Source: Dissulfurirhabdus thermomarina
GTDB taxonomy: Bacteria; Desulfobacterota; Dissulfuribacteria; Dissulfuribacterales; Dissulfurirhabdaceae
Direction: 5' to 3'
NCBI RefSeq assembly: GCF_012979235.1
Contig: NZ_JAATWC010000003.1
Location: 62,001 to 126,000, forward strand
Length of the DNA stretch: 64,000 nucleotides
Position 1 is the stretch's first letter, and every line of letters begins with the position of its first letter. Shown here one piece after another: positions 1 to 64,000 of this stretch. Made by a program: the position numbers and the translations under genes. Below the pieces are notes generated by a model. That model was given only the letters and a program-made list of their open reading frames with translations. It was not told the origin of the DNA and did not search any database.

Positions 1-575
1 CAGATGCACTTCGTCTTCTCCTCGTCCTCCGGATTGTTCAGCGCCTCCAACGCGCTCCCCTTGATGATCGGAACGTCGTCGCCCGGAAACTCATACTTGC
101 TCAACAGCTCCCGAAGCTCCAACTCCACCAGCTCGATCAGCTCCGGATCGTCCACCATGTCACACTTGTTCAAAAACACCACAATCGCAGGAACTCCCAC
201 CTGCCGCGCCAACAAGATGTGCTCCCGCGTCTGCGGCATCGGACCGTCGTCGGCGCCCACCACCAAAATCGCACCGTCCATCTGCGCCGCACCCGTGATC
301 ATGTTCTTGATGTAGTCCGCGTGACCCGGACAATCCACGTGCGCGTAGTGCCGCTTCTCCGTCTCGTACTCCACGTGCGCCGTCGCAATCGTGATACCGC
401 GCTCCCGCTCCTCCGGCGCCTTGTCAATCTCCTCAAACGGCGTGTGATCCGCCCACCCCTTCTTCGACAGCACCGCCGTGATCGCCGACGTCAACGTCGT
501 CTTCCCATGGTCAATGTGACCAATCGTCCCCACGTTCACGTGCGGCTTCGTACGCTCGAACTTCTTCTTGCTCAT
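1..575 (-). CDS. tuf: Elongation factor Tu, N-terminal part (runs off the left edge)
   Basis: EF-Tu carries aminoacyl-tRNA to the ribosomal A site as a GTP complex in the cytoplasm. The first ~191 codons are present; the rest lies outside the window. Visible are the G1 box GHIDHGKT (residues 19-26), the effector segment [10 protein letters not shown]3 DCPGH (81-85) and G4 NKCD (136-139). The start follows a good ribosome site (GGGGAGG, about 8 nt upstream). It is the third gene of the str operon after rpsL and rpsG; fusA, which normally sits between rpsG and tuf, is missing. Codon use is visibly less GC-extreme than in neighbours, as expected for a very highly expressed gene. Identification is certain; whether a second tuf copy exists cannot be seen. 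Confidence 0.97.
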
Positions 576-655
576 GGTTCTGTCCTCCCCTGTCTGCCGG
601 GGATCCTCCCCTGGGCGAAAAGTTGTGAGATGCAGCCGACGCGTACCCGACCTCG

Positions 656-677
656 GCGCCCGGCTTCGGCCGGGCGC
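656..677 (-). other. GC hairpin in the rpsG-tuf spacer
   Basis: A perfect 9-bp stem (GCGCCCGGC / GCCGGGCGC) closes a 4-nt loop about 20 nt past the rpsG stop, in the 123-bp spacer before tuf. No T-run follows on the transcribed strand, so it does not look like a full intrinsic terminator; it could be an attenuator or processing hairpin. This is the place where fusA would be expected. Confidence 0.5.
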
Positions 678-698
678 GCCCCGGTCCGCGGGCCGCCG

Positions 699-1169
699 CT
701 ACCAGCGGTAATGGGCGAAGGCCTTGTTGGCCTCGGCCATCCGGTGCGTGTCTTCCTTCTTCTTGAACGCGGCGCCCCGTTTCTGGTAGGCCTCCAGGAT
801 CTCGGCGGCCAGGCGCTGCGACATGGTCTTCTCCCCCCGCTTCTGGGCGAAACCCACCAGCCAGCGGATGGCGAGGGCCTGGCGCCGGTTCGGCCGCACC
901 TCCACGGGCACCTGGTAGGTGGCACCGCCCACCCGGCGCGACCGGACTTCCACCGCGGGCTTTACGTTCTCCATGGCCTGGTTGAAGACCTTCAGGGGAT
1001 CCTCCTTGGCCCGCCGCTCGACGAGTTCCATGGCGTCGTAGAAGATCCGGCGCGCCAGGCTCTTCTTGCCCCGGCGCATGAGCCCGTTGATGAACTTCGC
1101 CACCAGGACGCTGTTGAACTTCGGGTCCGGCGGGACGATCCGCTTTGGAACTTCTCTTCTTCTGGGCAT
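699..1169 (-). CDS. rpsG: 30S ribosomal protein S7
   Basis: S7 nucleates assembly of the 16S rRNA 3' major domain (small-subunit head) and contacts E-site tRNA; in many bacteria it also represses translation of its own operon. The 156-residue product has the family's usual length and the basic N-terminus [10 protein letters not shown]. The stretch [14 protein letters not shown] and the helix [12 protein letters not shown] are diagnostic. It lies 45 bp downstream of rpsL and is transcribed with it. Nothing odd is visible in the protein. The unusual point is the next gene: tuf instead of fusA. Confidence 0.98.
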
Positions 1170-1214
1170 CGCTTCCCTACCCGTTCCGGTTGCGCCGCTC
1201 CGGCGGCGGACGGA

Positions 1215-1586
1215 CTACTTCGGCCGCTTCGTGCCGTACTTGGACCTGGCCTTCTTGCGATCCGCCACCCCCAGCGCGTCGAGGGTGCCGCGGATGATAT
1301 GGTAGCGGACACCGGGCAGGTCCTTGACGCGGCCGCCGCGGATGAGCACCACCGAGTGCTCCTGGAGATTGTGCCCGATGCCGGGGATATAGGACGTCAC
1401 CTCCACCCCGTTGGTCAAACGGACACGAGCCACCTTCCGAAGGGCCGAGTTGGGCTTCTTCGGCGTGGTGGTATAGACGCGGGTGCACACGCCCCGGCGC
1501 TGTGGACAGGCATCCAGGGCCGGCGCCTTGTTCTTCTTCTTGACCTGTCTGCGGCCCTTGCGGACCAGTTGGTTGATGGTCGGCAT
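1215..1586 (-). CDS. rpsL: 30S ribosomal protein S12
   Basis: S12 sits at the subunit interface near the decoding centre and controls accuracy. The 123-residue protein is full length. The conserved [10 protein letters not shown] loop and the [11 protein letters not shown] loop are both intact with the usual lysines, so no streptomycin-resistance-type change is evident. The aspartate of the KDLPG loop, the RimO methylthiolation site in other bacteria, is present. It is the first gene of the str operon and is preceded by a strong promoter. Confidence 0.98.
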
Positions 1587-1706
1587 CCGTCACTCCTCTC
1601 CTGGGGCCGGCGGGAAGGCCCCTCCCGGCTCGATGCAAGACGGCACCACCCCCGTTTGGCCCCCACGAAGGGACAAAACGAGGCGCGCCAAAAACAAAGC
1701 CTGCAT

Positions 1707-1735
1707 GTAATACAGGGTTCCCCTTTCCTTGTCAA
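1707..1735 (-). promoter_or_regulatory. Sigma-70-type promoter of the str operon
   Basis: On the minus strand, TTGACA (1730-1735) is followed after exactly 17 bp by TATTAC (1707-1712). The AT-richer patch stands out against the GC-rich background. It points at rpsL and leaves a leader of about 115 nt. The same 251-bp divergent spacer (1587-1837) also precedes coaX, for which I see no clear promoter. Confidence 0.8.
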
Positions 1736-1837
1736 CCCCCTGCCCACCGGCATTCGCCGGGGAGCGGGCCCTTCCGGATGCCGCGTCCCGAGAGGGGACA
1801 TCTTCCCTGCCCGCCCGCGGCGCGGTAACCTGGCCCC

Positions 1838-2668
1838 ATGGAAAAGGTGACCCCGCCGGACAGGCTACTCGCGGTGGACGTGGGCAACACCCACACCGTG
1901 ATAGGGCTCTTCGAGGCAGGGCGGCTCCTCGCCCGGTGGCGGCTGCCGACCCGGCAGGACGACACGGCCGACGCCCTGGCCGCCGGCCTCGTGCCGCTCT
2001 TCCGTCTCGCCGGGCACGGGTTCGGCGCCGGGGCCGCCCTCATCCTGGCCTGCGTGGTTCCGCCGGTCCGCCGGGCCTGGGAAGACTTCGCCCGCCGCCA
2101 CCTCGGCCGGGAGGCCCTGGCGGTCGACGCCGAGACACCGGTGGGGATGCCCATCCGGTACCGCCGTCCCCACGAGGTCGGCGCCGACCGCCTCGTCAAC
2201 GCGGTGGCGGCCTACCAGATCTTTGGCGACGCCCTCATCGTGGTGGACTACGGCACCGCCACCACCTTCGATTGTGTCTCTCCCCGGGGGGAATACCTCG
2301 GCGGGGCCATCGCCCCCGGGGTCCTCTCCGCCGCGGAGGGCCTCTTCCGGCGCACCGCGCGCCTGCCCAAGGTGGACGTGACCAAGGTCCCGGCGATCGC
2401 CCTGGCCCAAGACACCGCCAGCGCCCTGCAGGCGGGGATGGGCTACGGATTCGCGGGGCTGACGGCCGGGATCATCCAGAAGCTGGAAGAGGAGTTCGAG
2501 GCCCGTCCCCGGGTGGTGGCCACCGGCGGCCTCGCCGAAGTGATGGCCCCGCTCTGCCCTCGGATCGAGCGGGTGATTCCCCACCTCACGCTGCTGGGCC
2601 TCGCCGTGATCTACGGCCGGCTGACCGGCGACGCGGACTTCGAGGCGGCAGCCTCAAGAGGCGCCTGA
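1838..2668 (+). CDS. coaX: Type III pantothenate kinase
   Basis: Phosphorylates pantothenate, the first step of coenzyme A synthesis; type III enzymes are K+-dependent, resist CoA feedback and have a poor ATP affinity. The 276-residue protein has the ASKHA-fold signatures: phosphate-1 motif [12 protein letters not shown] near the N-terminus, the [11 protein letters not shown] pantothenate-site motif, [10 protein letters not shown] (phosphate-2) and the VATGGLA adenosine motif. It is a single plus-strand gene. Its last 15 bp overlap the 3' end of the convergent kinase gene, so the two transcripts overlap tail to tail. Confidence 0.95.
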
Positions 2669-4240
2669 GCGGCGCGAACGGGCGCGGCCCCGCCGTCCCT
2701 TGAGGGCCCGGCGGACCTTGACGCCGAGTTCCACCACGGAGAAGGGCTTGGCGATGAAACCGCAGGCGCCCTCGTCCAGGGCCCGGCGCATCTGGGAATC
2801 CTGGGCGTACCCGCTGGCGAAGAGGACCTGGACCTTCGGGTCCATCTCCCGCAGCCGCCGGAAGACCTCCAGCCCGTTCATCCCGGGCATCATGACGTCC
2901 AGCACCACGAGGTCCACCCCGCCCCCGGCCGCCTCGTAGACCCTCAACGCCTCGACGCCGTCTCCAGCCGTGAGGACCTCGTAACCCGCCCGCCCGAGGA
3001 CGTCGGCCAAGAGTTCCAGGAGCATGGGCTCGTCGTCCACCACCAGGATGGTGCCCACGCCCTTGGGCGAGCCACCCGGCCGCGGCGCGGTCTTGGCCGC
3101 GGGCGCCGCCTCGTGGTCGGCCCGCGGGAGATAGACCGTGAAGGAGGAGCCCTCCCCCGGCCGGCTCTCCACCTCCACCTGCCCCCCATGGTCCTGCACC
3201 ACGCCGTAGACCACCGCCAGGCCGAGCCCGGTCCCCTTCCCCGGCTCCTTGGTGGTGAAGAAGGGGTCGAAGATCCGGGAACGGATGCCTTCCGGCATGC
3301 CGCAGCCGGTGTCGGTCACCCGCACGGCCACGTATGCCTCGTCGGCCCCCACCCGTGTCCCGTCCGGCAGCCGGGTCCCCGGCTCCACGGAGAAGGTCTC
3401 GAGGGCGAGCCGCCCCCCGGCCTTGCCGCAACTGGTGCCCCCCATGGCCTGGACCGCGTTGATGGCGAGATTCATGAGCACCTGCTCCACCAGGGCGGGA
3501 TCCCCGAAGACCGGGGCCAGGCCGGGCTCGCAAGCGACCTCCAGCTCGATGCCCCGGTCCACCGTCTCGGACAGGAGCGACACCACGTTGTCCACGCACC
3601 GGTTGAGGTCCACGGCCCGGGCCTCGCCCCGGCCGCGGCGGGAGAAGGTGAGGAGGCGACGGCAGAGGTCGGCGCCCCGTTCCCCGGCGGTCTCGATGAA
3701 GGAGAGGTAGCGTTGAGCCTCGCCCTCTTCCGGGATCAGCGTCTTCAAGACGGAGGCGGCGCCGAGGACCCCGGCGAGGAGATTGTTGAAGTCGTGGGCG
3801 ATGCCGCCGGCCAGGGTCCCCATGGCCTCCATCTTCTGGGCCTGGAGCAGCTGGGCGTTGGTCTTTTCCAACTCCGCCTGGGTGTGCCGAAGCGAGGTGA
3901 TGTCGTGGAGGATGTTCAGGCTGGAAAGCCGGACACCCGCCCGAACCGGCGTGCAGGTGACGGCGTAGACCCGGCCGTCGCGCGGGCAGGTGATCTCGTG
4001 CCGGACCGTCCGCCCGCCGAGCACCTCGCCGTGCCGGCACCAGGCACAGGGGACGTCGGATTGAAAAAAGGCCCTGTGGCAGGGCTCCCCGAGGGCGGAC
4101 CGCCCGAGGTAACGCTCCATGGCCGGATTCATGTACTCGATGGCGAAATCCCGGCCGCACACGTAGGCCAAGTCTTCCATGGCCTCCACCAGGGCCCGGA
4201 AGTAGGCCTCCCGGTGGCTGTCGACGTCCGTTCCGGCCAT
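2654..4240 (-). CDS. Hybrid sensor histidine kinase (PAS - HisKA - HATPase - receiver)
   Basis: Soluble 528-residue kinase with no membrane segment. Order: PAS-like sensor (about 10-115), dimerisation helix with H-box HDFNN (His149), ATPase lobe with N-box [17 protein letters not shown] and GTGLGLAVV (to ~370), a Pro/Ala linker, then a C-terminal receiver with DDE (402-404), phospho-acceptor Asp448 in LDVMMPG and the KPF lysine. The ribosome site AAGGAG precedes the ATG. The PAS region carries a cysteine cluster, C54, C65, C68 and C85 (pattern PCHRAF...PCAWC), which could bind a metal, FeS or haem, or act as a redox switch; that is inference. No dedicated output regulator is adjacent. Confidence 0.9.
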
Positions 4241-4435
4241 GCCCGCTCCTTCCCCACCTGGTCGTCAAGCTTAACCGGCCGCGCCCCGGCCCTCAAGCGC
4301 CGGCGGCGGGGGTGCCACGGCCCGTGCGCCGCCCGCGGCATGCCGGCGGCCGGAGACGGCGCCATATCCCACAATATTACCCCAGGCCGCCGAGGGCGGC
4401 ACCCTTCCGGGGAGATTTCACGGCAAGGCGGTGAA

Positions 4436-5710
4436 TCAGGCCGGACCCAGGGCCCGGAGAAGGACGTCGGCCTGGCGCTCGGCCGCGCCGGCGGCCAAGC
4501 CTTCCAGGGCGGCCCGGGCCCGCCGCCCCATCTCGTCGCGTCGGCCGGGGTCCGCCAGCAGGCGGTCCACCGCCGCCGCCAGGGTCCCGGCGTCCCGCAC
4601 CTCCATCCCGCCCCCGGCGGCATCCAGGGCCGCCCGGGCGTCCTCGAAGTTCTCCGTGTGGGGCCCGTAGACGACCGGGCACCCCCAGGCCGCCGGCTCC
4701 ATGAGGTTCTGGCCGCCCTTGGGCGCCAGGGACCCCCCGACGAAGGCCACCCGGGCCGTGCCGTAGAGGTCGAAGAGGGGCCCGATCTCGTCCACCACCA
4801 CCACGGGCGCCGTCTTCCCCGGCAGGCGGGACCAGTCCACGGCCTCGAGGCCGCGGCGGCGCGCCGCCCGGTGGCAGCGCCCCACGCGCTCCAGGTGCCG
4901 CGGGACGAGACAGAGGACGAGGCCGGGCCACCGGCCGCGGAGCCGGCAAAAGGCGTCCAGCGCGGGCCCCTCCTCCCCCTTGCGGAGGCTCCCCGCCACC
5001 CAGACCGGCACCGCCCCTTCCACCCCGAGCCGGGAACGGACGGCGGCGGCCGCACCTGGATCCGGGCGGTCGAGGAGACCCTCGAACTTGGCGTTGCCGG
5101 TGACCACGACCCGGTCCGGCGGGGCCCCGAGGGCCTGAAGGCGTTCCGCGTGCCGGCCGGAGATGGCGCAGACCCGATCAAATCCCTGGAGCAGGGGCCG
5201 CGTCAAGGAACGGATCCGGCGGTACGCCGGGTAGGATCGGGCGGAGATCCGGCCGTTGAGCAGCACGGTCCGTGCCCCGGAGCGGCGGACCGAGAGCAAG
5301 AGATTCGGCCAAAGCTCCGCCTCCACCGCCGCGTAGACCCTGGGGCGAAGGCGGCGGAGGGCCCGGGCCACCACCTGCGGAAAGTCGAGGGGGTAGCCCA
5401 CCACCCGGCACCGCCCGCCGAGGCGGTCCCGCGCGCGGTCCCAGCCCGCGGGCGTCCCGCAGGAAACCACGATGTCGAGGCCGCCGCCGCGCCGGTCCAG
5501 GGCCGCCACCACCGCCTCGGCCACCGCCACCTCCCCCACGGAGACCGCGTGAATCCAGAGGTCGGGGCGAAGCGGTTCCCCGGCCTCGAGACCCAGCCGC
5601 CCCGCCAGGAAGCCCCGTGGAGTGCGGCCGGCCCGGGCCCGGAGCAGTGGCGCGGCCGGGAGGTAGGCCGCCCGGCTCGCCCACCGGTAGGCCGACAGGA
5701 GCCCGCTCAC
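4436..5710 (-). CDS. waaA: 3-deoxy-D-manno-octulosonic acid (Kdo) transferase
   Basis: Adds Kdo to lipid A precursor at the inner membrane (GT30 family). The 424-residue protein starts at a GTG overlapping the upstream methyltransferase stop (GTGA). It has an N-terminal hydrophobic stretch (GLLSAYRWASRAAYL), the HAVSVGEV motif with the presumed catalytic Glu, EAELWPNLL, LNGRIS, the nucleotide-sugar region GNAKFEG, and the donor-site block GGSLAPKGGQNLMEP. It is the last gene of a long minus-strand operon with three other core-oligosaccharide genes. A 195-bp spacer with an AT-rich patch near 4366-4384 follows. Confidence 0.93.
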   Translation of the reverse strand: MSGLLSAYRWASRAAYLPAAPLLRARAGRTPRGFLAGRLGLEAGEPLRPDLWIHAVSVGEVAVAEAVVAALDRRGGGLDIVVSCGTPAGWDRARDRLGGRCRVVGYPLDFPQVVARALRRLRPRVYAAVEAELWPNLLLSVRRSGARTVLLNGRISARSYPAYRRIRSLTRPLLQGFDRVCAISGRHAERLQALGAPPDRVVVTGNAKFEGLLDRPDPGAAAAVRSRLGVEGAVPVWVAGSLRKGEEGPALDAFCRLRGRWPGLVLCLVPRHLERVGRCHRAARRRGLEAVDWSRLPGKTAPVVVVDEIGPLFDLYGTARVAFVGGSLAPKGGQNLMEPAAWGCPVVYGPHTENFEDARAALDAAGGGMEVRDAGTLAAAVDRLLADPGRRDEMGRRARAALEGLAAGAAERQADVLLRALGPA

Positions 5711-6501
5711 GGCCCGCCCCCCGCAGCGGCCCACTGCCGCCGGACTTCGTAGAGGGCCGCGCCGAGGGCCACGGCCACGTTCAGGGACGCGGTCCCCCCT
5801 GCCTGCGGCACGGCGAGGAGGAGATCGCAGGCCCGGCGGACCAGGACACGGAGGCCCCGGCCCTCGGACCCCACCACGAGGGCCAGGGGCCGCACCAGGT
5901 CGACGGCCCATACCGCGGCCGGCCCGGCCGGGTCCAGCCCCGCCACCCAGAGCCCCATCTCCTTGAGGACCTCGAGGGTGCGCGCCACGTTGTCCACCTC
6001 CACCAGGGCCACGTGGGCCACGGCCCCGGCCGAGGCCTTGAAGACGTGCCCGGTGACCGGGACGTTGCGCCGCCGGGGCAGGAGGACGGCCTGGGCCCCG
6101 AGGCCGGCGGCCGAACGGATGAGCGCCCCGAGATTGCCCGGGTCCGTGACCTGGTCGCAGACCACGACCAGCGGCCGGGCGGCGCCCCACAGAGCCGGCA
6201 GCTCCTCGAGGCCCCGCCACCAGAAGGGCCGCACCTCGAGGGCCACGCCCTGGTGGACCGCCCCCGGCGGGACCCCCGCCTGCGTCGGTTCCGCATGCTC
6301 CACCGGGCATCCGGTCCGCTCCGCCAGGGCGAGAAGCGCGGCCTGGTCCCGGCGGCGCCCGAAGGACGGCACCACCAGGAGCCGAACGGCCGCCCCGGGC
6401 CTGGCCCGGAGGCACTCCCGGACGGGATGGCGCCCCCAGACGAGCACCGGGGCCGTCCCGGATCGCCCGGAACCGCCCCGGCCGGCGCGGCGTCCCTTCA
6501 C
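5707..6501 (-). CDS. SPOUT (TrmH/RlmB family) rRNA 2'-O-methyltransferase
   Basis: Probable 23S rRNA or tRNA ribose 2'-O-methyltransferase using S-adenosylmethionine. The 264-residue protein starts at a GTG overlapping the gmk stop (GTGA). An N-terminal substrate-binding domain begins at VLVWGRHPVRE. The SPOUT trefoil knot follows with motif 1 DPGNLGALIRSA, motif 2 LALVVGSEGRGLR and motif 3 ASLNVAVALGAALYE. The length and the N-terminal L30e-like domain fit RlmB better than TrmH, but the target cannot be decided from sequence. It is translationally coupled to waaA downstream. Confidence 0.88.
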   Translation of the reverse strand: MKGRRAGRGGSGRSGTAPVLVWGRHPVRECLRARPGAAVRLLVVPSFGRRRDQAALLALAERTGCPVEHAEPTQAGVPPGAVHQGVALEVRPFWWRGLEELPALWGAARPLVVVCDQVTDPGNLGALIRSAAGLGAQAVLLPRRRNVPVTGHVFKASAGAVAHVALVEVDNVARTLEVLKEMGLWVAGLDPAGPAAVWAVDLVRPLALVVGSEGRGLRVLVRRACDLLLAVPQAGGTASLNVAVALGAALYEVRRQWAAAGGGP

Positions 6502-7109
6502 CCCAGGCCCAGGGCCGCCCGGAGCCCGGGGGCGGCCAGCACCCGGGCCGACCGCAGGCGGCGGGCCGTGACGATGGCCCGGAGGCCCTCGCAGGCGGCG
6601 TCGAGTTCGTCGTTCACCACCACGTAATCGTACTCCGAGGCGGCGTGGAGCTCCCGGCGGGCGTTGGCGAGGCGAAGGGCCGCGGCCGCCTCGTCCTCGC
6701 TGCCCCGGCCGCGGAGCCGGGCCTCCAGGGCCTCCAGGGACGGCGGCAGGATGAAGACGTAGCACGCGCCGGGAAACACCCGGCGGATCTCCCGGGCGCC
6801 CTGGACGTCGATGTCGAGCAGGACGTCACGGCCGGCCGCCAAGGCCGCGGAAACGGCCTGGCGGGAGGTCCCGTAGAGGTTCCCGTGGACCTCGGCCCAC
6901 TCGAGGAAGTCCCCCCGGGCCCGCATGGCCTCGAAGACCTCCCGGTCCACGAAGTGGTAATCGCGGCCGTCGACCTCGCCCGGCCGCGGCGGCCGGGTGG
7001 TGTGGGAGACGGAAAAGTCGAGGCCGGCGACCTCGGCGAGGAGCCGCCGGCACAGGGTGGTCTTCCCGGCGCCGGACGGCGCCGAGATCACGAAGAGGTC
7101 CCCCTCCAT
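6498..7109 (-). CDS. gmk: Guanylate kinase
   Basis: Converts GMP and ATP to GDP and ADP. The 203-residue protein has the P-loop SAPSGAGKTT at its N-terminus, the GMP-binding segment SHTTRPPRPGEVDGRDYHF, and DIDVQGARE. I chose the ATG at 7109 because GGGAG lies 8 nt upstream; an in-frame GTG three codons earlier is the alternative. The order yicC-remA-gmk is widely conserved, but rpoZ, which usually follows gmk, is replaced here by trmH and waaA. Confidence 0.96.
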   Translation of the reverse strand: MEGDLFVISAPSGAGKTTLCRRLLAEVAGLDFSVSHTTRPPRPGEVDGRDYHFVDREVFEAMRARGDFLEWAEVHGNLYGTSRQAVSAALAAGRDVLLDIDVQGAREIRRVFPGACYVFILPPSLEALEARLRGRGSEDEAAAALRLANARRELHAASEYDYVVVNDELDAACEGLRAIVTARRLRSARVLAAPGLRAALGLG

Positions 7110-7137
7110 TGCCTCCACTCCCGGCCAGGGGCGGGCC

Positions 7138-7419
7138 TCAACGGGGATCCTTCTCCTCCGCCTTGGAAAAGAGGTCGGAGGTGAGCCGCTGGGCGATGGT
7201 CTCCGCCTGGATGGCCGACAGCACCACGTGGTTGCTGTCCGTGACGATGATGGAACGGGTCCGGCGGCCCTGGGTGGCGTCGATGAGGCGGCTGTTCTGC
7301 TTGGCCTCCTCGCGAAGGCGCTTCATGGGCGCCGAGGAGGGGTTCACGATGGCGACGATCCGGTCGGCCACCACGGAGTTGCCGAAGCCGATATTGAGTA
7401 GCTTGCACCTGCATTCCAT
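7138..7419 (-). CDS. remA: RemA/DUF370 family regulator
   Basis: In Bacillus, RemA is a ring-forming DNA-binding protein that activates matrix and osmoprotection genes; the role in Gram-negative bacteria is not established. The 93-residue protein carries the family hallmarks [22 protein letters not shown] and [21 protein letters not shown]. The ATG at 7419 follows a strong AAAGGAG; a longer reading upstream is Gly/Ala/Arg-rich and unlikely. It sits between yicC and gmk, the classic neighbourhood of this family. A 136-bp GC-rich spacer to yicC shows no feature I can name. Confidence 0.9.
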
Positions 7420-7555
7420 GGATCGAGACTCCTTTCTCGGTTTCATATCTTTACCCCCACCCGCCCGGGCGCGGCCACCACCGGCCCGGGCGGGCACCCC
7501 TCAAACCACCCGGGGTCGAAACACCCCCCGGGAACCTGAAACACCGGGACGCCGA

Positions 7556-8437
7556 TCAGACCAGGTTCTGGACCTGCTCGCGCATCTTCTCCTGCTCGCC
7601 CTTGATGTCCACCACCAGGCGGCTGATCTCCGCGTCGGCGGACTTCGACGCCATGGTGTTCACCTCCCGGAAGAGCTCCTGGAGGAGAAAGTCGAGCCGG
7701 CGACCCACCGGTTCGTCGGAGGCGAGCAGCTCCCGGAACTGCGCCAGATGGCTCCGGGCGCGGACCACCTCTTCCGTGATGTCGAGCCGGTCGGCCAGGA
7801 AAGCCGCCTCCTGGGCGATCCGGGCCGGGTCCAGGCGTGTTTCGGCCAGGTGCCGCTCCACCCGTTCCCGGAGGGCCTCCTGGGCCGCCCGGAGGTGGTC
7901 CCGCCGCCGCCGGTCGATGGCCTCCAGCCACGCCTCCACCCGGTCCAGCCGGAGGTCGAGATCGGCCTTGAGGGCCTCGCCCTCCCGCCGGGCCGCCTCC
8001 TGGGCCTCCGCCAGCAAGCGCTCGAGGGCCTCTGCCACCACGGGCCAGGCGGCCTCGGCGTCGGGCTCGGCCTCCCTGGCCTCCACGGCGTCCTTCAGGA
8101 TGCCGAGCACGTCCCGCAGCTCCAGCCCGCCGGCCAGGCCACACTCCTCGGCCAGGGCCCCGGCGGCCCGGAGGTAGGCCTGGACGAGCCCCGTGTTGGG
8201 CACGAACTCGGGGCCGGCCAGGGCCGCCCCGCCCACCTGGACGGTGACATCCACCCGGCCCCGCCCGAGCGCCGCCTGCACGCGCTTCCGTACCCGGTCC
8301 TCGAAGGGGAGGAGCCACCGCGGAAGGCGCACCTGCACGTCGCAGTAGCGCCCGTTGACCGAGCGAAGCTCCATGTCGACCTCGACGGCCGCGCCCTCGG
8401 ACCGGGCCCGGGCGTATGTCGTCATGCTTCTGGGCAT
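7556..8437 (-). CDS. yicC: YicC family endoribonuclease
   Basis: YicC proteins are stress-related endoribonucleases; E. coli YicC participates in degradation of the small RNA RyhB. The 293-residue product has the family start MTTYARA, ELRSVNGRYCDV, the long charged coiled region (about 130-225), and the C-terminal block GRRLDFLLQELFREVNT..SK, which carries conserved acidic and basic residues. Full length. It is in the same operon as remA and gmk, a widely conserved trio. Confidence 0.92.
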   Translation of the reverse strand: MPRSMTTYARARSEGAAVEVDMELRSVNGRYCDVQVRLPRWLLPFEDRVRKRVQAALGRGRVDVTVQVGGAALAGPEFVPNTGLVQAYLRAAGALAEECGLAGGLELRDVLGILKDAVEAREAEPDAEAAWPVVAEALERLLAEAQEAARREGEALKADLDLRLDRVEAWLEAIDRRRRDHLRAAQEALRERVERHLAETRLDPARIAQEAAFLADRLDITEEVVRARSHLAQFRELLASDEPVGRRLDFLLQELFREVNTMASKSADAEISRLVVDIKGEQEKMREQVQNLV

Positions 8438-8456
8438 CTTCCTCCAGGGAGCGGTC

Positions 8457-8993
8457 TCACCGGCGACGGGCCCGGCCGAGCGCCCCGAGGTAGCCCGACC
8501 GCGCCCGGTTCCAGAAGGCGACCACGTCGGGCCGCTTGTAGTCCGCGTAGGTCCAGGGCAGGGGCTGGAACGACCCCTGATAATAGACCAGTTGAAGGTC
8601 GGCGAAAACCCCCTCTCCGAGGTAGACCCGGTGGCTGTAGTTCTTCCCCGTGGCCACCACCAGGCGCTCGGCGGTCAAGAGGCCGGGGTCGATGTTGACC
8701 CGGCGGCGACCGTCCTCGCTCCAGCGCCGCTCGAGGGCATGGCAGAGCAGCTTGAAGTCCTTGAGGTAGTCCTGGGGGACCAGGCGCTCGAAACCGACGA
8801 AGGCCCGGGAGAGCCCCGGGCCGAACTCGCCCTCGTAGTAATCTGTGCAGTCGAAGGGGAACGGCTTGCCGGCGAGATCCGCGGCCCCCAGGTGCTCCCC
8901 CAGGGCGCGCCGCACCCGCTCCACCCACCCGGGGTCCCGGAAGAGGAGCCCCGCCACGGGCTTGGCGGGAGGCGGCTGGCCGAGGATGCTCAC
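8457..8993 (-). CDS. DUF4416 family protein
   Basis: Conserved protein of unknown function found mostly in deltaproteobacterial and related lineages. The 178-residue product starts at a GTG overlapping the rfaE1 stop (GTGA). Recognisable family blocks are GLLFRD near the N-terminus, FDCTDYYEGEFGPGL, VNIDPGLLTAERLVVATGKNYSHRVYLG, and a C-terminal TYADYKRPDVVAFWNRAR. No membrane segment or signal peptide. Its placement between rfaE1 and yicC suggests an envelope or RNA-related job, but that is inference only. Confidence 0.8.
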   Translation of the reverse strand: MSILGQPPPAKPVAGLLFRDPGWVERVRRALGEHLGAADLAGKPFPFDCTDYYEGEFGPGLSRAFVGFERLVPQDYLKDFKLLCHALERRWSEDGRRRVNIDPGLLTAERLVVATGKNYSHRVYLGEGVFADLQLVYYQGSFQPLPWTYADYKRPDVVAFWNRARSGYLGALGRARRR

Positions 8994-9994
8994 GCCCCCT
9001 CCCGGACGCCGCCGGCGAGCACCGAGGCCAGTTCCGCCGGGGACACGGTGGCGGTGCCCACCTTGCCCACCACCACGCCGGCCGCCGCGTTGGCCAGCAC
9101 CGCGCCCTCGCGGAAGCTGCGCCCGTCGGCCAGGGCCAGGGCCAGGGCGGCCACCACCGTGTCGCCGGCGCCGGTGACGTCGTAGACCTCCCGGGCCATG
9201 GTGGGGATGGTGAAGAGCCCGGCCTCCGGCTCCCAGAGCGCCATGCCCTCTCCGCCCAGGGTCATGAGCACGGCCCGGGTGTCGAGCCGCCGGTGGATTC
9301 GGCGGCCCGCTTCTTCGACCCTCCCGGGCCCGGCGAGGGAGACGCCGGAGAGGGCCTCCGTCTCGCGCCGGTTGGGCGTGACGATGTCCACCCCGAGGTA
9401 GAGGTCCGCGTTGGCGGGCTTCGGGTCCACCAGCAGCGGGACGGCCGCCGCCCGGCACGCCGCCCCGAGGGCCGCCATCACCGCCGCCGTGACCACGCCC
9501 TTGGCGTAGTCCGAGACCACGACGGCGTCCACCTCGCCCGCAGCGGCCGAGACAAAGGCCTCGAGGCCGGCGGCGGCCCGGGGATCGGGTGGCTTCCGGC
9601 TCTCCCGGTCCACGCGCACCACCTGCTGGCCCCGGGCCAGGACCCGGGTCTTCAGGGTCGTACCCCGGCCGTCCGCCACCACCCCCCGGACGTCGATCCC
9701 CTCCGCCTCGGCCAGCTCCCGGAGCCGCCGGCCGGTTCCGTCCCGGCCCACCACCCCGGCCAGGAGCACCCCCGCGCCGAGTGCCCGGAGATTGTGGGCC
9801 ACGTTGGCCGCCCCGCCGAGGAGGAAGGTCTCCTGCTGGACCTCCACCACGGGGACCGGGGCCTCGGGGGAGATGCGGGAGGTCTCCCCCCAGACGAACT
9901 GGTCCAGCATGAGGTCCCCCACCACCAGGAGCCGGAGGTCCCGAAAGCGGGGGACGGCCTCTGCCAGGGCCCCGAGGTCCACTTCAGGCGTCAT
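8990..9994 (-). CDS. rfaE1: D-glycero-beta-D-manno-heptose-7-phosphate kinase
   Basis: Phosphorylates heptose-7-phosphate at C1 on the way to ADP-heptose for the LPS inner core. The 334-residue protein is a PfkB/ribokinase-fold enzyme with GDLMLDQFVWG, GGAANVAHNL, VVSDYAKGV and the catalytic/anion-hole motif VTGAGDTV near residue 275. It corresponds to only the kinase half of E. coli HldE; the adenylyltransferase half (RfaE2) is not in the window. The start overlaps the Trm112-like gene by 11 bp. gmhB and both heptosyltransferases are in the same operon. Confidence 0.93.
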   Translation of the reverse strand: MTPEVDLGALAEAVPRFRDLRLLVVGDLMLDQFVWGETSRISPEAPVPVVEVQQETFLLGGAANVAHNLRALGAGVLLAGVVGRDGTGRRLRELAEAEGIDVRGVVADGRGTTLKTRVLARGQQVVRVDRESRKPPDPRAAAGLEAFVSAAAGEVDAVVVSDYAKGVVTAAVMAALGAACRAAAVPLLVDPKPANADLYLGVDIVTPNRRETEALSGVSLAGPGRVEEAGRRIHRRLDTRAVLMTLGGEGMALWEPEAGLFTIPTMAREVYDVTGAGDTVVAALALALADGRSFREGAVLANAAAGVVVGKVGTATVSPAELASVLAGGVREGA

Positions 9995-10184
9995 CTCCCG
10001 CCTCGCCCTCCAGGGGCCTCGCCTCCTCCACCAGCATCACGGGGATCCCGTCCCGGACCTCGTAGGCGAGCCGGCACCGGCGGCACACCAGGGCGGAGTC
10101 CGCCTCCGACGGGACCACGGGCCCCTTGCAGGCGGGGCACGCCAGGATCTCGAGCAGTTCCTCGCTGATGCCGAGGGGTGTCAT
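9984..10184 (-). CDS. Trm112-like small zinc-ribbon protein
   Basis: A 66-residue protein of the Trm112/YcaR type. In eukaryotes and archaea Trm112 activates methyltransferases; the bacterial role is unclear. Seen: LLEILACPACKGP and LVCRRCRLAYEVRDGIPVML, giving two CxxC knuckles for one zinc. A strong ribosome site (AAGGAGG) precedes the ATG, which overlaps the waaC stop (ATGA). In Gram-negatives this family often sits beside LPS genes, as here. Confidence 0.88.
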   Translation of the reverse strand: MTPLGISEELLEILACPACKGPVVPSEADSALVCRRCRLAYEVRDGIPVMLVEEARPLEGEAGDDA

Positions 10185-11251
10185 CGGATTCCTCCTTCTC
10201 CCGGGGCCGCCGCCCCGGCGGCCAATACACGGTCCACGGCGGCGCAGACCTCCGCCGCCCCGATTTCCTCCATGCACCGGGGATCTGCGCAGCGGCGCCG
10301 GAAACATGGGCTGCAGGCGAGCCCTCGCCGGACGACCACGTGTCCCTCCCCGAAGGGCCCCGTCCGCCACGGGGCCGTGGGGCCGAAGAGCGCCACCACC
10401 GGTGCCCCGGCGGCGGCCGCCAGGTGCATGGGCCCGGTGTCGGTGCTCACCACCGCCCGGGCCCGCCGGAAGAGGGCCGCCAGCTGGGGCAGGGTGGTGC
10501 GGCCGGTGAGGTCGGCCACGTCCACACGGGCCTCGTCCCGGATGGCCCGGGCCAGGCCCCGGTCCCCGGCGCCCCCCACCACCACCGGGAGCAGGCCCCG
10601 CTCCCGGGCGGCGAACTCGGCCACCCGGGCGAATCCCGAAGGAGTCCAGCGCTTGGTGGGCCACACCGTACCGGGCACCAGGACCAGGTGACGAGGCGAA
10701 TGGTACCCGCCGGCGGCCAGAAGGTCCAGGGCCTCCCGCTCCGCCGCGGGCCCGGCGTTGAGGGGAAACTCCGGCGGCCCGCCGGGCGCCCCGAGGTGCC
10801 GGGCCAGGCGCAGGTAGCGCAGCACGGCGTGCTCGTCCGGGTCGTAGGGCGGCAGGCGCTCGGTGAGGAAGAGGGAACTGCCCTCGCGCCCGCCCGCGAA
10901 TCCCACCTTGCGGGGGCTCCGGGTGGCGGCGGCCACCAACCCGCTCTTGAGGAGCCCCTGGAGTTCGAGAACCACGTCGTACCGGGCGGCCCGGAGCCGG
11001 CGGAGAAAGGCCCGCAGCTCCCCGGCGAGCCCGGGCCAGCGGCCCGGCCGCCGCACCGCCCCGCCCCACCGCCGGCGGGGGTAGACGATCACGCGGTCGA
11101 GCATCGGGTGCCCATCGAGGAGTCCCGCCGCGGCCTCTCCCACCACCCAGTCCACGGCGGCGGCGGGAAAGGCGCGGCGCAGCGCCGCCAGGACCGGCAG
11201 CGCCTGGACCACGTCCCCGAGGGCGCTCAGCTTGACGATGAGAATCCGCAT
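10181..11251 (-). CDS. waaC: ADP-heptose:LPS heptosyltransferase (WaaC-like)
   Basis: GT9 glycosyltransferase that adds heptose to the Kdo region of the LPS core at the inner membrane. The 356-residue protein begins MRILIVKLSALGDVVQALP, the hallmark of heptosyltransferase I, and has VVSTDTGPMHLAAAAGAP with the conserved Asp and His for ADP-heptose. A C-terminal cysteine motif (CSPCFRRRC....CM) is shared with the second heptosyltransferase here. ATG chosen over a GTG two codons earlier because GGAG lies just upstream. It overlaps gmhB by 25 bp. Assignment as I rather than another GT9 member is by similarity of the N-terminal motif. Confidence 0.85.
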   Translation of the reverse strand: MRILIVKLSALGDVVQALPVLAALRRAFPAAAVDWVVGEAAAGLLDGHPMLDRVIVYPRRRWGGAVRRPGRWPGLAGELRAFLRRLRAARYDVVLELQGLLKSGLVAAATRSPRKVGFAGGREGSSLFLTERLPPYDPDEHAVLRYLRLARHLGAPGGPPEFPLNAGPAAEREALDLLAAGGYHSPRHLVLVPGTVWPTKRWTPSGFARVAEFAARERGLLPVVVGGAGDRGLARAIRDEARVDVADLTGRTTLPQLAALFRRARAVVSTDTGPMHLAAAAGAPVVALFGPTAPWRTGPFGEGHVVVRRGLACSPCFRRRCADPRCMEEIGAAEVCAAVDRVLAAGAAAPGEGGIR

Positions 11252-11808
11252 ATCCACTCCGCCGCCGCCGCCAGGTCCTCGGCCACGTGCACCCCGGCCA
11301 GCCCCCCGCCTTCCGCCAGCCGCCGCTCGGTCTGGCGTCCTTGGCCGGTCCGGACCAGCACCGCCCGGGCCCCCACGGCGGCGGCCAGGTCCAGGTCCAC
11401 GCCGCCGTCCCCCACCACGAAGGACCGGGCGGGGTCGAGGCCGAGCTCCGCCGCGGCCCGCTCCACCATGCCGGGGGCCGGCTTCCGGCAGCGGCAGGCA
11501 CGATGATAGGGCCCCTCCCCCGCCTCCGGGTGGTGGGGGCAGTAGTACCACCGGTCCACCCGGGCCCCCTCGGCGGCCAGCCGCCGGTCCAGCTCCCGAT
11601 GGACCTCCTCCACGAAGGTCTCGGCGAAGTAGCCGCGCGCCACCCCGGACTGGTTGGTCACCACCACCACGGGCCATCCCGCCCGGTTCAGGCGGCGCAC
11701 GGCCCCCGCGGCGCCGGGGAGGAGCCGGAGGTCCTCCATGCGCCGGAGGTAGTGGACGTCCTCGACGAGGGTCCCGTCGCGGTCCAGGAAGACGGCGGCG
11801 CGGCTCAC
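11227..11808 (-). CDS. gmhB: D-glycero-beta-D-manno-heptose 1,7-bisphosphate phosphatase
   Basis: Removes the C7 phosphate in ADP-heptose synthesis. A 193-residue HAD-family enzyme with the nucleophile motif FLDRDGTL at the N-terminus, VVVTNQSGVARG (motif II Thr), a zinc loop CPHHPEAGEGPYHRACRCRKP, and FVVGDGGVDLDLA (motif IV). The GTG start overlaps the waaF stop (GTGA). It works between rfaE1 and the missing rfaE2; gmhA is also not in the window. Confidence 0.93.
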   Translation of the reverse strand: MSRAAVFLDRDGTLVEDVHYLRRMEDLRLLPGAAGAVRRLNRAGWPVVVVTNQSGVARGYFAETFVEEVHRELDRRLAAEGARVDRWYYCPHHPEAGEGPYHRACRCRKPAPGMVERAAAELGLDPARSFVVGDGGVDLDLAAAVGARAVLVRTGQGRQTERRLAEGGGLAGVHVAEDLAAAAEWICGFSSSS

Positions 11809-12887
11809 GCGTCCCGCTCCAGCCGGCGCCGGCAGGCCGCCAGCACCTCGTCGACGCCGATGCCCTTCATGCACTCGAAGCCCCCCGGGCAGGAACGGCG
11901 CAGGCACGGGGAACACGGCAGCTCGTGCCGGATCACCGTGCTGCGGATGGACCAGGGCCCGGTGGTCACCGGGTTGGTGGAGCCGAAGATCGCCACCAGC
12001 GGCACGTCCAGGGCCGCCCCCACGTGCATCAGGCCGGAATCGTTGGTGACGAACAGCCGCAGCCGCCCCACCAGGGCCATGGCCTCCGCCAGCGAGGTGG
12101 CCCCGGCCAGGTCGTGGGCCCGGGGGCCGACGGCCCCGCAGATCGCCTCCGCCTGGGGGCGTTCCCGCGCCGTCCCGAAGACCAGGAGGTGGGCGCCGGT
12201 CTCCGCCAGGAGCCGCCGGCCGAGCTCGGCGAACCGTTCCACGGGCCAGCACTTGGCGGGGCCGTACGCGGCCCCCGGGTTGAAGCCGATGAGCGGCGCC
12301 GACGGCGGCACCCCCCGTGCAGCCAGCAGGCGGTCGGCCCCGGCCTCGCCCTCCGGGGGGACGCGGAGGGAAAGACACGGGGCGTCCCCCCCGGGGGCCG
12401 CCCGGACCGGAGCGCCGTCGCCGTCGCCCCCCAGGGCCGCCACGAGGTCCAGGTAGTGGTAGATCTCGTGCCGCAGGGTCTTCTCGGCGGGCACCGGGAC
12501 GGCCCGGGTGAGCAGCCCGGAGCGGCCGTCCGCGGCGTATCCCACCCGCTCGGGGATACGGGCGAGCCAGGGGACGAGGGCCGAATCCAGGGAGTTGGGC
12601 AGGATCACGGCCAGGTCGAAGGCCCGGTCCCGGAGGGCCGCCGCCGCCCGGAACCGGTCGACCACCCCCCGGGCCCCGCCGCGGACGTCCAGGGGCAGGA
12701 CCCCTGTCACCGAGGGATGGGCGGAGAAGACCGGCAGCACCCACGGCCGCCCCAGCACGGTGACCGGGCTGCCCGGAAAGCGGCCGCGGAGGGCCTCCAG
12801 GGCGGGGGTGGACATCACCGCGTCGCCGATCCAGTTGGCGGCGCGGACGAGGATGCGCGGGGCGCCGTCGGGAGGGAGGGTCTTCAT
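11805..12887 (-). CDS. waaF: ADP-heptose:LPS heptosyltransferase II
   Basis: GT9 enzyme adding the second heptose to the inner core. The 360-residue protein has the diagnostic RAANWIGDAVMSTPAL near its N-terminus, GFNPGAAYGPAKCWPVERFA, and LFVTNDSGLMHVGAALDVPLVAIFGSTNPVTTGP for ADP-heptose binding. The C-terminus has the cysteine cluster CSPCLRRSC....C seen in waaC. It is the first gene of the long minus-strand operon; the ATG was chosen because the family start aligns with MKTLPPDGAPRILVRA. A 124-nt leader separates it from a plausible promoter. Confidence 0.92.
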   Translation of the reverse strand: MKTLPPDGAPRILVRAANWIGDAVMSTPALEALRGRFPGSPVTVLGRPWVLPVFSAHPSVTGVLPLDVRGGARGVVDRFRAAAALRDRAFDLAVILPNSLDSALVPWLARIPERVGYAADGRSGLLTRAVPVPAEKTLRHEIYHYLDLVAALGGDGDGAPVRAAPGGDAPCLSLRVPPEGEAGADRLLAARGVPPSAPLIGFNPGAAYGPAKCWPVERFAELGRRLLAETGAHLLVFGTARERPQAEAICGAVGPRAHDLAGATSLAEAMALVGRLRLFVTNDSGLMHVGAALDVPLVAIFGSTNPVTTGPWSIRSTVIRHELPCSPCLRRSCPGGFECMKGIGVDEVLAACRRRLERDA

Positions 12888-13017
12888 GGTGGCTACTCTA
12901 TCGCAGATCCGAAACGGAAACGGCCCGGCGCCGATCTCCGGACGCCGGCCCCGCGGCAGCCCGCAGCCTTCCGCGGCGCCGCCGCCCCCGGGTTCCCCCG
13001 CGGGAGGAAACGGCCCC

Positions 13018-13046
13018 TCTTTATCAGAGACGGCGGGGTTCGTCAA
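13018..13046 (-). promoter_or_regulatory. Candidate promoter of the waaF-waaA operon
   Basis: On the minus strand, TTGACG (13041-13046) is followed after 17 bp by TAAAGA (13018-13023). It is one of the few AT-rich spots in the 241-bp divergent spacer between waaF and the small gene at 13129. The -10 is imperfect. Confidence 0.45.
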
Positions 13047-13128
13047 AGACGGCGGGCCTGGCGGCCGGGTTCCGCACCCGGTATGGTGCCATGGATCGCT
13101 CGGAGACGACACACCGGGAGAAACGGCC

Positions 13129-13326
13129 ATGCACCACGACGACGGGGAGCGGCGCCCCTCCGCCGCGCCGGACGAGGAGACGGAGCTCCTCTCCATCCGC
13201 ATCCGCAAGGACCTCTACCGGGCCTTCCGCCGGTGCGCCTGGATGACCGTCCACGAGACCGGGCTCACCCTGGACGAGGTCCACAACCGGCTCGTGGAGG
13301 ATCTCCTCCGGGCCAGGGGCTGTTGA
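13129..13326 (+). CDS. Small hypothetical protein, ribbon-helix-helix-like
   Basis: I do not recognise the family with certainty. The 65-residue product has an acidic N-terminus followed by LLSIRIRKDLYRAFRRCAW, which has the alternating basic pattern of a ribbon-helix-helix DNA-binding strand and helix, and a second helix TLDEVHNRLVEDLLRARG. GGGAG lies about 9 nt before the ATG. It is alone on its strand and converges with the PHP gene, only 4 bp away. The function is unknown; a small transcription factor or antitoxin-like protein is a guess. Confidence 0.6.
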   Translation: MHHDDGERRPSAAPDEETELLSIRIRKDLYRAFRRCAWMTVHETGLTLDEVHNRLVEDLLRARGC

Positions 13327-13330
13327 CCCC

Positions 13331-13984
13331 CTATATATTAAGGTTGGAATGCACCGGCCGGGGTGCGGGACCCGCCGGAAAGACGACGGGCCGGTGGAGG
13401 ACGAGGGGCAGGAAGCGCCCCCGGTTCAGCTGCGCCACGAGATCGTCCCGGTTCCGGACCGGCTGGTGGAAGCCCGTCACCACCCGGCCGAGTTCGTGGA
13501 GGGCGTGGGCGTCGCTGCCGCCGGCAAGCCCCACGCCGTAGGCCTCGGCCCAGGGCCGGACCGCGGCGTCCTCCTCCGGGGTGTTGCGACCGTTCCGCCC
13601 CTCCACCACCCGGCAGAGGCCGCCCCGGACCAGGGCCTCGGCCACCCCGCGCCCGCGCCGGAAGGGATGGGCCGCCACGGCCGCGCCGTCCACCTGGGCG
13701 ACGAGGCGCAGGAGGGCCTGGGCCGGCAGCCCGGGCGGCAGGTCCTCGAAGGGCCCGAAGAGGAGGAAATCCCCCTCCGGGGTAGTATACTCCATGCCGA
13801 TCACCACGCAGAGGCCGTCGTCCTGGAGTCCCTCCACGACCTCCCGGCGGGCGGCCATGGTGTCGTGGTCGGTGATGCAGACCCCGTCGAGCCCCATCCG
13901 GCGGGCGTTTCGGAGGATCTCCCGCGTCTCGAGACGGCTGCAGGGCGAATGCTCGGTGTGGACGTGAAGGTCGAAACGGAACAT
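13331..13984 (-). CDS. PHP-domain metal-dependent phosphoesterase
   Basis: PHP proteins hydrolyse phosphate esters (for example nucleoside 3',5'-bisphosphates or RNA ends) using a cluster of metal ions. The 217-residue product has FDLHVHTEHSP at the start, GLDGVCITDHDTM, VIGMEYTTPEGDFLLFG, VAAHPFRRG and the C-terminal GGSDAHALHELG, giving the expected His/Asp/Glu metal ligands. GGTGGGG precedes the ATG. It is a PHP-only protein, not a polymerase subunit. Substrate cannot be predicted. It is divergent from apgM. Confidence 0.85.
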   Translation of the reverse strand: MFRFDLHVHTEHSPCSRLETREILRNARRMGLDGVCITDHDTMAARREVVEGLQDDGLCVVIGMEYTTPEGDFLLFGPFEDLPPGLPAQALLRLVAQVDGAAVAAHPFRRGRGVAEALVRGGLCRVVEGRNGRNTPEEDAAVRPWAEAYGVGLAGGSDAHALHELGRVVTGFHQPVRNRDDLVAQLNRGRFLPLVLHRPVVFPAGPAPRPVHSNLNI

Positions 13985-14090
13985 ATCCCCACCTTGGCGC
14001 CGATCCGCCCGTCCTGCAAATCGGAACATCCGATGGACCCGCCGCGCTCCATCGGCCGGGGCGATCCACGCCCGGCGGGCCCCTGAAGAG

Positions 14091-15389
14091 ATGCCGGAAC
14101 GCTGCCTCCTGGTCATACTCGACGGCATCGGCGACCGGGCCGTTCCGTCGCTGGGCCACCGGACGCCACTCCAGGCGGCGGCCACCCCCCACCTCGACCG
14201 CCTGGCCGCGGCGGGGGCCTGCGGGCTCCTCCACGCGGACCGGCCCGGGGTCCCCCTCCCCAGCGAGAACGCCCACTTCGCCCTCTTCGGCTACGAGCCG
14301 GCGCATTTTCCGGGGCGGGGGGCCCTCGAGGCCCTTGGGGCGGGCCTCCCGCTGGAGACCGGAGACGTGGCCGTCCTCGCCCGTCTCGACCACGTGGAGG
14401 CGGCGGACGGCCTCCTCCGCCTCGGCCCGGAGCTCCCCGGCGCCGCCCCCGGCGAAGCGGAGGCCCTGGCCGCCCACCTGGGCCCCCTGGAGACCCACGG
14501 CCTCCGCCTCGCCTTCCACCCCGTCCGCGGTCCCTTCGGCATCCTCCGGATCCAGGGCGGCGCGGTCCCCTGGTTCACCGACTCGGACCCCATGACCCGG
14601 GGCGCCCCCATGCTGCGGGTCCGCCCCTGGGCCGGCGCGCCGGAACCCGAGGCCGCCCGCCGGTCGGCGGCGGCCGTGGAGGCCTACCTCCGCCGCGCCC
14701 TGGATCGCCTCCCGGCGCACCGCGTCAACCGGATGCGGACGGCCGACGGACGGCCGCCGCTCAATACCCTGGTCACCCAGCGGCCGGGCCGGGCGGGCAC
14801 CGCCCCCGGCTTTCGGCGCCGGTGGGGCCTCAGGGGGCTCTCCATCGGCTCGGGCCTGCTCTACAAGGGAATCGCCGCCTTCCTGGGGCTCGACTTCCGG
14901 GAAGACCCGGACGGCGGCGACCCCGGGGCGGACCTGGCCCGCCGCCTGCGCATGGCCGCCGAGGCCGCCGGCCACGACTTCGTCCACGTCCACACCAAGG
15001 CCCCGGACCAGGCGGCCCACACCAAGACCCCGGAAGAGAAGGTCCGGATCATCGAGACCCTGGACCGGGGGCTGGGGGAATCGGCCGTCATCGAGGACCC
15101 CTCCCTGCTCCTGGTGGTCACCGCGGACCATTCCACCCCGAGCATGGGACCCCTGGTCCATTCCGGCGAACCGGTGCCGGTCGTCTTCCACGGCGGGGGG
15201 GTGCGGCGGGACGACGTCCGCCGCTTCGACGAGGTCGCCTGCGCCGCCGGCGTCCTCGGGCGCCTGGCCGGCCGGGACCTCATGCCCATGATCCTCGACC
15301 ACCTCGACCGCGCCAAGCTCCGGGGCCTCATGGACACCCCGGAGGACCAGCCCTACTGGCCCGGAGACCGGGAACCCTGGAGGACGTGA
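14091..15389 (+). CDS. apgM: 2,3-bisphosphoglycerate-independent phosphoglycerate mutase, archaeal type
   Basis: Interconverts 3- and 2-phosphoglycerate in glycolysis and gluconeogenesis with two metal ions. The 432-residue product belongs to the aPGAM branch of the alkaline-phosphatase superfamily: CLLVILDGIGDR at the start, SENAHFALFGY with the presumed nucleophilic Ser, WFTDSDPMTRGAP, HVHTKAPDQAAHTK, and VVTADHSTPSMGPLVHSGEPVPV near the C-terminus. A related branch acts as homoserine kinase, so the activity is not fully secure. The next gene starts 4 bp later. Confidence 0.85.
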   Translation: MPERCLLVILDGIGDRAVPSLGHRTPLQAAATPHLDRLAAAGACGLLHADRPGVPLPSENAHFALFGYEPAHFPGRGALEALGAGLPLETGDVAVLARLDHVEAADGLLRLGPELPGAAPGEAEALAAHLGPLETHGLRLAFHPVRGPFGILRIQGGAVPWFTDSDPMTRGAPMLRVRPWAGAPEPEAARRSAAAVEAYLRRALDRLPAHRVNRMRTADGRPPLNTLVTQRPGRAGTAPGFRRRWGLRGLSIGSGLLYKGIAAFLGLDFREDPDGGDPGADLARRLRMAAEAAGHDFVHVHTKAPDQAAHTKTPEEKVRIIETLDRGLGESAVIEDPSLLLVVTADHSTPSMGPLVHSGEPVPVVFHGGGVRRDDVRRFDEVACAAGVLGRLAGRDLMPMILDHLDRAKLRGLMDTPEDQPYWPGDREPWRT

Positions 15390-15393
15390 GCCC

Positions 15394-15966
15394 ATGACCA
15401 CCGGCGTGATCCACGGCCGCTTCCAGGTCTTTCACAACGACCACCTCGCCTATCTCCTGGCGGGCCGAGACCGGTGCGACCACCTGGTGGTGGGCATCAC
15501 CAACCCCGATCCCTGGTCCACGCGCCGCGACCCCGCCGACCCGGCCCGGAGCGACCCGGCGGCCAACCCCTTGACCTACTATGAGCGCCACCGGATCCTC
15601 CAGGCCGTGCTCCTGGACGAGGGCCTGGACCCGGCCGCCTTCTCCATCGTCCCCTTCCCCGTCAACTTCCCCGAGCGATGGGCCGCCTACGTCCCGCTGG
15701 ACGCCGTCTTCTTCCTGACCATCTACGACGCGTGGGGGGAACGAAAACTCCGCCTCTTCCAGGACCGGGGCCTCCGGGCCGAGGTCCTCTGGCGGCGGCC
15801 GCCGGCCCGGAAGGGGCTCTCGGCCTCCCGGGTCCGGGCACTCATCCGGGAAGGGGGCGACTGGGAACCCCTGGTGCCGCCCGCCGCCGCCCGGGTCATG
15901 AAGGCCCTCGGCATCCCGGAACGCCTCCGCGGCGGCGTTGACACCCACTCCGCCCCGACCCTATAG
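15394..15966 (+). CDS. NadM-like nucleotidyltransferase (nicotinamide/nicotinate mononucleotide adenylyltransferase)
   Basis: Probably joins AMP to NMN or NaMN to make NAD precursors. The 190-residue protein begins GVIHGRFQVFHNDHLAYLL, matching the GRFQxxHxxH nucleotidyltransferase motif, and ends with GLSASRVRALI, matching the ISxSxxR motif. This arrangement is typical of the archaeal NadM type rather than bacterial NadD. Coupled to apgM. Its 3' end contains a promoter for the next small gene. Other cytidylyltransferase-fold activities are possible. Confidence 0.75.
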   Translation: MTTGVIHGRFQVFHNDHLAYLLAGRDRCDHLVVGITNPDPWSTRRDPADPARSDPAANPLTYYERHRILQAVLLDEGLDPAAFSIVPFPVNFPERWAAYVPLDAVFFLTIYDAWGERKLRLFQDRGLRAEVLWRRPPARKGLSASRVRALIREGGDWEPLVPPAAARVMKALGIPERLRGGVDTHSAPTL

Positions 15967-15967
15967 T
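15938..15967 (+). promoter_or_regulatory. Promoter for the small conserved gene and possibly glnE
   Basis: TTGACA (15938-15943), 18-bp spacer, TATAGT (15962-15967). The element overlaps the last codons of the upstream gene. A GC-rich inverted repeat (about 15978-16005) lies in the transcribed leader, followed by AAGGAGG before the ATG at 16041. Confidence 0.7.
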
Positions 15968-16040
15968 CGAGACAAGAGGCGCCGCCCGATCCGGGCGGGC
16001 GGCGCACGGACCCGAGCCCCCCTGGAGAAGGAGGCATCAC

Positions 16041-16316
16041 ATGCTGGACAAGAAGGCCCTCTGCGAGAAGATCAGCCAGATCTATCCGGACATCGGCGCG
16101 TGCCAGATCGACGTGGACGTGGAATACGACGAGTCCAAGAAGGCCTGGGTGGTCCACCTCGAAAAGGACGGCAAGCGCCTCGACACCTACCTCGAACCCG
16201 AGGAGGCCGACGCCTGCATGCTGGGCAAGGAATGCGTCTCCCTCGGGCTCCAGGTCGGCCAGCTGGTCCGCGACATCAAGGAACGCCCCTCCACCCGGCA
16301 ATCGGAAGGTGTCTGA
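16041..16316 (+). CDS. Small conserved hypothetical protein
   Basis: A 91-residue soluble acidic protein; I do not recognise a named family. Visible blocks are MLDKKALCEKISQIYPDIGAC, a beta-hairpin-like CQIDVDVEYDESKKAWVVHLEKD, and YLEPEEADACMLGKECVSLGLQVGQL. It has four cysteines (C8, about C20, C57 and C63). It has its own promoter and a strong AAGGAGG ribosome site, suggesting good expression. It is followed 45 bp later by glnE. A ligand-binding or protein-partner role is possible, but nothing supports a specific function. Confidence 0.75.
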   Translation: MLDKKALCEKISQIYPDIGACQIDVDVEYDESKKAWVVHLEKDGKRLDTYLEPEEADACMLGKECVSLGLQVGQLVRDIKERPSTRQSEGV

Positions 16317-16361
16317 CCCGGCGCCACCCCCGCCCAATCCCGCCCGGCCCCGGACACGGCC

Positions 16362-19238
16362 ATGACCGGGCGGGCCGAGGGGAGCCGCCGGGCCCCGGAG
16401 GCCGTCCGGCACCGCCTGGCCCGGTTTGCGGAACGGGCGGCCGGGCACGGTCTCGACCTCCCGGCGTCTCCTCCCTTTCCCCATGCCATGGAGGCGGTAT
16501 GGGACGCCAGCGAGTTCGTGGCCGGGGCCTGCGAGCGCGATCCCGACCTCCTGGCGGACCTCCTGCGCACCGGGGACCTCCTGAACCCGGCGGCGCCGGG
16601 TGACATCCACCGCCGCGTCCGGCGGGCGGCGGAGGCCGGGGACGAGGCCGCCCTCGCCGCCGCGCTCCGCCGGGTCCGCCGCCGGGAGATGGTCCGCATC
16701 GCCTGGCGGGACATCGCCGGGTGGGCGGACCTCGAAGAGACCACGGGAGAGCTCACGGCCCTGGCCGAGGCGGCCCTCGAGGCGGCCTACAGCCGGCTCT
16801 CGGCCTGGGAGCGCGCCCGGTCGGGAAGTCCCACCGGCCCCGGCGGCGCCCCCATGGACCTGGTGATCCTCGGCATGGGGAAGCTCGGCGCCGGGGAACT
16901 CAACTTCTCCTCCGACATCGACCTCGTCTTCGCCTACCCGGAGGAGGGCGAGGTCACCGGCGGGCCGGCCCCCCTCACCCACCACGAGTTCTTCGAACGC
17001 CTCGCCCGCCGCCTCATCAAGGCCATCGGGGCCGTTACGGCCGACGGCTTCGTCTTCCGGGTGGACACCCGGCTGCGGCCCTACGGGGAGAGCGGCCCCC
17101 TGGTCATGGGCTTCGACGCCATGGAGACCTACTACGAAGGCGTCGGGCGGGAATGGGAGCGCTACGCCTGGATCAAGGCCCGGCCGGTGGCCGGCGACCT
17201 GGACGCCGGGACGCGGCTCCTCGATCGGCTCCGGCCCTTCGTCTACCGCCGGTACCTGGACTTCGGGGTCTTCGAGTCCCTCCGGGAGATGAAGGCCCTC
17301 ATCCGGGCGGAAATCCGCCGCAAGGGCCTCGAGGACGACATCAAGCTGGGGCCCGGCGGCATCCGCGAGGTGGAGTTCATCGGCCAGGTCTTCCAACTCG
17401 TCCACGGGGGTCGGATCCCGGAGCTCCGCCGCCGCCGCCTCCTCGAGGTGCTACCCGTCCTGGCCGGACACGGCTTCCTCCCCGCGGAGGTCGCGGACCG
17501 CCTGGCGGCGGGCTACCGGTTCCTGCGGCGGGTGGAACACCGGCTCCAGGAATACGCCGATCGCCAGACCCACCGGCTCCCCACCGACCCGGAGGACCGC
17601 CGGCGCCTCGCCCGGGCCATGGGCTACCCGGGGTGGACGGCCTTCGCCGCCGACCTCTCCCGCGTCCGGGAGGAGATCGACGCCGCCTTCCGGGGGCTCC
17701 TGGAACCCGGGCCGAGGGCCCCGGCCGGCGACGCTGCCGGCCGGGACATGGCCGACGTCTGGCAGGCGGGCGCCGCCTCCGGCCGGGCCCGGTCGGTGCT
17801 GGCCGAGGCCGGCTACACCGACCCGGACCGGCTCCTGGCCGCCCTGGACGGTCTCCGGAAGGCCCCGTCGCTCCGCCTGCTCAGCCCCGAGGGGCGGCGG
17901 CGGCTCGACCGGCTGGTCCCGCGCCTCCTCGAGCGCGCCGCCCGGACGAAGCGGCCCCTCCAGGCCGCCCTCCGGACCCTCGCCGTCGTCGAGGCCATCG
18001 GGCGCCGGACCGCCTACTTCGCCCTGCTGGCGGAGAATCCCGGCGCCCTGGACCACCTGGTGCGCCTCTGCGAGGCCAGCCCCTGGGTGGCCGACCACCT
18101 GGCCCGCCACCCGGCCGTCCTGGACGAGCTGCTGGACCCGGCCGCCCTCATGACCCCCCCGGACCGGGGCGCCCTCGAGGCGGAACTCCGCGCCCGGCTC
18201 GGACGCCTGGATCCCGACGACCTCGAGGGCCGGATGGACGAACTCCGCCGCTTCAAGCAGGCCAACCTCCTGCGCGTGGCGGCGGCGGACCTGGCCGGGA
18301 CCCAGCCCCTCGTGGAGACCAGCCGCCGACTCACCGAACTGGCGGAGGTGATCCTGGCCGAGGTGGTCCGCATGGCCTGGGACCACCTGGAGGCCAAGCA
18401 CGGGCGCCCGCCCTGCGACTCGGCCGAAGGAGAGCCGCCCTGCTTCGCCGTGGCGGCCTACGGGAAGTTCGGCGGCGTCGAGATGGGCTACGGGTCCGAC
18501 CTGGACCTCGTCTTCCTCCACGACGGCCGCCCCGGTGCCGCCACCGGCGGGCCCCGCCCCGTGGACGTCCCGGTCTTCTTCGCCCGCCTCGGCCAGCGGG
18601 TGATCCACATCCTCGCCACCCATACCCCGGCGGGCCGGCTCTACCCCGTGGACATGCGGCTCAGGCCCAGCGGGGAGGCCGGCCTCCTCGTCAGCCACGT
18701 GGACGCCTTCGCGGCCTACCAGCGGGAACAGGCCTGGACGTGGGAGCACCAGGCTCTGGTCCGGGCCCGGGTGGTGGCGGGGCCGGAGGCCCTCGCCCGC
18801 CGGTTCGTGGAGATCCGGGCGCAGGTGCTGGCCCGGCCCCGCGACCCGGTGCGACTCGCCCGCGAGATCCGCGGGATGCGGGACCGCCTCGTCGCGGCCC
18901 ACGCCCCGGAGGGCGGCGAGGGCTTCGATCCCAAGTTCGACCCCGGGGGCATCCTGGACATCGAGTTCCTGGTCCAGTACCTGGTGCTGCTCGAGGCGCA
19001 CCGCCACCCGAAGATCCTCGAGTGGACCAGCACCATCCGGTTCATAGATGCCCTGGCCGGCGCGGGGATCCTGCCCGGGGACGAGGCCCGGCGCCTCCGG
19101 CAGGCCTACCTCGAGTACCGGGAGGCCGTGCACCGGTGCCACCTCGAGGCGCGGCCGGCCCGCGTCCCGGCGGAGCGGTTCGGGCGCCTCCGGGAAGGCG
19201 TCCGCCGCGCCTGGAGGCGACACCTCCCCCCGGGCTAG
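16362..19238 (+). CDS. glnE: Bifunctional glutamine synthetase adenylyltransferase/deadenylase
   Basis: Attaches AMP to, and removes it from, glutamine synthetase in response to PII and glutamine, adjusting ammonium assimilation. The 958-residue length fits the family. Two nucleotidyltransferase domains are visible: the first with GMGKLGAGELNFSSDIDLVF (about 170-190) and GPGGIREVEFIGQVFQLVHGG, the second with AYGKFGGVEMGYGSDLDLVFLHD (about 703-725), VDMRLRPSG, and FDPGGILDIEFLVQYLV. Both active sites look intact. It converges with the next gene only 6 bp away. No glnA or glnB is in the window. Confidence 0.96.
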   Translation: MTGRAEGSRRAPEAVRHRLARFAERAAGHGLDLPASPPFPHAMEAVWDASEFVAGACERDPDLLADLLRTGDLLNPAAPGDIHRRVRRAAEAGDEAALAAALRRVRRREMVRIAWRDIAGWADLEETTGELTALAEAALEAAYSRLSAWERARSGSPTGPGGAPMDLVILGMGKLGAGELNFSSDIDLVFAYPEEGEVTGGPAPLTHHEFFERLARRLIKAIGAVTADGFVFRVDTRLRPYGESGPLVMGFDAMETYYEGVGREWERYAWIKARPVAGDLDAGTRLLDRLRPFVYRRYLDFGVFESLREMKALIRAEIRRKGLEDDIKLGPGGIREVEFIGQVFQLVHGGRIPELRRRRLLEVLPVLAGHGFLPAEVADRLAAGYRFLRRVEHRLQEYADRQTHRLPTDPEDRRRLARAMGYPGWTAFAADLSRVREEIDAAFRGLLEPGPRAPAGDAAGRDMADVWQAGAASGRARSVLAEAGYTDPDRLLAALDGLRKAPSLRLLSPEGRRRLDRLVPRLLERAARTKRPLQAALRTLAVVEAIGRRTAYFALLAENPGALDHLVRLCEASPWVADHLARHPAVLDELLDPAALMTPPDRGALEAELRARLGRLDPDDLEGRMDELRRFKQANLLRVAAADLAGTQPLVETSRRLTELAEVILAEVVRMAWDHLEAKHGRPPCDSAEGEPPCFAVAAYGKFGGVEMGYGSDLDLVFLHDGRPGAATGGPRPVDVPVFFARLGQRVIHILATHTPAGRLYPVDMRLRPSGEAGLLVSHVDAFAAYQREQAWTWEHQALVRARVVAGPEALARRFVEIRAQVLARPRDPVRLAREIRGMRDRLVAAHAPEGGEGFDPKFDPGGILDIEFLVQYLVLLEAHRHPKILEWTSTIRFIDALAGAGILPGDEARRLRQAYLEYREAVHRCHLEARPARVPAERFGRLREGVRRAWRRHLPPG

Positions 19239-19244
19239 GCCCCG

Positions 19245-19715
19245 CTACTTCCAGTGGCCGCGCCCGTGGCCGTGGCCGTGGCCCTTCCCCTTGGACTTCT
19301 CCTTGAGCTCGTGCCCGTGGGCCTTCTTCCAGTGCCCGGGCGGGTAGGCCGCCCGGACGTCGCCGTGGAACCGGTAGGGCAGGTCGGTGTCCATCCCCAG
19401 TTCCACGTAGCCGGAGAGGTCGAAGTGCAGCCCGGGGGGCGGCGCGGGGGCGGCACGCCAGGCACCGGCGTCCAGGAAGAAGTAGATCCGTCGGTCCACG
19501 TCGAAGTAGACCTGGACGTCCGGGTAGTACCGGTAGCGGTACCGGGCCCGGCGGCCGTGCGCCGGGGCCCAGGGGGGCGGCCCCTCCCCGGCGGGTGCGG
19601 GCTCGACGATGAGCGGGGGCGGCGGGAGAAAGGCCGCCGGGGCCCGGCGGCACCCGAAGACCGCCGCCAGGGCGACCAGGAGCACCCCGATCCGCAACAC
19701 GATCCGAATCTCCAT
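19245..19715 (-). CDS. Putative lipoprotein with His/Lys/Gly-rich tail
   Basis: Unrecognised family. The 156-residue product has a signal peptide with hydrophobic core IGVLLVALAAVFGC, a plausible lipobox Cys near residue 22. A Pro-rich segment follows, then a beta-rich region with YYPDVQVYFDVDRRIYFFLDAGAW, typical of small periplasmic proteins with aromatic repeats. The C-terminal ~25 residues are almost only K, G and H (KSKGKGHGHGHGRGHWK), suggesting metal binding. ATG at 19715 was chosen because AAGGAGGTG sits 6 nt upstream. The second gene of a two-gene unit after the small lipoprotein at 19762. Confidence 0.75.
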   Translation of the reverse strand: MEIRIVLRIGVLLVALAAVFGCRRAPAAFLPPPPLIVEPAPAGEGPPPWAPAHGRRARYRYRYYPDVQVYFDVDRRIYFFLDAGAWRAAPAPPPGLHFDLSGYVELGMDTDLPYRFHGDVRAAYPPGHWKKAHGHELKEKSKGKGHGHGHGRGHWK

Positions 19716-19761
19716 GGCTGGCACCTCCTTGCCCGTGACGCTCCGCCGGTGCCCTCCCGCC

Positions 19762-20127
19762 TCACCGGGGGAAGGGAAGCGGCCCGGCGGCCGCCGACCG
19801 GGGGTAATGCCCCCGGGAGACGTCCGGCAGTACCCCCGCCGCGGACCGCTCGACGCGGCCCCCGGAGACGAAGAACGCCACCACCCCGTCCGATGCCCGG
19901 TAGACCCAGGTCTCGAGCCCGCCGGTACCGCTGCGGAAATCCGGCGGGCCCAGCGCCCGGGTCAACTCGGTGGTGGTGGCGAGGCCCTCCGCCCGGCCCA
20001 GGATGTCGGCCCGGGTCCGGGCCCCGGGGCAGGCGGCCAGCGCCAGGGCCGCCAGGACGAGAAGCGCCGCCGCCGCCACGCGGAGCCCCCGGCCGGGGCC
20101 CAGGTTCGCCACCGTCACTCGTCGCAT
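19762..20127 (-). CDS. Small putative lipoprotein, BamE/SmpA-like fold
   Basis: A 121-residue product with an N-terminal signal (VAAAALLVLAALALAAC) and lipobox LAAC. The mature part has the order helix-helix-strand-strand: TRADILGRAEGLATTTELTRALGPPD, then a hairpin GLETWVYRASDGVVAFFVSGGRV, which resembles the BamE/SmpA/OmlA fold of outer-membrane lipoproteins. That assignment is by pattern only. The ribosome site GGAGGTGATAGGAG precedes the ATG. Divergent from the exopolysaccharide-type operon that starts at 20333. Confidence 0.7.
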   Translation of the reverse strand: MRRVTVANLGPGRGLRVAAAALLVLAALALAACPGARTRADILGRAEGLATTTELTRALGPPDFRSGTGGLETWVYRASDGVVAFFVSGGRVERSAAGVLPDVSRGHYPRSAAAGPLPFPR

Positions 20128-20176
20128 CTCCTATCACCTCCGTCCGGATCCCGGCGCCGCCGGGACCATCCAAAAC

Positions 20177-20202
20177 TTGACGCACTTCCGCCGGTCCGTC
20201 AA
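20177..20202. promoter_or_regulatory. Inverted repeat TTGACG-14-CGTCAA in a divergent spacer
   Basis: A symmetric dyad: TTGACG at 20177-20182 and its complement CGTCAA at 20197-20202. It lies in the 205-bp spacer between the minus-strand lipoprotein and the plus-strand receiver gene. Each arm could act as a -35 for a promoter in either direction (17 bp from CAAATT or CAAGTT), or the dyad could be an operator. Confidence 0.4.
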
Positions 20203-20332
20203 ATTCCCGCCGGACCCCCGGCGTCCCGGCGCCCCCCCGCGCCCCGGGCGGTGCCCCGCCGGTGCCCGGATATTGCATGAGCGCCGGGCGGGTACCGCGG
20301 CCGGCCGCCGCTGGGCTTGCAGAAACCGCGCC

Positions 20333-20734
20333 ATGAAACCGAAGGCCCTCATCGTCGAAGACGACGAACAGTTCGCCTTTCTCGTGGGATACATCTTCTC
20401 GCGGGAGGGCTACGAGATCGTCCATGCCCCGGACAGCCGGGCCGCCCTCGAGGCCACGGCCCGGCTGGCCGGGCCGCCCGCCTTCGTGCTCCTGGACCTC
20501 ATGCTGCCCTACATGGACGGCTTCCAGCTCCTCTCCGAGATCCGCCGGACCCCCGGGTGGCGCCGGGTCCCCGTTGTGGTGCTCTCGGCCCGGACCGCCG
20601 AGGCCGACGTGGTCCGGGCCCTGGACCTCGGGGCCGACGACTACGTCCTCAAGCCCTTTCGGCCGGAGGAGCTCCTGGCCAGGGTGCGCCGGGCCGTGCG
20701 ATCGCGGCGGCGGCAGCAAGAGGAACCGGTATGA
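20333..20734 (+). CDS. Stand-alone response-regulator receiver protein
   Basis: A 133-residue CheY-like protein with no output domain. DD at residues 9-10 (VEDDEQ), the phospho-acceptor Asp in LLDLMLPYMDG, the Ser in VLSAR, and the KPF lysine are all present. It opens a six-gene set in which almost every junction is an overlap; its stop overlaps the YaiO-type gene start (ATGA). Likely phosphorylated by the histidine kinase five genes later and acting by protein contact on the membrane synthase, but this is inference. Confidence 0.88.
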   Translation: MKPKALIVEDDEQFAFLVGYIFSREGYEIVHAPDSRAALEATARLAGPPAFVLLDLMLPYMDGFQLLSEIRRTPGWRRVPVVVLSARTAEADVVRALDLGADDYVLKPFRPEELLARVRRAVRSRRRQQEEPV

Positions 20735-21921
20735 AGGCCGCCGGGGCCCTCCTCCTGGCCGTCCTCCTGGCCGCGGCCCCCGCCCTCGGGGCCCCCCCGG
20801 AGGCGGCCCGGCGGGCGGCGGCCGCCGGGGATCTCGCCGCGGCCCGCCACGCCCTCGAGCGCTGGCTGGCCGGGCATCCCGACGACGACGACAGCCGTTT
20901 CCTCCTGGCCCGGGTCCTCGCCTGGCAGGGGCACCACGGGGCGGCCCTCGAGCAATACGATCGCCTCCTCCGGTCCGAGCCGGCGAACGCGGACTTTCTC
21001 CTGGAAAAGGGGCGGACCCTCCTCTGGGCCGGGCGGCCCCGGGCCGCCGCCGATGTCCTCGCCAGGGCCAGGGAGCTGGCCCCGGACTACGCCGAGGTCC
21101 GGCGCCTCGAGATCCTCGCCCTCCGCCGCGTGGACACGCCGGCGGCGCACCGGGCGGCCGATCGCCTCCTGGCCGAGGCCAGGACGCGCTTCCCGGAGGA
21201 GGACTGGCCGCCGGGGCCCGGCGACCGGCCCCGGTGGCAACTGGCGGCCGGGGCCCGGGTGAGCGCCCTGGACAACGGCTACGACGACTGGACCGAGTTC
21301 GGGCTCCGGCTCGACGGCCTCGCGGCCGGGGACCGATTCCACGGCCAGATCCGCCAGACCCGGCGCTACGGCCGGACCGACCGGGAAGTGGCCGTCGGGG
21401 GGGCCTTCCCCATCGCCCCCCGGCTGGAGCTCGTGCTGGATCTCCGGGCCAGCCCCACCCACCGGGTCCTGTGCAAGTGGGCCGCGGAGGGGGGACTGGA
21501 GGCGCGGCCGGGCGGCGGCTGGGTGGTCTCCGCCCGGGTACGGCGCACCGAGTACGACACCTCCCGCGACCTCCGCGGCGCCTTCACCCTCGAACGCTAC
21601 GCCGGCGCCTGGCACGCCGCCTACACCCTCACCGCCACCCGGCTCGCGGGCGGCGGCACGGCCGTGGGTCAAAGGGCCCGGCTGGACCGGTCCTACGGCG
21701 CCGACGGGCGCAGCCTCGTGGGCCTGACCTGGGCGGTCGGGGAAGAGGTCGAGAACATCGGCCCGGACAACCTCCTCGAGTCCCACGTCTGGGCCCTCAT
21801 CCTCTCCGGCCGGCACTGGGTGACGGCCCGGTGGGGCCTCTGGTGGTCGGCCGGCATCCACCACCAGGACGACTTCTACGACCGAAGGGAGGCGGGCCTT
21901 GGGCTCCTCGTTCGGTTCTGA
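20731..21921 (+). CDS. YaiO-type outer-membrane beta-barrel protein with N-terminal TPR repeats
   Basis: Likely outer-membrane channel or anchor. The 396-residue protein has a signal peptide (residues 1-20, cleavage after PALG), then TPR-like helical repeats (about 22-150; e.g. ALEQYDRLLRSEPANADFLLEKGRTLLWAGRPRAA split over two repeats), then a beta-rich part with alternating hydrophobic and aromatic strands ending in LLVRF, a typical outer-membrane C-terminal Phe. TPR followed by barrel resembles PgaA and BcsC, which export PNAG and cellulose. It is coupled to the membrane HEAT protein and the glycosyltransferase. Confidence 0.8.
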   Translation: MKAAGALLLAVLLAAAPALGAPPEAARRAAAAGDLAAARHALERWLAGHPDDDDSRFLLARVLAWQGHHGAALEQYDRLLRSEPANADFLLEKGRTLLWAGRPRAAADVLARARELAPDYAEVRRLEILALRRVDTPAAHRAADRLLAEARTRFPEEDWPPGPGDRPRWQLAAGARVSALDNGYDDWTEFGLRLDGLAAGDRFHGQIRQTRRYGRTDREVAVGGAFPIAPRLELVLDLRASPTHRVLCKWAAEGGLEARPGGGWVVSARVRRTEYDTSRDLRGAFTLERYAGAWHAAYTLTATRLAGGGTAVGQRARLDRSYGADGRSLVGLTWAVGEEVENIGPDNLLESHVWALILSGRHWVTARWGLWWSAGIHHQDDFYDRREAGLGLLVRF

Positions 21922-22951
21922 CCACCTCGTCCTCATGGCGGAGGCGGCCGGCCTCCTGGCCTTCGTCCTCTCCGGGGCCCTCCTCGTCCAGATCCTCGTC
22001 CTGCACTGGCGCCGGGGCATCCGGGCGCGGCGCCGGCGGATCGTGGAGGACCGGTGGCGTCCCGTCCTGCTCAAGGCCCTCTACGGCATCCCGGACCGCC
22101 CGCCGCCCCTGGCCGCGGGCGAGGCCAGGCCGGTCCTGCGGCTCTGGACCCGGATGCACGCGTCCGTCCGGGGGGCTGCCCGGGACCGCCTCGTCCGCCT
22201 GGCCCGCGAGGTGGGCGCCCCGGACCGGGCCCGGGCCCTCTTCCGGAGCCGGCGCCTCCGGGACCGGCTGCTCGCCACCACCGCCCTCGGCCGCATGCGG
22301 TCGTTGGACGACTGGGACGAGGTGGCCCGGCTCCTCGGCCACCGCCACGCCATCCTCGCCCTCACGGCGGCCCGGGCCCTGATCCACATGGACGCCGAGC
22401 GCGCCGTGGAGATCCTGGTGCCGCTCCTGGTGGAGCGGGACGACTGGTATCCCTTCCGCGGCCTCGCCCTCCTCCGCGCGGCCGGCCCGGGGGTCGTCTC
22501 CCGCCCCCTGGCCGGGGCCCTGGAGTCGGCCTCCTGGCGGGGGCGGCTGCGGCTGCTCCGGTACCTCGAGGCCGCCGACCCGTCCGTGGCCGCCGGGGCG
22601 GCGCGCCCCATCGCCCGCACCACCCGGAACCCCGCGGTCCTCGCCGCCTGCCTCCGGCTCCTGAAGACACCGGAAGACCTCGACCTGGTCCGCCGCCACC
22701 TGGAGCACCCCGCCTGGGAGGTCCGGGTCCGGGCCGCGGTCGCCCTCGGCCGACTCGGGACCGAGGCGGACGTCCCCCGGCTCGAGGCCCTGCTCTCCGA
22801 CCGGGAGTGGTGGGTCCGCTACCGGGCGGCCCAGGCCCTGGCGGCCATGCCCTTCGTGGACCGGGCGCGGCTCGAGGCGATCCGGCGCCGCCACCCGGAT
22901 CCCTTCGCCCGGGACATCCTCGGCCAGGTCGCGGCGGAAGGAGCGGCATGA
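21899..22951 (+). CDS. Membrane-anchored HEAT-repeat protein
   Basis: 350 residues. An N-terminal membrane helix (about 12-36, MAEAAGLLAFVLSGALLVQILV) is followed by Arg-rich sequence and then several 30-residue alpha-helical HEAT-like repeats; the last ones read HPAWEVRVRAAVALGRLG and DREWWVRYRAAQALAAM. Such domains are scaffolds. The TTG start is used because GGGAGG lies 6-7 nt upstream; ATG at 21935 is the alternative. It overlaps the YaiO-type gene by 23 bp, and its stop overlaps the glycosyltransferase start. The context suggests it links the synthase to other envelope parts, perhaps in place of a co-polymerase. Confidence 0.78.
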   Translation: MGSSFGSDHLVLMAEAAGLLAFVLSGALLVQILVLHWRRGIRARRRRIVEDRWRPVLLKALYGIPDRPPPLAAGEARPVLRLWTRMHASVRGAARDRLVRLAREVGAPDRARALFRSRRLRDRLLATTALGRMRSLDDWDEVARLLGHRHAILALTAARALIHMDAERAVEILVPLLVERDDWYPFRGLALLRAAGPGVVSRPLAGALESASWRGRLRLLRYLEAADPSVAAGAARPIARTTRNPAVLAACLRLLKTPEDLDLVRRHLEHPAWEVRVRAAVALGRLGTEADVPRLEALLSDREWWVRYRAAQALAAMPFVDRARLEAIRRRHPDPFARDILGQVAAEGAA

Positions 22952-24357
22952 ACACCGCGGATCTCCTCACCGCCCTCCAGGGGTTCTTCGTCGCCTACTT
23001 CCTCTGCCTGAACGGAAGCTACATCGCCTTGAACCTGGTGGCGCTCTTCACCCTCGCCCGCCACATCCAGGACCGGGACTACGACCTCGCCACCCAAGTG
23101 GCCCCGGAGTTCGCGCCGCCGGTGAGTCTCCTCGTCCCGGCCCACAACGAGGCCGCCACCGTGGCGGCCACGGTGCGATCCCTGCTCCAGCTGGACTACC
23201 CGGCCTTCGAGGTGGTGGTGATCAACGACGGGTCCACCGACGCCACCCTCCAGTCCCTCGTCGAGGCCTTCGACCTGGTCCCCTTCCCCGAGGCCTACCG
23301 CGTGCGCCTCGCCACCCGCCCCGTCCGGGGCCTCTGGCGGTCCACCCGCCACCCCAACCTCCGGGTGGTGGACAAGGCCAACGGGGGCAAGTCCGACGCC
23401 CTGAACGCGGGGCTCAACGCCGCCCGCCACCCCCTGGTCTGCACCGTGGACGCCGACTCCATCCTGGACCGCAAGAGCCTCCTCCAGGTGGCCCGTCCCT
23501 TCATGGAAGACCCGGACACCGTGGCCTGCGGGGGCACCATCCGGGTGGCCAACGGGTGCGCGGTGCAGGGCGGCTTCCTGGTGAAGGCCGGGCTCCCGCG
23601 GAACCTCCTGGCCCTCTTCCAGGTGGTGGAATACCTCCGGGCCTTCCTCTTCGGGCGGCTCGGCTGGGCCCCCCTGAACGCCTTGCTCGTCATCTCCGGC
23701 GCCTTCGGCCTCTTCCGGAAGGACACCGTGATCGCCGCCGGGGGCTACCGGACGGACACCGTGGGGGAGGACATGGAACTCGTGGTCCGCCTGCACCGGT
23801 GGTGCCGGAGCCGCGGCCGCCCCTACCGCATCGCCTACGTCCCGGATCCCATCTGCTGGACGGAGGTGCCGGAGACGGCGGCGGTCCTCTTCCGCCAGCG
23901 CGTCCGGTGGCAGCGCGGCCTCTGGGAGAGCCTCGTCATGAACTCCGGGCTCTTCCTCAACCCCCGGGCCGGCGCCGTGGGTCTCCTGGCCTATCCCTTC
24001 TTCGCGGTGTTCGAATGGCTGGGCCCCCTGGTGGAGGTGGCGGGCTACGTCCTCGTCGGCCTCGCCTGGGCCCTCGGCCTCCTCTCCCACGAGGCCTTCC
24101 TGGCCTTCCTGGCCGTGGCCGTGGGGCTCGGCGTCCTGCTCTCCCTCGCGGCCATCTTCATGGACGTGTTCGCCTTCCGAGTCTACCCCCGGACCCGCGA
24201 CACCCTGATCCTGGCGCTCGCCGCCGTGGCGGAAAACCTCGGCTACCGGCAGCTGACGGCCTTCTGGCGGCTGTGGGGGATCCTCGCCGGCATGCTTCGG
24301 ATGCGGGCCCGGTGGGGATCGGAGACGCGCATGGCCTCCTGGAACCGGGCGTCATGA
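22948..24357 (+). CDS. Processive family 2 glycosyltransferase, membrane polysaccharide synthase type
   Basis: 469 residues. Membrane helix near 10-35, then a GT2 catalytic domain: LLVPAHNEAATVAATV, VVINDGSTDAT (first Asp), KANGGKSDALNAGL, TVDADS (second Asp), VGEDMELVVRL (ED, acceptor-site Asp), and QRVRWQRGLWES (QxxRW). Three or four C-terminal membrane segments follow (about 345-440). This D,D,D,QxxRW arrangement marks processive synthases such as PgaC/IcaA, hyaluronan and cellulose synthases; PgaC-like is the nearest by eye. No PilZ domain is fused. The sugar substrate cannot be told. Coupled upstream (ATGA) and downstream. Confidence 0.88.
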   Translation: MNTADLLTALQGFFVAYFLCLNGSYIALNLVALFTLARHIQDRDYDLATQVAPEFAPPVSLLVPAHNEAATVAATVRSLLQLDYPAFEVVVINDGSTDATLQSLVEAFDLVPFPEAYRVRLATRPVRGLWRSTRHPNLRVVDKANGGKSDALNAGLNAARHPLVCTVDADSILDRKSLLQVARPFMEDPDTVACGGTIRVANGCAVQGGFLVKAGLPRNLLALFQVVEYLRAFLFGRLGWAPLNALLVISGAFGLFRKDTVIAAGGYRTDTVGEDMELVVRLHRWCRSRGRPYRIAYVPDPICWTEVPETAAVLFRQRVRWQRGLWESLVMNSGLFLNPRAGAVGLLAYPFFAVFEWLGPLVEVAGYVLVGLAWALGLLSHEAFLAFLAVAVGLGVLLSLAAIFMDVFAFRVYPRTRDTLILALAAVAENLGYRQLTAFWRLWGILAGMLRMRARWGSETRMASWNRAS

Positions 24358-24527
24358 AGGCCCCCCGCGGGGAAGCGGCGCGAAGCACCGCGGCAGCCGG
24401 CCGTCTTGGCGGCGCCATCAACCTTCGGGGCGAAATGCCGATGAGAACACGGGGAACCCCCGAGACCCAGTCTCCCGGCCCCGGGATACCGCCGCGGAAC
24501 CCGGCGGCCCGGGCCGAAGAGGTGAAG

Positions 24528-25673
24528 ATGGCGGAAGATCCAGGCATGGCCCTCCTCTCCGGCGGCACCCGGCCCGCCGCCCCGGCGCGGGACGGGCCGG
24601 GCGACCCGTGCACCGGCCGCTGCTTCTACAACGAGATCCTCGAGAACCTCGACATCGGGGTCCTCATCCTGGACCTCGGCCGGCGGCACCTCCTCTTCGT
24701 CAATCCCTCCTCCGCCCTCCTCTTCCAGGACCTCGAGGCCCCGAAGGACTTCGAGGCCCTCTGCCGCCTGCTCCTGCCCGGGGCGGAGGACCTCGGCCAG
24801 GCCGCGGCCCGCCTGGAGGGGACCCCCCAGAGCCTCCGGATCGGGGACCGGCTGCTGGGCTACACCATCTACCGGATCGCCGAGGAGACGCTCTGCGTCT
24901 TCGTCCGGGACATCACGGAAAAGGCCCGGCTCGAGGCCATCGCCCAGGCCGTGAACACCATGGACAACATCGGCTACATCTTCTCCGGCATCCGGCACGA
25001 GATCGGAAACCCCATAAATTCCATCAAGATGGCCATGACCGTCCTCCGGAACAACCTCGCCACCTTCTCCCGGGGCGACATCGCCCGGTACGTGCACCGG
25101 GTCCTCGGCGAGATCACCCGGCTGGAATACCTCCTCAAGTCGCTCAAGAACTTCAGCGCCTTCGAAAGGCCGAAGCTGGCGCCCGTGGCCCTCGGCGCCC
25201 TGATGGACGACTTCCTGGCCCTCGTCCGGGACGACTTCGGCCAGAAGGGCATCGAGATCACCTGGGAAGCGGCGGAGGACCTCCGCGTCCACACCGATCC
25301 ACGGGCCCTCCACCAGGTGCTCCTCAACGTCCTCACCAACGCCGCCGACGCCCTGGAAGACCGGCCCCGGCCCCGCATCCGGCTCTCCGCCCGGCGGCGG
25401 GACCGGTTCGTCGAGGTGACCGTGGAGGACAACGGCCGGGGCATCCCCGAGAAGGAACTCCCCAACGTCTTCAAGCCCTTCTACACCACCAAGGCCCACG
25501 GCACCGGGCTCGGGCTCGTCATCGCCCAGAAGATGCTGGCCCGGATGGACAGCGAGATCCGCATCGAGAGCACCGAAGACGCGGGCACGCGGGTGACCCT
25601 CACGCTGCCGGCGGCCGGGGAGCCCGACGCCCCCGGGCGGCCGGCCGCCGAACACCACCGGAGCACGTCATGA
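24528..25673 (+). CDS. Soluble sensor histidine kinase
   Basis: 381 residues from the chosen ATG, which has GAGG 6 nt upstream; an earlier ATG at 24354 overlaps the glycosyltransferase stop (ATGA) but adds a low-complexity Ala/Pro/Arg stretch. Domains: PAS-like (about 25-130: NEILENLDIGVLILDL...VRDITEKARLE), phospho-acceptor His in IRHEIGNPINS (about 165), a two-helix dimerisation domain, and an ATPase lobe with NVLTNAADAL, DNGRGIP and GTGLGLVIAQ. No membrane segment, so it probably senses a cytoplasmic cue. The next gene, a receiver protein, overlaps its stop; both receivers in the operon are possible targets. Confidence 0.85.
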   Translation: MAEDPGMALLSGGTRPAAPARDGPGDPCTGRCFYNEILENLDIGVLILDLGRRHLLFVNPSSALLFQDLEAPKDFEALCRLLLPGAEDLGQAAARLEGTPQSLRIGDRLLGYTIYRIAEETLCVFVRDITEKARLEAIAQAVNTMDNIGYIFSGIRHEIGNPINSIKMAMTVLRNNLATFSRGDIARYVHRVLGEITRLEYLLKSLKNFSAFERPKLAPVALGALMDDFLALVRDDFGQKGIEITWEAAEDLRVHTDPRALHQVLLNVLTNAADALEDRPRPRIRLSARRRDRFVEVTVEDNGRGIPEKELPNVFKPFYTTKAHGTGLGLVIAQKMLARMDSEIRIESTEDAGTRVTLTLPAAGEPDAPGRPAAEHHRSTS

Positions 25674-26830
25674 AGCACGTCCTCATCGTCGACGACGAGG
25701 AATCCCTCCTCCTCACCCTCCAGGAAGGCCTCCAGGCCTACTCGGACCAGTTCCGGGTCATCACCGCCCGGGACGGCCAGGAGGCGGTCTACACCCTGAG
25801 CCACAAGCCGGTGGACCTCGTGGTGACGGACCTCAAGATGCCGAAGATGGGAGGGCTGCGGCTGCTGGCCTACATGAGCCGGAACCACCCCGAGGTACCC
25901 GTCATCGTCATGACCGCCTACGGCACCCACGAGATCGAGCGCCAGATCGAGGAACTCGGCTACGACCGCTACCTCGAAAAGCCCCTGGACTTCGACGTCC
26001 TCACCCACCGCATCTTCGACGCCCTCAAGAGCGCCGAGAAGAAGGGCCACATCAAGGGCATCACCATCGACACCTTCCTCCAGCTGGTGGAGATGGAGAA
26101 GAAGACCTACACCCTCAAGATCGAGCACAAGGGGCGCTTCGGTTTCATGTACTTCCGGGACGGCGAGATCCTCGACGCGGAGACCGGGGGGCTCACCGGG
26201 GAGGAGGCGGCCTACGAGATCATCTCGTGGTACGAACCCGCCATCAAGATCTTCAGCGGGTGCCGGAAGAAGAAGAAGAACATCGAAGTCCCCCTCACCC
26301 ACCTCCTCATGGAGGGCTTCCGGATCCGCGACGAGCGGGGCCCCGACGTGGACGAGGGCCAGGCCGAGATGGAGGTGGAAGTGGAGATGGAGGCACCGGA
26401 GCCGGACGAGCCGCCGGAGGCGGCCGGCGATCCCCGGCAGGCCCGCCGGGCCGCGCTGGCGGAGGGCTTCGAGTCGCTCCTCGAGGAGCTGCGCACCGTG
26501 AAGGGGTACGTGGCCTCGGCCATCCTGAGCTTCACCGGGGAGCTCCTGGTGGGCCACACCTTCGACAAGCACCTGGACCTCGGCCTCATCGGCGCCACCC
26601 TGAACGACGTCTTCCGGTCCACCGACGACGCCTGCGGCCGGATCGGCTTCGAGACCTGCGAGACCGCGGCCTACACCACCCCGGGGGGCGTGCTCCTCAT
26701 GTGCGGTTCCGCCCCCGGGGCCGAGGTCCGGTTCCACCTCATGGCCGTCCTGAAGCCCGACGGCAACCAGGCCCTCATGAAGATCAAGCTGCGGAATCTC
26801 CTGCCGGTCATCACCAACATGCTGTCCTGA
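25670..26830 (+). CDS. Response regulator: receiver - DUF4388 - roadblock/LC7
   Basis: 386 residues. Receiver (1-120) with VDDEE, Asp in VVTDLKMPKMGG, and EKPLD. A DUF4388-like middle domain (about 125-215) contains GRFGFMYFRDGEILDAETGGL. An acidic linker (E/V/P-rich, about 228-250) leads to a roadblock/LC7 domain (about 262-386: EELRTVKGYVASAILSFTGELLVG). Such proteins are common in deltaproteobacteria; roadblock domains often partner small GTPases, as in MglB. No DNA-binding domain, so output is by protein contact. Last gene of the six-gene unit; a GC inverted repeat (about 26852-26866) follows within the next, opposite gene. Confidence 0.85.
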   Translation: MKHVLIVDDEESLLLTLQEGLQAYSDQFRVITARDGQEAVYTLSHKPVDLVVTDLKMPKMGGLRLLAYMSRNHPEVPVIVMTAYGTHEIERQIEELGYDRYLEKPLDFDVLTHRIFDALKSAEKKGHIKGITIDTFLQLVEMEKKTYTLKIEHKGRFGFMYFRDGEILDAETGGLTGEEAAYEIISWYEPAIKIFSGCRKKKKNIEVPLTHLLMEGFRIRDERGPDVDEGQAEMEVEVEMEAPEPDEPPEAAGDPRQARRAALAEGFESLLEELRTVKGYVASAILSFTGELLVGHTFDKHLDLGLIGATLNDVFRSTDDACGRIGFETCETAAYTTPGGVLLMCGSAPGAEVRFHLMAVLKPDGNQALMKIKLRNLLPVITNMLS

Positions 26831-26834
26831 CCCG

Positions 26835-27047
26835 TCAGGGATCCCCGGTTTCCGCCGCCCGGGCGGCCATCCGCTCCTTCCAGGCCTCGACGGCCTCCCG
26901 GCACTCCCGGGCCGGCGTCTCCCGCGTGCACACCGTGCACACCAGGCGCGCGGCCGCTCAGCGGCCGCGGAGCACCGCAGGCCCCCCGCACACCGGGCAC
27001 GCAGGCCCCTCCGGGTCGGTCCGTCTCCCGCCGTTGCCTCCCTTCAT
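26835..27047 (-). pseudogene. Small zinc-ribbon protein interrupted by an in-frame TGA
   Basis: A 70-codon reading frame starts at an ATG with GAGG 6 nt upstream, 7 bp after the AAA ATPase stop. It encodes a two-knuckle zinc ribbon: CPVCGG in the first half and LVCTVCTRETPAREC in the second, then a helix EAVEAWKERMAA. Codon 30 (26958-26960) is TGA, in frame, splitting the two CxxC motifs. The TGA lies in the loop of a perfect hairpin (GCGGCCGC on both sides). Best reading: a recent nonsense mutation, for example TGG to TGA. Selenocysteine insertion is an unlikely alternative because the position does not align with a cysteine. A sequencing error is also possible. Confidence 0.55.
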
Positions 27048-27054
27048 CGCCGCC

Positions 27055-28212
27055 TCACGCCGGCCCCGGCAGCCGGTCCTCCTCCTGCCGCCGCAGCCAG
27101 AGGCCGAGCACCGGGTCCACCACCCGCCAGGGGGCCCCGGGGGCCGGCCGCTCCACCAGGTCCAGCTCCTCAAGCCGCCGGAGGGAATGCTGGACACCCC
27201 CCACCGAGCCCAGGCCGTGGCGCTGGATGAACCCCGCGCCCAGCGGGGCCGCCGAGGGTTCGAAGGCGAGGGCCCGGAGGAGCCGCCGCTGGTGGGGCGA
27301 GATCCCCTGGAGGACCGCCTCGAAGACCGGCGCCTCGGAGCGGACGAGCCGCTCGAGGGCACCGTCGAGGGCCTTCAGGCAGATCCGGCCGCCGCCCGTG
27401 TGGAGCAGGAAGGCCAGCTTCTGGGCATAGTAGGGATGCCCGGCCGCCAGCTCCACCAGGCGCCGGGCCACCTCCGGCGGGCAGGTGCGCCCGCCCGCGG
27501 CGAAACGCTCGACCAGGTAACGGGCCAGGTCCTCCGGCGGCAGCGGGCCCAGGGGGTAGTTGATGGCGGCCCGGAAGAAGGGCCGCTGGCGCTCGTTGAA
27601 GATCCCGAGGAGCACCCGCCGGCGGCTCCCCACGAAGAAGTACGAGGCCCGGTGTCCCTGGATGTGCCGCCGGAGCGCCGCCTCCACCGAGAGCGCCCCC
27701 CGGAGGGTGACGATCTCCTGGAACTCGTCCAGGGTGACCTGCACGGGGGCCCCGCCCTCCCGGACGAAGGCGCCCAGGGATTCCATCGTCCCCTCGAGGA
27801 GCTCGAGCCCCGTGGCCCCGGTCCCGGCGGGCTCCACCGTGAGGGTGAAGCCGCCGCCGGCGTCGGGCTTGAGGACCGGGCGGAAGGAGCGCATCACCCG
27901 GAGGGCCGTCCGCCAGAGCGGCTCCCGCCCGTGGGTCACCCGGAAGACCGCCTTGGCCAGCCGGGCGGCCACGTCGTCCACGGAGGTCACCCCGAAGAAA
28001 TCCACGAAGACCGTGACCGCCCCATCGACCCGGAGCCGGTCCTGGACCCGCTTCACCAGCGAGGTCTTCCCGTAGCGCCGGGGGGAATAGACCACCACGT
28101 TCCCCCCCGCCCGGGCATAGGCGAGAAGCTCCGCCAGTTCCCGCTCCCGGTCGCAGAAGGGGGCGTCCGGGGGGATCTCCTGGAGCTGGAAGGGATTCTT
28201 CTCTACGGGCAT
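27055..28212 (-). CDS. Archaeal-type AAA ATPase
   Basis: A 385-residue STAND-like P-loop ATPase of the kind abundant in archaea. Walker A is VYSPRRYGKTSL (about 42-53); Walker B VTLDEFQE follows near residue 160; a sensor-like VGSRRRVL comes next. The C-terminal ~100 residues form a winged-helix-like region (QHSLRRLEELDLVERP). Function is unknown; such proteins occur near defence and toxin-antitoxin loci or as regulators. The ATG at 28212 is preferred to one seven codons upstream because that one falls at the predicted transcription start. Transcribed with the zinc-ribbon gene from its own promoter. Confidence 0.8.
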   Translation of the reverse strand: MPVEKNPFQLQEIPPDAPFCDRERELAELLAYARAGGNVVVYSPRRYGKTSLVKRVQDRLRVDGAVTVFVDFFGVTSVDDVAARLAKAVFRVTHGREPLWRTALRVMRSFRPVLKPDAGGGFTLTVEPAGTGATGLELLEGTMESLGAFVREGGAPVQVTLDEFQEIVTLRGALSVEAALRRHIQGHRASYFFVGSRRRVLLGIFNERQRPFFRAAINYPLGPLPPEDLARYLVERFAAGGRTCPPEVARRLVELAAGHPYYAQKLAFLLHTGGGRICLKALDGALERLVRSEAPVFEAVLQGISPHQRRLLRALAFEPSAAPLGAGFIQRHGLGSVGGVQHSLRRLEELDLVERPAPGAPWRVVDPVLGLWLRRQEEDRLPGPA

Positions 28213-28238
28213 GTCGCGCCGGGCCGGGGACACCCGGT

Positions 28239-28267
28239 ATTATGGAGTTTACATTATGGTAGTCCAA
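28239..28267 (-). promoter_or_regulatory. Promoter of the AAA ATPase gene
   Basis: On the minus strand TTGGAC (28262-28267), 17-bp spacer, CATAAT (28239-28244), in a marked AT-rich island. Two near-direct repeats of TTATGG with AGT(T) (28240-28262) overlap the promoter and could be an operator. The gene-free stretch 28213-28662 holds this promoter, a spacer and repeat copy 1. Confidence 0.7.
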
Positions 28268-28362
28268 TAACACCTGCACGGATTCTACGCCCGCCCCGGC
28301 CGCGGCGTCAAGCCGCACGGCGCGCCCCCCTCCATTCCGGGCGCCGCCTGTGCTATGCTTTC

Positions 28363-30481
<2,119 letters not shown>

Positions 30482-30485
<4 letters not shown>

Positions 30486-30793
30486 AACCGGACCGGGGCG
30501 AGCGGCTGGGGCGCGAGGTGCACCGCAAGGCGGGACGCAAGCTCCGGGCCCGGGCCCAGGGGCGCCGCGGCATCTGGTTCGGGCTCGGCATGTTCGGGGT
30601 GATCGGCTGGTCCGTGGCGGTCCCCGCGGTGGCCTTCACCGCCCTGGGCGTCTGGCTGGACCGGCACTGGCCGGCGGACTTCTCCTGGACCCTCACCCTC
30701 CTCTTCATCGGTGTGGGGGTCGGCTGCCTGAACGCCTGGTACTGGGTCCGGGAACACACCCGGCCCGAGGATGCGGAGGACGAGACCCGATGA
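30482..30793 (+). CDS. atpQ: N-ATPase AtpQ (AtpI-like) membrane protein
   Basis: A 103-residue AtpI-family protein with a basic N-terminus and two membrane segments (about 33-56 GLGMFGVIGWSVAVPAVAFT and 66-90 FSWTLTLLFIGVGVGCLNAW). AtpI-like proteins assist c-ring assembly or Mg2+/Ca2+ handling; the role of AtpQ in N-ATPases is not proven. The GTG start overlaps the atpC stop (GTGA), and its stop overlaps the atpR start (ATGA). Position between epsilon and AtpR is diagnostic. Confidence 0.85.
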
Positions 30794-31089
30794 CCGGCCC
30801 GGCACCGCTCGCCCTCTCCGCCGCCGCCGGCGCCCTGATCGGGGCCGCCTTCTTCGGCGGCCTCTGGCTCACCCTCCGCCGGCTTCCGGGGGCCCGCCGG
30901 CCGGGGCTCCTCGCCGCGGCCAGCTACGCGCTCCGCCTCGGGTTGGCCGTGGCGGGCTTCGCCGCCGTCTCCGGCGGGCGATGGGACCGGCTCGCCGCCT
31001 GCCTGGCGGGCTTCGTGGCGGCGAGGATCGCCATGGCCCGGCGCCTCGGCCCCGGGCGGGAAAGGGAGGCCGCACCGCCGTGCAGATGA
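30790..31089 (+). CDS. atpR: N-ATPase AtpR membrane protein
   Basis: A 99-residue hydrophobic protein with about three membrane segments (APLALSAAAGALIGAAFFGG, LLAAASYALRLGLAVAGFAA, RLAACLAGFVAARIAMA). Several Arg residues lie inside or at the edges of helices (YALRLG, AARIAMARR), a feature of the AtpR family. AtpR occurs only in N-ATPase operons and has been proposed to interact with the c-ring carboxylates. Coupled at both ends by ATGA overlaps. Confidence 0.82.
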   Translation: MTGPAPLALSAAAGALIGAAFFGGLWLTLRRLPGARRPGLLAAASYALRLGLAVAGFAAVSGGRWDRLAACLAGFVAARIAMARRLGPGREREAAPPCR

Positions 31090-31802
31090 ACCCGGACCAA
31101 GTCGTCCTCTGGTACCTCCACGGGGTGCCGGTCAACGCCACCGTCTTCTTCACATGGGTGGTGATGGTATTCCTCGTGGTGGGCTCCTGGCTGGTGACCC
31201 GCCGGCTCTCCCACGGGCCGGAGATGGGCCGCTGGCAAAACCTCCTGGAGGTCGTGGTGACGGGAATGCGGGACCAGATCCGCCAGGTGACCCGGCAGGA
31301 CCCGGGCGACTACCTCCCCTTCGTGGGGACGCTCTTCCTCTTCATCGCCGTCTCGAACCTCCTGGCCGTGGTCCCGGGGTTCCACCCGCCCACGGGGTCG
31401 CTGTCCACCACGGCGGCCCTGGCGATGGCGGTCTTCGTGGCCGTCCCGGTCTTCGGCGTGGCCCGCCAGGGCCTGTGGGCCTACCTCGCCCAGTACCTCA
31501 AGCCCACGCCGTTCATGCTCCCCTTCAACGTCATCGGGGAGCTGTCGCGGACCCTGGCGCTGGCGGTCCGCCTCTACGGGAACATCATGAGCGGGGTGGT
31601 CATCGGGGCCATCCTGCTCGGGGTGGCCCCGTTCTTCTTCCCCGTCTTGATGCAGCTTCTCGGCCTGCTCACCGGGCTCATCCAGGCCTACATCTTCGCC
31701 GTGCTCGCCATGGTCTACATCGCCTCCGCCGCCACGGCCCACCGCCGGACGGTGGCGAAGGAGGGGGAAGCGCCCGCCCCGCGCCCGTCCCAAGGCGGAT
31801 AA
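31086..31802 (+). CDS. atpB: N-type ATPase a subunit
   Basis: Membrane stator subunit that forms the ion half-channels. 238 residues with five or six membrane segments. The essential arginine is R162 in AVRLYGNIMSG, corresponding to E. coli R210. PFNVIGELSRTLALA and GLLTGLIQAYIFAVLAMVYI flank it. The last ~25 residues are polar. The stop is followed by an 83-bp spacer before atpE, the only sizeable gap in the operon. Confidence 0.93.
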   Translation: MNPDQVVLWYLHGVPVNATVFFTWVVMVFLVVGSWLVTRRLSHGPEMGRWQNLLEVVVTGMRDQIRQVTRQDPGDYLPFVGTLFLFIAVSNLLAVVPGFHPPTGSLSTTAALAMAVFVAVPVFGVARQGLWAYLAQYLKPTPFMLPFNVIGELSRTLALAVRLYGNIMSGVVIGAILLGVAPFFFPVLMQLLGLLTGLIQAYIFAVLAMVYIASAATAHRRTVAKEGEAPAPRPSQGG

Positions 31803-31885
31803 GCGCCGGCGGGACGCACAAAGACGCATGCCGCCGCGGTGCGGAAGCCCCGCGGCCATCACGCAGAAGGAGGACACATCGCCCC

Positions 31886-32164
31886 ATGGACAACCTCGGA
31901 CTCGTCGCCGCCGTCTCCATCGCCGTCTCCGGCCTCACCATCGCCGTGGGGTCCATCGGCCCGGCCCTGGGCGAGGGCCGCGCCGTGGCCCAGGCCCTCG
32001 GCGCCATCGCCCAGCAGCCGGACGAGGCCAACACCATCACCCGGACCCTCTTCGTGGGGCTGGCCATGGTGGAATCCACCGCCATCTACTGCTTCGTGGT
32101 GGCCATGATCCTCATCTTCGCCAACCCCTTCTGGGACTACTTCCTCTCCCGGGCCGGAGGCTAG
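31886..32164 (+). CDS. atpE: N-type ATPase c subunit with two carboxylates
   Basis: Rotor-ring subunit: 92 residues, two membrane helices joined by the polar loop AQQPDEA. Helix 2 carries the ion-binding motif MVESTAIY with Glu63, Ser64, Thr65 and Tyr68, which match the Na+ ligands of Ilyobacter c subunit. Helix 1 has Glu30 (GPALGEGRAVAQ) where Ilyobacter has Gln32. Two carboxylates per subunit is typical of N-ATPase rings, and one such ring characterised biochemically was large and proton-binding, so Na+ versus H+ use is open. A strong AAGGAGG ribosome site (about 31867-31873) would boost expression, fitting the high c copy number. Confidence 0.95.
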   Translation: MDNLGLVAAVSIAVSGLTIAVGSIGPALGEGRAVAQALGAIAQQPDEANTITRTLFVGLAMVESTAIYCFVVAMILIFANPFWDYFLSRAGG

Positions 32165-32166
32165 CC

Positions 32167-32934
32167 GTGGAGATCCACTGGCCCACGGCCGTGGCCCAGG
32201 CCGTGAACTTCCTGGTCCTGGTCTTCCTGCTCAAGCGGTTCCTCTACGGGCCCGTGATCCGGGCCATGGACCGGCGGGAACGCGGCATCGCCGAGCGGAT
32301 CGCGGCCGCCGAGCGGCGCGAGGCCGCCGCCCGGCGCGAGGCCGCGGCCTACCAGGAAAAGGTCCGGGAGATCGAGGCCCAGCGAGAGGCCCTCCTGGCC
32401 GAGGCCCGGACGGCCGCCGAGGCCCTCCGGAAGGATCTCCTCCGAGAGGCCCGGGCCGAGGTGGAGGAACTGCGCCGCCGCTGGCGGCGCGACGTGGAGC
32501 GGGAACGGGCGGACTTCCTCGCCCGGGTCCGGCGCGAGTTGGCCCGGATGGCCCTTGCGGCGGCGGGGACGGTGCTCCGCGACCTGGGCGGCCCCCCCGT
32601 GGAGGAACGGATCGCCGAGGCCTTCCTGGAACGGCTCGCCGCCCTCGGCGACGAAGACCGGCGGCGGCTGGCGGAGGGCGACGCGGGAGAGGTCGAGGTC
32701 GCCTCCGCCGCCCCCCTCCCCGCCGGCCTCCGCGACCGGATCGCCGCCGCCGTCCAGGAGATCACCGGCCCCCGGCGGATCCGCTTCACCGAGGCGCCGG
32801 ACCTCGTGGCCGGCCTCGCCCTCCGAACCCCCGAGGTCACCGTGGAGTGGAACGCCGCCGACCACCTCCAGGGGCTCGATGAGCGGCTCGAGGCGGCCCT
32901 GTCGGCCCCGGAGCCGACCGGGACGCCGGGCTGA
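32167..32934 (+). CDS. atpF: N-type ATPase b subunit (b fused to delta-like region)
   Basis: Peripheral-stalk subunit: 255 residues, about 100 longer than a standard b subunit. One N-terminal membrane helix ([18 protein letters not shown]), a long highly charged coiled coil (about 35-135), then a C-terminal globular part (about 140-245) with [19 protein letters not shown] and [19 protein letters not shown] that stands in for the missing delta subunit. GTG start with GGAGG 7 nt upstream. Confidence 0.9.
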
Positions 32935-32945
32935 GAGGCACGGCC

Positions 32946-34505
32946 GTGGCCCTGCTCGACGAGGCACTGGCCCAAACCGCGGCGGCCTTCGACGCCCTGG
33001 CCGACTCGGCGCCGCCGCGCCTCGAGGCCCGGGAGTTCGGCCGAGTCCTCGACGTCGGAAACGGCGTCGCCCGGGTCGGCGGGGTGGCCGGGGTCCGCTC
33101 CCAGGAACTCCTCCGGATGAACGGCGGCGTCCTGGGCATCGCCTTCAACCTGGACCCCGGGGAGGTCGGCGTCATCCTCCTGGGCGACCATCCCTCCCTG
33201 GCGGCCGGCTCGCCGGTGCGTCGGACGGGCCGCGTGGTGGACACCCCGGTGGGGCTCGGCCTCCTCGGCCGAGTCCTCGACGCCACGGGCCGCCCCCTGG
33301 ACGGCAAGGGCCCCGTCGCCGCCGAGGACCGCTGGCCGGTGGAACGGCAGGCCCCGGCCATCATGGACCGCGCCCCGGTCAGCGTCCCCCTGGCCACCGG
33401 CCTCAAGGTGGTGGACGCCATGGTCCCCATCGGCCGCGGGCAGCGGGAGCTGATCCTCGGCGACCGCCAGACCGGGAAGACCACCCTCGCCCTGGAGGCC
33501 ATCCTGAACCAGCGCCCCGACGACGTCATCGGCGTCTACTGCGCCGTGGGGCAGCGCACCGCCGCCGTGGCGCGGGTGGTGGAAGACCTCCGCCGCCACG
33601 GGGCCCTCGACCGGTGCATCGTGGTGGTGGCCTCCGGCGACGACCCGGCCGGGCTCCAGTTCATCACGCCCTATGCCGCCACCACCATGGCGGAGTACTT
33701 CGTGGAACGGGGCCGCGACGTCCTCGTGGTCTACGACGACCTCACCCACCACGCCCAGGCCTACCGGGAGCTGAGCCTGCTGCTGCGCCGGCCGCCCGGC
33801 CGCGAGGCCTTCCCCGGCGACATCTTCTACATCCACTCCCGGCTCCTCGAACGCGCCACCCGCCTCCGCGAGGACCTCGGGGGCGGCTCCCTCACCGCCC
33901 TCCCCATCGCCGAGACCGAGGCGGGCAACCTCTCCGCCTACATCCCCACCAACCTCATCTCCATCACCGACGGCCAGGTCTACCTCTCGCCGGACCACTT
34001 CCAGAAGGGGCTGCTGCCGGCGGTGGACGTGGGGCGCTCCGTCTCCCGGGTGGGAGGCAAGGCCCAGCTGCCGGCCTACCGGGCCGTCACGGGGGAGCTG
34101 CGCCTCGCCTACGCCCAGTTCGAGGAGCTCGAGACCTTCGCCCGCTTCGGCACCCGGCTCGACGACGCCACCCGGCAGGCCCTGGAGCGCGGGCGGCGGG
34201 TGCGGGAGGTCCTCAAGCAGGACCAGTACCGTCCCCTCCCCCCCGCCCTCCAGCTCGCCGCGCTCCTGGCCGCCGCCCGGGGCCTCTTCGACGCGGTGCC
34301 CCTGGACGACATGGCCCGGGCGGAGGAACTGGCGCGGGAGGCGGTGGCCCGGGAGCTCCCCGAGACCTGCGCCCGGATCGAGGCCGGGGCGCCCCTGGCG
34401 CCCGACGACCTCGACCGGATGGCGGCGGTGATCCGGGCGGCGCTGGCCCCGTGGGCGCCCCCGGCCGACGCCGGGGCCATGGAGGAGCCGGATGCCCGCC
34501 CTTGA
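32946..34505 (+). CDS. atpA: N-type ATPase alpha subunit
   Basis: Non-catalytic nucleotide-binding F1 subunit, 519 residues, GTG start. Walker A is GDRQTGKTT (about 175-183); also visible are [57 protein letters not shown], and the arginine-finger region [11 protein letters not shown]...[13 protein letters not shown]. Full length. The last 14 bp overlap atpG. Confidence 0.96.
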
Positions 34506-35394
34506 CGCCCTGGAGCGGACCATCGCCACCGTGACCGACCTCCAGTCGGTGGTCCGGACCATGAAGGCGCTTTCGGGGGCGAGCATCCGGCAGTACGAGC
34601 GGGCGGCGGAGGCCCTGGCGGAATACCAGCGGACGGTGGAACTCGGCCTCCAGGCCGTGCTGGGAGCGGGCCTCCGGCCCGCCGCCCCGGCGGACCGACG
34701 CCGCCGCCCCGGCGGAGGACGCCTCGGTGCCGTGGTCTTCGGCTCGGACCACGGCCTCTGCGGCCGCTTCAACGAGGACGTCGCCCTCTTCGCCGCCGAG
34801 CACCTCCGGCCGGCCGCCGGGGGCGCCGGGCTCCGCCTCATGGCCGTGGGCTACCGGGCGGGAGGACACCTGGCCGCCCTGGGCCTCGAGCCGGAGAAGA
34901 CCCGATCGCTCCCCGCCTCGGCGGAGGCCATCACCGGGACCGTCCAGGACCTCCTCCTCGAAATCGACGCCTGGATGGCGGCGGACCCGGACCTCACCGT
35001 CCTCCTCTTCCACAACGCCCGCCCGGCCGGCCATCCCCTGCCCCGGCCCCGCCGGACCCGCCTCCTCCCGGTGGACCCCGACCGGTTCGCCCACCTGGCC
35101 GGGCGCCCCTGGCCCTCGCGCTCCCGCCCCGCCTTCTCCCTGTCGCCCGCACGCCTCTTCCCGGCACTGGTGCGGGAATACCTCTTCGCGGTGCTCTTCC
35201 GAACCACCGCCGAATCCCTGGCCGGGGAACACGGGGCGCGGATGCTCGCCATGCAGGCCGCGGAACGCAACATCTCCGACCGGCTCCAGGAACTCCGCAC
35301 CCGGTACAACCGCGAGCGGCAGGAGGCCATCACCGGGGAGCTCCTCGACGTGGTGGCGGGCTACGAGGCCCTCTCGGGGAGCAGAGCCGGGTGA
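34492..35394 (+). CDS. atpG: N-type ATPase gamma subunit
   Basis: Central rotor shaft, 300 residues. N-terminal helix [26 protein letters not shown] and C-terminal helix [38 protein letters not shown] form the coiled coil that rotates inside alpha3beta3; the middle Rossmann-like domain contains [16 protein letters not shown]-ATPase gammas diverge strongly from housekeeping ones, which fits the Arg/Pro-rich middle. It ends the nine-gene atp operon. No atpH (delta) is present. Confidence 0.9.
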
Positions 35395-35470
35395 CCCCCC
35401 GCGCCCCCGGCCTTGGCACCGGCCCGAAGCCGTGCTAGAGATCCGGAGACGGAGCCGAGGCCCGACGCCC

Positions 35471-36712
35471 ATGGAACTGGTCCCCCAACTGACAGCACTC
35501 CTCGACGAGGCCTACGCCCGGGACTGGATCGCCGCCGCGGGTCTCGTCGCCGCCGCGGCCGCCGCCTTCGCCGCCACCCGCCGGTTTCTGCTCCGCCCCC
35601 TCCACGCCGCGGTCCGCCGCACCCGGACCACCTGGGACGACGCCCTCGCCGCCCGCAGGGTCTTCGAACCGCTGGCCTGGATCGCCCCGGCCCTCGTCCT
35701 CCACCTGGGGCGCCACCGCTTCCCCGCCGTCCAGGAACCGGCGGACCGGGTCCTCGGCGCCTATGCCTTCCTGGTGCTGCTGGTCCTCCTCGAGCGGCTC
35801 CTGTCCGCCGCCGACGACATCTACCGGACCTACCCCGTCTCGCAGCGCCGGCCCGTGAAGGGCTACATCCAGGTCCTCAAGATCTTCCTGTGGGTGGTGG
35901 GCGGCGTTTGCACGGTCTCCCTCCTCCTCGGGCGCTCCCCGTGGGTCTTCCTGAGCGGGGTGGGTGCGCTCACCGCCGTCCTGCTCTTCGTCTTCCGAGA
36001 CACCATCCTCTCCCTGGTGGCCAGCCTCGAGATCGCCTCCAACGACATGGTCCGGGTGGGGGATTGGATCGAGATGCCCAAGTACCACGCCGACGGCGAC
36101 GTGGTGGAGATGGCCCTCCACACCGTGAAGGTCCAGAACTGGGACAAGACCATCACCACCATCCCCACCTACAAGCTCATCGAGGAATCCTTCCGGAACT
36201 GGCGGGGCATGCAGGAGGCCGGCGGCCGGCGCATCGCCCGGGCCCTCTACCTGGACCAGACCAGCGTCCGGTTCTGCGACCCGGACCTCCTGGAACGCCT
36301 GCGCCGGATCCAGATCCTGGCGGACTACATCGCCCGGAAGGAGGCGGAACTGGCGACCTACAACGCGGCCCGCGGCGTGGACGCCTCCGTCCCGGTCAAC
36401 GGCCGCCGGATGACCAACCTCGGCACCTTCCGTGCCTACGTGGAGGCCTACCTCCGCCACCACCCCCGCATCCGGCAGGACATGACCCTCCTCGTGCGCC
36501 AGCTCGCCCCGACCCCGGAGGGACTCCCACTCCAGGTCTACGCCTTCACCGACACCACGGCGTGGGCGGCCTACGAGGCCATCCAGTCCGACATCTTCGA
36601 CCACCTGCTGGCGGCGCTGCCGGAGTTCGGCCTGCGGGTCTTCCAAAAGCCCTCGGGTCACGACCTGGCCGCCTGGCCGGTCGTCGCCGGGGGCGGGGCA
36701 CCTCGGCCGTGA
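35471..36712 (+). CDS. MscS-family mechanosensitive channel (YbdG/MscM type)
   Basis: Inner-membrane channel that opens under turgor stress. 413 residues with about five membrane segments before the MscS core: pore-helix region TAVLLFVFRDTILSLVASLEIASNDMVRVGDWIEMP, then the beta domain (VVEMALHTVKVQNWDKTITTIPTYKLI) and the alpha/beta vestibule. The insertion with RRPVKGYIQVLK before the core and the long C-terminus resemble E. coli YbdG/MscM. It lies 76 bp after the N-ATPase operon and is coupled (GTGA) to the next gene; ion pumping and osmotic control may be linked. Confidence 0.88.
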   Translation: MELVPQLTALLDEAYARDWIAAAGLVAAAAAAFAATRRFLLRPLHAAVRRTRTTWDDALAARRVFEPLAWIAPALVLHLGRHRFPAVQEPADRVLGAYAFLVLLVLLERLLSAADDIYRTYPVSQRRPVKGYIQVLKIFLWVVGGVCTVSLLLGRSPWVFLSGVGALTAVLLFVFRDTILSLVASLEIASNDMVRVGDWIEMPKYHADGDVVEMALHTVKVQNWDKTITTIPTYKLIEESFRNWRGMQEAGGRRIARALYLDQTSVRFCDPDLLERLRRIQILADYIARKEAELATYNAARGVDASVPVNGRRMTNLGTFRAYVEAYLRHHPRIRQDMTLLVRQLAPTPEGLPLQVYAFTDTTAWAAYEAIQSDIFDHLLAALPEFGLRVFQKPSGHDLAAWPVVAGGGAPRP

Positions 36713-37626
36713 CGCGCGCCGAGCGGCATACCGTCACCGGGGCCTTCGGCTTCACGGGCCGGTTCCTGGCCCGCCGGCTGCTCGAGGCGGGCCACGAGGT
36801 CCACACCCTCACCGGGCACCCGGACCGGCCGGACCCCTTCGGCGGCCGCGTGGCCGTCCACCCATACCGGTTCGACGACCCGGCGGCCATGGCCGCCTCG
36901 CTGGCCGGCACCCGCGTCCTCTACAACACCTACTGGATCCGGTTCGAGCGGGGATCGGCCACCTTCGCGGCCGCCGTCCGCAACACCCGGGCCCTCTTCC
37001 GGGCCGCCCTGGAGGCCGGGGTGGAGCGGATCGTCCACGTGAGCATCGCCAACCCGGAGACGGACCCGGACCTCCCCTACTACCGCGGAAAGGCGGAGCT
37101 CGAGGCGGACCTGGCCGGGCTCGGCGTCTCCCATGCCGTGGTCCGCCCCACGGTGCTCTTCGGGCCGGGCGACATCCTCATCAACAACATCGCCTACCTC
37201 CTTCGGCGGCTGCCCGTCTTCGGGGTGGCGGGGGACGGCGCCTACGGCATCCAGCCGGTCCACGTGGACGACCTCGCCGCCCTCATGGTGGAGCTGGGCC
37301 GAGACACCCGTGACTGCACCGTGGACGCCGCCGGCCCGGAGACCTTCACCTACGAGGGCCTCGTCCGGCGGATCCGGGAGGTCCTCGGGCTCCGGACCCC
37401 CATCCTTCACCTCCCGGACCGGGTGGTGCTGGCCGTGGCCCGGGCGGCCGGGTGGCTTCTGGGCGACGTGGTCCTCACCCCGGACGAGCTCACGGGCCTC
37501 AAGGAGGGCCTCCTCGTCTCACGCGAGCCGCCCCGCTGCCCCACGCGCTTCGACGAGTGGCTCCGCCGCAACGCCCACGCCGTGGGGATGCGTTACGCCT
37601 CGGAGATCCGGCGCCACTACCGCTGA
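36709..37626 (+). CDS. NAD(P)-binding epimerase/NmrA-type protein
   Basis: A 305-residue extended short-chain dehydrogenase-like protein. GTG start overlapping the channel stop. The nucleotide-binding loop is TGAFGFTGRFLARRLLEAGHEV (Gly-rich TGxxGxxGR), followed by VERIVHVSIAN, PYYRGKAELEADL, RPTVLFGPGDILINNIAYLL and the C-terminal HVDDLAALMVEL. The catalytic YxxxK is replaced by YYRGKAE, a pattern seen in atypical or NDUFA9-like members. Substrate unknown; quinone- or lipid-linked reductases are possible. Confidence 0.78.
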   Translation: MTRAERHTVTGAFGFTGRFLARRLLEAGHEVHTLTGHPDRPDPFGGRVAVHPYRFDDPAAMAASLAGTRVLYNTYWIRFERGSATFAAAVRNTRALFRAALEAGVERIVHVSIANPETDPDLPYYRGKAELEADLAGLGVSHAVVRPTVLFGPGDILINNIAYLLRRLPVFGVAGDGAYGIQPVHVDDLAALMVELGRDTRDCTVDAAGPETFTYEGLVRRIREVLGLRTPILHLPDRVVLAVARAAGWLLGDVVLTPDELTGLKEGLLVSREPPRCPTRFDEWLRRNAHAVGMRYASEIRRHYR

Positions 37627-37639
37627 TGAGACCGCTGCT

Positions 37640-37861
37640 TCAGCCCCGGCCAAGAGCCCGGGCCGCCTTGATTCCCAGCAGCACCAAGGGCAGGGCGTGC
37701 CAGAAGAGGTCGAAGACGTCCAGCGGCCGCCGGAGCGTCCCGGAAAAGAGCATCTTCAGCTTCTGCCAGAGGTGCGGCTCGGGGTGAAAGGGCGCCAGCG
37801 CCATGAACACCGCCACCGCGGCCAGCAAGGAAAACGGGACGTCGTCGAGCCATCGCCACAT
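37640..37861 (-). CDS. Small two-helix membrane protein
   Basis: A 73-residue protein starting MWRWLDD with GGAGGTG upstream. Two membrane segments: about 8-22 (PFSLLAAVAVFMALAPF) and 50-66 (LFWHALPLVLLGIKAAR), joined by the conserved-looking loop HPEPHLWQKLKMLFSGTLRRPLDVFD. Similar short proteins in related genomes are often labelled 'RND transporter', although they are far too small to be one. No function can be assigned. Convergent with the epimerase-like gene, 13 bp apart. Confidence 0.7.
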   Translation of the reverse strand: MWRWLDDVPFSLLAAVAVFMALAPFHPEPHLWQKLKMLFSGTLRRPLDVFDLFWHALPLVLLGIKAARALGRG

Positions 37862-37898
37862 GGAGGCACCTCCCGGCGGCGCCGCGTCTTGCAAGATG

Positions 37899-38094
37899 CC
37901 TGGATCCGTGGGCGTTCAAGGACGAGCCAGGTGCAAGGCGGCAACGTTGCGTATAGAGTTGCCAACTCGGGCAGATGGCCCGTCATCGGGCGCCCGAAGG
38001 GCGGCGGGGCCGCCATGTGAGGATCATGCTTCGCCCACGGCCTCGAGTTCCAGACAACACGCCCCAATGCGTCGCAACGCCGCCACGGATCCGG
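37899..38094. repeat. Dispersed intergenic repeat, copy 2, same orientation as copy 1
   Basis: About 196 bp, starting CCTGGATCCGTGGGCG like copy 1 and ending CGCCACGGATCCGGG (one mismatch in the 12-bp terminal inverted repeat). Shared internal blocks occur in the same order as in copy 1; the main difference is a gap in the first third. A stem GGCAAC/GTTGCC can form near 37941-37964. It fills most of the gene-free stretch 37862-38187; the rest shows only the ribosome site of the next gene. Together with copy 1 it brackets the N-ATPase region. Confidence 0.8.
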
Positions 38095-38187
38095 GAGATT
38101 CCCCGCGCCGCCTGCTCATGGTATCCTAGCATGGATCATGGCGGGGATCTTGCCGCCCCGCCGGGAAAAATCCAAGGGGACAAAGAG

Positions 38188-39096
38188 ATGAACCCCCAAG
38201 GCGACCCGAACCCGCCCGAGCCGGTGTGCATCCTCCTCGTGGAGGACAACCCCACCGACGCCGCCCTCATCCAGGAGATCCTGGCGGCGAAGGCCACCCA
38301 CGAGTTCGACGTGCACCACGTGGACACCCTGCGCAAGGCCGAAGGCTACCTCGACCGCATGGGCTGCGACATAGTCCTCCTGGACCTCAACCTCCCCGAC
38401 GGCCGGGGCCTCGAGGTCCTCGACCGGGTCCAGGCCCGGGCGGCGGACACCCCCGTGGTGATCATCTCGGCGGTGGAAGACGAGCAGCTCGCCCTGGAGG
38501 CGGTCCGCCGCGGCGCCGAGGACTACCTCTTCAAGGGCCAGGCCGACCCGGCCCTCATCGTCCGCTCGCTCCGCTACGCCCGGGAACGCTACCGGCTCCG
38601 CATGGAGCTCAGGTCCCTCACCCTCACCGACGAGCTCACGGGCTGCAACAACCGCCGGGGCTTCTTCACCCTGGCGGCCCAGGTCTTCAAGACGGCGCGG
38701 CGGGCGGGGGCGGTGCTCGAACTCCTCTTCGTGGACATGGACAACCTGAAGGCCATCAACGACCGGATGGGCCACGAGGCGGGGGACCAGGCGCTGGCCG
38801 CCCTCGGCACCCTCCTCCGGAAGGTGGTGCGCGAGCCGGACGTGGTGGCCCGGGTCGGCGGCGACGAGTTCGCCGTCCTCGCCCAGGTCTCGGGGAAAGA
38901 CGCCGGCAAGGCCCTGGAGAAGAGGATCCTGAAGGCCATCGAGGCCTACAACGCCGGGGTCGAGGCCGACCGGCGGCTCTCCGTCAGCATCGGGCGGGCG
39001 GCCTGCACCATGGAGGACGACTGCACCATCACCGAGATGCTGGCCCGGGCCGACGAACTCATGTACCGACACAAGAAGGCCAAGAACGCCCCCTGA
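38188..39096 (+). CDS. Response regulator with GGDEF domain (diguanylate cyclase)
   Basis: Makes cyclic di-GMP from two GTP on phosphorylation of its receiver. 302 residues: receiver (about 10-130) with VEDNPTD, Asp in VLLDLNLPDGRG and the lysine in LFKGQ (KG rather than KP); a short linker helix; then a GGDEF domain with DELTGCNNRRGFF and intact active-site VGGDEFAV. RxxD (REPD) lies five residues before GGDEF, so the product-inhibition site is present. AGGGGA precedes the ATG. A monocistronic gene right after repeat copy 2; no cognate kinase adjoins. Confidence 0.92.
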   Translation: MNPQGDPNPPEPVCILLVEDNPTDAALIQEILAAKATHEFDVHHVDTLRKAEGYLDRMGCDIVLLDLNLPDGRGLEVLDRVQARAADTPVVIISAVEDEQLALEAVRRGAEDYLFKGQADPALIVRSLRYARERYRLRMELRSLTLTDELTGCNNRRGFFTLAAQVFKTARRAGAVLELLFVDMDNLKAINDRMGHEAGDQALAALGTLLRKVVREPDVVARVGGDEFAVLAQVSGKDAGKALEKRILKAIEAYNAGVEADRRLSVSIGRAACTMEDDCTITEMLARADELMYRHKKAKNAP

Positions 39097-39199
39097 TGCG
39101 CCCTGCGCCGGTTGCGGCCGTCCCCCTTCTCTGTTACCCATGAGCCCGGAAGCCGGCCGGAACCGACGGCCGGGGGAAGGAAGCGGGCCCCGGGCGCAC

Positions 39200-40288
39200 A
39201 TGCTGCAGGCACTCAAAAAGGCCGATCTCTTCGGCATCTATGAAAAGGTCCAGGCGGGCGCCCGGCTCGACGCCGGCGATGCCGAGCGGCTCTACGCCAC
39301 GCCGCACCTGCCGCTCTTGGGCTTTCTCGCCAACATCGTCCGCGAGCGGCTGAACGGCGACGCCGCCTACTACATCTACAACCAGCACATCAACTACTCC
39401 AACGTCTGCGTCAACCTCTGCCGCTTCTGCGCCTTCGGGAAGCCCAAGGACGACCCGGCGGCCTACCAGATGGACCTCGACGAGATCGCGGCCAAGGTCC
39501 GGGAACGCAGGGACGAGCCGGTCCGAGAGATCCACATCGTGGGCGGCTGCCACCCGGACCTCCCCTACGATTACTACCTCGACCTGCTCCGGACCGTGAA
39601 GGCCGAACGCCCCGGGGTCCACATCCAGGCCTTCACCTGCGTGGAGATCGCCCACATGGCGGACCTCGCCGGGAAATCCATCGAGGCGGTCCTCGAAGAC
39701 CTCAAGGCGGCCGGGCTCGGCTCCATCCCCGGCGGCGGGGCCGAGGTCTTCAGCCCCCGGGTCCGCGAGCGGCTCTGCCCGGACAAGCTCCCCGGAAAAG
39801 ACTGGATCGCCGTGGCCAAGGCGGCCCACCGGCTGGGCCTCAAGAGCAACGCCACCATGCTCTACGGCCACATCGAGACCGTCCGCGAGCGCATCGAGCA
39901 CCTCCTCGCCCTCCGCGAGGCCCAGGACGAGACCGGCGGCTTCCTGTGCTTCATCCCCCTGGCCTTCCACCCGAAGAACACCGACCTCGCCGACCTCTCC
40001 CGGACGGGGGGCGTGGAGGACCTGCGCAACATCGCCGTGGCGCGCCTCGTCCTGGACAACATCCCCCACATCAAGGCCTACTGGGTGATGCTCGGGCCCA
40101 AGGTGGCCCAGATCGCCCTCTCCTTCGGCGCCGACGACCTCGACGGCACGGTCCTCGAGGAGCGGATCACCCACATGGCCGGCGCGGAGACCGAGCAGGC
40201 CATGGCCCGCACCGAGATGGAGCGCCTCATCCGGGCCGCCGGCCGGGAACCGGTGGAGCGGGACACCCTCTACGAGCGGGTGGCGTGA
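39200..40288 (+). CDS. mqnE: Aminofutalosine synthase (radical SAM)
   Basis: Joins adenosine from S-adenosylmethionine to 3-(1-carboxyvinyloxy)benzoate, giving 6-amino-6-deoxyfutalosine in menaquinone synthesis. About 362 residues with the radical-SAM motif VCVNLCRFCAFG (CxxxCxxC), IHIVGGCHPDLPYDYY, LKAAGLGSIPGGGAEVFS, and SNATMLYGHIET. The start at 39200 fits the family's N-terminus; an ATG 20 codons upstream would add a Gly/Arg-rich stretch without a ribosome site. First gene of the mqn operon; its stop overlaps mqnC (TGATG). Confidence 0.94.
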   Translation: MLQALKKADLFGIYEKVQAGARLDAGDAERLYATPHLPLLGFLANIVRERLNGDAAYYIYNQHINYSNVCVNLCRFCAFGKPKDDPAAYQMDLDEIAAKVRERRDEPVREIHIVGGCHPDLPYDYYLDLLRTVKAERPGVHIQAFTCVEIAHMADLAGKSIEAVLEDLKAAGLGSIPGGGAEVFSPRVRERLCPDKLPGKDWIAVAKAAHRLGLKSNATMLYGHIETVRERIEHLLALREAQDETGGFLCFIPLAFHPKNTDLADLSRTGGVEDLRNIAVARLVLDNIPHIKAYWVMLGPKVAQIALSFGADDLDGTVLEERITHMAGAETEQAMARTEMERLIRAAGREPVERDTLYERVA

Positions 40289-41346
40289 TGGATACCCTGG
40301 TGGAAAAGGTCCGGGCCGGAAAGCGCCTCTCGGGCGAAGAGGCCCTGGTCCTCCTCGAGGAGGCGGACCTCCTGCTCCTCGGGCAGCTGGCCGACGAGGT
40401 CCGCCGCCAGCGCCACCCCGAGCCCGTGGTGACCTACGTCATCGACCGGAACATCAACTACACCAACGTCTGCGTCTCGGGCTGCCGGTTCTGCGCCTAC
40501 TTCCGGCCGCCGGGCCACCCCGAGGCCTACGTCCTCTCCCGGGAGGAGCTGGGCCGAAAGGTCGAGGAGACCCTGAAGCTCGGCGGCACCCAGGTCCTCC
40601 TCCAGGGCGGGCTCAACCCGGACCTCCCCCTGGAGTTCTACGAGGAGATGCTGGACTACATCAACGGCTGGTTCGGGGTCCACTGCCACGCCTTCTCGCC
40701 GCCGGAGATCGTCTACTTCGCGGACCGCAGCGGCCTCACGGTGGAGGAGGTCCTCCGGCGGCTCGTGGCCGCCGGCCTCAAGTCCATCCCCGGCGGCGGG
40801 GCCGAGATCCTGGTGGACCGGGTGCGGCGCGAGATCTCGCCGCGAAAGGCCACGGCGGACCAGTGGCTCGCGGTGATGGAGACGGCCCACGGGCTGGGGC
40901 TCCGGACCACGGCCACCATGATGTTCGGCCACGTGGAGACCCCGGCGGAGCGGATCGAGCACCTCCTCCGGCTCCGGGACCTCCAGGACCGGACCGGGGG
41001 CTTCACCGCCTTCATCTGCTGGCCGTTCCAGCCCGGCAACACCGCCCTGAAGGACCTCCCCCCGGCCACCGGGCACGACTACCTCCGGACCCTGGCGGTC
41101 TCGCGCCTGGTGCTCGACAACTTCGCCAACATCCAGGCCTCCTGGGTGACCCAGGGCCCGAAGGTGGCCCAGATCGCCCTCTTCTTCGGCGCCAACGACT
41201 TCGGCAGCACCATGATCGAGGAAAACGTCGTGGCGGCCGCCGGCGTCAGCCACCGCCTGGCGGAAGACGAGATCCGCCGCCTCATCCGGGAGGCCGGCTT
41301 CACCCCGCGGCAGCGGACCATGGACTACCGGCCGGTCGGCCGCTAG
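40288..41346 (+). CDS. mqnC: Dehypoxanthine futalosine cyclase (radical SAM)
   Basis: Cyclises dehypoxanthine futalosine to cyclic DHFL in the futalosine route. 352 residues, paralogous to the preceding mqnE: VCVSGCRFCAYF for the 4Fe-4S cluster, VLLQGGLNPDLPLEFYEEML, HAFSPPEIVYFA, LKSIPGGGAEIL, TTATMMFGHVETP and CWPFQPGNT. The HAFSPPE segment is characteristic of MqnC versus MqnE. Overlaps the mqnE stop by one base. Confidence 0.94.
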   Translation: MDTLVEKVRAGKRLSGEEALVLLEEADLLLLGQLADEVRRQRHPEPVVTYVIDRNINYTNVCVSGCRFCAYFRPPGHPEAYVLSREELGRKVEETLKLGGTQVLLQGGLNPDLPLEFYEEMLDYINGWFGVHCHAFSPPEIVYFADRSGLTVEEVLRRLVAAGLKSIPGGGAEILVDRVRREISPRKATADQWLAVMETAHGLGLRTTATMMFGHVETPAERIEHLLRLRDLQDRTGGFTAFICWPFQPGNTALKDLPPATGHDYLRTLAVSRLVLDNFANIQASWVTQGPKVAQIALFFGANDFGSTMIEENVVAAAGVSHRLAEDEIRRLIREAGFTPRQRTMDYRPVGR

Positions 41347-41413
41347 CCCCGCCCCCCGGCATGCCCTGCCACCCGTCCTGCATCGCCGCCGGGTCCGCCC
41401 GGCGCCCGGCCCC

Positions 41414-42703
41414 GTGAAACCCGTCCCGAACCGATACCGCCCCGGCGGCGCGGCGGAGGCGGCCGAGCCCGAGGCCCTGCGCCTCCACCTGGCCCGCTGG
41501 GTGGTCCCCGTGGCCTCCCCGCCCCTGGAGGGCGGCGCCGTGGCCACCTTCGGCGGGCGGATCGTGGACGTGGGCCCGGCCCGGGAGCTTCGCACCCGCT
41601 ACCACGCCGAGACCCACGACCACGGCGACGTGGTCTTCATGCCCGCCATGGTCAACGCCCACTGCCACCTCGAGCTCTCCGCCCTCCGGGGGCGGCTCGC
41701 GCCGGCCGGGAGCTTCGCCGCCTGGGTCCGGGCCCTGGTGGCGGCCCGGGAGCAGGCCGACCCGGCGGAATGGGAACCCGCCGCCGAGGAGGCCGCCCTG
41801 GACATGGCCATCAACGGCGTCCTCGCCGTGGGCGACGTGGGCAACACCCCCCTCGTCCCCCGCCTGGCCGCCAAGGACCCGGAGGCCTGGCCGCTCCACG
41901 GCGTCTTCTTCCGGGAGGTGATCGCCCCCGGGGGCGACAGCCAGGATCCAGGGGAGCTTCATGCCGAGACTCCCGACCCTCCGGGCGGCAAGTTCCGGGT
42001 GGCGCTGTCGGCCCACGCCCCCTACTCGGTGGCCCCGGACCTCCTCCGGGCCATCAAGGCATGGGACCGCGACCACGGCCTCCCCTTCGCCGTCCACGTG
42101 GCGGAATCGCCGGAGGAGGTGGCCTTCCTCCGCGACGGGACCGGTCCCATAAGGGAATTCCTCGAGGAGCGCGGCCACATTCCCCCGGGGTTTCGCCCGG
42201 CGGGGTGCTCGCCCGTGGCGGCGCTCCACCGCCTGGGCCTCCTGGACCCCGGGACCCTGTGCATCCACTGCGTCCACCTGGAACCCGGCGACGAGGCGCT
42301 CTTGGCCGAAAGCGGCGCCGCCGCCTGCCTCTGCCCGAGAAGCAACGTCTTTCTCGGGGTGGGCCCGCCCCCGGCCGAGCGCCTCCACGCGGCCGGCGTC
42401 CCCCTGGCGCTCGGCACCGACAGCCTGGCCAGCAACGACAACCTCTCGGTCTTCGCCGAGATGGCCAGCCTCGCCCGCCTGGCGCCGGGCCTTCCGCCGG
42501 GGGCGGTCATCGAGGCCGCCACCCGAGGCGGCGCCCGGGCGCTCGCCCTCCAGCGCGAGCTCGGCACCCTGAGCCGGGGTCGGGTCGCCGCCTTCCTGGC
42601 CGTCGGCCCGGCTCCCGGCCGGCCCTCGGATGTGTTAGAATTCGTGATCCATGCGTCCGCCCAGGACAAGGCGGTCTGCTACTGGATCGAGGACACCCCG
42701 TGA
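41414..42703 (+). CDS. mqnX: Aminofutalosine deaminase-type amidohydrolase
   Basis: Metal-dependent amidohydrolase of the MTA/SAH/aminofutalosine deaminase group, expected to convert aminofutalosine to futalosine. 429 residues, GTG start. Ligands visible: MVNAHCHLEL (HxH), LSAHAPYSVAP, AVHVAES, HCVHLE and LGTDSLASND (catalytic Asp). Located between mqnC and mqnA, so the menaquinone role is strongly supported by context, while the exact substrate is inferred. Its stop overlaps the mqnA start (GTGA). Confidence 0.85.
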   Translation: MKPVPNRYRPGGAAEAAEPEALRLHLARWVVPVASPPLEGGAVATFGGRIVDVGPARELRTRYHAETHDHGDVVFMPAMVNAHCHLELSALRGRLAPAGSFAAWVRALVAAREQADPAEWEPAAEEAALDMAINGVLAVGDVGNTPLVPRLAAKDPEAWPLHGVFFREVIAPGGDSQDPGELHAETPDPPGGKFRVALSAHAPYSVAPDLLRAIKAWDRDHGLPFAVHVAESPEEVAFLRDGTGPIREFLEERGHIPPGFRPAGCSPVAALHRLGLLDPGTLCIHCVHLEPGDEALLAESGAAACLCPRSNVFLGVGPPPAERLHAAGVPLALGTDSLASNDNLSVFAEMASLARLAPGLPPGAVIEAATRGGARALALQRELGTLSRGRVAAFLAVGPAPGRPSDVLEFVIHASAQDKAVCYWIEDTP

Positions 42704-43605
42704 AGACGACGCCCGCGCCGCGCCGCCCCCGGCTCCGGGTCGGCATGGTGAACTTCATCAACACCGCCCCCATCTACCTCCCCTGGAAGGAGATGGGCGA
42801 AGACCCCCGCTTCGAGGTGACGGAGGCCCCGCCCACCCGCCTCAACCGCCTCCTGGCCGAGGGCCGGCTGGACGTGGGGCTGGTCTCGGCCTTCGCCTAC
42901 GCCCAACTCCACGCCAGGACCGCCATCTTCCCGGACCTCGGCATCAGCGCCACGGGGCCGGTGGGCAGCGTCATCCTCTACAGCCGCGTCCCCGTGGAGG
43001 AACTCGACGGCCGGACCATCCGCCTGACACCCCATTCCGCCACCTCGGTGCACCTGCTCCGGATCCTGCTCGAGGACATCCTCGGCCTCCGCCCGCGCTA
43101 CGTCACCGGGGAACTGCCCCCGCCCCACCTCCGGGATCCGAGCATGGGGGCCTACCTGGCCATCGGCGACGAGGCCCTGCGGCTCGCCGCCGACCCGGAT
43201 CCATGGATCCGCCTGGACCTGGCCGACATCTGGCGACGCCGGACGGGGCTCCCGTTCGTCTTCGCCGTGTGGGCGGTCCGGAAGGAGGCCTGGCGGCGCG
43301 ACCCGGAGGCCGTCCGGGCCCTCTACCGGAGGCTCCGGAGCTGTCTCAGGGCGGGGCGGGCCGCCCTCGGCCGCATCAGCCGGGCCGTGGCGCCCCGCAT
43401 CCCCATGAGCCCGGAGGCCTGCCTCGACTACCTCCGGGGCATCGAGCTGGACCTCGACGCGGCCAAGCGCCGCGGGCTCCGTCACTTCTTCCGGCGGCTC
43501 CACGCCCTGGGCGCCCTCCCCGAGGTCCCCGCCCTCGAACTCCTCCCGCTGCCGGGGGACGATGCCGCCGAGGCCCCGCCGGCCGTCCGGTCCCTCGCCT
43601 CCTGA
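42700..43605 (+). CDS. mqnA: Chorismate dehydratase
   Basis: Converts chorismate to 3-(1-carboxyvinyloxy)benzoate, the first step of the futalosine pathway. 301 residues with a periplasmic-binding-protein-like fold: VGMVNFINTAPIYLP at the start, LLAEGRLDVGLVSAFAYA, TPHSATSVHLLRILL, and the C-terminal domain ELDLDAAKRRGLRHFFRRLHALGAL. The partner MqnD, which resembles MqnA, is not in this operon; the sequence start NFINT/P favours MqnA. GTG overlapping the previous stop. Confidence 0.9.
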   Translation: MKTTPAPRRPRLRVGMVNFINTAPIYLPWKEMGEDPRFEVTEAPPTRLNRLLAEGRLDVGLVSAFAYAQLHARTAIFPDLGISATGPVGSVILYSRVPVEELDGRTIRLTPHSATSVHLLRILLEDILGLRPRYVTGELPPPHLRDPSMGAYLAIGDEALRLAADPDPWIRLDLADIWRRRTGLPFVFAVWAVRKEAWRRDPEAVRALYRRLRSCLRAGRAALGRISRAVAPRIPMSPEACLDYLRGIELDLDAAKRRGLRHFFRRLHALGALPEVPALELLPLPGDDAAEAPPAVRSLAS

Positions 43606-43608
43606 CCC

Positions 43609-44328
43609 GTGGACGTCCCCGCCGGCCCCGAAAAGCGCTCCTTCGTCCGTCGCAAGTTCGCCGCCGTCACCGGCCGCTACGACCTCCTGAACACCCTCCT
43701 CAGCCTGGGCATCGACCGGCGGTGGCGGCGCGCGGCGGCCCTGGAGGCGGCCGGCGCCCCGCCCGGGCCGGTCCTGGACCTCTGCGCCGGGACCCTCCCC
43801 CTCTCGGCCGCCATCGTCCGGGCCGGGGCCGGCCCGGTGGCGGCGGTGGACTTCTGCCTGGACATGCTGCGTGAGGGGACGGCCCGGATGCGGCGACGGC
43901 CGGAAGGGGCGCGGATCCACCCGGCCTGCGGCGACGGGGAGCGGCTGCCGCTGGCCGACGCCAGCGTCGCGGCGGTCACGGTGGCCTTCGGGGTCCGCAA
44001 CCTCGCCGACCTGCGCCGGGGCCTGGCCGAGATGCACCGGGTGCTCGTCCCCGGCGGCAAGGCGGTCATCCTGGAGTTCTCCCGGCCCGAAAACCCCGCC
44101 TTCGCCCCCCTCTACCGCTTCTACCTCCACCGCGTGCTGCCGGCCGTGGCGGGGGCGATCTCCGGCGACGCCGAGGCCTACCGCTACCTGGCCGATTCCA
44201 TCGAGGCCTTCGCGTCGCCCGCGGAACTCGCCGCCCTCATGGAGGCGGCGGGCTTCCGGGACGTCCGCTGCCGCCCCCTCACCCTGGGGGTGGTCACCCT
44301 GACCACGGCCTGGAAGGAGGGCCGGTGA
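43609..44328 (+). CDS. menG: Demethylmenaquinone methyltransferase
   Basis: SAM-dependent C-methylation of the naphthoquinone ring, the last step to menaquinone. 239 residues of the UbiE/MenG family: [91 protein letters not shown], and [23 protein letters not shown] start 3 bp after mqnA. In the Gly-rich motif I the usual GTGD is CAGT, a mild variant. Confidence 0.92.
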
Positions 44329-44813
44329 ATCGGCCCGCGGGCGGCGACGTCGTCCGGGTCTTCACGGACGGGGCCTGCTCCGGGAACCCCGGCCCCGGGG
44401 GCTTCGCCGCCATCCTGCGTTCCGGCGCGGCGGAGAAGGAACTGGCCGGCTGGTCGGCCCGCACCACCAACAACCGGATGGAGATGCTGGCCGCCATCCG
44501 GGCCCTGGAGGCCCTGAAGCGCCCCTGCACCGTGGTGATCACCACCGATTCTCAGTATCTCCGCCAGGGCATCACCCAGTGGCTGCCGGCCTGGAAGCGC
44601 CGCGGCTGGCGGACCGCCGCCGGGCACCCGGTCAAGAACCGGGACCTGTGGGAACGGCTGGACGCCCTCTGCCGGCGCCACCGGGTGGAATGGCGCTGGG
44701 TCCGCGGCCACCGGGGCCATGCCGACAACGAGCGGGCCGACACCCTGGCGCGGCAGGCCATCGCCGACGGCCGGGCGGGGCGCCTCGCCGAGGATCCCCT
44801 CGGCCCGGCCTGA
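44325..44813 (+). CDS. rnhA: Ribonuclease HI
   Basis: Cuts the RNA strand of RNA:DNA hybrids (R-loops, Okazaki primers). 162 residues with all four catalytic acids: [14 protein letters not shown] (Asp), [13 protein letters not shown] (Glu), [10 protein letters not shown] (Asp) and [13 protein letters not shown] (His, Asp). The GTG start overlaps the menG stop (GTGA), so it is translated with the menaquinone genes although its job is unrelated; the insertion into the operon may be a chance fusion of transcription units. Confidence 0.95.
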
Positions 44814-44823
44814 GGGCGGCGGC

Positions 44824-46185
44824 GTGGAACTCCGGGACTTCCTGTCGGCCCTCGAAGTGGAGGGCGAATTGGTGCGGATCCCGGACCGGGTCTCCCCCCG
44901 TCTCGAGATCGGGGAGGTCACCCGGCGGGTGGCCGCGGCCGGCGGGCCCGCCCTGCTCTTCGAGCGCCCGGGGGACTTCGACATCCCCGTGGCCACCAAT
45001 CTCTTCGGGACCGCCCGGCGCATGGCGGCCGCCCTGGGTGTTTCGGACCTGGGAGACCTCGGGGACCGCTTCCTCCGGTTCCTCGACCTCGACCCGGCGG
45101 CCCGCCGGTCGCTGGTGACGGAGGTGGACGAGGCGGCGGCCCCCTGCCGGGAGGTGGTCCGGGACGGCCGGGCGGCGGACCTCGGGGAGCTCCCCGTCCC
45201 CCTGGCCTGGCCCGGGGACGGCGGCCCCTTCCTCACCCTACCCGTGGTCCTCACCCGCCACCCCGAGACCGGCGAGGTGAACGCCGGGATGTACCGGGTC
45301 CAGGTCTTCGACGCCCGGACGGCGGGCCTCGGGTGCCACCCCGCCTCCGGGGCCGCCGCCCACGTCCGGGCCGCCGAGGCCGGGGGCCGCCCCCTGGACG
45401 TGGCCGTGGCCCTCGGCCCCGCCACGGCCCTCACCTACGCCGCCACGGTCCCGCTCCCGCCCGGCCTGGACGAGCTCTCCCTGGCGGGCTTCCTCCAGGG
45501 CGCGCCGGTGGCCGTGGTGCCGGGCCGGACGGTGGACGTCGCCGTGCCCGCCGGGGCCGAGATCGTGGTGGAGGGCCGGATCCAGCCCGGCGAGCGGCGC
45601 CCGGTGGGGCCCGCGGGCAACCACACCGGCCGCTACGCCCCGGCGGTCTCCGCCCCGGTGATCCGGGTCACGGCCGTGACCCGCCGGGATCGGGCCGTCC
45701 TCCCCGCCACCCAGGTGGGGCCGCCCCCCCAGGAAGACCGCTGGTTCGTCCGGGCCACGGAGCGGCTCTTCCTCCCCTGGTGGCGGCGCCGGTACCCCGG
45801 CCTCCTCGACGTCCACCTGCCCGAGGAGGGCCTCTTCGGCCACATCGCCCTGGTCCGGGTGGCCCGCGGCCATGGCCGGGACGTCCTCCGGTCCCTCTTC
45901 TCCGCCCCCTTCCTCGGCGGCTTCAAGCTCATCGCCGCCTTCGACGAGGAGGTGGACCTCCGGGATCCCTCCCAGGTCCTCTGGCGCCTCGGGGCGGACC
46001 TCGACCCGGAGCGGGACCTCGTCGTCCCGGACCCCGACCTTGACCCCGCCCCTTCCCTCCCCCACTATGGGGGCAGGCTGGGCCTGGACGCCACCCGGGG
46101 CGCCGCCCGGCCCATGCGCCCCGACCCGGCCGCCGCCCGCCGGGCCGCCGCCCTCTGCCGGCGCCTGGAGCTCGCCGGCCGGTAA
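44824..46185 (+). CDS. mqnL: UbiD-family decarboxylase of menaquinone synthesis
   Basis: prFMN-dependent aromatic decarboxylase expected to act on the prenylated or unprenylated 6-naphthoate intermediate. 453 residues: ELRDFLSALEVEGELVRI start, VATNLFGTARRMAAAL, NAGMYRVQVFD (with the conserved Arg of the active site), LPPGLDELSLAGFLQGAP, EIVVEGRIQPGERRPVGPAGNHTGRYAP, and the C-terminal DPSQVLWRLGADLDPERDLV. Normally needs the flavin prenyltransferase encoded next door. GTG start; 10 bp after rnhA. Confidence 0.9.
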   Translation: MELRDFLSALEVEGELVRIPDRVSPRLEIGEVTRRVAAAGGPALLFERPGDFDIPVATNLFGTARRMAAALGVSDLGDLGDRFLRFLDLDPAARRSLVTEVDEAAAPCREVVRDGRAADLGELPVPLAWPGDGGPFLTLPVVLTRHPETGEVNAGMYRVQVFDARTAGLGCHPASGAAAHVRAAEAGGRPLDVAVALGPATALTYAATVPLPPGLDELSLAGFLQGAPVAVVPGRTVDVAVPAGAEIVVEGRIQPGERRPVGPAGNHTGRYAPAVSAPVIRVTAVTRRDRAVLPATQVGPPPQEDRWFVRATERLFLPWWRRRYPGLLDVHLPEEGLFGHIALVRVARGHGRDVLRSLFSAPFLGGFKLIAAFDEEVDLRDPSQVLWRLGADLDPERDLVVPDPDLDPAPSLPHYGGRLGLDATRGAARPMRPDPAAARRAAALCRRLELAGR

Positions 46186-46203
46186 CGCCGCTGGAGACCG
46201 CCG

Positions 46204-46824
46204 ATGTCCGTCCACGAATCCCCCCCAGGAAGCGCGCCCGCCGCCCCTCTCCTCGTCGCCGTCACCGGGGCCAGCGGCGCCCCCTACGCCGTTCGGTTCC
46301 TCGAGATCCTGGAAGCGGCGGAGGTCGAGGTCCACCTCGTGGTCTCCGAGGCGGGGGCCCGCGTCCTCGAGATCGAGACGGGGCGGCGGCCGGAGGACCT
46401 CGCCCGCCTCGCGGCGGCCGTCCATTCCGCCGGGGACCTCGCCGCCCCCCCCGCCAGCGGCTCCACCCCCTGGCGGGGGATGGTGATCCTCCCCTGCACC
46501 ATGGGGACCCTGGCGGCGGTGGCCAACGGGCTCTCCCGGAACCTCGTCCACCGGGCGGCGGACTGCATGCTCAAGGAACGGCGGCCCCTGGTGCTCGTCC
46601 CCAGGGAGGCCCCCTTGAACCGGGTCCACCTGCGAAATATGCTGGCGGCCGCCGAGGCGGGCGCCGTCATCTGGCCGGCCATGCCGGCCTTCTACCTCCG
46701 GCCGGCGGACCTCGACGACCTTGTGGACCAGTTCGCGCGGCGGCTCGCCGCCTTCCTGGGCATCCCCGTCCCCGGCCTCCGGCACTGGAACGGGGCGGAG
46801 CCCGACGACGCCGACCCGAGATGA
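46204..46824 (+). CDS. mqnM: UbiX-family flavin prenyltransferase
   Basis: Makes prenyl-FMN for the preceding UbiD-type enzyme. 206 residues: VAVTGASGAPYAVRFLEIL (FMN loop), VVSEAGARVL, LPCTMGTLAAVANGLSRNLVHRAADCMLKERRPLVLVPREAPLNRVHLRNML, and PAMPAFYLRP. The MVILPCTMGT segment and the PREAP motif match the family well. 18 bp after mqnL; overlaps mqnP (ATGA). Confidence 0.93.
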   Translation: MSVHESPPGSAPAAPLLVAVTGASGAPYAVRFLEILEAAEVEVHLVVSEAGARVLEIETGRRPEDLARLAAAVHSAGDLAAPPASGSTPWRGMVILPCTMGTLAAVANGLSRNLVHRAADCMLKERRPLVLVPREAPLNRVHLRNMLAAAEAGAVIWPAMPAFYLRPADLDDLVDQFARRLAAFLGIPVPGLRHWNGAEPDDADPR

Positions 46825-47744
46825 AGCCACCGGCCCCCGACACCTCCCCCCGAGACCCCGGCCCCGCCCCCCGGGCGGCCCGGGGGCCATTCTACAAGCT
46901 CCGCGTGCTGCTCGACATGATCAAGTTCGAGCACACGCTCTTTGCGCTCCCCTTCGCCTACCTCGGGGCCTTCCTCGCCGCCGGGGGGCCGCCGGACGCG
47001 GCCACCGCCGCCTGGATCCTCGCCGCCATGGTGGGGGCACGGACCTGCGCCATGGCCTTCAACCGGCTGGTGGACCTCCCCTTCGACGCCAGAAACCCCC
47101 GGACCCGGGACCGGGCCCTGCCCCGGGGGGAGGTCCGGCCCGCCGAGACCTGGGGGCTCATCGCGGCCTCCGCCGCCCTCTTCTTCGTGGCCGCCTGGCG
47201 GCTCAACCCCCTGGCGCTGGCCCTCTCGCCCCCGGTGCTGGCGGTCATCCTCCTCTATTCGTACACCAAGCGCTTCACCGCGCTGTGCCACCTCTTTCTC
47301 GGGCTGGCCCTGGGGATCGCCCCGGCCGCCGGCTGGATCGCCGTCCGGGGCGCCGTCTCCCTCACGCCCCTGGTCCTCGCCGCCGGGGTCCTCTTCTGGG
47401 TGGCCGGTTTCGACATCCTCTACGCCTGCCTCGACGTGGCCTTCGACCGGGCGGCCGGGCTCCACTCCATACCCGCCCGGCTGGGCGTCCCGGCGGCCTT
47501 CCGGTTGGCGCGGGCCTTCCACGTCGTGGCCCTGGCGGCCTTCATCGCCGTGGGGCGGCTGGCGGGCCTCGGGTGGATCTATGCCGCCGGCCTCGCCGTG
47601 ACCGCGGCCCTCATGATCCTCCAGCACAGCGTGGTCCGGCCGGACGACCTCTCCCGGATGGACATGGCCTTCTTCACCGCCAACGGGGCCATCAGCCTGG
47701 TCCTCTTCGCGGCCACGGCCCTGGACCTCGCCCTGGGAGGATGA
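46821..47744 (+). CDS. mqnP: UbiA-family prenyltransferase of menaquinone synthesis
   Basis: Attaches the polyprenyl chain to the naphthoate ring in the inner membrane. 307 residues, about eight or nine membrane helices. Conserved Asp motifs: NRLVDLPFDARNPRTRDRALP (NxxxD..D..N.RT) and DVAFDRAAGLHSIPARLG (DxxxD). The start KLRVLLDMIKFEHTLFALPFAYLGAFL is typical of the 4-hydroxybenzoate/MqnP subgroup. Coupled at both ends by ATGA overlaps to mqnM and pyrK. Confidence 0.93.
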   Translation: MKPPAPDTSPRDPGPAPRAARGPFYKLRVLLDMIKFEHTLFALPFAYLGAFLAAGGPPDAATAAWILAAMVGARTCAMAFNRLVDLPFDARNPRTRDRALPRGEVRPAETWGLIAASAALFFVAAWRLNPLALALSPPVLAVILLYSYTKRFTALCHLFLGLALGIAPAAGWIAVRGAVSLTPLVLAAGVLFWVAGFDILYACLDVAFDRAAGLHSIPARLGVPAAFRLARAFHVVALAAFIAVGRLAGLGWIYAAGLAVTAALMILQHSVVRPDDLSRMDMAFFTANGAISLVLFAATALDLALGG

Positions 47745-48556
47745 CGGTGGCGGCGCCCGCGCGGTTCGATCTCGACGCCCCGGTCCTCGACCACCGGCCC
47801 GTGGCCCCCGGGATCCACGAGCTGACGGTGGAGGCCCCCGGGGTCGCGGCGGCCGCCCGGCCCGGGCAGTTCTGCATGCTCGCCCCGGCCGCGGCCGACG
47901 CCCGGGACCCGCTCCTCCGCCGTCCCCTCTCCATCCACCGGGTGGCGGACGGCGGCCGGGTGGTCTTCCTCTACCGGGTGGTGGGCCGTGGGACCGCGCT
48001 CCTGGCCGCCCGCCGGCCCGGGGACCTCGTCCGGGTGCTCGGCCCCCTGGGCCGGGGCTTCACCCCGGGCGCCGGCCCGGCGGTGCTGGTGGGCGGCGGC
48101 ATGGGGATCGCCCCGCTCCTCTTCCTGGCCGAACGGCTGCCGGCCGGGCATGGGCACGCCGTGGTCCTCGGGGCCAGGACCGCGGCGGAACTCCCCGGCC
48201 TCGACCGGTTCGAGGCCGCGGGCCACCGCCTCCTCGTGGCCACAGAGGACGGAAGCCTCGGCGAGAAGGGGCTCGTCACGGGGATCCTCGAGGGCCTGCT
48301 GGAGGAGGCGGCCGGCGGGGACGGCCCGGCGCTCTTCGCCTGCGGTCCCTGGCCCATGCTCCGGGCCGTCCGGGAGGCCGCCGCGGCAAAACGGCTGCCG
48401 CTCCAGGTCTCCCTCGAGACCCGGATGGCCTGCGGCGTGGGCCTCTGCCTGGGCTGCGCCGTGCCCCGCCCTTCCGGGGAGGGCTACCACCACGTCTGCC
48501 GTGAGGGCCCCGTCTTCGACGCCGAGGCCGTCTCGTGGGAGGCGCCGCCGCCATGA
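47741..48556 (+). CDS. pyrK: Dihydroorotate dehydrogenase electron-transfer subunit
   Basis: FAD- and 2Fe-2S-containing partner of PyrD (class 1B), passing electrons to NAD+. 271 residues: FAD domain with RPGQFCMLAP, DPLLRRPLSIHRV, and NAD-binding GGGMGIAPLLFLAERL; C-terminal cluster CGVGLCLGCAVP plus a later Cys in YHHVCREGP. All four cluster cysteines are visible. The ATG overlaps the mqnP stop, so pyrimidine and quinone genes are in one transcript. Confidence 0.94.
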   Translation: MTVAAPARFDLDAPVLDHRPVAPGIHELTVEAPGVAAAARPGQFCMLAPAAADARDPLLRRPLSIHRVADGGRVVFLYRVVGRGTALLAARRPGDLVRVLGPLGRGFTPGAGPAVLVGGGMGIAPLLFLAERLPAGHGHAVVLGARTAAELPGLDRFEAAGHRLLVATEDGSLGEKGLVTGILEGLLEEAAGGDGPALFACGPWPMLRAVREAAAAKRLPLQVSLETRMACGVGLCLGCAVPRPSGEGYHHVCREGPVFDAEAVSWEAPPP

Positions 48557-49461
48557 AGACCCCGAACCTCGCCGTGGAGATCGGCCCCCTCCGCCTCGAA
48601 AACCCCGTCCTCCTCGCCTCCGGGACCTGCGGCTACGGGGCGGAGCTCGCCGACCTCGTCGATCTCGACGCCGTGGGGGGCATCGTGGCCAAGGGCATCT
48701 CCCTCGAGCCCATGCCCGGCAACCCCCCGCCGAGGACCGTGGAGACGCCCTGCGGGCTCTTGAACGCCATCGGCCTCGAAAACGTGGGGCTCCAGGCCTT
48801 CCTGGACGAGAAGCTGCCCCGGCTGCGTCGGTTCCGGGCCCGGGTCATCGTGAACATCCTCGGCTCCCGGCCCGAGGACTACGCCGCCCTCGCCGAGCGG
48901 CTCGACGGCGCCGGGGGCGTGGACGCCGTGGAGGTCAACATCTCGTGCCCCAACGTCAAGGCCGGCGGCGCCGCCTTCGGCACCGACCCGGCCGCCGCCG
49001 CCGCCGTGACCCGGGCCGTGCGGCGGGTCACCCGGCTGCCGGTGATCGTGAAGCTCTCCCCCAACGTCACGGATGTCACCGAGATCGCCCGGGCGGTGGA
49101 GGCCGCCGGGGCCGACGCCGTCTCCCTCATCAACACCCTCCTCGGCATGGCCGTGGACCTCGAGGCGCGGCGCCCGGCGCTGTCCACGGTCTTCGGGGGG
49201 CTCTCCGGCCCGGCGGTGAAACCCGTGGCGCTCCGCATGGTCTGGCAGGTCTCGCGGGCCGTGGGCATCCCGGTGATCGGCATCGGGGGCATCGCCTCGG
49301 CCCGGGACGCCCTGGAATTCCTGGTGGCCGGGGCCGCCGCGGTCCAGGTGGGGACCGCCACCCTCGTCCGCCCCGGCACCGCCGTGGAGGTGATCCGCGG
49401 CATCCGCGACTACTTGGCGGCCCGCGGCCTGTCCGCCCCCGCCGATCTCCGCTGTCCCTGA
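48553..49461 (+). CDS. pyrD: Dihydroorotate dehydrogenase, catalytic subunit (class 1B)
   Basis: Oxidises dihydroorotate to orotate in pyrimidine synthesis, with FMN. 302 residues: NPVLLASGTCGYGAEL, GGIVAKGISLEPMPGNP, NAIGLENVGL, VEVNISCPNVKAGG with the catalytic Cys of class 1B enzymes, IVKLSPNVTDV, and GIGGIASARDALEFLVAGAAAVQVGTA. Coupled to pyrK. Last gene of the operon; a hairpin terminator follows. Confidence 0.96.
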   Translation: MKTPNLAVEIGPLRLENPVLLASGTCGYGAELADLVDLDAVGGIVAKGISLEPMPGNPPPRTVETPCGLLNAIGLENVGLQAFLDEKLPRLRRFRARVIVNILGSRPEDYAALAERLDGAGGVDAVEVNISCPNVKAGGAAFGTDPAAAAAVTRAVRRVTRLPVIVKLSPNVTDVTEIARAVEAAGADAVSLINTLLGMAVDLEARRPALSTVFGGLSGPAVKPVALRMVWQVSRAVGIPVIGIGGIASARDALEFLVAGAAAVQVGTATLVRPGTAVEVIRGIRDYLAARGLSAPADLRCP

Positions 49462-49469
49462 GGCGGCTG

Positions 49470-49494
49470 CGGCCCGGCGACCGCCGCCGGGCCG
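49470..49494 (+). terminator. Hairpin terminator after pyrD
   Basis: A perfect 10-bp GC stem (CGGCCCGGCG / CGCCGGGCCG) with a 5-nt loop lies 8 bp after the pyrD stop. A short interrupted T-rich stretch (CTTGACTTTT) follows at 49501-49510 and doubles as the -35 region of the fusA promoter. Confidence 0.6.
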
Positions 49495-49501
49495 CCGGCC
49501 C

Positions 49502-49530
49502 TTGACTTTTCGCGGCAGAGCCTTTATTTA
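49502..49530 (+). promoter_or_regulatory. Promoter of fusA
   Basis: TTGACT (49502-49507), 17-bp spacer, TATTTA (49525-49530), in the most AT-rich patch of the region (49502-49549). It implies a leader of roughly 180 nt before the fusA ATG, with several GC-rich inverted repeats in it. The rest of the 258-bp spacer holds only the pyrD terminator. Confidence 0.75.
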
Positions 49531-49719
49531 TTCGTATTCTTTTCCATTTGAGGAGCAGCACGCCCGGCCCACCCTCCCAGGAGTCGAACCCCGGCCAGCC
49601 AAGCGTCGCGGGAACCGGCGGCGCCGACGCGGGATCCCGTTCCCGGCGGCGCCGGCAGGGTCTCGGCGTCCCGGCGGCCGGCCGGCGGGCCCGGGCATTC
49701 CACGACGAGGTACAGTGAC

Positions 49720-51804
49720 ATGAAGAAGGATCCGAACAAGGTCAGGAACATCGGCATCAGCGCCCACATCGACGCGGGGAAGACCACCCTCACCGAGCGC
49801 ATCCTCTACTACACCCGGCGCATCCACGCCATCCACGACGTCAAGGGCAAGGACGGCGTCGGCGCCACCATGGACTTCATGGAGCTCGAGAAGGAGCGCG
49901 GCATCACCATCACGTCCGCCGCCACCTACTGCGACTGGAACGACCACGAGATCAACATCATCGACACCCCGGGGCACGTGGACTTCACCATCGAAGTGGA
50001 GCGGGCGCTCCGGGTCCTCGACGGCGGCATCCTGGTGCTCTGCTCCGTGGGCGGGGTCCAGTCCCAGTCCATCACCGTGGACCGGCAGATGGCCCGGTAC
50101 AAGGTCCCCTGCATCGCCTTCGTCAACAAGTGCGACCGGAGCGGCGCCAACCCCATGAAGGTCGTGGACCAGCTCCGCGAAAAGCTCGGCCACAACGCCG
50201 TGGCCATGCAGGTCCCCATCGGGCTCGAGGCCGACCTCCAGGGCGTCGTGGACCTCGTCACCATGAAGGCCGTGTACTTCGACGGCGAAAACGGCGAAAA
50301 CGTCCGCATCGAGGAGATCCCGGACCACCTCCGGGCCGAGGCCGAGTCCCGGCGCGAGGCCCTCATCGACGCCGCCTCCATGTTCTCCGACGAACTCATG
50401 GAGGCCGCCCTGGAGGGCGAGGTCCCGGAGGACCTCCTGCGCGCGGCGATCCGCCGGGGGACCCTCACCCGAGAGCTCACCCCCGTCTTCATGGGCTCCG
50501 CCTACAAGAACAAGGGGGTCCAACCCCTCCTCGACGCGGTGACCTACTATCTCCCCGCCCCCTCCGAGGTGGAGAACGTGGCCCTCGACATGGACCGGGA
50601 CGAGGCCCCCGTGACCCTGGAGAGCGACCCCGGGAAACCCCTGGTGGCCCTGGCCTTCAAGCTGGAGGAGGGCCGCTACGGGCAGCTCACCTACATCCGC
50701 GTCTATCAGGGGACCCTGGCCAAGGGCGACACCATCATGAATTCCCGGACCGGGCGGAAGGTGAAGGTGGGCCGGGTGGTCCGCATGCACTCGAACCAGA
50801 TGGAAGACATCGAGTCCATCCCCGCCGGCTACATCGGCGCCCTCTTCGGCATCGACTGCGCCTCGGGCGACACCTTCACATCGCCGGACGTCCACTACAG
50901 CATGACCTCCATGCACGTCCCCGAGCCGGTGATCTCCCTGGCCATCAAGCCGGCGGACAACAAGGCCCAGGACAACATGTCCAAGGCCCTCTCCCGCTTC
51001 ACCAAGGAGGACCCCACCTTCCGGACCTACGTGAACCACGAGACCGGCGACACCATCATCTCCGGAATGGGCGAGCTCCACCTCGAGGTCTACATCGAGC
51101 GCATGCGCCGCGAGTACAATGCCGAGGTCATCACCGGCAAACCCCAGGTGGCCTACCGCGAGACCATCACCCGCCGCGCCGAGTTCAACTACACCCACAA
51201 GAAGCAGACGGGCGGCGCCGGCCAGTACGGCCGCGTGGCGGGCTGGATGGAGCCCGTGGCCGACGAGGAATTCGTCTTCGAGAACCAGATCACCGGCGGG
51301 GCCATCCCCACCGAGTTCATCGGCTCCTGCGAGAAGGGCTTCCGCAGCGCCATGGAGAAGGGCACCCTCCTCGGCGTCCCGGTCACCGGGATCAAGGTGG
51401 TCATCAACGACGGCCAGGCCCACAGCGTGGACTCCTCCGACATGGCCTTCCAGGCCGCGGCCCGCGGTGCCTTCAAGGAGGGCTACGCCAAGGCCAACCC
51501 CGTCATCCTGGAACCCATCATGAAGGTGGCGGTGGAGACCCCGGCCGAGTACCAGGGGGCGGTCATGGGCTCCCTCAACCAGCGCCGGGGCATGATCCTC
51601 GGCACCCAGGACGAAGGCGAGATGTGCGTCATCGAGGCGGAGGTGCCGCTGGCGGAGATGTTCGGCTATTCCACCGACCTGCGCTCCGCCACCCAGGGGA
51701 AGGCGCAGTTCACCATGGAATTCGCCACCTATCGCCAGGTACCGAAGAACATCGCCGAGGAGCTCATCAAGAAGGCGGCGGAAAAGAAGAAGGCCGCCGC
51801 CTGA
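49720..51804 (+). CDS. fusA: Elongation factor G, mitochondrial/spirochaete/deltaproteobacterial (spdEFG1-like) type
   Basis: GTPase driving translocation. 694 residues: G1 AHIDAGKTT (15-23), effector [19 protein letters not shown]3 DTPGH, G4 NKCD, then domains II-V, ending in a Lys/Ala tail. Segments such as [27 protein letters not shown] (given here in two overlapping known blocks), [26 protein letters not shown] and THKKQ(T/S)GGAGQYG match human mitochondrial GFM1 nearly residue for residue, unlike the canonical bacterial EF-G. It stands alone, far from the str operon, with its own promoter. By family knowledge spdEFG1 specialises in translocation and a second paralogue does recycling; that paralogue is not here. 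Confidence 0.93.
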
Positions 51805-51914
51805 TCGGGGGGCGGCCCGTGCACACCGGCGGCATCGAGCCCGCGCGATCCCGGCCCCGGCCCCCCGGCTGGCGGGGCCGAAAGGTCGTCTACCTGAGAG
51901 AAAGGTCCCTCATC

Positions 51915-52619
51915 ATGCTGAAGAAAGACCTGATCCTGCGAAACCCCCTCCGGCTCATGGGCCGGGAGACCGGCCACGTCCTCTCCGAGGGGGGCTTCGG
52001 TGCGGTGGTGGCCCGGGCGGGGGTCGGAAAGACCGCCCTCCTGGTTCAGCTCGCCCTCGACCACCTGCTCCGCGGCGAGGACGTGCTGCACGTCAGCCTC
52101 GACCAGCCGGTCAAGAAGGTCTGCCTCTGGTACGACGAGGTCTTCCGCCACATCCGCGACCAGTACGAGCTGCCCCAGGCCGAGGAGCTCTGGGAATCCA
52201 TCCTGCCCCACCGCTTCATCATGACCTTCAACGTGGACGGCTTCAGCGTGCCGAAACTCGAGGAACGGGTGACGGACCTCACGGCCCAGGGTCTCTTCGA
52301 GCCCCAGGTCCTCCTGGTGGACGGGCTCCCCTTCGACGAGGCCGTCCGGGAACCCCTGTCGGAGATGAAGATCTTCGTCCGGGAGCAGGGACTCCGCGCC
52401 TGGTTCTCGGCCAGGGCCCACCGCTCGGCCAAGCCCGGGGAGGCCGCCCTGGCCGCCCCCCTGGCCGACGTGGCGGACTTCTTCGAGGTGATCCTCCAGC
52501 TCACCCCGAAGGGCCCGGAGGTGGAGGTCCAGGCCGCCAAGATGCCAGAGGGCGCCGCCGCGGAGGGCGGGATCGTCCTCGACCCCAATACCCTGCTCAT
52601 CAAGAACAAGAAGGGCTGA
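51915..52619 (+). CDS. P-loop ATPase-like protein of unknown function
   Basis: 234 residues, KaiC/RecA-like at its N-terminus: GGFGAVVARAGVGKTALLVQLALDHLLRGEDVLHVSLDQ contains a Walker A (ARAGVGKT, about residues 32-39), and VLLVDGLPF is a Walker B-like strand. A region KKVCLWYDEVFRHIRDQYELP follows. No second domain. I do not know the function; it is probably a conserved deltaproteobacterial protein. It lies 110 bp after fusA with AAAGG upstream, and 3 bp before the ABC ATPase. Confidence 0.72.
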   Translation: MLKKDLILRNPLRLMGRETGHVLSEGGFGAVVARAGVGKTALLVQLALDHLLRGEDVLHVSLDQPVKKVCLWYDEVFRHIRDQYELPQAEELWESILPHRFIMTFNVDGFSVPKLEERVTDLTAQGLFEPQVLLVDGLPFDEAVREPLSEMKIFVREQGLRAWFSARAHRSAKPGEAALAAPLADVADFFEVILQLTPKGPEVEVQAAKMPEGAAAEGGIVLDPNTLLIKNKKG

Positions 52620-52622
52620 GCC

Positions 52623-53579
52623 GTGCTGGCCGTCCACGGCCTCCACGTCCGGCTGCAGACGGAAAGGGGCCCCGTGCCGGCGGTGCGGGGCCTCGATCTT
52701 TCGGTGGACCGGGGCGAGAGCGTCTGCCTCGTGGGCGAGTCCGGCTGCGGGAAGACCCTCACCGCCCTGGCGGTGCTCCGGCTGCTGCCTTCCCCCCCCC
52801 TGGAGATCGCCGGCGGTTCCATCCGCTTCGACGGCCGGGAGCTGACCACCCTGCCCCCCGAGGAGATGCGGCGCCTCCGCGGCCGCCGGATCGCCATGGT
52901 CTTCCAGGAACCCATGACCGCCCTGAACCCGGTCTTCACCGTGGGCCGCCAGATCGCCGAGGTCCTCGAGGTGCACCTCGGAACGCCGCCGTCGGAGGCG
53001 CGCCGGGCGGCCCTGGAGCTCCTGGAGCAGGTGGGGGTGCCCGAACCGGCGAGCCGCATCGACGCCTATCCCCACCAGCTCTCCGGCGGCCTCCGCCAGC
53101 GGGCCATGATCGCCATGGCCCTGGCCTGCGCCCCGGACCTCCTCATCGCCGACGAGCCCACCACCGCCCTGGACGTGACCGTCCAGGCCCAGATCCTCGA
53201 CCTCCTGGCCCGCCTCCAGCGAGAGCGGGGCCTCGGCCTCCTGCTCGTCACCCACAACCTGGGGGTGGTGGCCCAGGTGGCCCACCGGGTGCTCATCATG
53301 TACGCGGGGCGCATCGTCGAGGAGGCACCGGTGGAGGCCCTCTTCGCCCATCCACGCCACCCCTACACCCGGGGCCTCCTGGCCTCCGTCCCCTACGGCG
53401 TCGCCGAGGGGACCCGGCGCCTGCCGGCCATCCCGGGCACGGTGCCGCCGCTCGAGGCCGTCCCCGCCGGATGCCCCTTCCACGATCGGTGCCCGGAGGT
53501 CATGGACGTCTGCCGACGGGTCGAGCCCGCCGCCCGACGCCCCGGCCCCGGGGTCACCGTCCGGTGTCACCTCTGGTAG
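52623..53579 (+). CDS. Oligopeptide/dipeptide-type ABC transporter ATP-binding protein
   Basis: 318 residues of the OppD/DppD type. Walker [11 protein letters not shown] (about 38-47), Q-loop [12 protein letters not shown], signature [17 protein letters not shown], Walker [15 protein letters not shown]-loop VTHNLGVV. The C-terminal extension [12 protein letters not shown] and the cysteine motif [16 protein letters not shown] mark the peptide/nickel subfamily, where four Cys hold a 4Fe-4S cluster. GTG start. No permease, binding protein or OppF gene is nearby, so it is an orphan here. A 158-bp gap to bamD follows with only a 23-codon open frame. Confidence 0.88.
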
Positions 53580-53737
53580 GCCGGGGGAGAACCAACGGAC
53601 CTTCGAGATGTACGACGCCGTCACCGGCGAAGACATCACGCCCCGGAGGGGGGACGAGACGGGGGCGGACAGGCGTTGAGCCCCGGCCGAGGGCGCCCGC
53701 CGGGAGAGAGGTCCCCGGGCGCCTGCCGGAAGAGGCG

Positions 53738-54469
53738 CTAGGACGGGCCGGGGTCTCCCGCCTCCACCAGCCCCGCCATCAGGCGCCGGGCCGTCGCGGC
53801 GGTGCGGGTCTCGGGGTAGTCCCGGAGGATCCCCTCGAGCCGGAACCGGGCCTGGGCCCGCTTGCCCACCCGGAGGTACCAGCGCGCCACCACGAGTTCG
53901 TGCTCGGCCAGGCGCTCCCGGCCGGCGGCGATGCGACGCCGCGCCTCCAGGGTGTAGGGGCTGTCCGGGAAGCGCTTGAGGAGCCGCTCGTAGGTCTCGA
54001 TCATCTTCCGGGTGGCGGTCTGGTCCCGGTCCGGGGCCTCCATGAGCCGGTAGTAGGAGGTCCCGATCTGGAAGACCACGTAGGGGATCGCCTCGTTGGC
54101 GGGGTGGAGCTTCTCGAACTCCTCGTACTGGGTGATGGCCTCCTCGTAGCGCCCGCCCTGGTAGAAGCGGCAGTCCGCCAGCCGGAGCTCCGCCAGCGAG
54201 GCATAGGGAGTGAAGGGAAACCGGTCCTTGAGCTTCTGGAAGAGTTCCTCGGCCTGGATGAACTGCCCCTTCCGGTAGACGGCCATGGCCTGCCGGGCCA
54301 GATCGGCCGCCTCCACGAGCTGGGCGTCCTCGCCCCGGATCCCCACCTTCCGCTCCGGGGCCGCGCCCCCGCACCCGGCGGCCAACACCAGCACCGCCGC
54401 GGCCACGGCGGCGAGGGCCCCGGCCCGCCGCGGGACCCGATCCAGGCGGCCGATTCGGTCCACGTCCAT
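53738..54469 (-). CDS. bamD: Outer-membrane assembly lipoprotein BamD-like
   Basis: Part of the beta-barrel assembly machine on the periplasmic face of the outer membrane. 243 residues: signal with lipobox LAAGC (Cys near 33), then TPR-like repeats with the BamD-typical AMAVYRKGQFIQAEELFQKL, FPFTPYASLAELRLADCRFYQGGRYEEAITQYEEFEKLHP, VVFQIGTSYY and DSPYTLEARRRI (each a separate repeat). Length fits BamD. It lies 126 bp downstream of trxA, beyond a terminator. Confidence 0.88.
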   Translation of the reverse strand: MDVDRIGRLDRVPRRAGALAAVAAAVLVLAAGCGGAAPERKVGIRGEDAQLVEAADLARQAMAVYRKGQFIQAEELFQKLKDRFPFTPYASLAELRLADCRFYQGGRYEEAITQYEEFEKLHPANEAIPYVVFQIGTSYYRLMEAPDRDQTATRKMIETYERLLKRFPDSPYTLEARRRIAAGRERLAEHELVVARWYLRVGKRAQARFRLEGILRDYPETRTAATARRLMAGLVEAGDPGPS

Positions 54470-54525
54470 ACCGTCCTCCCGCCTGCCGGGGGACCGGGCC
54501 GCCCCGCCCCCCGCAGGCCGAAACG

Positions 54526-54560
54526 CGGGCGCCCGCCGTCTCGCCGACGGCGGGCGCCCG
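54526..54560 (-). terminator. Strong hairpin terminator between trxA and bamD
   Basis: A perfect 15-bp GC inverted repeat (54526-54540 and 54546-54560) with a 5-nt loop lies 35 bp past the trxA stop. On the minus strand a short T run (TTT) follows the stem. Stem strength compensates for the weak U tract. Confidence 0.65.
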
Positions 54561-54595
54561 CCCGTGAGCTGGACCCGGCGTGGGGCCGAGGGGCC

Positions 54596-54928
54596 TCAGC
54601 CCAGGGCCTTCTGGATGGCCGACTCGATGGCGGCCTTGCCCACGGCGCCGGTGATCTGCTCCACCACCTGGCCGCCCTTGAAGAGGATGAGGGTCGGGAT
54701 GGCCCGGATTCCGTAGCGGCCCGGGGTCGAGGGGTTCTCGTCCACGTTCATCTTGGCCACCTTCACCCTGCCGTCGTAGTCCTCCGCCAGCTCGTCGATG
54801 ACGGGGGCGATGGCCCGGCACGGACCGCACCAGGCGGCCCAGAAGTCCACGAGCACGGGCGTGGGGGACTGCAAGACCTGGGTATCGAAATCGGCGTCGG
54901 TCACGTGGGTGACTTTGTCTCCAGCCAT
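54596..54928 (-). CDS. trxA: Thioredoxin
   Basis: General protein disulphide reductase in the cytoplasm. 110 residues with [19 protein letters not shown] (active site WCGPC, about 34-38), cis-Pro segment [13 protein letters not shown], and the C-terminal helix. AAGGAGGAG precedes the ATG. A clear promoter (55067-55095) and terminator make it a single-gene unit. Confidence 0.96.
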
Positions 54929-55066
54929 GTCTCCTCCTTCCCTGCCCCCGGGAATCCGGGGCGCGGCGGACGATGGGCTCTAGGAGGAAACGACACCCTC
55001 GGCCCCTGGGGGCCACCCACCTTCCGACGCGGATCTCCCGGAGGTAATTGGTCGATGCGCCGGGAA

Positions 55067-55095
55067 AGTTTAGGCCAGGAACCCCCCGCTGTCAA
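55067..55095 (-). promoter_or_regulatory. Promoter of trxA
   Basis: On the minus strand TTGACA (55090-55095), 17-bp spacer, TAAACT (55067-55072). The start site would lie near 55060, giving a leader of about 130 nt. The gene-free stretch 54929-55259 holds this promoter, the leader and the repeat-like element next to radA. Confidence 0.78.
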
Positions 55096-55127
55096 GAAAG
55101 ATGGCCGTGCCCATCACAAAAAGGTCT

Positions 55128-55259
55128 CTCCGAGTGGATGGCGCGCAGAAGTCGCCCAGGACAAGGTGCGAGGGGATCGAAGGACGCGGCGTGCCTGGAT
55201 GCGCCGCAACGACGGGGGATCCGAAACAACGCGGCAACCCGCCCATTCTCGCGCCGCCG
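55128..55259. repeat. REP/hairpin-like intergenic element downstream of radA
   Basis: A stretch with the look of deltaproteobacterial intergenic repeats: ACAAGGTGCGAGGGG, then a hairpin GCGGCGTGC...GCGCCGC (about 55185-55207), AACGACGGGGGATCCGAAACAACGCGGCA (split here by a GGATCC), and an end GCCGCCGTCAAG. It resembles in style, but not clearly in sequence, copies 1 and 2 of the other repeat. May also serve as the radA terminator. Confidence 0.45.
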
Positions 55260-56636
55260 TCAAGAAACGGCGGACCGGCGTGGGTCCTCCAGGAGCAGGT
55301 CCAGGGCCGCCTCCAGCCGGTCCACCGCCACCACCTCCATCCCCGCCGGGAGATCGGCTTCCGCCCCGGCGCGGGGCGGCATGAGGCAGCGCCGGAACCC
55401 GAGGCGGGCCGCCTCCGCCAGCCGCAGCCCCGCCCGGGCCACCGGCCGGATCTCGCCGGTGAGCCCCACCTCCCCCAGCACCGTGAGGCCGCGCGGCAGC
55501 GGCCGGTCCCGGTAGCTGGAGATCAGGGCCGCGGCCACCCCGAGGTCCGCCCCCGGCTCGGTGATCCGAAGGCCCCCCGCCACGTTCACGAAGACGTCCC
55601 GGTCGTGGAACCGGAAGCCCAGGCGCTTCTCCATCACGGCGAGCAGCAGGGCCAGGCGGTTGCCGTCCACGCCGGTGGCGGTCCGCCGCGGCATGGCGAG
55701 GTACGAGGGCGTCACCAGGGCCTGGACCTCCACCAGGATGGGCCGGCTCCCCTCGAGGCAGGGGATCACCACCGTGCCCGGCGCGGCCGCGGACCGCCGC
55801 CCCATGAAGGCCGACGAGGGATTCGGCACCTCCCGGAGCCCCTCGGGGCCCATCTCGAAGACCCCCACCTCGTGGGTGGGCCCGTAGCGGTTCTTGACCG
55901 TCCGCAGCAGCCGGAAGGCATGGCTCCGGTCTCCCTCGAAGTAGAGCACCGTGTCCACCAGGTGCTCCAGGACCCGGGGCCCGGCGATGGCCCCGTCCTT
56001 GGTGACGTGCCCCACGATGAAGACCGGGAGCCCGAGGCCCTTGCCGAGCTGGAGGAGCCGGGCCGCGCCCTCCCGGACCTGGGAGACGCTCCCGGGCGCC
56101 GCCCCGAGCTCCGGGACGGCCACGGTCTGGATGGAATCCACGGCGAGGACCGCGGGCCCCATCTCGCGGACGGCCGCCTCCACGGCGGCGAGATCGGTCT
56201 CGGCCACGACCCAGAGCCCCGGCGGGATCTCCCCCAGCCGCTCCGCCCGGAGCCGGATCTGGGCGGCGGACTCCTCCCCGCTCACGTAGAGGACCGTTCG
56301 GCCCGCCCCGGCGAGGTTCCGGAGGACCTGGAGGAGCAGGGTGGATTTGCCGATCCCCGGCTCGCCCCCGAGCAACACCAGGGCCCCGTCCACGAGCCCG
56401 CCGCCGAGGACGCGGTCCATCTCGGCCATGCCGGTGGCAAGCCGCCCCTCCCGGGAGGCGGCCACCTCGGCCAGGGGCCGCGGGGCGGCCCGGGGCCCGG
56501 GGCCGGCGGAGCGCCCGCGGCCGGGCCGCTCCGCGCGCTCCTCCGCGAAGGAGTGCCACGCCTCGCACCCGGGGCAACGCCCGAGCCACTTCGGGGAGGT
56601 GTGACCGCAGGATTGGCAGACGTACACGGTTCGCAT
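55260..56636 (-). CDS. radA: DNA repair protein RadA (Sms)
   Basis: Branch-migration helicase for recombination intermediates. 458 residues: N-terminal zinc finger CQSCGHTSPKWLGRCPGC, RecA-like core with Walker A GEPGIGKST (about 91-99), YVSGEES, the RadA motif KNRYG (usually KNRFG; Tyr for Phe), and a Lon-like C-terminal domain (VFVNVAGGLRITEPGADLGVAAAL, LGEVGLTGEIRPV). The start at MRTVYVCQSCG is certain from the finger. It lies 14 bp downstream of the sensor-kinase gene and is probably co-transcribed. Confidence 0.96.
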   Translation of the reverse strand: MRTVYVCQSCGHTSPKWLGRCPGCEAWHSFAEERAERPGRGRSAGPGPRAAPRPLAEVAASREGRLATGMAEMDRVLGGGLVDGALVLLGGEPGIGKSTLLLQVLRNLAGAGRTVLYVSGEESAAQIRLRAERLGEIPPGLWVVAETDLAAVEAAVREMGPAVLAVDSIQTVAVPELGAAPGSVSQVREGAARLLQLGKGLGLPVFIVGHVTKDGAIAGPRVLEHLVDTVLYFEGDRSHAFRLLRTVKNRYGPTHEVGVFEMGPEGLREVPNPSSAFMGRRSAAAPGTVVIPCLEGSRPILVEVQALVTPSYLAMPRRTATGVDGNRLALLLAVMEKRLGFRFHDRDVFVNVAGGLRITEPGADLGVAAALISSYRDRPLPRGLTVLGEVGLTGEIRPVARAGLRLAEAARLGFRRCLMPPRAGAEADLPAGMEVVAVDRLEAALDLLLEDPRRSAVS

Positions 56637-56650
56637 GGATCCTTCCCAGC

Positions 56651-58018
56651 TTACACCAAGAACGCCGGCCCGACCTCCTCGTCGTCCTCCCCGGGCCCGG
56701 CCGCCGGGATCCGGACCCGGAACCGGGCGCCGCCCCCGGGCCGGTCCTCCACCCGGATCTCCCCGCCCATGGCCTCCGTGAGCCGGCGCACGATGGCGAG
56801 CCCCAGCCCGCTCCCCCTGGCCTTGGTGGTCACGAAGGGCTCGAAGAGCCGCTCCTTGACCTCGGGGGCCAGTCCCGGCCCGGAGTCCTCCACCTCCACC
56901 TCGAGCTCCCCCTCCCGGCGCCGGAAACGGACCCAGACCCGGCCGTCCTCCATGCCCTCCACCGCCTCCAGGGCGTTCCGCGTCAGGTTCCACACCACCT
57001 GCTGGAGCATCTCGCGGTCCACCACCACGCGCCCCGCCCCGCACTCCACCTGGAGCCGTTCGCCGTCCCCGGCACCCTCGAACCCCCGCCGGAGCTCCCG
57101 GCAGCAGGTCTCGATGTCGCACGCGGCGGGCTGCGGCCGGGCGGGGCGGGCGTAGGTGAGGAGGTTGGTGGTGAGGCGCTCGAGGCGCCGGGCCTCGGCC
57201 ACGATGAGGCCGAGGTCGTCCCGGAGCCCTCCCTCGGCCCCGGCCTCCATGTGGTACTGGGCGAAGCCCTTGATGGTGCTCAAGGGATTCCGGATCTCGT
57301 GGGCGAGGACAGCGGCCATCCGGCCCAGGGCCGCCAGGCGTTCCTGCTCCCGGAGCCGCCCCTGGAGCCGGAGGTTCCGCCGCCAGGCCCAGAGGAAGAA
57401 GGACCCGAGCACCCACAAGACCACCAGGGAGAGGCCGATCACCGCCACCTGGACCGTGGCGCGGCGGACGATGGCCCGGGCGGGGGCCGGGTGGAGCACC
57501 ACCCGGAGGCAGTAGAGGGGCGCCCCGCCGGGCGGCGGGGGCGGCCCGGCGGCCCGGCCCTGGAGCCGCAGGGGAAAGTCCAGCACGAAGACCTCTTCCC
57601 CGGTGCCCAGCCGTTCCTGGTGGGTGACGGGCTGCTGGTGTTCGAAGGCGGTCACCAGGCCCGGGTCCACCACCCGGCGCCCGATCAGGTTGGGGTTGGA
57701 ATGGAGCACCACGCGGCCGCCCCGGTCGTAGAGGGCGAGGAAGGCCAGGTCCTCCGCCCCCTCGGACCGCACGAGGTCCGGGAAGAAGTCGCGCCGGAGG
57801 CCCGAGCGCTCCAAGGCCAGCTCGAGGTTCACGGCGATCCCCACCGCCCGGGAGCGGAGAAAATTCAGCGACCCCTCCAGGGACATGCGGTAGGTGGCCA
57901 CGGCCACGGCCACCATCACCGCCGAGAAGAACACCAGGATGAGGACGAAGAGGACCGCCAGGGGCCCGGAGAGGGCCTCCCGCTCCCAGAAACGTCCCCC
58001 GGGCTCCCGCTGGGCCAT
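56651..58018 (-). CDS. Membrane-bound sensor histidine kinase
   Basis: 455 residues; ATG chosen for AGGAGG 6 nt upstream. First membrane helix about 20-42 (LAVLFVLILVFFSAVMVAVAV), an extracytoplasmic sensor of ~140 residues (LALYDRGGRVVLHSNPNLIGRRV), second helix near 190-210 (VAVIGLSLVVLWVLGSFFLW), then HisKA with LAHEIRNPLSTIKGF, HATPase with NLTRNALEAV, DSGPGLAP and GSGLGLAIVRRL. NtrB/ZraS-like group. The phosphorylation partner is not adjacent on this side; radA follows. Confidence 0.9.
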   Translation of the reverse strand: MAQREPGGRFWEREALSGPLAVLFVLILVFFSAVMVAVAVATYRMSLEGSLNFLRSRAVGIAVNLELALERSGLRRDFFPDLVRSEGAEDLAFLALYDRGGRVVLHSNPNLIGRRVVDPGLVTAFEHQQPVTHQERLGTGEEVFVLDFPLRLQGRAAGPPPPPGGAPLYCLRVVLHPAPARAIVRRATVQVAVIGLSLVVLWVLGSFFLWAWRRNLRLQGRLREQERLAALGRMAAVLAHEIRNPLSTIKGFAQYHMEAGAEGGLRDDLGLIVAEARRLERLTTNLLTYARPARPQPAACDIETCCRELRRGFEGAGDGERLQVECGAGRVVVDREMLQQVVWNLTRNALEAVEGMEDGRVWVRFRRREGELEVEVEDSGPGLAPEVKERLFEPFVTTKARGSGLGLAIVRRLTEAMGGEIRVEDRPGGGARFRVRIPAAGPGEDDEEVGPAFLV

Positions 58019-58092
58019 GCACGCCTCCTGGGCGGCCGCCCCCGCCGGGACCGGCCGCCCGTGGACACTACTATGCCCCGGGGGACGGGGAA

Positions 58093-58121
58093 TTACCACC
58101 CCGGGCCCTTTCGGCTACAAT
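58093..58121 (+). promoter_or_regulatory. Promoter of the polytopic membrane protein gene
   Basis: TTACCA (58093-58098), 17-bp spacer, TACAAT (58116-58121). In the other direction the same hexamer position could serve as a weak -35 (TGGTAA) for a CATAGT box (58070-58075) driving the kinase gene, so the divergent promoters may share this region. Confidence 0.55.
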
Positions 58122-58160
58122 GGGGCAGGCGCCCGGCGGCCCCGGGCGCCGCAAGTGCGC

Positions 58161-59117
58161 ATGAGACGGCAGCCCATCCCCCGCTACGCCCTGGCCGCGG
58201 CCATGGTCCTCGTCCTCGCGGAGGCGGCGCTGGCCGCCGGCCTCCGGCCGGCCCGGGATTTCTTCTACCTCCTGGTCTGGTGGCCCTACGTCGCCCTGGC
58301 CGACGGCCTGGTCAAGGCCCGGCGGGGCGCCTCCCCGGCCACGGCCACCCCGGCGGGCCTGGCGGCCCTGGCCTTCTGGTCCGTCTCCTTCTGGCTCGTT
58401 TTCGAGGCCTACAACCTGGTCCTCGGCAACTGGCGCTACGTGGGCCTCGTGGCCGCCCGCCCGGTCCGCTGGGCGGGCTACGTCCTCTCCTTCGCCACGG
58501 TGCTGCCGGCCGTCCTGGTGACCGCCGGCTGGTTCGAGACCCTTCGCCCCTTCCGGCGCCTGGCGGTCCCCCGCTTCGCCTGGACGCCCCGGCGCCGCCT
58601 CGCCGCCGGCCTGGCGGGAGTCGCCGCCGCCGCGCTGCCCCTCATCCAGCCCCGATGGGCCTACCCCCTGGTGTGGGTCGGGCCCTTCCTCGTCCTCGAC
58701 GCGGCCGTGGACGCCCTCGGCGGCCCGGGCCTCGTCCGCTGCCTGGCCGCGGGCCGGGGCGGCCGGGTCGCCGCCCTGCTGGCCGCCGGCCTCTTCTGCG
58801 GGCTCCTCTGGGAGTTCTGGAACTACTGGGCCGGGGCCAAGTGGGTCTACCACGTCCCCCTGCCCCGGGTCCTGGACGTAAGGCTCTTCGAGATGCCGCT
58901 CCCCGGCTTCCTGGGATTTCTCCCCTTCGCCCTGGAGTGCGAGGCGGCGGCCAGGCTCCTTTCGGCCCTCGGCCTGCTGCCCCCCGTAGAGGGGCTCCCG
59001 CCCCCCCGGCGCCGCCTCCCCGGCTGGGCGGCGGCCGCGGCGGCCGCCCTCCAACCGCCCCTCTGGGCTCTCGCCTTCGCCCTGATGGACCGGGTGACGG
59101 TGGTCTCGTTCCGTTGA
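58161..59117 (+). CDS. Polytopic membrane protein of unknown function
   Basis: 318 residues, about eight or nine membrane segments, with conserved-looking Trp/Tyr-rich motifs (LLVWWPYVALADGL, FEAYNLVLGNWRYVG, GLLWEFWNYWAGAKWVYHVP). The last is reminiscent of membrane enzymes or carotenoid-cyclase-like proteins, but I cannot place it. No signal cleavage site. An in-frame GTG two codons upstream is a possible alternative start. Monocistronic: its own promoter, and the next gene's promoter overlaps its stop. Confidence 0.75.
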   Translation: MRRQPIPRYALAAAMVLVLAEAALAAGLRPARDFFYLLVWWPYVALADGLVKARRGASPATATPAGLAALAFWSVSFWLVFEAYNLVLGNWRYVGLVAARPVRWAGYVLSFATVLPAVLVTAGWFETLRPFRRLAVPRFAWTPRRRLAAGLAGVAAAALPLIQPRWAYPLVWVGPFLVLDAAVDALGGPGLVRCLAAGRGGRVAALLAAGLFCGLLWEFWNYWAGAKWVYHVPLPRVLDVRLFEMPLPGFLGFLPFALECEAAARLLSALGLLPPVEGLPPPRRRLPGWAAAAAAALQPPLWALAFALMDRVTVVSFR

Positions 59118-59143
59118 CGGGGCCGCCGGGCGCGGGCTATAGT
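59114..59143 (+). promoter_or_regulatory. Promoter of the AICAR formyltransferase gene
   Basis: TTGACG (59114-59119) overlaps the stop codon of the upstream gene; after 17-18 bp comes CTATAG/TATAGT (59137-59143). GAGGAGG before the ATG at 59224 is a strong ribosome site. Confidence 0.65.
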
Positions 59144-59223
59144 CCGGCAATCGGACGCCGGGGGCCCGCCGCCGGCGGCGGCCCGGCGCCCCACCTGCCG
59201 AGGAACCGAGGAGGACCCACCCC

Positions 59224-60516
59224 ATGAGCGATCTCAAGCAGATGTACCGGACCATCCTGGGCGACCAGTTCCCGGAGGAGATGCGCATCACCTTCGGCGA
59301 CCAGACCCTGGTCTACCGGAAGCGGACCTGGAAGATCCGCGACGAGACCACCGGGGAGGTCCAGGAGCGGGGCGTCCGCTACGGGGAAAACCCCGACCAG
59401 GAGGCCGCGCTCTACGAGCTGGTCAACGGGAACTTGGTCCTCGGCGACTGTGCCTACATCACGCCCGGCAACGGCCTGGTGAGCGCCATCTCCGAGGCCG
59501 ACATGCTCCAGGCCGGCAAGCACCCCGGCAAGATCAACCTCACCGACATCGACAACTCCCTGAACGTCCTGAAGTTCCTCATGGACCGGCCCGCCGCGGT
59601 CATCGTCAAGCACAACAACCCCTGCGGCGTGGCCTACGGCGACACCATCGAATCGGCCTTCACCCGGGCCTTCCGGGCCGACCGCATCGCCGCCTTCGGC
59701 GGGTGCGTCGCCCTGAACCGGCCGGTGGACAAGGCCACCGCCGAGGCCATCGACGAGCTCTACGTGGAGGTGGTGGCGGCCCCCGCCTACGAAGACGGGG
59801 CGGTGGAGATCCTCGCCCGGCGCAAGAATCTCCGCATCGTCCAGATCCGCCGGATCGAGCGGCTGGCGGAGTACTGGGACCGGCGGTTCGTGGACTTCAA
59901 GAGCCTCATCGACGGCGGGATCATCGTGCAGCAGTCGCCCGTCAACCGCGTCCGCACCCGCGAGGATCTCAAGCCCGCCGAGTGCGAGTACCAGGGCAAG
60001 ACCTACCGGATCCGGCGCCTGCCGGACGAGCGGGAATACGCCGACATCCTCTTCGGCTGGGCCGTGGAACAGGGCGTCACCTCGAACTCCGTCCTCTACG
60101 TGAAGGACGGCGCCACCGTGGGCATCGGCACCGGCGAGCAGGACCGGGTGGGCGTCGCCGAGATCGCCGTCTACAAGGCCTACACCAAGTACGCCGACCG
60201 CCTCTGCCACGACCGCCTCGGCATCCCCTACAAGGAGCTGGAGCTCAAGGTCGCCAAGGGCGAGCGCCCCCGTGAGGAGAAGGACGAGATCGACCGCCAG
60301 GTCCAGGCCGACCGGGGCGGGCTGCCGGGTTCCGTCATGGTCTCCGACGCCTTCTTCCCCTTCCGCGACGGCGTGGACGTGGGCATCCGCCAGGGGATCT
60401 CCGCCGTGGTCCACCCCGGCGGCTCCCTGCGCGACTGGGAGGCCATCGAGGCCTGCAACGAGGCCGACCCGCCGGTGGCCATGGTCTTCACCGGCCAGCG
60501 GGCCTTCAAGCACTGA
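59224..60516 (+). CDS. Stand-alone AICAR formyltransferase (PurH C-terminal domain type)
   Basis: Formylates AICAR to FAICAR with 10-formyl-tetrahydrofolate, the ninth step of purine synthesis. 430 residues corresponding to only the transformylase half of Pur[41 protein letters not shown] with the KH..NPCG catalytic motif, [48 protein letters not shown] and [18 protein letters not shown]. The IMP cyclohydrolase half is absent, so that step must be encoded elsewhere. A leading segment of ~45 residues before GVRYG looks unique. Its own promoter lies upstream. Confidence 0.88.
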
Positions 60517-60522
60517 TCGGCC

Positions 60523-60954
60523 ATGCCCGAGACCCAGCCCGCCGGCGACACCCCGGCCCCCCCGCGGCCCCGGCTGATCGACCGCCTTCCCCTCCCCAAC
60601 GGCCTCACCCTGGAGGTGGTGGACGAGTCCCGGGTGGCGGCCGGCGACCGCTGGTTCGTCCGCGTCCGCTTCCGGGCCGAGATCCCCGTGACACCCGAGA
60701 TCTTCGAACGGGCGGCGGTTCCCGGCGTGACCTACGCGGACTACACTGCCCACCGGGGCGGCGCCGTGGTCTACGAGGCCCTCAAGGAACGCACCTTCCT
60801 CGACGCGGGGGAGAAGGACGCCGCCGTGGCCGAGATCGTGGCCCGTTTCAAGGCCCACTCCCTGGCCTACGTCGCCCACCCGGACTTTCCCGTGGGCGTG
60901 GTCAGAAACGACATCCGCGATTTCGAAGAGCGGCGCCGGTGGGGGCGGTCGTGA
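60523..60954 (+). CDS. Conserved hypothetical protein
   Basis: 143 residues, no signal peptide or membrane segment, family not recognised. It begins with a Pro-rich tail and continues with a beta-rich part ([36 protein letters not shown]) and an alpha-rich part ([39 protein letters not shown], read here as two helices). Follows the AICAR formyltransferase by 6 bp and its stop overlaps the hydrolase start (GTGA), so it is in that operon. Function unknown. Confidence 0.7.
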
Positions 60955-61751
60955 GCCCCCTGGACCGCCCGGAGCTGCTGGCGCGCCTGCGGCCCGGCGT
61001 GTCGGGTCTTCCGCCGGAGGCGCCCGAGGGCGGGGAGCTGCTCCGGTTCGCGGCGGCGGACGGAACGGCCCTGGCCGCCCGGGTCTGGCCCGGGGACCCG
61101 GCCGAGCCCCACATCCTCTTCTACCCCGGGGAAGGCCTCGCCGCGGGCGACCTCCTGGCCCTGGCCGAGGGCTTCGCCCCCCTCGGCCTCACCTTCGCGG
61201 CCATGGACTGGCGCGGCAGCGGGGCCAGCGGCGGCACGCCGTCCCTGGACACCCTCCCCGAAGACGCCTCGGCCGGCCTCCAAGCCCTCCTCGGCTGGAA
61301 GGCCGACCGGGGCCGGCCCGGCCCGGTGGTGGCCATGGGCCAGTCGCTGGGGGCATCGGCGGCGCTGGCCGCGGCGGTCCGCCACGAGGCCGACCTCCTC
61401 GCCCTGGTGATGGAGAGCGGCTTCCGGGACAGCACCGACCTCTTCGCCGCCCTCGGGCTCCCGGCGGAGTGGGCCCCCGCCCCCGGCTCGGACCCCTTCG
61501 ACAACCCCGCCCTCATGCGCGGCTTCACCAAGCCCGTGCTCTTCATCCACAGCCAGCGCGACCCGGTGGTCTCCCCCGGCGGGCTGGAGTGGGTGGTGTC
61601 GGAGAGCCGGTCCAAGTCCTCCCGGTTCCAGATCATCCCCGGGCAGGGCCGCCTCGACATCGCCCGGCGCCTGGGGGAGGCCTACCACGCCCTCATCCTC
61701 GAGTTCCTGAACCACCTCCTCGGCCGCCGGCCGCGGCGCCGGCGCCGCTGA
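60951..61751 (+). CDS. Alpha/beta-hydrolase family protein
   Basis: Serine hydrolase of unknown substrate, 266 residues. The core is AAMDWRGSGASGG, the nucleophile elbow VAMGQSLGASAAL (GQSLG, Ser near residue 130), an acid strand VLFIHSQRDPVVSP (Asp) and a C-terminal His expected near the end; I do not see an unmistakable catalytic His, as the region QIIPGQGRLDIARRLGEAYHAL offers only His in YHAL. The GTG overlaps the previous stop. Arg-rich C-terminus. Confidence 0.75.
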   Translation: MSPLDRPELLARLRPGVSGLPPEAPEGGELLRFAAADGTALAARVWPGDPAEPHILFYPGEGLAAGDLLALAEGFAPLGLTFAAMDWRGSGASGGTPSLDTLPEDASAGLQALLGWKADRGRPGPVVAMGQSLGASAALAAAVRHEADLLALVMESGFRDSTDLFAALGLPAEWAPAPGSDPFDNPALMRGFTKPVLFIHSQRDPVVSPGGLEWVVSESRSKSSRFQIIPGQGRLDIARRLGEAYHALILEFLNHLLGRRPRRRRR

Positions 61752-61769
61752 GGCCCCGGAAGTTCTCCA

Positions 61770-61798
61770 TTGCAACCCGGGGAACGACCCCCGATAAT
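61770..61798 (+). promoter_or_regulatory. Promoter of the DksA-like gene
   Basis: TTGCAA (61770-61775), 17-bp spacer, GATAAT (61793-61798). It starts a new transcript about 28 nt before the ATG; AAGGAGG is the ribosome site. A small GGGG...CCCC stem lies in the spacer. Confidence 0.75.
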
Positions 61799-61832
61799 GA
61801 AGGGGTCCCCTGGAGGTGGCAAGGAGGCACCC

Positions 61833-62252
61833 ATGCCCGGTGACCGCCCCCCCGTTTCCGCCGAGATCCCCGAGGCCGAACTCGACAGGCTCCGCCGCGA
61901 CCTGGTCGCCCGCAGGGAGGCCCTGTGGGAGGAGATCCGGGCGGACCTCCTCCAAAACGCCCGGGCCGAGTTCCACGACCGGATCCGGGCGGCCGCGACC
62001 CTGGACGACATCCACGACGTGGCCCCGGGGGGCGGATCCCTGCTCGGCATCTTCGAGGCTCGGAAGGCCCGCCTGGAGGAGATCACCGCGGCGCTCCACC
62101 GCATCGAGGCCGGCACCTTCGGCCGCTGCACCGACTGCGGGCGGCGGATCGAGGCGGACGACCTCCGGGACCGGCCGTGGGAACCCCGGTGCGCCGGGTG
62201 CCGGGCCAAGGCCGCCGAGGCCGAAGGAGGGGAGGGTGAGGATGCCGGCTGA
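61833..62252 (+). CDS. DksA/TraR-type C4 zinc-finger protein
   Basis: Small RNA-polymerase-binding regulator of the DksA family, which works with ppGpp. 139 residues: N-terminal coiled-coil helix pair (PEAELDRLRRDLVARREALWEEI, and SLLGIFEARKARLEEITAALHRIEAG), then zinc finger FGRCTDCGRRI...RCAGCRAKA (four Cys). The coiled-coil tip lacks a clear DxxDxA motif that DksA uses, so it may be a distinct paralogue. The ATG is supported by AAGGAGG. First gene of the downstream unit. Confidence 0.82.
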   Translation: MPGDRPPVSAEIPEAELDRLRRDLVARREALWEEIRADLLQNARAEFHDRIRAAATLDDIHDVAPGGGSLLGIFEARKARLEEITAALHRIEAGTFGRCTDCGRRIEADDLRDRPWEPRCAGCRAKAAEAEGGEGEDAG

Positions 62253-62778
62253 GCCGCCCGGATGGCCGGGCCCAGATCTCCCCGACCCCGGCGCCTTCCT
62301 CGCCGCCCGGCGGCGCATCGAGGCCTTCTTCGCCGCCGGGGAGGCCGCCGGGCTGCGCCGGCTGGGCCGGCGCCTCCTGGCCGCCTTCGAGGCGGTGGAC
62401 CGCCCCATCCAGGCCCTCACCGCCGAGGTCTGCCCCTACTGCGGCAGCGTCTGCTGCAATCGGCGCCACGGGATCCCGGAGCGCGACGACCTGGTCGCCT
62501 TCGCCGCCATGGGGCTCACCCCCCCCGGCTACCGCCTCGAGGGGGACCCCCGGGACCCGTGCGACTTCCTCGGCCCCCGGGGATGCCGGCTCCCCCGGGC
62601 CGCCCGGCCCTTCCGGTGTACCTGGTACTTCTGCGACCCGCTCCGCCTCCACGTTGAAATCGCCCCCCCGGCGGAGTACCGTCTCCACGTGCGGCGCCTC
62701 GAGTCCCTTGCGGCCGCCCGGCGGGAGCTGCTGGCCGCCTTCGAGGCGGCGTGGAAGGCGTCCGACCCCAGCCCATGA
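62242..62778 (+). CDS. YkgJ-like cysteine-cluster protein
   Basis: 178 residues with nine or so cysteines in a YkgJ-like layout: CPYCGSVCC (about 64-72), DPCDFLGPRGCRL, RPFRCTWYFCDP. The family binds zinc or iron; some are iron-sulphur or metal-chelating proteins, role unclear. The N-terminal half is helical (RRRIEAFFAAGEAAGLRRLGRRLLAAFEAV). ATG at 62242 overlaps the DksA-like stop by 11 bp and has GGAGGGGAGGG upstream. Its stop overlaps the phosphatidyltransferase start (ATGA). Confidence 0.72.
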   Translation: MPAEPPGWPGPDLPDPGAFLAARRRIEAFFAAGEAAGLRRLGRRLLAAFEAVDRPIQALTAEVCPYCGSVCCNRRHGIPERDDLVAFAAMGLTPPGYRLEGDPRDPCDFLGPRGCRLPRAARPFRCTWYFCDPLRLHVEIAPPAEYRLHVRRLESLAAARRELLAAFEAAWKASDPSP

Positions 62779-63806
62779 GATTCACCGCCAATCACCTCAC
62801 CCTGCTCCGGATCCTGCTCCTCCCGCTCCCCTTCTTCCTGGTCTACGGGGGCACATGGGAGCGGATGGCGGCCCTCGCGGCGGCCACCCTCCTCGGGGTG
62901 ACCGACTACGTGGACGGCGTGATGGCGCGCCGGCAGGGCGTCACCTCCCTCGGGAAACTCCTGGACCCCATCGCCGACAAGATCTTCGTGGCCGTGATCT
63001 TCCTCCCGCTGGTGGACCTTCGCATCCTGCCCCTCTGGATCCTCTGGCCCATCCTGCTTCGGGAGTTCCTGGTGACGGAGCTCCGCCGCTTCGGCTCCAA
63101 CGCCGAGACCCCCCTGAACGTCACGGAACTGGCCAAGGTGAAGACCACGGTCCAGATGACCGGGGCCGGGGTCATCCTCATCACCGCCACCTTCCCGGAG
63201 CGGGCCGTCCCCGCCACCCTCCTCGCGGCGGCCCTGGTCCTGGCCGCCGCGGCCGGGCTCGCCCGGCGGGTCCGGACCGGTGCCTTCCCCCGCCGGGCCT
63301 GGATCGGCATGGGCTTCGTGGCCCTGGCCCTGGCCATCCGCCTGGCCTGGGACGCCCGGACCTCGGTGGTGATCTACGGTGGGGTGATCCTCGCCATCAC
63401 CCTGGTCTCGGCCGCCGGCTACGTCCGGCGGGCCCTCCCGCCGCTCCGGCGCGCCGGGCTCCCGGGGCTCCTTTCGCTCCTCGCCACCCTGTCGCTCCCC
63501 CTGGTGGCCCTCGGGCTCCTGCCGCTGGCACCGGGGGCCACGGGCCTCGTCCTGTCCATCGTGTGCGTGGAGTTCGCCGCGCAGGCCCTGGACATCTGGG
63601 CCCTCCAGCAAGGCGCCGGGGATCTGTCGTGGATCAAGATCCGGCTGCTGGCCCCGGCGGCCCTGGCGGCCCTGGCCGCGGGGCTCGCCTGGATGCCGGT
63701 GGAGGACGCGGCCACCCTCTACCTGGCCTTCGCCGGGGCGGGGAGCTTCTCCTACGCCCTCTACGACTTCTGGCACCACCGGCGCCTGCTGCGCCGGGGG
63801 ATCTGA
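62775..63806 (+). CDS. CDP-alcohol phosphatidyltransferase with extra C-terminal membrane domain
   Basis: Probable phosphatidylglycerophosphate synthase-like enzyme (PgsA family). 343 residues. The CDP-OH-P motif is DGVMARRQGVTSLGKLLDPIAD (D..DG..AR........G...D...D, about 45-66), complete with both metal-site Asp pairs. The N-terminal ~175 residues match the usual size; the remaining ~165 residues form several more membrane helices, an unusual fusion. A related gene without the extension may be elsewhere. Coupled to the preceding gene. Confidence 0.83.
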   Translation: MRFTANHLTLLRILLLPLPFFLVYGGTWERMAALAAATLLGVTDYVDGVMARRQGVTSLGKLLDPIADKIFVAVIFLPLVDLRILPLWILWPILLREFLVTELRRFGSNAETPLNVTELAKVKTTVQMTGAGVILITATFPERAVPATLLAAALVLAAAAGLARRVRTGAFPRRAWIGMGFVALALAIRLAWDARTSVVIYGGVILAITLVSAAGYVRRALPPLRRAGLPGLLSLLATLSLPLVALGLLPLAPGATGLVLSIVCVEFAAQALDIWALQQGAGDLSWIKIRLLAPAALAALAAGLAWMPVEDAATLYLAFAGAGSFSYALYDFWHHRRLLRRGI

Positions 63807-63837
63807 TCCCCGCGGCGGCCCCGGGGCCACATGGCCC

Positions 63838-63866
63838 TTGCGGCGGGTGCCGATCTTCACTATAAG
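63838..63866 (+). promoter_or_regulatory. Promoter of the dGTPase gene
   Basis: TTGCGG (63838-63843), 17-bp spacer, TATAAG (63861-63866). The expected start point is close to the ATG at 63874, which suggests a very short or no leader unless translation starts further on. Confidence 0.55.
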
Positions 63867-63873
63867 GTTCGAC

Positions 63874-64000
63874 ATGTTGCGTCGAGCCGCCCCGGCGCCG
63901 GCCGAAACGTCCCCGGCGCCCGCCACCATCCGAGAAGAGATCGAGGCGCGCGAGCGCCAGGTCCTCTGCCCCCAGGCCTGCCTCAGCAGCGCCACCCGGG
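63874..64000 (+). CDS. dgt: dGTP triphosphohydrolase, N-terminal part (runs off the right edge)
   Basis: Hydrolyses dGTP to deoxyguanosine and triphosphate; HD-domain enzyme. Only the first ~42 codons are in the window: a Pro/Ala-rich tail, then TIREEIEARERQVLCPQACLSS, which fits the start of the family (RE.LEARE...LSP.A..S). AAGG lies 6 nt before the ATG. No catalytic residues are visible in this part, so the assignment rests on the N-terminal signature alone. Confidence 0.65.
   Translation, partial: MLRRAAPAPAETSPAPATIREEIEARERQVLCPQACLSSATR

Follow-up and report, generated by a model that had tools for sequence, protein, structure and literature searches.

Do the six co-directional, closely spaced genes found at one locus of Dissulfurirhabdus thermomarina encode a single polysaccharide synthesis and export system, and what controls it? 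The locus lies within a stretch of 64,000 nt (hereafter the window; assembly GCF_012979235.1, contig NZ_JAATWC010000003.1, positions 62,001-126,000, forward strand); all positions below follow the numbering of the window, in which the region under study is 20333-26830. A sequence-only reading had proposed a self-contained six-gene system with a regulatory core independent of c-di-GMP. All six open reading frames were located where that reading put them, and Pfam and NCBIfam searches bore out the receiver, the TPR and YaiO-barrel protein, the HEAT-repeat protein, the GT2, the HisKA/HATPase_c kinase and the receiver-DUF4388 protein. The features of the region are as follows.

20333-20734, plus strand: RR1, a stand-alone receiver of 133 aa (PF00072, 93 bits, Pfam); core gene
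20731-21921, plus strand: YaiO-family outer-membrane protein of 396 aa (TIGR04390, 113.7 bits, cut-off 32); core gene
21899-22951, plus strand: membrane-anchored HEAT-repeat protein, 350 aa when read from TTG (PF13646, 57.6 bits); core gene
22948-24357, plus strand: processive-type GT2 synthase of 469 aa (PF13641, 90.7 bits); core gene
24358-24527, plus strand: gap between GT2 and kinase, probably non-coding (flat codon-position GC; start of kinase homologues)
24528-25673, plus strand: soluble PAS histidine kinase, 381 aa from ATG 24528 (HisKA, HATPase_c); neighbour, not core
25670-26830, plus strand: receiver-DUF4388 protein with a further C-terminal domain (PF00072, PF14332); neighbour, not core

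The upstream neighbour of the region is glnE (glutamine synthetase adenylyltransferase, 16362-19238). Downstream, an AAA ATPase of the ATPase_2 type is encoded on the opposite strand (27055-28233, minus), followed by an alternate (N-type) F1F0 ATPase cluster (28552-34505) in which the alternate-ATPase models match beta, AtpQ-like gene1, F0 A, F0 B and alpha. A receiver-GGDEF protein of 373 aa is encoded at 37975-39096, about 11 kb downstream of the cassette. A sigma-70 promoter scan of the region gave no match, although such a scan says little at this GC content.

The sequence-only reading had nearly all neighbouring genes overlapping. ATGA overlaps were indeed seen at the RR1/YaiO, HEAT/GT2 and kinase/receiver-DUF4388 junctions, whereas the YaiO/HEAT overlap depends on the start codon chosen: it requires TTG 21899, and the alternative ATG 21935 leaves 13 bp between the genes. 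An overlap of GT2 and kinase through ATG 24354 is unlikely, as the codon-position GC of 24354-24527 (0.72/0.69/0.78) is unlike that of the kinase proper (0.69/0.44/0.95); the surrounding genes have values of 0.65-0.83/0.37-0.56/0.91-0.97. Because this segment lacks the codon-position GC of the flanking genes, the start codon of the kinase is most likely ATG 24528, which follows a GAGGTG-like site and lies 170 bp after GT2. The kinase homologues begin at a position equivalent to about 24528.

We then asked which of these genes travel together. GT2 relatives were collected by scanning 84,980 species genomes, and the best 80 (46-61% identity), which as top matches are biased to close relatives, were taken together with 9 from the phylum of the window. 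Dereplication at 80% identity left 53 loci with upstream sequence, 42 of which had 3 kb on both sides; this set covers about ten phyla, including Pseudomonadota, Nitrospirota, Gemmatimonadota, Fidelibacterota (Neomarinimicrobiota), Spirochaetota, Myxococcota, Bacillota and Actinomycetota. The gene order receiver-YaiO-HEAT-GT2 recurs among these relatives. The sequence-only reading had suggested looking for co-occurrence, and HEAT was found with GT2 in 53 of the 53 loci, directly 5' and on the same strand in 50. Within the 3-kb flanks of the 42 loci, a YaiO-type protein was detected in 32 and an RR1-like receiver in 31, a receiver-synthase linkage of the sort expected of a two-component phosphorelay, while a GGDEF gene was present in 13 and a polysaccharide deacetylase in 4. 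The commonest junction was the ATGA overlap (HEAT-GT2, 53/69; receiver-YaiO, 32/41). Judged from these comparisons, conserved linkage and ATGA junctions exceed chance.

A survey of 247 genomes from the phylum of the window, free of the bias towards close relatives, found GT2 in 10, and the HEAT profile matched over its full or nearly full length beside GT2 in nine of these ten; in the tenth (G028) the match was partial and lay one ORF upstream. Among the matches listed, the other HEAT-profile hits in the 247 genomes were partial and fell in generic HEAT proteins, and (nearly) full-length matches reaching the N-terminal anchor occurred only beside GT2 genes. Because full-length HEAT and GT2 occupy the same genomes, the two appear to behave as an obligate pair. 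One GT2 homologue (L012, G065:C1:1524967-1526313) has a single in-frame TAA and is possibly a pseudogene or the result of a sequencing error.

The kinase and the receiver-DUF4388 gene behaved differently from HEAT, and at other loci neither was a conserved neighbour of the cassette. In genus g172, of the same order, the receiver-DUF4388 protein has orthologues (39-50% identity); the kinase lay beside them in seven of eight regions, and no YaiO, HEAT or GT2 was present in the flanks of these regions. Gene neighbourhood thus identifies the two as a separate pair, next to the cassette, and the unit as four genes, receiver-YaiO-HEAT-GT2 (20333-24357), not six. The sequence-only reading had staked its case on GT2 homologues not occurring routinely without the other five genes; they do occur without the kinase and receiver-DUF4388 genes, but not without HEAT. 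Its roadblock domain could not be recovered either: Pfam gave no roadblock match in the receiver-DUF4388 protein or in its C-terminal piece, searching the whole genome with PF03259 up to E=10 gave none at that place, and hhalign against the genome's true roadblock protein returned a probability of 0.5%.

The cassette itself may be a newcomer. The order of the window almost lacks GT2: 45 other genomes yielded one strong homologue (43%, on another contig) and four distant ones. In a GT2 tree (a quick build with SH-aLRT support only) the GT2 of the window grouped with Pseudomonadota-type sequences (support 100), apart from same-phylum sequences. Given this rarity and placement, we infer a horizontal acquisition that brought the four-gene cassette in upstream of a kinase pair already resident there. 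Other loci carry further genes. In a same-phylum variant (L015:9452-14222 and L020:10250-14938), HEAT and GT2 accompany a large TPR protein, a PF01522 deacetylase and a TPR/barrel protein, with a 468-aa ORF between HEAT and GT2 in L020. A 508-aa protein that matches no Pfam family is encoded directly 3' of GT2 in Stutzerimonas (L039:9489-11012) and is conserved across the Stutzerimonas loci, and in Syntrophomonas a PIG-L de-N-acetylase and a group 1 glycosyltransferase (L043:2658-4465) lie a few kb upstream of receiver-HEAT-GT2.

Next, the proteins were considered individually. GT2 carries the processive-type motif set that had been read from the sequence (D94, D170, E274-D275, Q317xxR320-W321), and these D, D, ED and QxxRW core residues were invariant in 89 of 89 aligned proteins. 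One N-terminal transmembrane helix and C-terminal membrane helices frame the protein, whose predicted model has a pLDDT of 91.9. Along its whole length the model resembles hyaluronan and cellulose synthases, the membrane part included, and Foldseek gave hyaluronan synthase as its best match. VIA-align gave the highest Z (31.8, 338 residues) to PcManGT, an archaeal mannosyltransferase, followed by hyaluronan synthase (29.0, 394 residues, taking in the membrane part) and BcsA (about 25). Since the best-Z match is PcManGT, the modelled fold does not prove processivity. Pfam detected neither PilZ nor MshEN in GT2, which ends after its membrane helices.

For the outer-membrane partner, the TIGR04390 score places the protein well inside the YaiO family. 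It has a signal-like N-terminus, TPRs and a barrel, and its model (pLDDT 93.7) shows TPR-like helices followed by 14 strands, in agreement with the proposal that TPRs precede a beta-barrel. The top Foldseek matches were BcsC, and the best barrel matches in VIA-align were FadL-type channels, CymA and OmpG. CymA is a cyclodextrin channel and shows, by analogy, that this kind of barrel can pass bulky sugars. With long flanks, a YaiO-type protein was missing from the three Bacillota/Actinomycetota loci and present in 32 of 39 others, a distribution that fits an outer-membrane role on small numbers. YaiO was undetected near about one quarter of the relatives, some of them not monoderm.

HEAT has one N-terminal membrane helix followed by a strongly basic stretch, and the positive-inside rule gave an N-out/C-in orientation for 69 of 70 members. 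Because of this orientation, the HEAT solenoid is predicted to be cytoplasmic, facing the GT2 active site. The sequence-only reading had HEAT standing in for a co-polymerase. The main domain of the co-polymerases BcsB and Alg44 is periplasmic, and a periplasmic co-polymerase role for HEAT was rejected on the predicted topology. As a cytoplasmic solenoid contradicts a role of the BcsB/Alg44 type, the topology suggests that HEAT acts in a PgaD-like manner or as a control platform.

The claim of a core independent of c-di-GMP found no support in the family, unlike the observation behind it. Pfam indeed found no recognised c-di-GMP domain, PilZ included, in the six window proteins, and in RR1 both the KPF motif and the phospho-acceptor region look intact. 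However, a gene for a (Hpt-)receiver-GGDEF-receiver protein lies immediately upstream of HEAT or one gene away in Gemmatimonadota, Fidelibacterota and others. RR1 scored 64-110 bits against the C-terminal receiver of these GGDEF proteins and 29-63 bits against the inner one, and by sequence similarity this C-terminal receiver is the orthologue of RR1 in several phyla. Hpt-receiver-GGDEF genes also adjoin the cassette in Stutzerimonas and in a Burkholderiales relative, and in the genome of the window about 13 matches to GGDEF and 11 PilZ domains were counted. Based on these genomic matches and on the GGDEF genes and fusions at relatives' loci, c-di-GMP appears to be both available in the genome and evolutionarily linked to the cassette. 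In a single Spirochaetales MAG, the GT2 relative (L079:7950-9662) has a C-terminal Hpt domain (PF01627, 41 bits, intact HKMKG motif) and is surrounded by a dCache-HAMP-PAS kinase and three receivers; this fusion, direct evidence at the level of domains, makes it plausible that a phosphorelay controls the synthase itself.

As to the product, no deacetylase was found by Pfam among the six window genes, while in 7 of the 9 same-phylum relatives a PF01522 deacetylase and TPR proteins follow GT2. Since this deacetylase recalls poly-N-acetylhexosamine systems, our best guess, by analogy, is that the product is a polymer of an N-acetylhexosamine.

The above findings were weighed against three other explanations. 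A divergent PNAG (Pga) operon, with a PgaC-like GT2 making poly-GlcNAc, HEAT replacing PgaD and the deacetylase coming from elsewhere or lost, would account for PgaC_IcaA being the best NCBIfam match of GT2 (147 bits), for the deacetylase adjoining GT2 in same-phylum variants and for the three PF01522 proteins encoded elsewhere in the genome of the window. The TPR-barrel exporter is a further likeness, and PgaD, a small obligate membrane partner, is a functional analogue of HEAT. Moreover, a 2020 survey described pga-like operons lacking pgaB and pgaD, with no mention of a HEAT partner (PMC7112194). Nevertheless, 147 bits is far under the 422-bit equivalog cut-off of PgaC_IcaA, YaiO scored 28 bits against a cut-off of 367 for the PgaA export porin model, and its modelled barrel has 14 strands. 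The deacetylase is missing from 38 of the 42 relatives with flanks; the cassette has neither PgaB nor PgaD, and HEAT bears no relation to the PgaD that has been described. We therefore regard a divergent PNAG operon as unlikely, while giving it the best chance of the three.

That GT2 might instead be non-processive and decorate a lipid or protein, with YaiO as an unrelated porin, draws on the top Z of PcManGT and on the single N-terminal membrane helix; the invariant QxxRW, the hyaluronan synthase alignment extending through the membrane part of the model, the tight linkage to a TPR-barrel protein and the deacetylase partner in relatives make this quite improbable. Least probable of all, and to be given little weight, is the original proposal of one six-gene system, free of c-di-GMP and run by the soluble kinase with both receivers. 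The shared direction and short gaps of the six genes, the ATGA overlap of the kinase pair and the lack of PilZ or other c-di-GMP domains speak for it, and RR1 could still receive its phosphate from the local kinase. A six-gene operon is nonetheless rejected on account of the probably non-coding 170-bp gap between GT2 and kinase and of the independence of the kinase pair, found in seven g172 genomes with no cassette next to it, and RR1-type receivers are linked to GGDEF elsewhere.

We consider it reasonably probable that the locus is a synthase-dependent exopolysaccharide cassette, HEAT-gated via RR1. The analysis shows gene conservation, catalytic motifs, and predicted folds and topology; polymer production, the HEAT-GT2 and RR1-HEAT contacts and the identity of the sugar are inferred in the following model. 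GT2 would polymerise a sugar, probably N-acetylhexosamine, from a UDP-sugar at the cytoplasmic side and thread the chain through its own membrane helices; the periplasmic TPRs of YaiO would guide the chain and its barrel release it outside. HEAT, held by its one-helix anchor with the solenoid beside the GT2 active site, would be the obligate activator or docking subunit that senses the phosphorylation state of RR1 and gates the synthase. Because relatives have the same receiver module either fused to a diguanylate cyclase or encoded next to one, c-di-GMP probably joins this control. The kinase and receiver-DUF4388 proteins would be a separate pair, next door by happenstance.

That such an export system, with a YaiO barrel, HEAT and a processive-type GT2, is self-contained and distinct from Pga, Bcs and Alg was a part of the sequence-only reading that our results support, as is the lack of a deacetylase, a BcsB-like co-polymerase gene and PilZ in Pfam and NCBIfam searches of the six genes. 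The nearest analogue in logic is the E. coli pair NfrB-NfrA, in which a GT2 and a TPR-barrel protein are under local c-di-GMP control; at some Pseudomonas loci a diguanylate cyclase is linked to the system (PMC8669469, PMC8669472). Like the cassette, NfrB-NfrA-YbcH (N4 glycan receptor) combines a QxxRW GT2 with a TPR-barrel outer-membrane protein in overlapping genes and without deacetylase or BcsB. However, NfrB carries MshEN, a c-di-GMP domain, at its C-terminus, and the NfrA barrel has 16 strands; the cassette lacks MshEN, its modelled barrel has 14 strands, and it includes a receiver gene and encodes HEAT as a separate protein. BcsABC shares the synthase fold and a TPR-barrel exporter, BcsC being the top Foldseek match of YaiO, but the cassette is without PilZ, BcsB and BcsZ. 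The hyaluronan synthases of Chlorella virus and Xenopus are the closest full-length processive synthase structures (Z about 29), yet are only about 16% identical and work without a HEAT partner. The E. coli YaiO-YaiP pair has the YaiO family barrel in common with the cassette; in E. coli the GT2 gene yaiP lies near yaiO, and we know of no HEAT or receiver gene described there. EmbRS of Rubrivivax was discarded as a precedent, its clusters being of the unrelated Wzx/Wzy and Kps types. In the literature searched, which covered few subscription papers, we found no description of the HEAT-GT2 pair, nothing on YaiO with YaiP, only incidental mentions of YaiO with exopolysaccharide, and nothing relevant on HEAT repeats with c-di-GMP, exopolysaccharide or glycosyltransferase.

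The cassette is apparently a widespread, undescribed kit for making and exporting a polymer, a variant among synthase-dependent exopolysaccharide systems. Systems of this type produce the matrix of biofilms and receptors used by phages, and in most of those characterised the switch is c-di-GMP, which binds to the synthase or to a partner. A bolder proposal, which we advance tentatively and rate as possible rather than probable, is that the cassette represents a new class of phosphorelay-gated synthases, in which a receiver (in some lineages together with an Hpt fused to the synthase) exerts post-translational control over a cytoplasmic HEAT protein that GT2 needs for its activity; this step would replace the usual c-di-GMP receptor domain or precede it. 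The culturable hosts Stutzerimonas stutzeri, Lysobacter and Methylobacillus carry the cassette, which makes it directly testable. If true, a synthase tied to a cytoplasmic HEAT protein and a phospho-receiver would be a new control logic, and the cassette would probably make a new or under-recognised surface glycan.
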